A stretch of DNA of 21,229 bases from a virus: positions 1-21,229 of the IMG/VR virus record IMGVR_UViG_3300042870_001196, one strand, 5' to 3'. This document shows positions 1 through 21,229 of this stretch, in pieces. The translations under genes were made by a program, and so were the position numbers. Numbering within the stretch: position 1 is the first letter of the stretch; the number at the start of each line of letters is the position of its first letter. Under the pieces are notes generated by a model. It had not been told where the DNA came from, searched no databases, and saw only the letters and a list, made by a program, of their open reading frames with translations.

Positions 1-113
1 CTAAAGATTTGCATGCTGATATAACAAAGTTGCTGCTTGCCTTGCAAACTGACCATGCAAATGCGCCTCAGGATGACGTTATTGAAGTGCAAATCACTGG
101 TGGTAAATTCTAA
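1..113 (+). CDS. C-terminal end of an unidentified protein (5' truncated)
   Basis: An open frame enters from the window edge (first full codon at position 3) and stops with TAA at 111-113. It gives about 36 residues, ending in a polar, acidic stretch followed by QITGGKF. No family can be assigned from so short a piece. The strand and the short gap of about 40 bases to the next gene suit the phage-type gene packing of this region. Confidence 0.6.
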   Translation, partial: KDLHADITKLLLALQTDHANAPQDDVIEVQITGGKF

Positions 114-155
114 AACTGCATATATTTTGAGATAAATAAATGTAGGAGTTTATTG

Positions 156-443
156 ATGAGCAGACCCAAGCCCAATGTTATCATAGAGCAAACAAATCGG
201 ACCACTTATAAAAGTGAGCAGGTGTTGGCCAGCGAAGGTGTGTGGGCTGTGTTCTATGACACCCGACCTATCAATCTCAAAACTTCTAATCTTTTGGTTC
301 AGTATCCTGGCCCCAAATATAAAAAAGTATCATTCTCCAATCCGGGTCACGCAAAAAATCTTGCCAAGAAACTCAACACACAATTTAAAACTGACAAGTT
401 CACTGTGGTGTTGTTAAAAGAAGGCCCCCAGGTATATCCTTGA
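156..443 (+). CDS. Conserved phage hypothetical protein, 95 aa
   Basis: Small basic protein starting MSRPKPNVI. ATG at 156 is preferred over the TTG directly before it because an AGGAG site lies eight to nine bases upstream. Mid-protein it has VWAVFYDTRPINLKTSN and then PGPKYKKVSFSNPGHAKNLA, a pattern I recognise from uncharacterised proteins of T4-like aquatic phages. There is no signal peptide or membrane segment. The next gene starts two bases after the stop, so the two are likely translationally coupled. Function unknown. Confidence 0.75.
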   Translation: MSRPKPNVIIEQTNRTTYKSEQVLASEGVWAVFYDTRPINLKTSNLLVQYPGPKYKKVSFSNPGHAKNLAKKLNTQFKTDKFTVVLLKEGPQVYP

Positions 444-444
444 T

Positions 445-810
445 GTGCGTGATAAACGTCTACTCACTGAAACACTGGTAGCCGAGCTGCCCAAACATCT
501 GGGCATCACTGTAGATGATGCCCATGCCACATGGTGGGCCAATCTCCGTAGTGCTGGCGGACTACGACTGACCGATCGTGGCTATGAAATATTTTGTGAA
601 CATTTGAATCTTGAACATCATCATTATTCTCTTGAACCTTTTCGCATCACAATGACACATGTGTTGGCATTGGATCGCAAATTGCAAATGCCTTACTATA
701 TTGTAGGAAAGAAAAAAATACCAGTGGATCTTGTGATGTTTGGCAGTAAAGAAGCTATGCTGATAAATCTTTATGGTGACTTAGATAAGTTTTTAAGCAA
801 TTACAGTTGA
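445..810 (+). CDS. Conserved T4-like phage hypothetical protein, 121 aa
   Basis: GTG start immediately after the previous stop. Recognisable stretches are ATWWANLRSAGGLRLTDRGY near residues 29-48, a middle segment with LALDRKLQMPYYIVG, and the C-terminal FGSKEAMLINLYGDLDKFL. This set is typical of a widespread uncharacterised family in cyanophage- and pelagiphage-like myoviruses; that is from memory, not a search. No catalytic motif is evident. The TGA stop at 808-810 lies inside the -35 box of the next gene's promoter. Confidence 0.75.
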   Translation: MRDKRLLTETLVAELPKHLGITVDDAHATWWANLRSAGGLRLTDRGYEIFCEHLNLEHHHYSLEPFRITMTHVLALDRKLQMPYYIVGKKKIPVDLVMFGSKEAMLINLYGDLDKFLSNYS

Positions 811-835
811 CTCAAGTTGAGCAATACTATATAAT
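807..835 (+). promoter_or_regulatory. Sigma70-type promoter overlapping the upstream stop codon
   Basis: TTGACT (807-812) and TATAAT (830-835) are separated by 17 bases. The -35 box contains the TGA stop of the preceding gene. The ATG of the next gene is only five bases beyond the -10 box, so the transcript is expected to be leaderless or nearly so. Confidence 0.8.
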
Positions 836-840
836 ACATT

Positions 841-1356
841 ATGAGCAAAATATCATCAAGTCCAGAGCGCAATACCTTTCAAAAAGAAGGATATATTAAA
901 CGTTGCGAGGAAAAGGACGAGGAGCCTAATCCCGACTATATTAAAATGTACGAATCTTGGCGTGAGCAAGATGAAAAGAATCTTGTAGATCCAGCGTGGC
1001 AAAAAGACAACATGGAGTACGATCTCCGTAGTACCAAATGGATTTGCGACAAGGTTAAGGCCAATGACAACTACGCACAGAATCTATATGCGGCCATGTG
1101 CAACATGCAGTTTGTAAAGAACAAAGTATGGCCATTGATCAAGGATCAACGCTGGAGTGCCAGTTGGAGACATGCAGGGGGTATCGTGGCTGACATGCGC
1201 GAACAAGGTGACTATATTGATTGGTATTGCAGTGGCATTGGTGAAGGATTGGGTAACGGCGACAAAGGATATGTGCCAGAAGGAACAGTCACAGACGAAA
1301 TACGTGCAGACCTATTTCAACTGGAGTGGATTCCAAAAGAATGGGATAATGAATAA
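841..1356 (+). CDS. Conserved aquatic-phage hypothetical protein, 171 aa
   Basis: Charged N-terminal third, then YAQNLYAAMCNMQFVKNKVW, WSASWRHAGGIVADMR, GDYIDWYCSGIG and a C-terminal DEIRADLFQLEW. I recognise these blocks from an uncharacterised family common in T4-like aquatic phages. No known catalytic motif, signal peptide or membrane helix is seen. No Shine-Dalgarno site precedes the ATG; instead a consensus -10 box ends at 835, suggesting leaderless translation. An upstream in-frame start is excluded by the promoter and preceding stop. Confidence 0.75.
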   Translation: MSKISSSPERNTFQKEGYIKRCEEKDEEPNPDYIKMYESWREQDEKNLVDPAWQKDNMEYDLRSTKWICDKVKANDNYAQNLYAAMCNMQFVKNKVWPLIKDQRWSASWRHAGGIVADMREQGDYIDWYCSGIGEGLGNGDKGYVPEGTVTDEIRADLFQLEWIPKEWDNE

Positions 1357-1360
1357 GTAA

Positions 1361-1411
1361 GAGTTATTGCTGTATGAAGCAAAGAGAAAAGTGTTCCGGA
1401 CGAGGGTTCGA
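1361..1411 (+). repeat. Duplicated, degenerate 5' part of the tmRNA acceptor piece
   Basis: Positions 1362-1396 are identical to 2232-2266 (35 bases), and similarity continues with a few changes to about 1411. The true acceptor piece goes on to a perfect T-stem and CCA. This copy has lost the 3' side of the T-stem, the acceptor strand and the CCA, so it should not form the tRNA-like domain. With the second copy it flanks the methionine aminopeptidase gene as a direct repeat with an 870-base period. Confidence 0.85.
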
Positions 1412-1437
1412 CTTCGCACAAATAAGAAAGGTACTAA

Positions 1438-2181
1438 TTGACTAACCAAGATATAAGCAATATGCGTTTGGTATGTAATCTAGCAAAACAATTATTGGAT
1501 TACATTTCAGCATTTGTTGTAGCAGGGGTAACTACTAACTCTCTTAATGATTTGTGTGAGAATTATACTATAAATGTTCTCAATGCAGAAAGTGCCCAAT
1601 TAAACTATGAAGGGTTTCCAAAATCAATCTGCGCCAGCGTAAATAATGTAGTCTGCCATGGCATACCAAACAATACACCATTAAAGAACGGAGATATCTT
1701 AAACATAGATGTAACCGTAAAAAAGTTGATAGATGGGTCTTATTTTTTTGGTGATACTAGTAAAATGTTTATGATTGGTGAAGTTCATCCTCGGCACAAA
1801 TTCTTGTGTAAAACAACATACGACTGTTTAGAAAATGCGATAAAGATTGTAAAGGACGGTGTTCCCTTTAACAAAATAGGTAAAGTTATAGAAGAAACGG
1901 CTTCTAATGCAGGCTTTAGTGTTGTGAGAGATTTTTGTGGACATGGTATTGGTAAAGAATTCCATACTGTCCCTCAAATCTTACACTACAAAAATAACGA
2001 TTCTTCATTAATGAAAGAAGGAATGATATTCACTATAGAACCAATGATAAATGAGCGAGGACACAAAGTAAAACTATTAGAAGATGGTTGGACCGCTATA
2101 ACCCGTGATGGTGGATATAGTGCTCAATATGAACATACTATTCTTGTTACCAAAAATGGGTGTGAAGTTTTAACAGGATAA
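1438..2181 (+). CDS. map: Methionine aminopeptidase, type I
   Basis: Removes the initiator methionine from nascent proteins whose second residue is small. The protein is 247 aa, close to bacterial type I enzymes. All metal and catalytic residues are recognisable: H74 in VCHGIP, D91 in LNIDVT, D106 in FFGDTSK, H169 in GHGIGKEFH, H176, E201 in FTIEPM and E232 in AQYEH. There is a small insertion of about four residues between the two Asp ligands compared with E. coli. The start is a TTG with an AAGAAAGG site six bases upstream; ATG at 1462 is the alternative. The gene is visibly more AT-rich than its neighbours and lies exactly between two copies of the tmRNA acceptor sequence, which suggests separate acquisition. 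Family assignment is firm; transfer is inferred. Confidence 0.95.
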   Translation: MTNQDISNMRLVCNLAKQLLDYISAFVVAGVTTNSLNDLCENYTINVLNAESAQLNYEGFPKSICASVNNVVCHGIPNNTPLKNGDILNIDVTVKKLIDGSYFFGDTSKMFMIGEVHPRHKFLCKTTYDCLENAIKIVKDGVPFNKIGKVIEETASNAGFSVVRDFCGHGIGKEFHTVPQILHYKNNDSSLMKEGMIFTIEPMINERGHKVKLLEDGWTAITRDGGYSAQYEHTILVTKNGCEVLTG

Positions 2182-2230
2182 CTCTTACAAATAAAAATTG
2201 AATTTACAAAAGCGTAGATTGATTAAATAC

Positions 2231-2299
2231 AAGTTATTGCTGTATGAAGCAAAGAGAAAAGTGTTCTGGACGGGGGTGCGAATCCCCCCAGGTCCACCA
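2231..2299 (+). ncRNA. ssrA: Two-piece tmRNA, acceptor piece (permuted ssrA)
   Basis: This is the 3' tRNA-like half of tmRNA, placed upstream of the coding half. It ends with a T-arm (five G-C pairs, seven-base loop TGCGAAT), the acceptor strand CAGGTCC, A73 and encoded CCA. CAGGTCC pairs fully with GGGCCTG at 2398-2404, keeping the G3-U70 pair that alanyl-tRNA synthetase reads. TGTTCTG near 2262-2268 can pair with the start of the coding piece as helix 2. The 5' end is approximate. The order acceptor, spacer, coding piece defines a permuted gene, as known in alpha- and betaproteobacteria and some cyanobacteria. Confidence 0.9.
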
Positions 2300-2310
2300 A
2301 AAGGATTTTT

Positions 2311-2436
2311 ATGTTTGAGAATTGGCATTGGGTTTATATGTGGGGCATCTTAGTTGTAGTCAACTATATGTTTTGGATTATAAAAAGTCTTTTTGATGGG
2401 CCTGACCTAGATTCGACAGGGCAACAAGTAAATTAG
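2311..2436 (+). CDS. Candidate 41-aa single-pass membrane microprotein inside the tmRNA gene
   Basis: The ATG at 2311 follows an AAGGA site at good spacing (2301-2305). The frame stays open for 41 codons to TAG at 2434-2436. Residues 7-27 (WVYMWGILVVVNYMFWIIKSL) form one strongly hydrophobic, aromatic helix; the C-terminal tail is polar. The first 29 codons fill the intervening segment that a two-piece tmRNA normally discards, and the last 12 are read from the 5' end of the coding piece, including its acceptor strand. Translation would need the unprocessed precursor. It may be chance, but the ribosome site and clean hydrophobic helix argue for a real product. Confidence 0.5.
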   Translation: MFENWHWVYMWGILVVVNYMFWIIKSLFDGPDLDSTGQQVN

Positions 2437-2630
2437 TGGACAGCTCGGCAATGCAGAAGCCGTAGGACAGGGGTAACCCGGTTGTAGAAGCAAAAAAAGT
2501 AAATGCAAAAGCAAATACAACCGTAACTGTAAGTGGTAAGAACGTCAAGTTCTCAGCTCGTACAGCCAAGGAATCTTTAGCAGTCTAAACACTGCTTAGG
2601 GTAGTTATACCTCGTAACAGAAAATAACAG
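2398..2630 (+). ncRNA. ssrA: Two-piece tmRNA, coding (mRNA-like) piece
   Basis: Starts GGGCCTGACCTAGATTCGAC, close to the canonical tmRNA 5' end. A pseudoknot-like GC-rich segment (about 2440-2480) precedes an A-rich stretch and the tag frame. The most likely resume codon is GCA at 2505, by comparison with the E. coli layout. The tag is then 27 codons to TAA at 2586-2588 and ends KESLAV. A short hairpin (GTTA/TAAC) follows. Together with 2231-2299 it would tag proteins on stalled ribosomes and release the ribosome. The resume codon and 3' end are estimates. Confidence 0.88.
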
Positions 2631-2656
2631 AAAGCACCTTCGGGTGCTTTTCTTTT
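2631..2656 (+). terminator. Rho-independent terminator of the tmRNA gene
   Basis: A perfect eight-base-pair stem AAAGCACC/GGTGCTTT closed by a UUCG tetraloop and followed by TCTTTT. It lies right after the tmRNA coding piece. Confidence 0.9.
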
Positions 2657-2687
2657 GGACAAATTTCTAACATTTCGTGTCAAAACA

Positions 2688-2730
2688 TGTGCGTACACGC
2701 ACACGTAGTGTTGGTAATCTTGTGTATAAT
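2688..2730 (+). promoter_or_regulatory. Possible operator (inverted repeat) and -10 box before the fibre-like gene
   Basis: TGTGCGT and ACGCACA form a perfect inverted repeat with a two-base spacer at 2688-2703. TATAAT follows at 2725-2730, about 50 bases before the start codon. There is no convincing -35 hexamer at 17 bases, so the site may need an activator or be a phage middle/late promoter. Function is inferred. Confidence 0.35.
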
Positions 2731-2778
2731 TATTGGATAGACAAATTATTTGTTAAATATTACATTAAAAGGAACAAT

Positions 2779-3678
2779 ATGACAACTACAATCACAATCA
2801 AAGACAAAGCAATCAATGCCACTTACCAAGATAAAACTGGTACAACAAGCGGTGCAGGCACTGGAGCTAAATTTGATGTAACCAAAACCGACGGAGTTTA
2901 TTCCGTTATATTAGATGCAGCCGTAGCAAGTGCAGGCACTGGCTATGTGGCAGGCGATACCATCACACTGCTGGGCACAGGACTTGGTGGCACTGTTGCC
3001 AACAATTTAATCTTAACTGTGGCCACAGTTGGCGCAGGTGGTAAAATTGCTACCTTTGGTGCAGTTGGCGCTGGTCTTTCTGGCGACGGTGTTGTGGATA
3101 TTCAAATTGATGTAACTGGTACTGCCGGTATCGACACATTCAGCATCAATGGTGCCAGCACTGATTACACAGTGACCAAGACTGCAGACAAAATCACTGC
3201 TGGTAGCACACTGGCAACCAATGTGGCATTTAACTTGGCCAGTCACGAGCGTGTTGTGTTCACCGACAAAGCTATTGCTTATGATGCTGCAGGGCGGGCA
3301 GGTGATGTATACGCATTGTTAGCAGCTGCACTTGGAGTTGCTGATGTTACCAAAGCCTACACAGGCATTGGTATCAGTCTTGCTGATAAAGGTTGGACAA
3401 ACAAAGAATTAGCAACAGCATTGTTAGCCACTGATGTTTACAAAGCAGACGCAGGTGGTGTCAGCAATGAAACATTCATCAAGAATGTTTATAAAAATGT
3501 TTACGGTACCAATGCTACATTGACACAGGTCACTGACTACACAGCATGGATGACCGCCAGCAATTTGAGTCAAGCCGATGTACTGGTTGCTGCCAGTGAG
3601 TTGGCAGCATTTGAAACAACAATTGGGTTGGTTGGGTTGGCAACAACAGGTATTGACTATACCCCAGTTGTAGTATAA
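2779..3678 (+). CDS. Structural/adhesin-like protein with C-terminal DUF4214-type domain, 299 aa
   Basis: ATG at 2779 is chosen because of the AAAGGAA site just upstream; an in-frame GTG at 2677 lies over the operator-like repeat and is unlikely. Residues about 10-120 are Gly/Thr/Ala-rich beta-type sequence with GTGYVAGDTITLLGTGLGG, a pattern common in tail-fibre or virion proteins of aquatic phages. The C-terminal 110 residues, with FIKNVYKNVYGTN and an alpha-helical run, resemble DUF4214, a domain of surface and adhesin proteins. There is no signal peptide. The gene stands alone between two terminators. A host-binding structural role is likely but inferred. Confidence 0.7.
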   Translation: MTTTITIKDKAINATYQDKTGTTSGAGTGAKFDVTKTDGVYSVILDAAVASAGTGYVAGDTITLLGTGLGGTVANNLILTVATVGAGGKIATFGAVGAGLSGDGVVDIQIDVTGTAGIDTFSINGASTDYTVTKTADKITAGSTLATNVAFNLASHERVVFTDKAIAYDAAGRAGDVYALLAAALGVADVTKAYTGIGISLADKGWTNKELATALLATDVYKADAGGVSNETFIKNVYKNVYGTNATLTQVTDYTAWMTASNLSQADVLVAASELAAFETTIGLVGLATTGIDYTPVVV

Positions 3679-3696
3679 TACATACCAGCACAATTT

Positions 3697-3720
3697 AAAA
3701 AAGGCCCTAGGGCCTTTTTT
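3697..3720. terminator. Bidirectional terminator with CTAG loop
   Basis: A perfect 24-base palindrome: A6-GGCC, loop CTAG, GGCC-T6. The A tract on one side and T tract on the other let it stop transcription from either direction. The terminator at 8071-8088 has the same CTAG loop. Confidence 0.92.
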
Positions 3721-3739
3721 TATTGGTAAGTATTAGCCT

Positions 3740-5221
3740 ATGTGTGGTATACTACTGGTAAAAAGTCAAACAGAAATTTCATTAGATAAACATTTATCTG
3801 CCTTCAGGATATTACAGTCTCGTGGACCAGACTTTGATCGCTTCCAATACGAAAATAATATATTCATTGGTCAAACTGTTTTGCATATAACTGGCACAGA
3901 TGAATATTATAAACACAGCCATGATAATTTTTTGGCCTACAACGGTGAAATTTACAATTACCGAGAGTTAGGTAGTTACGAAAATGACATAGAGTTCATA
4001 CATGAAAGTGTAGAAAACAATATAGATCAATTGACTCAAGGCTGGGGACCATGGGCATGGGCATGGACTGACACCAAGACTGTGTTGTATGCGTCTGACC
4101 CGCAGGGCGAACGCTGTTTATACCAGTATCAGGATGACAACATTTTAATTGTTTGCAGTGAAGTTGCACCAATATTGACCTATATAAGAGCAGAAAAAAT
4201 ATCACAAACATACCAAACAAAACATTGGTGCATGTTGTTTGATACACCCTGGCGTGGTATCAGTAGAATAATCCCAGGTCAGTTATATCAAGACGGGCGC
4301 CCAGTCAGAGAAATTGACAGTGTTTGGTCTTGGGTGCAGCCCAAACAATACAACAACATTGATCAGGCCTACGAAGAATTTAAATTTATTTGGAAGTATT
4401 CTACCAGCGCAATGATTCCTGCTTGCCCGGCTGCATTGACTTACTCAGGCGGGTTAGATTCTAGTATCATATTGAATTCTATTCCCGGCCTTGAGCTTTA
4501 CACTGTTAACAACACAGGCAAAGACCTTATTGTTGATCGCATACAAGAGTTTTTAACACCTAAAGAACAATGTCAATTGCACGAATTGTCAATCGACGAA
4601 TCACAGTGGGCTGAATATTTTTTAAACTTGATTGATCGGCTACAGATGCCGGTGCAAAGTTGGAGTTTTGTTGGACAATGGATCATAAGTCAACATTGTC
4701 AACAACGTGTGTTATTCACCGGGGTAGGAGCCGATGAATTGTTTGGTGGATATGACATTTATAAAACCATGCATTATGCCGATTGTTCCCACAGCCCGTA
4801 TAGCCAGAATGGCCATCAAGATTTGTGGGATCAATGCCGGTCCGTGTATCAAGGTCACACAGGGCAAGCTACATTGTTAATGGACTATTGGCACCAGATA
4901 GTAGGATGTGATGCTCAAGGCATTGATGCCATAGCTGGTGCATGGGGCATAGAAACTCGTAATCCATTTTTGGCCAAACCAGTGATGCAATTTGCATTGA
5001 ATTTACCATATGATTTTAAAGTTGGAGTTGAATCAAAACCGTTAATAAGAAGATTATTCTTAGAAAGATGGAATGACGATTTAATCTTGCCCAAGAAAGG
5101 ATTTACTGGGCATTGCAATGACAGTTTGCCTTGGCTAGGAGTCGACGTTATGCCAACTGGCAATCGAGCTCAAGATTGGAAAGCAATAGTGCAGGCTAGT
5201 TTTTATAATCGTCCCAGTTGA
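3740..5221 (+). CDS. asnB: Asparagine synthetase, glutamine-hydrolysing
   Basis: Converts aspartate to asparagine using glutamine and ATP. Domain 1 is a class II glutamine amidotransferase: Cys2 nucleophile in MCGI, SRGPD near residue 27 and YNGEIYNY near residue 67. Domain 2 is the ATP-pyrophosphatase synthetase: SGGLDSS at 236-242, TGVGADELFGGY around 330, and ETRNPFLAKPVMQF near the C-terminus. Length (493 aa) is slightly below bacterial AsnB, but no key motif is missing. In phages such genes often sit near surface-sugar genes, where amide transfer to a sugar is an alternative to free asparagine synthesis. Its end overlaps by 26 bases the end of the convergent minus-strand gene. No clear ribosome site precedes the ATG. 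Confidence 0.93.
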   Translation: MCGILLVKSQTEISLDKHLSAFRILQSRGPDFDRFQYENNIFIGQTVLHITGTDEYYKHSHDNFLAYNGEIYNYRELGSYENDIEFIHESVENNIDQLTQGWGPWAWAWTDTKTVLYASDPQGERCLYQYQDDNILIVCSEVAPILTYIRAEKISQTYQTKHWCMLFDTPWRGISRIIPGQLYQDGRPVREIDSVWSWVQPKQYNNIDQAYEEFKFIWKYSTSAMIPACPAALTYSGGLDSSIILNSIPGLELYTVNNTGKDLIVDRIQEFLTPKEQCQLHELSIDESQWAEYFLNLIDRLQMPVQSWSFVGQWIISQHCQQRVLFTGVGADELFGGYDIYKTMHYADCSHSPYSQNGHQDLWDQCRSVYQGHTGQATLLMDYWHQIVGCDAQGIDAIAGAWGIETRNPFLAKPVMQFALNLPYDFKVGVESKPLIRRLFLERWNDDLILPKKGFTGHCNDSLPWLGVDVMPTGNRAQDWKAIVQASFYNRPS

Positions 5222-5909
5222 CCAAAGTATCAAACCATGCAGGTGTAAACACTGTGTCGGGGTATTCTTTTAAATAATTTGTAATCGCAGACACACAATA
5301 GTCTTCACTTGGAGTTGTATGAACAGTGCGTGAGCTGTTGTATTCATACCAAATTAGTCCATACAGTGCATCTGCATCGGTCAGTCTAAATAAAAATTTC
5401 TGTCCTACCTCTGCCTGACACAACTCTGCAAATCTTACAAATGTTGTGATTGATTCTAAATGATCAAATTGATCTGCGTATTTTCGATGTGTACAGATAA
5501 ATGCATGAACAGTTGACATACTGGCAATTCTTTCCAGTGCTCTGAGTCTAGTTTCGCCTGTGCCAGATTCGTATTTTTCATTTCCTATATACTGCAATAA
5601 CATGGGTTTGATACTGCCACGACGTGGCAAATCATCTACCCATAAGTTGAGCTTGACCAAATTGGCAATTTCATAATGATTTTGTGTGTCTGTTAAAAAT
5701 CCTGATATACTTTGTTGATTTATTTTTTGGTTTGCCCATTGGCATAAATCTTCAAGACTCTGGTTTGATTTAATTTTATTTTTATCTACTGTTGGATTAT
5801 AAAATATACAGTGAGTTTTGTCATGTAAACTTTCTCGAACAGGATCACGATCAGATGGGTAGACAATTTCTATAGTAGGGTAATTCCAGTACATATAAGT
5901 AATTAGCAT
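5196..5909 (-). CDS. Uncharacterised protein, 237 aa, only minus-strand gene
   Basis: The sole convincing minus-strand gene here. Its ATG shares the CATG at 5907-5910 with the divergent + strand gene, so the two start codons overlap and there is no intergenic promoter space. The middle holds DDLPRRGSIKPMLLQYIG followed by ETRLRALERI; the latter faintly recalls the ParB/sulfiredoxin fold (G-x-x-R-L-x-A), but I cannot confirm a fold. FLFRLTDADALYGLIWYEYN and EDYCVSAITNYLKEY follow. Even amino-acid use and low repetitiveness support a real protein. No membrane segment or signal peptide. Function unknown. Confidence 0.65.
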   Translation of the reverse strand: MLITYMYWNYPTIEIVYPSDRDPVRESLHDKTHCIFYNPTVDKNKIKSNQSLEDLCQWANQKINQQSISGFLTDTQNHYEIANLVKLNLWVDDLPRRGSIKPMLLQYIGNEKYESGTGETRLRALERIASMSTVHAFICTHRKYADQFDHLESITTFVRFAELCQAEVGQKFLFRLTDADALYGLIWYEYNSSRTVHTTPSEDYCVSAITNYLKEYPDTVFTPAWFDTLVNWDDYKN

Positions 5910-6861
5910 GAAAACTCATCAAGATCAAATTTGGATATCATCTCCCAGAGAAAATGAAATTGTCAAAGTATTGAGTCAAACAATACAAGCACAAGGATTT
6001 ACTCCTACCAAAGCACCACTCGATCCATACACAAATAATTACGGCTATCCATACATCTACAATCGACAGGATTTGACACTGAATTGCAGATTGGTTGATA
6101 TTATAGATCAAATGGAATCGGATATAATTATCACTGACAATATATTTTTGCAATCACTTCCGGGAGATGTTGTTAGTGTGTTGCCAGAATTTTGGTCAAT
6201 TTGGCAATTTAATCCTGTGTATCTAAATCGGCCAACTACCCGTGGATTTAATTGTTTTATGAATCGTATTCGCGGCGATAGGTCCATAACATTTTACGAA
6301 TTGATACGAAGAAATATCTTAAACGACGGACTTGTTAGTTTTAATTGTAGTCAATCCGAATATATGGACCAATACGAACAGGCTGAGTTTTATGATTATT
6401 GGCGCGAACATGACCAGGGACTAGAACTTGTGCCTTATAATACTGTAGAATCTCACGGTGCTCTTGAACAATGTATTATTGATTCAAACGTAAGTTTGAT
6501 ATTAGAAACATTCATTAGTCAGAGTCATATTGCGTTCAGTGAAAAAATATTTCGTGCATTGCAATTGCCTAGACCGTGGTTGCTGTACTGTAGTCCCGGA
6601 GCAGTGGGTTGTTTAAAACAGTATGGATTTGATGTACTATCCGATTATGTGGATCACGGTTATGATGAAATTACAGAAAATAAAAGTCGTCATTTGGTTA
6701 TTTTAAATCAACTGGAAACTTTTATTGATAAAGTTTACACAGAACAAGACTATGCAAGATTTGATCAGGCAGCTAGCCACAATCAACAACTGTTAAAACA
6801 TTTTGCATCAACATGGCCTGAAAAGTTCAATGCGGTTTTAGAAAAAATCAAACAATTATGA
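5908..6861 (+). CDS. Glycosyltransferase-like phage protein, 317 aa
   Basis: No classical family can be assigned with certainty. The C-terminal third reads ILETF...FSEKIFRALQLPRPWLLY, then GCLKQYGFDVLSDYVDHGYD. The same order of blocks (EK near a helix, a Pro-rich strand, GFDV, D-x-VDH-x-Y) occurs in the next gene, so the two look like paralogues. It recalls donor-site segments of GT10-type fucosyltransferases. The start overlaps the divergent minus-strand start; the stop overlaps the next start as ATGA. A role in modifying host or phage glycans fits the nearby sugar genes but is inferred. Confidence 0.65.
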   Translation: MKTHQDQIWISSPRENEIVKVLSQTIQAQGFTPTKAPLDPYTNNYGYPYIYNRQDLTLNCRLVDIIDQMESDIIITDNIFLQSLPGDVVSVLPEFWSIWQFNPVYLNRPTTRGFNCFMNRIRGDRSITFYELIRRNILNDGLVSFNCSQSEYMDQYEQAEFYDYWREHDQGLELVPYNTVESHGALEQCIIDSNVSLILETFISQSHIAFSEKIFRALQLPRPWLLYCSPGAVGCLKQYGFDVLSDYVDHGYDEITENKSRHLVILNQLETFIDKVYTEQDYARFDQAASHNQQLLKHFASTWPEKFNAVLEKIKQL

Positions 6862-7874
6862 TTGAATTGTCAGGACCCGAGTATAGGTATACCGGAGAAC
6901 AGCTCACTGAGCCAGAAACAATTTTTGTAGAGGATCATCATTACAATGAAGAACTGCATGAATTTCCTGTGAAAAGATTGTTAGAAAATAGCACAAATCC
7001 ACATGCACATACCATAGTATTTGATCATGTGCTACAACACGATGACATGCTAAAAGATTATAATTTAGTATGTTTGCCTGTGCTGATGGCAAAATACACT
7101 AACCAATTTATACAACAACAAATTATTCCAGATTGGAGTCACAAATACCAAACATTTAATTTTATAATTAATAAGATACGGCTTCATAGAACTTTTATGT
7201 TAATGCTGGTAGACATGTTTGATCTTCATGATTGTGAATATACACTCTGCTGGAAGCATACTGATATTGATAAAAATGCAATGATGCGTGAAACTAATAA
7301 CATTGCCTATCAAAAAATTATTTTATCTAGTAAGATTACCACTACACCAAGGCAGTACCTGTTTGGAACTGAAAAATTACTCGATCAAGGACTACAGTAT
7401 GGTTCAATAACTAATCCAGAAGTTTATCAAAGATTCTTACAACAAGCTGTATTTGAACCCACATGTGTTAGTTTAATCACAGAGCCGGCATTTTTTGAAC
7501 GCGAAACTATCATAACAGAAAAAACTATCATGGCTATCTATGGCGGCACAGTTCCTATCTGGGTAGGCGGATGGCGCATAGCAGATTATCTGCGTGGTCA
7601 AGGATTTGATGTGTTTGATGACATTGTGGATCACAGCTATCAGGATATGCCGGATCCATGGGATCGTTGCTATTATGCCATAGAAAAAAATCTCAACTTA
7701 CTCAAAGACTTTGACACAGTTCAACGATTTGTATACAATAACAAACATAGACTCCAAGCAAATTTAGATCTGTTGACCACTAATATTTTTTTTAAAAATA
7801 CTCAACAAATTTTGAACCAGCAATCCACAAAGGTAAAAACAGAACTAGAAGTAAAGTTAAAGTGGTTGACTTAA
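6858..7874 (+). CDS. Glycosyltransferase-like (GT10-type C-terminus) protein, 338 aa
   Basis: Coupled to the previous gene by ATGA. The C-terminal region has ITEKTIMAIYGGTVPIWVGG followed by YLRGQGFDVFDDIVDHSYQ and DPWDRCYYAI. The TEK...A...GTVPI pattern is the nucleotide-sugar segment seen in GT10 fucosyltransferase-like proteins and in many aquatic-phage proteins. The N-terminal half is not recognised. It is a paralogue of the upstream gene. The TAA stop lies just after a TTGACT -35 box. Cytoplasmic; no signal or membrane helix. Confidence 0.65.
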   Translation: MIELSGPEYRYTGEQLTEPETIFVEDHHYNEELHEFPVKRLLENSTNPHAHTIVFDHVLQHDDMLKDYNLVCLPVLMAKYTNQFIQQQIIPDWSHKYQTFNFIINKIRLHRTFMLMLVDMFDLHDCEYTLCWKHTDIDKNAMMRETNNIAYQKIILSSKITTTPRQYLFGTEKLLDQGLQYGSITNPEVYQRFLQQAVFEPTCVSLITEPAFFERETIITEKTIMAIYGGTVPIWVGGWRIADYLRGQGFDVFDDIVDHSYQDMPDPWDRCYYAIEKNLNLLKDFDTVQRFVYNNKHRLQANLDLLTTNIFFKNTQQILNQQSTKVKTELEVKLKWLT

Positions 7875-7894
7875 AATCATAAATAACGTGCAAT
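7866..7894 (+). promoter_or_regulatory. Candidate promoter at the end of the glycosyltransferase-like gene
   Basis: TTGACT (7866-7871), 17-base spacer, TGCAAT (7889-7894, four of six matches). The spacer contains the upstream TAA stop. The first half closely resembles the stronger promoter at 9927. The -10 is weak. Confidence 0.4.
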
Positions 7895-7904
7895 AACAAC
7901 TGCA

Positions 7905-8033
7905 ATGAATACTCATCACTATTATCACACAATCAATGTTCAGCCTGAAACAGGGTCAATAGCCTGCTGGTCACTGTTTGGTGCGAATAGTGATACATTA
8001 GAGATTGATAGGGTCCAGGAAGACACAGTGTAA
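7905..8033 (+). CDS. Candidate 42-aa leader peptide or small protein
   Basis: ATG at 7905, ten bases after a possible -10 box, runs to TAA at 8031-8033. It starts MNTHHYYHT and ends EIDRVQEDTV. There is no strong ribosome site. The end of the frame overlaps the left arm (8009-8016) of a stem that precedes the terminator at 8071-8088, so its translation could affect RNA folding there. It is not recognised and could be chance. Confidence 0.4.
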   Translation: MNTHHYYHTINVQPETGSIACWSLFGANSDTLEIDRVQEDTV

Positions 8034-8088
8034 TACCACAGTGTTCACAAACTCCAAGGACCCTAGGATTAAAAACCCTAGGGTTTTT
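8009..8088 (+). terminator. Attenuator-like element with CTAG-loop terminator
   Basis: 8071-8088 is a perfect palindrome (A5-CC, loop CTAG, GG-T5) followed by further Ts: a terminator. Just upstream, TAGGGTCC (8009-8016) pairs perfectly with GGACCCTA (8058-8065), and the CCTAGG at 8062-8067 can pair with CCTAGG in the terminator stem. Mutually exclusive folds are therefore possible. CACAGTG occurs twice in the loop (8024-8030, 8037-8043). Terminator confidence is high; regulation is inferred. Confidence 0.7.
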
Positions 8089-8106
8089 GTTTTTAGCAAG
8101 GAAAAA

Positions 8107-8268
8107 ATGAAGAAATCAGATTTAAAACAAAGAATGCGCGAAGTAAGGTTTACCACAGAGCATACTCTGACTGCGGATCAGCTGAATCAGTTGATACAAG
8201 ACAAATTGGAACGTGCTCGGATAGAATCCGAAAATCGCAGACGAGTCAAGAATCAGCTTTTAGCATAG
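8107..8268 (+). CDS. Small charged helical protein, 53 aa
   Basis: ATG at 8107 with AAGGAA seven bases upstream; a longer in-frame reading from 8005 would run through the terminator and is rejected. The sequence begins MKKSDLKQRMREV and is rich in Arg, Lys, Glu and Gln, with LTADQLNQLIQDKLERARIE likely helical. It resembles small DNA- or RNA-associated phage proteins only in composition. Expression would require read-through of the terminator at 8071-8088. Function unknown. Confidence 0.6.
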   Translation: MKKSDLKQRMREVRFTTEHTLTADQLNQLIQDKLERARIESENRRRVKNQLLA

Positions 8269-8282
8269 ATCTTCTTAAAGTG

Positions 8283-8312
8283 TTGACAGGAAACGAGGTC
8301 CTGTGCTACACT
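8283..8312 (+). promoter_or_regulatory. Promoter with inverted repeat in the spacer
   Basis: TTGACA (8283-8288), 18-base spacer, TACACT (8307-8312). The inverted repeat ACAGGA/TCCTGT (8286-8291, 8299-8304) lies within the promoter and could be an operator. It would drive the structured RNA that follows. Confidence 0.65.
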
Positions 8313-8318
8313 ATAAAC

Positions 8319-8473
8319 AAGCACAAACGGGCGGCGACTAGGATGGAATCTCTTGTGTGAGACTAAAAATTAGATCGTATCGAAGCACATTAGACAAATG
8401 AATACAATCTGTAGGCATACAGAAGAAACAGAGTGGCTAGTGTGCTTCGATACACACATTGGAAACAATGTGT
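8319..8473 (+). ncRNA. Structured non-coding RNA A
   Basis: No credible gene lies between 8269 and 8519. The stretch holds a promoter and several hairpins: TCTC/GAGA, CTAA/TTAG, then a 16-base-pair stem (8377-8392 with 8438-8453, one U-G pair) enclosing a CTGTA/TACAG hairpin, and finally an eight-base-pair stem with a GAAA tetraloop (8454-8473). The stem base carries CACATTA opposite TAGTGTG, as in RNAs C and D. The transcript start is estimated from the promoter. No known RNA family is recognised. Confidence 0.65.
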
Positions 8474-8501
8474 TACGTGTGGGTAAATCACCTGCTACAA
8501 T
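8473..8501 (+). promoter_or_regulatory. Weak candidate promoter for the D,D-peptidase gene
   Basis: TTACGT (8473-8478) and TACAAT (8496-8501) with a 17-base spacer. The start codon is at 8520, giving a leader of about a dozen bases. The gene could also be read from the promoter at 8283. Confidence 0.4.
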
Positions 8502-8519
8502 TTTTACAAATTGAAGAAT

Positions 8520-9281
8520 ATGAAATTATTTGCTACTGTGTTTTTTTGTGCAGTGTTGACCAATGCCACAGCTCGCACCAGTGAGCCCACAGTGTTGGTC
8601 TACAACATCAATGCACAACGCACGGAACTGAGTCGTCATGTGGATCAGGTGCGATCCATGGCCAGTGTGACCAAGCTGATGACTGCCATGGTGACATTGG
8701 ATTACAATAGAGATTTACAACAGCCGATAACACTGGGGAGAAACACCAGTAGTCGATTGCCGCCAGGCCAGTATACCAGAGAGCAGTTGTTGCAGGCCAT
8801 GTTGATCAGCAGTGACAACGGTGCAGCCGAAGCCATTTCACAGGACTATCCTGGGGGCCGATCTGCATTTATAGCCAAAATGAATCAGCATGCTAGAATG
8901 TGGGATCTTCGAAATACTAAATTCATAGATCCATCAGGGTTAGGCGTGTTCAATGTGACCACTGCACAGGATCTGGCAGAGATGGTGCAGATTGCTGCCG
9001 GTTATTGGTTTATACAAGAAGTCAGCAGTCAGCCCACGGTATTGCTAAAAAAGTCAAACCAAACCCGTAGCAACACTGTGAATCTTAGCCACACTTCTCA
9101 ACAACTGTTGGCAGAGTTTGACCGTGTGACTGTGAGTAAGACTGGATTTACTACGGCCGCCGGGTGGTGTGTAGCCATGTTGGTGGAACACAACACGCAA
9201 CAGTATGCAGTGATTGTGCTGGGTGCCAATTCTAAACTGGATCGCAGTGCAATTATAAAGAAAGCGTTTAAAAATTTATAA
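8520..9281 (+). CDS. D-alanyl-D-alanine carboxypeptidase/endopeptidase, S11 family, exported
   Basis: A penicillin-binding-protein-type serine peptidase that trims D-Ala-D-Ala stems or cross-links of peptidoglycan. ATG at 8520 opens a signal peptide (MKLFATVFFCAVLTNATA, cleavage near residue 18). All three active-site motifs are present: SVTK at 49-52, SDN at 98-100 and KTG at 207-209. At 253 aa it has the catalytic domain but not the C-terminal domain and anchor of DacA-type enzymes, most like the PbpG/PBP7 group. Location should be periplasmic. It has no holin or spanin neighbour, so wall remodelling during infection is as likely as lysis. Host capture by the phage is inferred. Confidence 0.88.
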   Translation: MKLFATVFFCAVLTNATARTSEPTVLVYNINAQRTELSRHVDQVRSMASVTKLMTAMVTLDYNRDLQQPITLGRNTSSRLPPGQYTREQLLQAMLISSDNGAAEAISQDYPGGRSAFIAKMNQHARMWDLRNTKFIDPSGLGVFNVTTAQDLAEMVQIAAGYWFIQEVSSQPTVLLKKSNQTRSNTVNLSHTSQQLLAEFDRVTVSKTGFTTAAGWCVAMLVEHNTQQYAVIVLGANSKLDRSAIIKKAFKNL

Positions 9282-9285
9282 CATT

Positions 9286-9377
9286 GGCCCTGTAGTTTAA
9301 TGGTAAAACGGCGGATTTATATCCCGTAAGCAACAGATAATTGGTTCATGTGGGTTCGATTCCCGCCGGGGCTACCA
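9286..9377 (+). tRNA. tRNA-Ile(TAT), atypical
   Basis: Acceptor GGCCCTG/CGGGGCT (G-U at 1-72), D-stem GTTT/AAAC with GG in the loop, T-stem GTGGG/CCCGC with TTCGATT loop, A73 and encoded CCA. The best anticodon loop is TTTATAT, giving TAT (codon AUA) with A37. Two oddities: an A-C mismatch at 31-39 and a 22-base variable region normally seen in Leu, Ser or Tyr tRNAs. Identity is therefore less certain than the gene itself. It follows the peptidase stop by four bases. Confidence 0.75.
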
Positions 9378-9440
9378 TGTCTTAATGATCTACTAGAAAT
9401 TTTTATAACTTTTGCAATCTTGTGTAAATAGAGAGAATCC

Positions 9441-9881
9441 ATGCTACACCTAATTAAATCCACTACTGACAAATTTTTTGAGTTGTTGTCTCATGATCCA
9501 GTACGTCCATCTATTCCTCACAATGAAAGAGTAGGGGTCAATCGCGATATTTTTGTCGGTAGAGATAGCAATGATAAAGTTACTGCAATCACATGCGTAA
9601 GCTATCAGGACAGTATACCAATTTCTGAAAACGAATTGTTCCGAGTTGCTCATGATCCAGTTATTGCAATATTTTACACTATATGGAGTTATGAACCTGG
9701 TGCTGGCCGTCGTTTGATTTTTGATGCAGTAAATCACATACGTCAAACTAATCAGTCTATCAATAGATTCGTTACACTGAGCCCGCCTACAGAAATGGCC
9801 CGGCGATTTCATTTAAAAAATGGTGCAGTAGTTTTTAGAGAAAACACCGAAACTGTAAATTACGAGTATAGTGTACTCTAA
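9441..9881 (+). CDS. GNAT-like acetyltransferase family phage protein, 146 aa
   Basis: ATG at 9441. Conserved-looking blocks are FVGRDSNDKVTAITCVSYQD, AIFYTIWSYEPGAGRRLIFD and RFVTLSPPTEMARRFHLKNG. The strand order (a sheet with GAGRRL before a helix, then LSP...A..FH.KNGA) fits the GNAT N-acyltransferase fold, with GAGRRL in the place of the acetyl-CoA loop. Similar proteins occur in T4-like aquatic phages. The substrate is unknown. It sits between two tRNA genes. An inverted repeat (TGTAAGG/CCTTACA, 9886-9909) follows the stop. Confidence 0.6.
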   Translation: MLHLIKSTTDKFFELLSHDPVRPSIPHNERVGVNRDIFVGRDSNDKVTAITCVSYQDSIPISENELFRVAHDPVIAIFYTIWSYEPGAGRRLIFDAVNHIRQTNQSINRFVTLSPPTEMARRFHLKNGAVVFRENTETVNYEYSVL

Positions 9882-9926
9882 TAGATGTAAGGACACCAAT
9901 AACCTTACAACTAGCACGGGTATTAG

Positions 9927-9992
9927 TTGACTTAAAATCAATAGTTTGCTATAATACACACATGTTAAGAAATTAACTGTGTTCTTTAAAAA
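9927..9992 (+). promoter_or_regulatory. Consensus promoter plus boxA-like antitermination site for the tRNA/ncRNA operon
   Basis: TTGACT (9927-9932), 17 bases, TATAAT (9950-9955). About 20 bases into the transcript, 9980-9992 reads TGTTCTTTAAAAA, close to bacterial rRNA boxA (TGCTCTTTAACA). A boxA suits a long untranslated, highly folded transcript that would otherwise be open to Rho. The promoter is firm; boxA function is inferred. Confidence 0.7.
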
Positions 9993-10015
9993 TTTAAATC
10001 TGATGCCATCAAATG

Positions 10016-10169
10016 GTATCATTGTAAAGTGCTATTAGGGTATCGTGTAGGGACGCTTACACTATTCGGGTCCAACTGGCCGGGAACGGATCCTGAAATA
10101 ACTGCATCGGCTTTGACAGGGAAGCACCCTACGTCTAAATTTATGCACGATAGCACTTTACAATGATAC
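10016..10169 (+). ncRNA. Structured non-coding RNA B with 20-bp terminal stem
   Basis: 10016-10035 and 10150-10169 are perfect inverted repeats of 20 bases. Inside, TATCGTG/CACGATA (10041-10047, 10145-10151) offers an extended or alternative helix. GTAGGG pairs with CCCTAC, and GGGTCC with GGATCC around a GC-rich loop. The right arm ends one base before tRNA-Asp, so the stem sits exactly at the tRNA 5' end. There is no coding potential of note. Not a family I recognise. Confidence 0.75.
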
Positions 10170-10170
10170 T

Positions 10171-10245
10171 GGTCTCAAAGTGTTCACGGACGCACACAAG
10201 CCTGTCACGCTTGAAGAAGGGGATCGTTACCCCTTGAGACCGCCA
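10171..10245 (+). tRNA. tRNA-Asp(GTC), divergent
   Basis: Acceptor GGTCTCA/TGAGACC, D-stem GTGT/GCAC with GG in the loop, anticodon stem CAAGC/GCTTG around CTGTCAC (anticodon GTC), T-stem AGGGG/CCCCT, G73 and encoded CCA. The anticodon loop and G73 match bacterial tRNA-Asp. The T-loop ATCGTTA lacks the usual T54 and A58, and position 8 is A, not T. Confidence 0.75.
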
Positions 10246-10254
10246 AGATAGTTT

Positions 10255-10330
10255 GCTCGGTTCGTCTAGAGGCCCAGGACATCACCCTTTCACGGTGAGT
10301 ACACCAGTTCGAATCTGGTACCGAGTACCA
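10255..10330 (+). tRNA. tRNA-Glu(TTC)
   Basis: Cloverleaf with acceptor GCTCGGT/ACCGAGT, anticodon stem TCACC/GGTGA around CTTTCAC, canonical T-loop TTCGAAT and encoded CCA. It lies ten bases after tRNA-Asp. Confidence 0.95.
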
Positions 10331-10336
10331 TGTTGT

Positions 10337-10411
10337 TGGGGGTTCGTCAAGAGGTAAGACAACGGATTTTGATTCCGTCATGCATAGGTTCGATCCCTAT
10401 ACCCCCTGCCA
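10337..10411 (+). tRNA. tRNA-Gln(TTG)
   Basis: Acceptor TGGGGGT/ACCCCCT with an unpaired first position, as is common for Gln tRNAs. Anticodon stem ACGGA/TCCGT around TTTTGAT, T-loop TTCGATC, G73 and encoded CCA. Confidence 0.94.
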
Positions 10412-10420
10412 ATAAGTTAT

Positions 10421-10496
10421 CGCAGAGTGTTAGAAGTGGTATCTGGCCAGGCTCATAACCTGGAGGTCGGGGGTTCGAATCCCTCCTCTGCAACCA
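10421..10496 (+). tRNA. Initiator tRNA-fMet(CAT)
   Basis: Acceptor CGCAGAG/CTCTGCA leaves a C1-A72 mismatch, the hallmark of bacterial initiator tRNA. Anticodon loop CTCATAA is identical to E. coli fMet. The anticodon stem ends AGG/CCT instead of the usual GGG/CCC. Encoded CCA. Confidence 0.9.
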
Positions 10497-10702
10497 AATC
10501 CCGTGTTAACTAAACGTAAAAGAGTTAGGTAATTGCAACACCTTAATAGCTCGGTGCATTGGATCTACCGCTAAGGCTTGATTGAAAGCGACTTGAGAAA
10601 TCACAAAGGCGGACCTTGTCCGTCTAAATAAAAAAAAAGGTGGACAGAGTAACTGCTCGGTCTAGGGCTCTTGTGGTGAGAGTAGCTAGACAACTAATTT
10701 AT
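10497..10702 (+). ncRNA. Structured intergenic RNA between tRNA-fMet and tRNA-Asn
   Basis: About 200 bases without a gene. Hairpins visible in order: GTGT...ACAC enclosing TAACT/AGTTA, CCTTA/TAAGG enclosing CGGT/ACCG, GGCGGAC/GTCCGTC with a three-base loop, and GTCTAG/CTAGAC enclosing CTCT/AGAG. A run of nine As separates the last two. No tRNA fold or known RNA family is recognised. It is probably part of the same transcript as the flanking tRNAs. Confidence 0.5.
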
Positions 10703-10778
10703 TCCTTGATAGCTCAGTTGGTAGAGCACTTGACTGTTAATCAAGTTGTCCCTGGTTCGAACCCAGGTCGAGGAGCCA
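10703..10778 (+). tRNA. tRNA-Asn(GTT)
   Basis: Acceptor TCCTTGA/TCGAGGA, D-stem GCTC/GAGC, anticodon stem CTTGA/TCAAG around CTGTTAA, T-stem CCTGG/CCAGG with TTCGAAC, G73 and encoded CCA. Confidence 0.96.
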
Positions 10779-11027
10779 AAGAACATGCCGAGTGTCGTCG
10801 GCTACTGTGACCCACAGGATGAAGTACGTGACAAGTACGGGTGGTTCGAGCAAGAGCCTGCCCCCAGTAATGGGGATGGTGAATCTGCTTCCGGGTAACC
10901 GGCGGTCTAACCTAACCGGCGTTAGCAATACGAGAACGGTCCCTGTCGGGAAGCGGGTGGAAGGAGTGTGTGATGGGTATGATAGCGTCATATCTTGATA
11001 CTCTATAATTACCGCCGGGGGATGCAG
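10779..11027 (+). ncRNA. Ornate GC-richer structured RNA of unknown family
   Basis: About 250 bases without a credible gene but dense in hairpins: GCCGA/TCGGC, CTGTG/CACAG, GTAC/GTAC, CCCC/GGGG, CCGG-GTAA-CCGG (a GNRA tetraloop), CTAAC/GTTAG, TCCC/GGGA, and GGGTAT/ATACTC enclosing GATA/TATC. It is clearly more GC-rich than the surrounding phage DNA. I looked for RNase P, 4.5S and 6S signatures and saw none. Its place in a phage tRNA cluster recalls large ornate RNAs such as GOLLD and ROOL, but I cannot align it to them. Confidence 0.55.
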
Positions 11028-11114
11028 AGCATATTGAAGCACATTAAAGATAGGGTCGTAGCGGTTCCATGAACTTGAGTACATACCAAGGTAGTTAGTG
11101 TGTTTCAATATGCT
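11028..11114 (+). ncRNA. Structured non-coding RNA C with 19-bp terminal stem
   Basis: 11028-11046 pairs with 11096-11114 over 19 positions, two of them G-U wobbles, which points to RNA pairing. The inner end of the stem is CACATTA opposite TAGTGTG, the same as in RNAs A and D. The interior has GTTC/GAAC around CAT and an ACC/GGT helix. It lies between the ornate RNA and tRNA-Lys. No coding role is seen. Confidence 0.75.
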
Positions 11115-11155
11115 TTAAAGTAAGGAGAGTCCAAATGGACAGTGAAAAGAGCAGT

Positions 11156-11231
11156 GGGACGTTAGCTCAGTTGGTAGAGCAGTAGACTTTTAATCTATTG
11201 GTCATTGGTTCAAATCCAATACGTCCTACCA
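11156..11231 (+). tRNA. tRNA-Lys(TTT)
   Basis: Acceptor GGGACGT/ACGTCCT, D-stem GCTC/GAGC, anticodon loop CTTTTAA, T-stem ATTGG/CCAAT with TTCAAAT, encoded CCA. The CCA itself is the first part of the left arm of RNA D, so the 3' end is base-paired in the precursor. Confidence 0.96.
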
Positions 11232-11322
11232 TATAAAAACACATTACACGCTTACCCCGGGTGGTACCGGGACGGTAGTGACACTTAACAACCAGGGTGT
11301 TTTATAGTGTGTTTTTATATGG
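11229..11322 (+). ncRNA. Structured non-coding RNA D filling the tRNA-Lys/tRNA-Arg gap
   Basis: 11229-11246 pairs with 11305-11322 (18 base pairs, one U-G); one more pair (A11228-T11323) extends it. The inner end is CACATTA/TAGTGTG, as in A and C. Inside are a hairpin built on CCCGG/CCGGG with ACC/GGT and CAC/GTG below it, and ACAC/GTGT. The left arm includes the CCA of tRNA-Lys and the right arm ends six bases before tRNA-Arg. Confidence 0.75.
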
Positions 11323-11328
11323 TAATTT

Positions 11329-11405
11329 CTGACTGTAGCTCAGTAGGATAGAGCAACGGATTTCTAATCCGTCGGTCGGGGGTTCAAATCCCTCCAGTCA
11401 GGCCA
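11329..11405 (+). tRNA. tRNA-Arg(TCT)
   Basis: Acceptor CTGACTG/CAGTCAG, D-stem GCTC/GAGC, anticodon stem ACGGA/TCCGT around TTTCTAA, T-stem GGGGG/CCCTC with TTCAAAT, G73 and encoded CCA. The next gene starts six bases after it. Confidence 0.95.
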
Positions 11406-11411
11406 AATAGT

Positions 11412-11813
11412 ATGACCAAAATAATAGTAAACGGAACATTTGATATATTGCATCGTGGACATTTAGAAATGCTACAGTATGCAAAAAACCAAGGCGACTA
11501 TCTTTTAGTTTGCATTGACTCTGACGAACGTGTTCGAAAACTCAAAGGATCTACTCGACCCATAAACAACCAAATAGATCGTATGTTTATGCTGAATAGT
11601 TTAAAATGTGTAGACTATGTTAAAATCTTTAATTCATCAGAAGAGTTAATAGAACTAATTAAACTGGACAAACCAGACATCATGGTCAAAGGCAGTGACT
11701 GGCAAGGTAAAAGCATAGTTGGACAAGAACACGTAAATCAAGTGATATTTTATGACAGAGTCGGCAATTATTCAACAACAAACACAATTCAAGATATTGC
11801 TAATAGGCGATAA
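11412..11813 (+). CDS. HldE C-terminal-type nucleotidyltransferase (ADP-heptose synthase-like)
   Basis: A cytidylyltransferase-like enzyme that should couple a sugar 1-phosphate to a nucleotide. The 133-aa protein opens with GTFDILHRGHLEML, holding the HxGH nucleotide-binding motif, and has RPINNQIDRMFML and VKGSDWQGKSIVG, as in the adenylyltransferase half of HldE. TagD/glycerol-3-phosphate cytidylyltransferase is the alternative; the neighbours favour HldE. The start lies six bases after tRNA-Arg, so it is probably cotranscribed with it. There is no clear ribosome site. Its end overlaps the kinase gene by 62 bases. Confidence 0.82.
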   Translation: MTKIIVNGTFDILHRGHLEMLQYAKNQGDYLLVCIDSDERVRKLKGSTRPINNQIDRMFMLNSLKCVDYVKIFNSSEELIELIKLDKPDIMVKGSDWQGKSIVGQEHVNQVIFYDRVGNYSTTNTIQDIANRR

Positions 11814-12516
11814 CTGCAAGGATATCTATCAGTATGGCACTGTAGATCGTCTCAGTCCAGAAGCTCCGGTGCCTGTATTTGTTCCCACTCGTACAGAAGA
11901 GCGCAATGGCATGGCTGGCAATGTGTTTAATAACTTAGAAGCACTAGGATGTGATGTACACTATCAATTTGGTGAGACCAGCACCAAGACTAGACTTATC
12001 GACGAGCGCAGTAAGCAACAGATTATTCGAATAGACAAAGACGTTGAGTCAACTCCTGTTATGTTTGATACAGACATGCTTGATGCATATGATGCAGTGG
12101 TCATCAGTGACTATGACAAGGGCACAATTAGTTACGAACTAATGGAACAAATTATTGCCACAGTTAAATGTCCAGTATTCATTGATACCAAGAAAACAGA
12201 CCTGGCACGATTGCAAGGCGCTTGGGTCAAGATCAATGAACTTGAATATAGTAAACTCAAAAGTGAGTGCAGCGGACTAATTGTCACTCGCGGAAGCAAA
12301 GGTGCCAGAGTAGTACATCATGACATTGACTGTGCCGCACCTGGTGTAGAAGTTGCAGATGTTACAGGTGCTGGAGATACATTTCTTGCAGCATTTGCAT
12401 ATCAATATGTCAATACAAAAAATTTGCTACAGTCAACTAAATTTGCAATTGATGCCAGTGCGGTCACTGTACAACATATTGGGGTTTATGCGCCAACATT
12501 AGAGGAAATCAAATGA
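11752..12516 (+). CDS. PfkB-family sugar kinase, HldE N-terminal-type
   Basis: Expected to phosphorylate heptose 7-phosphate at C1. The 254-aa protein has LLIGDNCKDIYQYGTVDRLS and SPEAPVPVFVP near the N-terminus, typical of HldE kinases, then IIRIDKD and the catalytic DVTGAGDTFLAAF near the C-terminus. In E. coli, kinase and nucleotidyltransferase are one protein in the order kinase-transferase; here they are separate, reversed and overlap by 62 bases in different frames. A later start would cut the first strand, so ATG at 11752 is kept. It is shorter than the usual kinase domain of about 310 aa. Stop and next start overlap as ATGA. Confidence 0.82.
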   Translation: MTESAIIQQQTQFKILLIGDNCKDIYQYGTVDRLSPEAPVPVFVPTRTEERNGMAGNVFNNLEALGCDVHYQFGETSTKTRLIDERSKQQIIRIDKDVESTPVMFDTDMLDAYDAVVISDYDKGTISYELMEQIIATVKCPVFIDTKKTDLARLQGAWVKINELEYSKLKSECSGLIVTRGSKGARVVHHDIDCAAPGVEVADVTGAGDTFLAAFAYQYVNTKNLLQSTKFAIDASAVTVQHIGVYAPTLEEIK

Positions 12517-12869
12517 GATTAGATGGATTTGTAGAGAAAGGTTGGGGTTCTGAATTGATCTGGGCCACCAATGACAAGTACTGCGGTAAACTATTAAAGT
12601 TTAATACTGGTGCCAAGTTTAGTATGCACTTTCATGCAGAGAAAGATGAGACCTGGTATGTATTAGATGGGCGATTCAAAGTTATTACCATTGACACCAA
12701 AGACGCCCATCAAGACTCTAGTATCTTAACTTCGGGTGATGTGTGGCGCAATCAGCCATTGGAGCCGCATCAAATAGTTTGTTTAGAAGCAGGTACCATT
12801 ATTGAAGTAAGCACAGCAGATTCAGTAGAAGATAATTATAGAGTTATGCCGGGCGATAGTCAATTATGA
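12513..12869 (+). CDS. Cupin-fold protein, sugar-phosphate isomerase-like, 118 aa
   Basis: A small single-domain cupin. Motif 1 reads GAKFSMHFHAEKDETWYVLDG, with the two His and the Glu that bind metal; motif 2 contains PLEPHQI. It most resembles the C-terminal cupin of type II mannose-6-phosphate isomerases. It is coupled by ATGA to both neighbours in the heptose cluster, so a sugar-phosphate is the probable substrate. Exact reaction unknown. Confidence 0.75.
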   Translation: MRLDGFVEKGWGSELIWATNDKYCGKLLKFNTGAKFSMHFHAEKDETWYVLDGRFKVITIDTKDAHQDSSILTSGDVWRNQPLEPHQIVCLEAGTIIEVSTADSVEDNYRVMPGDSQL

Positions 12870-13174
12870 AATACATTGTAGATATTGATGGAACAATTTG
12901 TTCGATTGTTCTTAACAATGATGGCAGTGCAAACTATGATAAAACACAGCCACATAAAGATAGGATTGAAAAAATCAATAAGTTGTTTGATGAAGGACAT
13001 GAAATAACTTATTGGACAGCCAGAGGGTCTGCTTCTGGTGTTGATAGATCAGAATTGACTAAAAAGCAGATGACAGAATGGGGAGCAAAATATCATAAGC
13101 TAATATTTTATAAACCTGTTTATGATATTTGGATCGATGATAAAGCTGTAAATAGCGAAGTATATTTTAAATGA
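12866..13174 (+). CDS. HAD-superfamily phosphatase, capsule/LPS type, 102 aa
   Basis: Motif I is DIDGTI (D6 and D8), motif II is TYWTARG near residue 49, and the C-terminal acidic motif is YDIWIDDKA. It is a compact capless HAD hydrolase like those in capsule and LPS gene clusters. In the ADP-heptose pathway a HAD enzyme (GmhB) removes the C7 phosphate between the kinase and nucleotidyltransferase steps; this could be a functional equivalent but is not a close GmhB. ATGA overlaps on both sides. Confidence 0.75.
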   Translation: MKYIVDIDGTICSIVLNNDGSANYDKTQPHKDRIEKINKLFDEGHEITYWTARGSASGVDRSELTKKQMTEWGAKYHKLIFYKPVYDIWIDDKAVNSEVYFK

Positions 13175-13971
13175 AAATATTACTAACCGGCCACAAAGGT
13201 TTTATTGGTAGTCACATGTTGACAGCATTAGAATCTGCTGGGCACACGGTATCAACTTATGAATGGGGCGAAACAAATTTGCCCAGTGTAATGGAACAGG
13301 ATTGGGTTATTCACATTGGTGCTATCAGCAGTACCACTGAAAGAGACATTGATAAATTAATGCGACAAAATTTTGATTTCAGTCGCCAGTTATATGACGC
13401 TTGCAAAACGTATGGAGTCAATTTCCAATATGCAAGCAGTGCAAGTGTTTACGGATTGACCAGTACATTTAGAGAAGACGCTCCTGTTGATCCACGTACC
13501 CCGTATGCGTTGAGCAAATACTTGTTTGAACGTTATGTGCGTGATCATCCAAGTGGAAGCATTGTACAAGGCTTCCGTTACTTCAATGTGTACGGACCCG
13601 AAGGTGAAGAACACAAGGGCAACCAAGCAAGTCCATTTATGCAATTTAAACGTCAAGCAGAAACACAAGGACACATAGAAGTTTTTGAAGGTAGTGAATA
13701 CTATCTAAGAGACTTTGTTCATGTGTCAAGAGTAGTTGGCACACACTTGAATTTTTTATGTAATACAACCAGTGGTCTATGGAATTTGGGCACTGGACAA
13801 ACCATGAGTTTTATGGATGTGGCAAAAAGTTTTAATGTGCCGATCAGAACCATTCCCATGCCTGACAACTTAAAAGATTCATATCAAAAGTACACCTGTG
13901 CCGATATGAGCAAATTAAATGCCGTTTTAGCCACTGGCAACAGACACCAGTTGACAAGTAACCAAAGTTAG
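13171..13971 (+). CDS. NAD(P)-dependent epimerase, HldD-like (ADP-heptose 6-epimerase)
   Basis: A short-chain extended dehydrogenase of 266 aa. The Rossmann motif GHKGFIG lies at 7-13, ASSASVYG near 88, the catalytic Y112-x3-K116 in PYALSK, and RYFNVYGPEGEEHKGNQASP follows. The FNVYGP..HKG..AS block is a signature of HldD, which makes ADP-L-glycero-D-manno-heptose. It is about 45 residues shorter than E. coli HldD, mainly at the C-terminus. It is the last gene of the five-gene coupled cluster. The promoter for tRNA-Gly begins inside its final codons. Confidence 0.85.
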   Translation: MKILLTGHKGFIGSHMLTALESAGHTVSTYEWGETNLPSVMEQDWVIHIGAISSTTERDIDKLMRQNFDFSRQLYDACKTYGVNFQYASSASVYGLTSTFREDAPVDPRTPYALSKYLFERYVRDHPSGSIVQGFRYFNVYGPEGEEHKGNQASPFMQFKRQAETQGHIEVFEGSEYYLRDFVHVSRVVGTHLNFLCNTTSGLWNLGTGQTMSFMDVAKSFNVPIRTIPMPDNLKDSYQKYTCADMSKLNAVLATGNRHQLTSNQS

Positions 13972-14010
13972 TGTATAATACAATCAAAGCGGATATAACT
14001 CATATTCGCT
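13951..14010 (+). promoter_or_regulatory. Perfect consensus promoter and leader hairpin upstream of tRNA-Gly
   Basis: TTGACA (13951-13956), 17 bases, TATAAT (13974-13979): full consensus, overlapping the end of the epimerase gene. The transcript begins near 13986, directly at a nine-base-pair hairpin (13988-13996 with 14002-14010, loop AACTC), which would protect the 5' end or guide tRNA processing. Confidence 0.85.
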
Positions 14011-14021
14011 CCAGTGTAATT

Positions 14022-14095
14022 GCGGGGTTCGTATAGTGGTAATACCTTAGCCTTCCAAGCTAATGCTGACAGTTCGATTCTGTTACCCCGCTCCA
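14022..14095 (+). tRNA. tRNA-Gly(TCC)
   Basis: Acceptor GCGGGGT/ACCCCGC, D-stem GTAT/ATAC, anticodon stem TTAGC/GCTAA around CTTCCAA, T-loop TTCGATT, T73 and encoded CCA. Confidence 0.95.
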
Positions 14096-14112
14096 TTTTT
14101 TAAAGGATAGAT

Positions 14113-14343
14113 ATGAATCGCTCGAAATTAAGCCGTGGCACCGAAATAGACACAGAACTCTGTGTAAAAAATTCTGGCGGTGACAGATATATGTTGGTTA
14201 TCCTGGCTTCGGCTCGTGCAAGAGAAATTGCTCGTCAGCATCGTGCCAGTGAAAATCCTGCACATATCTATCCTATAGTTAATGCCTTGTTGGAATTTCA
14301 AACAGGCGAAATCAGTCTTGATTCAGCAAGAAAAATTAAGTAA
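14113..14343 (+). CDS. rpoZ: RNA polymerase omega subunit-like protein, 76 aa
   Basis: The central part, GGDRYMLVILASARAREIAR, matches the core of bacterial omega (the NRF-x-LVL-x-A-x-x-RAR helix), and the later PIVNALLEFQTGEI matches the second conserved stretch (P-V-x-AL-x-E-x-x-x-G-x-I). Omega helps fold beta' and assemble RNA polymerase. AAGGAT seven bases upstream supports the ATG at 14113. The gene lies 17 bases after tRNA-Gly and six before tRNA-Pro, within a tRNA operon. A phage copy could modify host polymerase; assignment rests on motif resemblance only. Confidence 0.65.
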   Translation: MNRSKLSRGTEIDTELCVKNSGGDRYMLVILASARAREIARQHRASENPAHIYPIVNALLEFQTGEISLDSARKIK

Positions 14344-14348
14344 GTTTT

Positions 14349-14425
14349 CGGAGTGTAGAACAGCCCGGTAGTTCGCATCGTTTGGGACGATGAGGTCCAA
14401 GGTTCGAATCCTTGTACTCCGACCA
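14349..14425 (+). tRNA. tRNA-Pro(TGG)
   Basis: Acceptor CGGAGTG/TACTCCG, D-stem GAAC/GTTC, anticodon stem CATCG/CGATG around TTTGGGA, T-stem CAAGG/CCTTG with TTCGAAT, encoded CCA. Confidence 0.95.
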
Positions 14426-14433
14426 TGATATTC

Positions 14434-14508
14434 GGGGGATTAGTGATAATGGGAGCACATGTGCTTTGCAAGCATGTAGTGGGAGTTCGATCCTCCCATC
14501 CTCCACCA
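14434..14508 (+). tRNA. tRNA-Ala(TGC)
   Basis: Acceptor GGGGGAT/ATCCTCC with the Ala-type G3-U70 pair, anticodon loop TTTGCAA, T-loop TTCGATC, A73 and encoded CCA. Confidence 0.95.
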
Positions 14509-14513
14509 ATACC

Positions 14514-14603
14514 GGAAGACGGGCAGGACGGTAATGCAGCGGATTGCTAATCCGTAGACCGTAGTAATACGGTCACAGGGTTCGACTCCCTGGTCTTCCA
14601 CCA
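14514..14603 (+). tRNA. tRNA-Ser(GCT)
   Basis: Acceptor GGAAGAC/GTCTTCC, anticodon stem GCGGA/TCCGT around TTGCTAA, and a long variable arm GACCGT/ACGGTC as expected for a class II Ser tRNA. T-loop TTCGACT, encoded CCA. Confidence 0.95.
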
Positions 14604-14608
14604 AACAG

Positions 14609-14682
14609 GCCCTTTTAGTATAATGGTAATACAGTTGATTTGTAATCATCTGCTGGCAGTTCGATTCTGTCAAGGGGCACCA
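14609..14682 (+). tRNA. tRNA-Thr(TGT)
   Basis: Acceptor GCCCTTT/AAGGGGC, D-stem GTAT/ATAC, anticodon loop TTTGTAA, T-stem GGCAG/CTGTC with TTCGATT, encoded CCA. Confidence 0.93.
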
Positions 14683-14688
14683 AACATA

Positions 14689-14773
14689 GCGAGTGTGGCG
14701 TAATGGTAGCCGCATCAGACTTAAAATCTGAGGTCGTAATGGCGTGCCGGTTCGAGTCCGGCCACTCGTACCA
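14689..14773 (+). tRNA. tRNA-Leu(TAA)
   Basis: Acceptor GCGAGTG/CACTCGT, anticodon stem TCAGA/TCTGA around CTTAAAA, long class II variable arm, T-stem GCCGG/CCGGC with TTCGAGT, A73 and encoded CCA. Confidence 0.95.
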
Positions 14774-14793
14774 AACATAGCAAAAGTGTCATA

Positions 14794-15264
14794 ATGAGAA
14801 AATTTAACATTAAAGAAATCAAAAACTTTATAAACTCCCAATCTCCAGACACCCGCATTTATATTGGAGTAGATTCAGAAAGAATCAAAGTTGGTCAAGT
14901 GTGGTACGCTGACTATACTGCCGCTATTGTGGTTCATATTGGCGGCAACAATGGATGCAAACTGTTTGGGGAAGTCACAAGAGAGCGTGACTACGACCAA
15001 AAAGCCAACCGGCCAAATACTCGATTAATGACCGAAGTTTACAAAGTTAGTGAGTTGTATTTGAAACTAGCAGATGTTTTAGAAGATAGATTGGTCGAGG
15101 TTCATTTAGATATCAATCCCAAAGACGAGCATGCCAGCAGCAATGTGGTCAGTCAGGCCATTGGTTATATCCGTGGTACTTGTAATGTGGTACCATTGGT
15201 CAAACCAGAAGCTTTTGCAGCCACTTATGCAGCTGATCGTTTTAGAGGATTAAAAATAGCATAA
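14794..15264 (+). CDS. RNase H-like protein, YkuK/DUF458 family, 156 aa
   Basis: The layout matches the DUF458 (YkuK) group of RNase H-fold proteins: YIGVDSERIK near residue 22 with the first catalytic Asp, GEVTRERDYD, VEVHLDINPKDEHASSN near residue 105 and a C-terminal AFAATYAADRF with the last acidic residue. A nuclease acting on RNA or structured nucleic acid is plausible; biochemistry of the family is poorly known. It begins 20 bases after tRNA-Leu with no clear promoter, so it is probably cotranscribed with the tRNAs, which hints at a role in RNA maturation or turnover. Confidence 0.75.
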   Translation: MRKFNIKEIKNFINSQSPDTRIYIGVDSERIKVGQVWYADYTAAIVVHIGGNNGCKLFGEVTRERDYDQKANRPNTRLMTEVYKVSELYLKLADVLEDRLVEVHLDINPKDEHASSNVVSQAIGYIRGTCNVVPLVKPEAFAATYAADRFRGLKIA

Positions 15265-15290
15265 CGCCCGGGCGACAGAATTGGTATGCC
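15265..15290 (+). pseudogene. Truncated tRNA-Leu 5' remnant
   Basis: From 15266 the sequence reads GCCCGGGCGACAGAATTGGT, very close to the acceptor strand and D-arm start of bacterial tRNA-Leu (GAATTGGTA is typical). It breaks off at about 15290 and runs into a promoter; no anticodon, T-arm or CCA follows. The first ten bases also form a perfect palindrome (CGCCCGGGCG). Confidence 0.55.
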
Positions 15291-15292
15291 AT

Positions 15293-15321
15293 TTGACATA
15301 TATATAATTTGATAGTATAAT
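15293..15321 (+). promoter_or_regulatory. Perfect consensus promoter giving a leaderless transcript
   Basis: TTGACA (15293-15298), 17 bases, TATAAT (15316-15321). The ATG of the next gene is six bases beyond the -10 box, at or next to the expected transcription start. Confidence 0.85.
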
Positions 15322-15327
15322 ATAAGC

Positions 15328-15534
15328 ATGAATATATCAAGAGCAGAGCAAAGTGTTATAAAACACAATCTAGAACAGTATAGAGTAGATCAGGCTCGTA
15401 TGGACAAACAACGAACTGAGGACTATGCCAAAAAGATCGAAGAACGCAGGCTTGATCAAATTATTGCAGATCGAGTAAGAAGAAATCTTCGATTGGATTT
15501 AGACAAGGGCAGGAATATAGATATTGAATGTTAA
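15328..15534 (+). CDS. Small charged coiled-coil protein, 68 aa
   Basis: Begins MNISRAEQSVIKHNLEQYR and is rich in Arg, Lys, Glu, Gln and Asp with regular hydrophobic spacing, so one long helix or coiled coil is expected. No enzymatic motif. There is no ribosome site; the consensus promoter ends six bases before the ATG, implying leaderless translation. The next gene follows after 12 bases with a strong AAGGAGG site. Function unknown. Confidence 0.65.
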   Translation: MNISRAEQSVIKHNLEQYRVDQARMDKQRTEDYAKKIEERRLDQIIADRVRRNLRLDLDKGRNIDIEC

Positions 15535-15546
15535 AAGGAGGCAATT

Positions 15547-16098
15547 ATGCCAGCAGTATTTTTAGTTAGTGATACACATTTTGGACATGCTGGCGTATGT
15601 CACTTCACACGTAACGATGGAGTTACAAAACTTCGCCCGTGGGACAATGCAGACGAAATGGATGAAGAAATGGTTCGTCGTTGGAATGATCGAGTTCGTC
15701 CCAATGACAAAGTGTATCACCTGGGTGATGTTGTTATCAATCGCAAAGCCTTGGGCATCATGCGTAGATTAAATGGCGACAAAGTGTTGATCCGTGGTAA
15801 TCACGATATCTTTCGAGATGTTGAGTATCGCGAGCACTTTCGTGAGTTGCGAGCATACCATGTGATGAACGGCATGATCTTGAGTCATATACCTATACAT
15901 GAAGAAAGTCTTGGCCGTTTTGGTGTTAATATTCATGGTCACTTGCATGCCAATCGAGTCATGAAGGACGGAGTTATTGATCCACGTTATCATTGTGTTT
16001 GCGTTGAACAAACAGATTACACACCTATCTTGTTTGAAGATGTGATCAAACGTATTGAAGCAGAAGGTGGTAGTGTGGGTTTTAAAATAATGTCATGA
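15547..16098 (+). CDS. Calcineurin-like metallophosphoesterase, 183 aa
   Basis: Two-metal phosphoesterase fold with every motif in order: SDTHFGH near residue 7 (D and H ligands), HLGDVV near 59, RGNHD near 82 (catalytic His), LSHIPIH near 114 and HGHLH near 129. The RPWDNADEMDE and RWNDRVRPNDK blocks are typical of the phage and bacterial subgroup often annotated as phosphoesterase, whose substrates (cyclic nucleotides, phosphodiesters or phosphoproteins) vary. The AAGGAGG ribosome site six bases upstream is the strongest in the window. The stop overlaps the next start as ATGA. Confidence 0.9.
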   Translation: MPAVFLVSDTHFGHAGVCHFTRNDGVTKLRPWDNADEMDEEMVRRWNDRVRPNDKVYHLGDVVINRKALGIMRRLNGDKVLIRGNHDIFRDVEYREHFRELRAYHVMNGMILSHIPIHEESLGRFGVNIHGHLHANRVMKDGVIDPRYHCVCVEQTDYTPILFEDVIKRIEAEGGSVGFKIMS

Positions 16099-16835
16099 AT
16101 GCATCCAAAAAAAAATATGTTGTTTGGTACAACAGTGGCGCCGGCGGTTTTTTTGTGTCATGGCTAATTCAAGTTTGTCTTTTTCCAAATGATTTATCAT
16201 TGTCTCTTAAAGTTTTTCCATTAAAAATTAAAAATAATAGTAAGCAATGGAGAAAATACGAAAAAACCCCAAATAATGTAAATGTATTATGTAATTCTTT
16301 TTATCCAATATCATATTACAAAGTTGATTCTGATTTACTCACACAACAAACTTTAGATTCTGTAAGACACAACGGAGATTCAATATATGACTTATTTCAT
16401 TGTAGAATAAAATTGTTTTTAGTAAATTATGTTTATCAATCTGGACATGTTAGCACAACCGATTTTAATTGGATTAACAAAAACAAAGATAAATTTGATC
16501 TATACAATCAAGAACTAGTAAAAAACGCCACAGATATTTTATTTGATCTTAAAAAAAATATTTTTGTATGTGCTCCAGAAAAATATATTGAGTTAGCTGC
16601 GCATTCTAAAAAACTCAGATACTATGAATCTAATCTCAATGAAATTTTGTACAGAAATAAAGATTTAAAAATTTTTAACATTGATTCAATTTGGAAAAAT
16701 TATTACATTGAAGAACTTGAAAAAATACTAGAAACAACATTGGATACTACTCAAATATACGCAGTCAAAACTCTGGTAGATAGATATATGGATATTATGC
16801 CACTTAATATGAAACAATATTGTTATGCAGATTAA
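16095..16835 (+). CDS. Uncharacterised AT-rich phage protein with N-terminal glycine loop, 246 aa
   Basis: Opens with VVWYNSGAGGFFVSWLIQVC: a beta strand, a Gly-rich turn and a hydrophobic helix, which recalls the phosphosulfate-binding loop of sulfotransferase-like P-loop proteins, but without the usual R-S/T-G-T. The rest is Lys/Asn/Ile-rich, ending in a helical ALKTLVDRYMDI-like segment around the last 25 residues. Sulfotransferase-like is a weak suggestion. Base composition is clearly more AT-rich than the upstream phosphoesterase, with which it is coupled by ATGA. Confidence 0.55.
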   Translation: MNASKKKYVVWYNSGAGGFFVSWLIQVCLFPNDLSLSLKVFPLKIKNNSKQWRKYEKTPNNVNVLCNSFYPISYYKVDSDLLTQQTLDSVRHNGDSIYDLFHCRIKLFLVNYVYQSGHVSTTDFNWINKNKDKFDLYNQELVKNATDILFDLKKNIFVCAPEKYIELAAHSKKLRYYESNLNEILYRNKDLKIFNIDSIWKNYYIEELEKILETTLDTTQIYAVKTLVDRYMDIMPLNMKQYCYAD

Positions 16836-17379
16836 ATTGGGATTTACAGTTAATTCACAGTGTGAACAAAAACCCATAATTGCTGTCAGTGTAGATAATA
16901 CGGTAGTAATTGACTCGTTATTATTGGCAAATTGCGGTAAAGTTGATGATGTTAATGCGTCAATGCAAATATTAAATTTCAACGTGGATATCAATGACGC
17001 CATACCAGGTACTCATTTTATTAGAATCCTGGGTCTTAATTTATTTGATGAATATAAAACCAATGGTGATTTTGGAATACAAGTCAGATATGTAGAAATC
17101 AATGGTATAAATCTTGAATATTTTTTTAAACAATTTGTAGCATATAATCCTATACAGGATCAAGGATATGTTGATAATTATCTAAGTCCTCAAAATAAAC
17201 TGCATGAATTAGAAGTTATCAACAATCAACTCACGCATGTAACACACGGTGATTATGCCAACTATATCAATTTAAAAAATGGGTGGATTGATATAAAATT
17301 TCAAACTCCGTTGTATAATTGGATAATAGATAATAATTTTGGTGCAGTAGCTAGATCTCTAATATTAGATTTTGATTAA
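16825..17379 (+). CDS. Uncharacterised beta-rich AT-rich protein, 184 aa
   Basis: Overlaps the preceding gene by 11 bases. The N-terminal half (IIAVSVDNTVVIDSLLLANC, later THFIRILGLNLFDEYKTNGD) has alternating hydrophobic strands, as in a beta-sandwich or carbohydrate-binding module; the C-terminal half contains GWIDIKFQTPLYNWIIDN. The pattern (binding of a ligand, FIRI-x-G-x-N, then local features) recalls phage-encoded carbohydrate-binding-like proteins, but I cannot name a family. No signal peptide. Same AT-rich composition as its upstream partner, so the pair probably moved together. Confidence 0.55.
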   Translation: MQIKLGFTVNSQCEQKPIIAVSVDNTVVIDSLLLANCGKVDDVNASMQILNFNVDINDAIPGTHFIRILGLNLFDEYKTNGDFGIQVRYVEINGINLEYFFKQFVAYNPIQDQGYVDNYLSPQNKLHELEVINNQLTHVTHGDYANYINLKNGWIDIKFQTPLYNWIIDNNFGAVARSLILDFD

Positions 17380-17425
17380 AAATGTTGCTGAAAAACAACA
17401 CTAATTTATGAGCTATAATACCAGA

Positions 17426-17478
17426 TTGACCGATAATTCTTGTTTTGCTATAATTAGAGCATAGTAAGAAACAAGGAG
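17426..17478 (+). promoter_or_regulatory. Promoter-leader module, copy 1
   Basis: TTGACC (17426-17431), 17 bases, TATAAT (17449-17454), then a short leader ending ACAAGGAG. Positions 17443-17478 are identical to 18600-18635. Confidence 0.85.
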
Positions 17479-17487
17479 AAAACAACT

Positions 17488-17775
17488 ATGCGTTATGACC
17501 CACTTACAAATAGAGGGGTAACGGAAATGCTGGTAGGACCGCATGACCGTGTGGCCAACACCAGCCGTCGCAAGGCACCACTGCCCGGAAGAGAGTTACA
17601 GTTTGACCCCAAAGACGAAATTGGTTGTTTTGTCTGCGGAGAATTTCGTAGCTATAATTTTGAATTTGACAGCAACTATTGTGACCATTGCAACACTTGG
17701 TTGGAAGGTACATGCAATGACGCCCGGTGCCCGTTCTGCCCCCAGCGTCCCAAGTATCCAAAATATATTGATTGA
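17488..17775 (+). CDS. Small zinc-ribbon-like protein, 95 aa
   Basis: Seven Cys residues lie in paired motifs: C47-x2-C50, C65-x2-C68, C76 and C81-x2-C84, enough for one or two structural zinc sites. The N-terminal half is polar without recognised domain. Such treble-clef or ribbon proteins in phages often bind nucleic acid or host proteins, but no specific role can be given. An ACAAGGAG site sits nine bases upstream. Its TGA stop is embedded in the -35 box of the next promoter. Confidence 0.75.
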   Translation: MRYDPLTNRGVTEMLVGPHDRVANTSRRKAPLPGRELQFDPKDEIGCFVCGEFRSYNFEFDSNYCDHCNTWLEGTCNDARCPFCPQRPKYPKYID

Positions 17776-17800
17776 CCGATAATTCCTTTTAATGTATAAT
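17772..17800 (+). promoter_or_regulatory. Promoter overlapping a stop codon
   Basis: TTGACC (17772-17777) contains the TGA stop of the zinc-ribbon gene (17773-17775); 17 bases; TATAAT (17795-17800). The leader ends with ACAAGGAG before the ATG at 17828. Confidence 0.85.
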
Positions 17801-17827
17801 ATCCACATACCCAACAAGGAGAAGATA

Positions 17828-18115
17828 ATGACACATTACGGTCATCCAGCATCATATCACAACTTAACACACGAAATCCTTATTGACATGGAACAACGAG
17901 TACAGGTTCACAAATGGTGTCAAAAACAGTTTGGCCGGGCCTGGGAGCCATTTAAAAATCCCGAAGGCCGCTGGACCATGATCTGGGGTGGCCATGACGA
18001 AGACACTCAAACTCTGATCAATGATAAACTCACCAAATCTAAAAAGTATAAAGTTTGCTTTGCAGATGAACAAGATTTGTCCATGTTCGAGACATCCCTA
18101 GCGGTTGACCAATAA
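17828..18115 (+). CDS. Small phage protein with C-terminal aromatic/acidic motif, 95 aa
   Basis: ATG at 17828 is chosen because AAGGAG lies seven bases upstream; a longer frame from 17792 would start over the -10 box. The middle has WCQKQFGRAWEPFKNPEGRW and the end YKVCFADEQDLSMFE. The latter resembles the last segment of the paralogues at 20050-21229 (hydrophobic-x-F-x-x-x-x-D-x-x-x-F). Probably one fold of small phage accessory protein; function unknown. The next promoter's -35 box lies in its last codons. Confidence 0.7.
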   Translation: MTHYGHPASYHNLTHEILIDMEQRVQVHKWCQKQFGRAWEPFKNPEGRWTMIWGGHDEDTQTLINDKLTKSKKYKVCFADEQDLSMFETSLAVDQ

Positions 18116-18133
18116 ATCCCAATTTGTTATAAT
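18105..18133 (+). promoter_or_regulatory. Promoter within the 3' end of the upstream gene
   Basis: TTGACC (18105-18110), 17 bases, TATAAT (18128-18133). The upstream TAA stop (18113-18115) lies in the spacer. The leader carries ACAAGGAG before the ATG at 18164. Confidence 0.85.
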
Positions 18134-18163
18134 AGAAGTATAGCAAGGAACAAGGAGAGGCCA

Positions 18164-18586
18164 ATGAAACACACTATTGTATTAGACAATGGGTCATACC
18201 TGCAGGTCAATGATCTAGGCTGGTGTGAGCGTAAGACGCCGCGGCAGTACAAAAACCTGGCAGAAGCCCAACATCATTTACAATGGGGTATTGCCATGTG
18301 TCACACCAATGTTAAACTTAGAACAGACTACATTGCAACCTACCATCGAGACAAAACTAGATTTGAAAAGGCTGTTGCCAAAGAACAGTCACAGATCAAA
18401 GAGCTAGAGACACAACCTTATAACAAGGTAGCAGATCAGATCAAGAAAGCTCACTTTAACATTGATCAACTCACTGTCAAGTTTTATCCTGAAAGCCGTC
18501 TCAAGGATTTCAAACGTGATACCAAATTCCTTGCAAGTGCCAAAAAAGTACTTGCCAACAACCCTAAGATTATTCCTTTAGGTTGA
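18164..18586 (+). CDS. Small coiled-coil-containing protein, 140 aa
   Basis: AAGGAG six bases upstream supports the ATG. The N-terminal 50 residues are globular (TIVLDNGSYLQVNDLGWCER); residues about 60-100 are Lys/Glu/Gln-rich and probably helical or coiled coil (KAVAKEQSQIKELE). The tail is basic. No known domain. The TGA stop at 18584-18586 is inside the -35 box of the following promoter. Confidence 0.65.
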   Translation: MKHTIVLDNGSYLQVNDLGWCERKTPRQYKNLAEAQHHLQWGIAMCHTNVKLRTDYIATYHRDKTRFEKAVAKEQSQIKELETQPYNKVADQIKKAHFNIDQLTVKFYPESRLKDFKRDTKFLASAKKVLANNPKIIPLG

Positions 18587-18635
18587 CCAGTAATTGCCTT
18601 TTTGCTATAATTAGAGCATAGTAAGAAACAAGGAG
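18583..18635 (+). promoter_or_regulatory. Promoter-leader module, copy 2
   Basis: TTGACC (18583-18588) contains the upstream TGA stop; 17 bases; TATAAT (18606-18611). The 36 bases 18600-18635, including the ACAAGGAG ribosome site, are identical to copy 1 at 17443-17478. Confidence 0.88.
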
Positions 18636-18640
18636 CAGAA

Positions 18641-18820
18641 ATGCAAAGATCCACCGCAATGGCCCAACTACAAAAAGAGTGTGTGTTCTTGGGCATAGGG
18701 TTTTTTGAACTGATCAAAGACATCCAGATCAATGGAAGTTTGGTCTACAGCGAAAAGACCATAGAAGCATACCACAAATACATGGAAATTTATGCCATTG
18801 CCGCCCAGGTTGACGCATAA
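18641..18820 (+). CDS. Small hypothetical protein, 59 aa
   Basis: ATG at 18641 follows ACAAGGAG at five bases and a consensus promoter. The protein starts MQRSTAMAQLQKECVFLGIG and continues as an amphipathic, helix-prone sequence with FFELIKDIQINGSLVYSEKT and YHKYMEIYAIAAQ. No signal peptide or clear membrane span. Its own promoter and ribosome site make it a convincing short gene. The next promoter overlaps its last codons. Confidence 0.7.
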   Translation: MQRSTAMAQLQKECVFLGIGFFELIKDIQINGSLVYSEKTIEAYHKYMEIYAIAAQVDA

Positions 18821-18838
18821 AGACACTTCTGCTACAAT
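18810..18838 (+). promoter_or_regulatory. Promoter of the MoxR-like ATPase gene
   Basis: TTGACG (18810-18815), 17 bases, TACAAT (18833-18838). The TAA stop of the previous gene lies in the spacer. An AAAGGA ribosome site precedes the ATG at 18884. Confidence 0.75.
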
Positions 18839-18883
18839 ACATACATAAACAGTTTTTAACCACAACCCGAAAGGACACAGCCC

Positions 18884-19972
18884 ATGTCAGATACCCGTAC
18901 AATAACATCAGTTCAAGCTCGTCGTAGTTTACTGAAAGCATTTAAACATCAACGCCCTTTGTTTCTCTGGGGTCCTCCCGGTATTGGCAAGTCAGAGTTG
19001 GTAGCAGATATCACTGAGGAACTTGGTGGTCACATGATTGACTTGCGTTTAGGACAAATGGAGCCCACAGACATTCGTGGCATTCCGTTTTACAACAAAG
19101 ACTCCGGCAAGATGGACTGGGCTGAGCCAGTAGATTTGCCCACTGAGGAATTGGCCAGCCAATATCCTGTGGTAGTTCTTTTCTTGGATGAAATGAACAG
19201 TGCCGCTCCAAGTGTACAGAGTGCCGCTTATCAGCTAATTTTGAATCGTCGTGTGGGCAAGTATCGACTGCCTGACAATGTTGTTATGGTTGCCGCAGGT
19301 AACCGTGAAAGCGACAAAGGCGTTACCTATCGCATGCCAACTCCACTGGCAAATCGTTTCATTCACCAAGAGATGAAAGTAGACTTTACCAGTTGGCAAG
19401 AGTGGGCAGTTAACCACAAGATCCACAAGGATGTGGTAGGTTACATTGGCTTTGCCAAAAATGATCTGTACGACTTTGATGCCAAGAGCGCAAGCCGTGC
19501 CTTTGCTACGCCACGCTCATGGAGTTTTGTGAGCCAAATTCTGGACGACAGTGACAGTGATGACGACACCACAATGAATCTGATTGCAGGTACTGTAGGA
19601 GAAGGACTTGCAGTCAAGTTCATGGCACACCGCAAGGTAGCCAGCCGTATGCCCAAGCCCGAGGAAATCCTGTCAGGCAAGGTCACTACCTTGGATGTCA
19701 AAGAAGTCAGTGCCATGTACAGTTTGGTGATCTCCATGTGCTATGAGCTCAAAGATGCCATCAATGAAAAGAAAGTAGACGACAAGAAGTTCCACGAAAT
19801 GGCAGATAACTTCTTTGGCTACATGATGAGTAACTTTGAAACAGAGTTGGTTGTTATGGGTGCTCGTATTGCACTTACCACATACAACCTGCCGTTCCAG
19901 CCTACCAAGCTCAAGAACTTTGACAAGTTCCATCAGAAGTACGGCAAGTACATTTTGCAGGCATCTGCCTAA
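18884..19972 (+). CDS. MoxR-type AAA+ ATPase, 362 aa
   Basis: Walker A is GPPGIGKS at residues 30-37, Walker B VVLFLDEMNSA with the Asp-Glu pair at about 103-104, sensor 1 AAGNRES and a TPLANRF block with the probable arginine finger. The LGQMEPTDIRGIPF segment is typical of the MoxR/RavA-like branch common in T4-like aquatic phages. MoxR ATPases usually act as chaperones with a von Willebrand A-domain partner that delivers metals or remodels complexes; no such partner lies in this window. The C-terminal 130 residues form the usual helical lid and tail. A single-gene unit with its own promoter and 3' hairpins. Confidence 0.92.
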   Translation: MSDTRTITSVQARRSLLKAFKHQRPLFLWGPPGIGKSELVADITEELGGHMIDLRLGQMEPTDIRGIPFYNKDSGKMDWAEPVDLPTEELASQYPVVVLFLDEMNSAAPSVQSAAYQLILNRRVGKYRLPDNVVMVAAGNRESDKGVTYRMPTPLANRFIHQEMKVDFTSWQEWAVNHKIHKDVVGYIGFAKNDLYDFDAKSASRAFATPRSWSFVSQILDDSDSDDDTTMNLIAGTVGEGLAVKFMAHRKVASRMPKPEEILSGKVTTLDVKEVSAMYSLVISMCYELKDAINEKKVDDKKFHEMADNFFGYMMSNFETELVVMGARIALTTYNLPFQPTKLKNFDKFHQKYGKYILQASA

Positions 19973-19980
19973 GTAGTTTA

Positions 19981-20030
19981 GGAGGGTGGTGTTTCAAAAA
20001 CACAGGGCTGTGTTCGCACTGCCCTCCTTT
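19981..20030 (+). terminator. Branched hairpin terminator after the ATPase gene
   Basis: GGAGGG (19981-19986) pairs with CCCTCC (20022-20027) around two inner hairpins: GTGTTT-CAA-AAACAC and GTG-UUCG-CAC, the latter able to extend to GGGC/GCCC. A T-rich stretch (TTTCTCT) follows. The three-way shape is unusual for a simple terminator and may also protect the mRNA 3' end. Confidence 0.65.
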
Positions 20031-20049
20031 CTCTGTACAAAATAATTAT

Positions 20050-20370
20050 ATGAAGTACAATATAGTCAAGCTTGATGGTAGGCACAATCATCGCAATCGA
20101 TTCAAATACATGATCACATTTACCAAGGCACCTGGACAATCAGCCATATTGGACTTTGATCGTTGTCGTAGATGGTTCAACGATACCTATGGCTGGAGTC
20201 AAGATGTGGAAATGCAGTATCCAATGATTCAAGCCCAAATCAAACAGATTGACGAGCATCCTGATGTAGTGGTCAATGAACAGTGGGCATACAATATAAA
20301 ATATAACGATTATAGAATTTATATTGCCAACGATCAGATGTTAACCATGTTCCAATTAAAATGGGCATAA
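20050..20370 (+). CDS. Small phage paralogue family protein 1, 106 aa
   Basis: Starts MKYNIVKLDGRHNHRNRFKY and ends YRIYIANDQMLTMFQLKWA. The last ~20 residues match the C-terminal motif of the following genes (aromatic-x-aromatic, D, F-x-L-x-W). The segment CRRWFNDTYGWSQDVE resembles the W-x-x-x-x-FG region of its relatives. No ribosome site is seen before the ATG. The stop is 56 bases before the chosen start of the next gene. Function unknown. Confidence 0.65.
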   Translation: MKYNIVKLDGRHNHRNRFKYMITFTKAPGQSAILDFDRCRRWFNDTYGWSQDVEMQYPMIQAQIKQIDEHPDVVVNEQWAYNIKYNDYRIYIANDQMLTMFQLKWA

Positions 20371-20426
20371 CAAATTTTAAATATGATTTAACTGACTGGT
20401 TAAGTAAGTTCAATGGAGGTCAGTGC

Positions 20427-20642
20427 ATGTCTCGAGCAAAAATAAAATGGCATAGGTTACCGGGCTTTAAACTCAAGGCCACCTGGGAGCCAGGACCAAG
20501 AATGATGGGGTTAAAAGAATCCGACATGGATCCCATCCATACATGGAGCAAAAACAACAAGTGTGGAATTCGTATGAGTTTTGACATGTGGCGGTTCAAA
20601 ACTCCAGAAGAAATTACTATGTTTTTATTGAAGTGGTCATGA
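20427..20642 (+). CDS. Small phage paralogue family protein 2, 71 aa
   Basis: ATG at 20427 is preferred because a strong GGAGGT site lies six bases upstream; the same frame also opens at 20361, overlapping the previous gene by ten bases. The protein contains WHRLPGFKLKATWEPGPRMM and ends DMWRFKTPEEITMFLLKWS, the clearest form of the shared C-terminal motif. ATGA overlap with the next gene. Confidence 0.7.
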   Translation: MSRAKIKWHRLPGFKLKATWEPGPRMMGLKESDMDPIHTWSKNNKCGIRMSFDMWRFKTPEEITMFLLKWS

Positions 20643-20968
20643 ATAGTGTAGCACAACACATCATTGACGGGGCGAGTAAACAACTCAGTGAACACATTGA
20701 TCGTATGGTGCTAGCAGGTTCGGGTTTAGTATTTGATTACTATTTAGAGCACGGTCGAGGCACAATCTGCGGACAGGAGTATCTCTCAGTGGCTCCTATG
20801 AACGCAGACGGGCAGTGGCATGATATGATGGCATGGATGGGCGAGACATTTGGCCCTACACCTTTTGACAGCATATGGATGCCTGATCAACGCTGGCATG
20901 TGAACAATTGGAAGTTTTGGTTCCGTGATGCCAAAGACCGTGATTGGTTTGTGTTGAGGTGGTCATGA
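20639..20968 (+). CDS. Small phage paralogue family protein 3, 109 aa
   Basis: Begins MNSVAQHIIDGASKQLSEHI and ends WKFWFRDAKDRDWFVLRWS. The middle has MAWMGETFGPTPFDSIWMPD followed by QRWHVNNW. The start is chosen at the ATGA overlap with the upstream stop; a longer frame from 20588 would run far into the previous gene. C-terminal motif as in its neighbours. ATGA overlap with the next gene. Confidence 0.7.
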   Translation: MNSVAQHIIDGASKQLSEHIDRMVLAGSGLVFDYYLEHGRGTICGQEYLSVAPMNADGQWHDMMAWMGETFGPTPFDSIWMPDQRWHVNNWKFWFRDAKDRDWFVLRWS

Positions 20969-21229
20969 AAACAAAACGTGCTATGTCTGACTCAAGAAGG
21001 GCAGATGAACAGTTAAAAAGACTTGAAACTGGCCGTGCTGACAATCAACCCAAATGGCCCTATTGGGTTTGTCCATACCATTACTCTAGAGCAGAGTGGA
21101 TAGATATAGAAGAGTGGATGAAAGAAACCATGGGTACCAGTAATTGGCTCGAAGAAAATGCTCGTTGGGTAAGCAGTGATCGTAAGTATTGGTTCCGTGA
21201 AGAAGCAGATAGAACTTTTTTCTTACTAA
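20965..21229 (+). CDS. Small phage paralogue family protein 4 (3' truncated by window)
   Basis: ATGA-coupled to the upstream gene and open to the window edge, 88 complete codons. The N-terminal part is highly charged (KTKRAMSDSRRADEQLKRLE). The visible C-terminal part, RKYWFREEADRTFFLL, is the shared motif and predicts that the gene ends only a few codons further on. EWIDIEEWMKETMGTSNW corresponds to the FG-containing middle segment of its relatives. Confidence 0.7.
   Translation, partial: MKTKRAMSDSRRADEQLKRLETGRADNQPKWPYWVCPYHYSRAEWIDIEEWMKETMGTSNWLEENARWVSSDRKYWFREEADRTFFLL

Follow-up and report, generated by a model that had tools for sequence, protein, structure and literature searches.

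The window analysed here, the whole stretch of 21,229 nucleotides of the IMG/VR virus record IMGVR_UViG_3300042870_001196, harbors four long-stem elements, all on the plus strand. Element A (8377..8453) has a 17-pair closing stem (GTATCGAAGCACATTAG/CTAGTGTGCTTCGATAC), and element B (10014..10171) has a 23-pair closing stem with a conserved 112-nt interior within it. Element C (11026..11116) is closed by 22 pairs around an interior assigned to cluster 1, which comprises 12 distinct versions. Element D (11227..11324), with an interior from cluster 4, overlaps a plus-strand tRNA-Lys(UUU) (11156..11231), and its closing stem takes in the tRNA CCA (11229-11231) as its beginning. Two plus-strand candidate sigma70-like promoters were called by consensus match only, one 5' of element A (8283..8312; TTGACA, 18, TACACT) and one upstream of B and the tRNA run (9927..9955; TTGACT, 17, TATAAT); positions 8000-11500 contain 11 such sites versus 7.5 expected. 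Between the latter promoter and B, on the same strand, a boxA-like GTTCTTTAAAAA (9981..9992) resembles those of rRNA leaders.

The initial annotation described A, C, and D as long-stem hairpins with CACATTA facing TAGTGTG and a U.G wobble at the inner end of the stem, and the three elements show both features. A repeat search placed the arms at 8377-8396/8434-8453 (A), 11028-11047/11095-11114 (C), and 11227-11246/11305-11324 (D), with 90-95% complementarity across 20 nt. Each element folds as one long stem, with fold z of -7.71, -6.13, and -5.85, respectively, and none of 200 shuffles was as stable as A, C, or D. The stems previously delimited were present, although C is longer than proposed (22 bp at 11026-11116), and the start given for D, 11229, is the first base of the tRNA-Lys CCA, a link to the tRNA that was missed. 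Stem B, also overlooked, has the same architecture as the other three without the CACATTA core. None of the four elements resulted in a tRNA call (ARAGORN cloverleaf; RF00005).

Such stems may be viewed as chance palindromes, terminators, or assembly artefacts, as the two motifs alone are common; CACATTA occurs 6 times in the window (6.45 expected) and TAGTGTG also 6 times (3.75 expected), and three matches of each are those of stems A, C, and D. The probability of this explanation is negligible. Chance is excluded for these stems because of their pairing and their recurrence elsewhere, not because of the 7-mer frequency. A 22-letter pattern matched 59 stretches of the viral contig collection exactly, against fewer than one expected by a rough estimate, although about 24 of the 59 share a C-type interior and hence are not independent. 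The covariation described below also argues against chance, and no U-run, as expected for an intrinsic terminator, lies immediately 3' of stems A, C, and D in the window. The terminator scan took loops of 3-8 nt only and was unable to call these stems.

Stems of the frame shared by A, C, and D were found at 568 positions in 264 of the 280 loci examined, with at most seven elements in one locus, and they enclose 416 distinct interiors. The arms, CCATATTGAARYRYAYTN / NARTGYRYTTCAATATGG, maintain 17-18 pairs through compensatory change. The loci were gathered by patterns holding CCATAT or the core; therefore, the CCA start of the element is partly built in, whereas tRNA adjacency, tRNA type, and strand are independent of these patterns. 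Because the contigs are related and some loci are copies (L001 and L002 are the window; L015 and L062 are one contig), tests across elements are not independent. Two of the viral scans each yielded at least 120 stretches, and the first stem-pairing test was limited to matches in the orientation of the nearest tRNA. When only the outer 10 bp were fixed, pairs 10-16 were formed in 155-158 of 158 matches with varying bases, and pairing dropped to 133, 83, and 56 of 158 at pairs 17, 18, and 19. At stem position 7, 58 of 119 middle-free scan matches have A.C or C.A in place of a pair, which counts against the cassette reading given below. Where the strand was assignable, 224 elements had the orientation of the nearest tRNA and 18 had the opposite one.

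Most interiors represented by sufficient copies show covariation, and they are also found enclosed by other stems. They are separate RNA families occurring under different stems, which the initial annotation did not recognize. Among 35 interior clusters of at least three members, compensatory pairing occurs in 25, and only 45 of 1743 cells lack a pair. A z below -2 was obtained for 18 of the 35 clusters, or for 16 of 33 after dropping the meaningless values of clusters 0 and 24; these two clusters and cluster 31 are chained and badly aligned, and the structures were predicted from the very alignments tested. The interior of A falls into cluster 16, together with loci L056, L276, and L120, and that of D (cluster 4) shows compensatory changes, whereas the cluster of C displays little covariation (z of -1.46, one compensated pair), a point against the cassette reading given below. 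A canonical T-arm was detected in 30 of the 416 interiors, compared with a mean of 0.8 and a maximum of 3 in shuffled sequences, and the other 386 have none. By eye, the T-arm precedes a D-arm-like part in some interiors (L195 and L207).

The B-type interior forms its own family. A scan on its motif alone retrieved 27 copies, 25 of them inside closing stems of 18-27 bp with many different sequences. In this family, 14 of 19 pairs are compensated, 96.8% of the alignment cells are paired (77.9 in shuffled alignments), and the covariation score is 0.529, compared with 0.184 for shuffles, none of which reached it in 500, and 0.058-0.101 for slid structures. Further pair types, one of the five measures, showed no excess (41 versus 41.9 shuffled); the tested structure was predicted on the same alignment, and the copies include L002, a duplicate of the window. 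Ten of the 27 distinct matches lie on tRNA-Glu, with the outer end offset by -1 to -5, and one lies on tRNA-Pro at -7. B-type interiors away from called tRNAs still have a long closing stem. A B-type element occurs at 1200-1369 of L217. A scan on a second interior motif, motif 1, resulted in 20 distinct matches, 11 with stems of at least 17 bp and nine with only 8-12 bp, which is roughly the chance level of the stem finder; these nine count against the cassette reading given below.

Among the 516 elements near tRNAs, the 17-nt arm starts exactly at the tRNA CCA in 205, and the next most frequent offset accounts for 6. Without L001, L002, and L062, the count is 203 of 510, and by distinct sequence it is 170 of 438, including 62 for Lys, 31 for Glu, and 23 for Gln. 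The anticodons Lys UUU, Glu UUC, and Gln UUG account for 145 of the 205. A stem of at least 14 pairs extends from the CCA of 323 of 3463 tRNAs, compared with 1 of 1294 when the downstream sequence was shuffled. The outermost pair lies at -4 to 0 in 391 of 442 stem counts; thus, pairing often extends to the discriminator base. Clamping is frequent for Lys-UUU (84 of 149), Glu-UUC (69 of 170), and Gln-UUG (43 of 132), and nearly absent for Met (1 of 279), Ser-GCU (0 of 151), and Cys (0 of 142), a bias that holds in many gene orders. Fisher's test gave an odds ratio of 18.8 (161 of 376 versus 89 of 2329 distinct tRNAs, leaving out anticodons with fewer than 10 copies), which is descriptive only, as the contigs are related. 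Each clamped tRNA type is also found unclamped, and many elements adjoin no called tRNA. Interior k-mers sorted by tRNA type gave no readable tRNA-specific signal. The CCA anchoring and the tRNA bias were not part of the family initially drawn from A, C, and D, which otherwise stands as a conserved element.

Cassettes are present, absent, or exchanged between equal flanks. We found 40 empty-site-like flank pairs, which rest on few distinct empty contigs, L251, L267, L244, and L279 recurring; among the 30 pairs listed, the gap measured -5 to 11 nt. The intervening DNA was dissimilar in 227 of 403 filled flank pairs, which include stretches carrying other tRNAs instead of another stem. In L241, one element separates tRNA-Glu from a long-stem element that is resident there. 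In ten examples inspected by eye, elements occupy the sites of short spacers in relatives, and no target-site duplication was seen.

At the gathering score, Rfam matched only tRNA and permuted tmRNA in the window, with no family on A-D and no GOLLD (RF02032). A relaxed search of 8280-11420 gave a sole element match, RAGATH-30 on part of A (21.0 bits versus a gathering score of 59.5; E 0.73). In 12 other loci, the non-tRNA matches listed at gathering score were GOLLD, tmRNA, and a group I intron; GOLLD lies at L199:2633-3098 and L234:10884-11346 among the best 150 of 208 matches. The element at L199:3103 lies just past GOLLD, and elements were outside GOLLD where compared. The window elements match none of the described RNA families searched, and their numerous homologues with compensatory changes bear out the earlier proposal of a conserved RNA element without a named family, for which a lack of such homologues had been set as the refutation. 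Element C gave five weak matches (E 0.9 and worse) against 50,697 phage records, and the frame element L217:2300-2420 had none in phage records. A distant BLAST with positions 8000-11450 as the query found matches in 1200 phage records, of which the best 20 cover 4-6% of the query; the matches listed include tRNAs where annotated. One contig matched among prokaryote genomes. The literature searched, with few subscription papers covered, provided no description of these elements.

We suggest, with slightly less than even confidence, that the elements are RNA cassettes that large phages carry within their tRNA operons, with a stem that clamps the CCA and is probably cut by the host RNase III. 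The cassette would be co-transcribed with the tRNAs of the operon, and the transcript would fold into a small structured interior within a stem of about 17-23 bp. Beside a tRNA, the CCA end would serve as the first strand of the stem and pair with UGG; hence, we propose that the tRNA and the cassette form one clamped precursor. The host RNase III would most likely cut the stem, as in pre-rRNA stems, and exonucleases would then finish the tRNA end and free the interior RNA. The interiors would represent numerous distinct RNA families that phages acquire, lose, and swap as cassettes. Among the roles initially suggested, RNase III-type processing appears to be the best fit to the anatomy, as stems of 17-27 bp surround the RNA that would be matured. 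The enzyme would need to come from the host, since RNase III (PF14622) had no match in 13 large records, which are possibly fragments. The CCA-adding family PolyA_pol (PF01743) was likewise found in 0 of 13 records, RNA ligase PF09414 in 4 of 13, and RtcB in 1 of 21 (BcepSaruman). Element A, which adjoins no tRNA, weighs against a tRNA-operon cassette. RNase III does not depend on a particular stem sequence or on a stem beginning at the CCA, yet the main group keeps both, which argues against this reading. An undescribed phage RNA system, with a large repertoire of rapidly exchanged structured RNAs clamped on the CCA of particular tRNAs (Lys, Glu, and Gln above all) and tRNA maturation coupled to small-RNA release in a conflict over host translation, is a somewhat doubtful possibility taken as a whole.

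It is unlikely that the clamp mainly hides the 3' end of Lys, Glu, Gln, and Leu-UAG tRNAs from charging or trimming until it is opened by a signal or at a later infection stage, with the interiors as sensors or mere loops. The exact CCA start, the frequently paired discriminator, and the strong tRNA bias would suit such masking, but many elements, including B-type long stems, persist away from called tRNAs, and the clamped tRNA types also occur unclamped, with empty sites at equal flanks. Those empty sites, the dissimilar filled pairs, the nested case in L241, and the up to seven elements per locus would be expected from selfish mobile hairpins inserting at tRNA 3' ends, with a fold that serves their spread and not the phage. 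However, the interiors keep their structure by compensatory change, the ten examples lack target-site duplications, and the strand bias and conserved U.G pairs indicate selection on RNA; we regard mobile hairpins as unlikely too.

The stem may also be a handle for one protein, with interiors that mimic tRNA parts or other RNAs as decoys or scaffolds, for example, by occupying host nucleases that cut tRNAs. The excess of T-arms is consistent with this role, and known anticodon nucleases attack the tRNAs for Lys, Glu, and Gln. Against it, most interiors have no canonical T-arm, the varying B-type stems make a sequence-reading protein unlikely, and the TROVE (Ro60) protein was found in 0 of 21 records, many perhaps fragments; a host protein might serve instead. 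Such decoys are improbable overall.

Phage tRNA arrays are usually viewed as spare tRNAs. The arrays of these mostly uncultured large phages also carry hundreds of RNA elements closed by stems. Many of these fall into covarying families, and they dock onto tRNA ends in a common manner. By analogy, they resemble the RNase III stems of bacterial rRNA operons in the long stem around a structured RNA, beside tRNAs and, in the window, with a boxA-like leader; however, what they enclose is not rRNA, the stem holds the tRNA CCA, and the cutting is putative. Y RNAs also have a terminal stem and a variable, partly tRNA-like interior, although 21 records gave no TROVE match and no Y RNA family was among the window Rfam matches. 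PMC12286853 describes GOLLD and ROOL as structured phage RNAs of unknown function, often near tRNA islands, and to that extent they are similar to these elements. They are single families of several hundred nt, whereas here many short families share a stem tied to the CCA. In giant viruses, according to PMC4402537, virus-wide hairpins mark transcript 3' ends, ending mRNAs that a viral enzyme (the RNase III-like R343 in mimivirus) cuts, whereas the present stems lie among tRNAs and 13 records gave no PF14622 match. Mitochondrial double-hairpin or repetitive hairpin elements are presented in PMC2800124 as invading hairpin-forming repeats of intergenic DNA; in contrast, these elements favor one strand, their interiors covary as RNA, and their CCA placement is exact.

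Phage tRNA maturation, the singling out of Lys, Glu, and Gln, and a possible exchangeable RNA toolkit are now testable. The stem test (at least 14 pairs from the tRNA 3' end, stretches of 12-13 kb) was negative in PA5oct (0 of 12), XaC1 (0 of 4), and pPa_SNUABM_DT01 (0 of 2), and a loose CCA...TGG pattern was uninformative in BcepSaruman, as control matches outnumbered real ones. Experiments are feasible with short transcripts in laboratory E. coli and with the cultured phage BcepSaruman, which has a relative, element L283:3268-3363 after tRNA-Leu(UAG), and showed the stem at one of nine tRNAs in its 12-13 kb stretch.

The initial annotation had named three long-stem RNAs with a CACATTA/TAGTGTG core, and all of them were recovered in place, A (8377-8453), C (11026-11116) and D (11227-11324) with fold z of -7.7, -6.1 and -5.9, respectively. 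A further stem without this core, B (10014-10171), has 20 perfectly paired bp, or 23 pairs counting G-U and an extension. The 21,229-base virus record carries 14 tRNAs and a permuted tmRNA (2207-2679); the loci L050 and L199 from other virus contigs have one too.

The stem frame is widespread among viruses. The pattern GAAGCACATTA N30-60 TAGTGTGYTTC matched 59 stretches in viral_contigs, about 24 of them carrying the C-type interior. Two further viral scans, with other stem parts fixed, gave at least 120 stretches each, and a stem finder run on 280 loci returned 717 distinct sequences, some elements being counted once for each strand; these occupy 568 positions in 264 loci. A narrower pattern had one match in genome_contigs (84,980 species), on an 8.4-kb MAG contig.

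Judged by its base changes, the pairing of the closing stem is under selection. When only the outer 10 bp were set and hits were restricted to those with the same orientation as the nearest tRNA, 158 distinct elements remained; pairs 10-16 formed in 155-158 of them with changing bases (pair 10: G.U 76, A-U 47, G-C 30; pair 15: U.G 128, C-G 22, U-A 7). Pairing then dropped to 133, 83 and 56 of the 158 at positions 17, 18 and 19; therefore, stem length is fixed at 17-18 bp. With the outer and inner bases set and the middle unconstrained (119 distinct elements), position 6 was paired in 117 against 54 expected from independent columns (U-A 50, A-U 50, G-C 12). Position 7 showed little excess (58 paired, 44 expected), and 58 of the 119 had a mismatch there (A.C 48, C.A 10), which recurs within a stem otherwise well paired. 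Among the stem-finder positions, where the strand could be told, 224 elements agreed with the nearest tRNA versus 18 opposite; another 274 turned up on both strands, and 52 lacked a tRNA within 2 kb. The agreement favours an RNA rather than a DNA palindrome.

The frame is anchored at tRNA ends. Exactly at a tRNA CCA began 205 of the 516 elements having a tRNA within 2 kb (203/510 without three copied loci; 170/438 by distinct sequence), and the next commonest near offset accounted for 6. Searching from the tRNAs, we found that 323 of 3463 carry a stem with 14 or more pairs starting at the CCA, all ending in TGG, versus 1 of 1294 tRNAs with shuffled downstream bases. Often clamped were Lys-UUU (84/149), Glu-UUC (69/170), Gln-UUG (43/132), Leu-UAG (25/124) and Lys-CUU (23/49); rarely or never, Met (1/279), Asp (1/151), Ser-GCU (0/151), Cys (0/142) and Trp (0/125). 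The Lys-UUU elements occupied 38 distinct tRNA neighbourhoods. According to ARAGORN, the next tRNA begins at the closing-stem GG in 53 of 438 distinct elements, so that the stem spans the entire spacer, as in locus L192.

The same interior was found under different stems. A search for the B interior alone gave 33 stretches, or 27 distinct copies including the window's own; 25 are closed by 18-27 bp stems of many unrelated sequences, and the remaining two sit at contig edges. In the alignment of these 25 copies, tested against a structure predicted from that same alignment, 96.8% of cells were paired (77.9 shuffled), with 173 double-change cells (60.2 shuffled) and a covariation of 0.529 (0.184 shuffled); slid structures reached at most 46.2% paired and 0.101. 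Fourteen of the 19 closing pairs were compensated, and further pair types in this alignment were no higher than in shuffles. A second interior motif occurred in 22 stretches; of its 20 distinct copies, 11 have closing stems of at least 17 bp. One of the 11 (interior motif ATCAGGGNTGGTACACC) lies in the cultured Burkholderia phage BcepSaruman (L283:3268-3363), under a 19-20 bp stem that differs in sequence and begins at the CCA of tRNA-Leu(UAG).

The interiors are separate RNAs. The 416 distinct interiors formed 256 clusters; because 181 are single-member, covariation is testable for part of the interiors only. A compensatory pair was present in 25 of the 35 clusters that have three or more members, with 82 of 411 pairs compensated and 45 of 1743 cells unpaired; of the 33 clusters with a meaningful z, 16 scored below -2. 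The clusters of D, A and C gave z of -5.4, -2.4 and -1.5 with 6, 3 and 1 compensated pairs. Stems differed at 5 or more of 17 bases in 18 of 75 clusters of at least two members, and more than one tRNA type preceded 20 of the 51 with tRNA-adjacent members. A canonical T-arm was present in 30 of the 416 interiors (0.8 expected); in loci L195 and L207, a T-arm is followed by a D-arm-like part, judged by eye to be permuted-tRNA order.

Cassettes are present in some contigs and absent or replaced in others. Matching flanks on other contigs gave 40 empty-looking pairs, with few distinct empty contigs behind them, and 403 filled pairs, 227 with dissimilar content, partly other tRNAs. L192 has a 74-nt element where its relative L267 has 8 nt, and in L241 an element has tRNA-Glu on one side and a resident long-stem element on the other. 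Selfish spread may account for the elements, as may a decoy function or the masking of selected tRNAs. We think, because the promoter-like and boxA-like sequences ahead of B and the tRNAs in the window, together with the long stems, recall rRNA operons, that host RNase III probably cuts the stems, which would free the tRNA and the interior RNA. Retention of the UGG partner where the stem meets the tRNA suggests that holding the CCA may matter in itself. Nothing equal was found in Rfam, by DNA BLAST of a phage collection or in literature searches; GOLLD and ROOL occupy the same genomic place but differ in architecture. We rate the architecture as new in kind.

The carriers are diverse, because the window AAA ATPase is shared by 14 of the 19 element-bearing contigs examined (62-100% identical) and by PA5oct (52%), and was not found in BcepSaruman. 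The largest contig has 399,796 bases. RNase III and CCA-adding families matched none of 13 records and TROVE none of 21; RNA ligase matched 4 of 13.

Upstream of C, a further conserved non-tRNA stretch (10779-11025) had no Rfam match; its segments GAAGCGGGTGGAAG and ACCGCCGGGGGATGCAGAG were present in 40 and 29 of 331 collected sequences, and 10779-11156, C included, had a fold z of -2.7. A recurrent GGACAGRGTAR stretch (10640-10695) was present in 82 of the 331, with CCATA following within 30-80 nt in 7 of 86 occurrences; the fold of 10497-10702 was weak (z -1.65). After D, genes resembling sugar-nucleotide functions follow (11412-13968): cytidylyltransferase-like, part of a PfkB kinase, phosphoheptose isomerase-like and a nucleotide-sugar epimerase. 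Thirty-six of the 331 sequences, including L312, L316, L319 and L330, have tRNA-like sequences with the T-loop AGCGTTA replacing TTCRANN, some not called by ARAGORN and upstream of elements. In L199 (2633-3103), a GOLLD RNA ends immediately ahead of an element beginning CCATAT, and L050 and L007 have group I introns inside their arrays.
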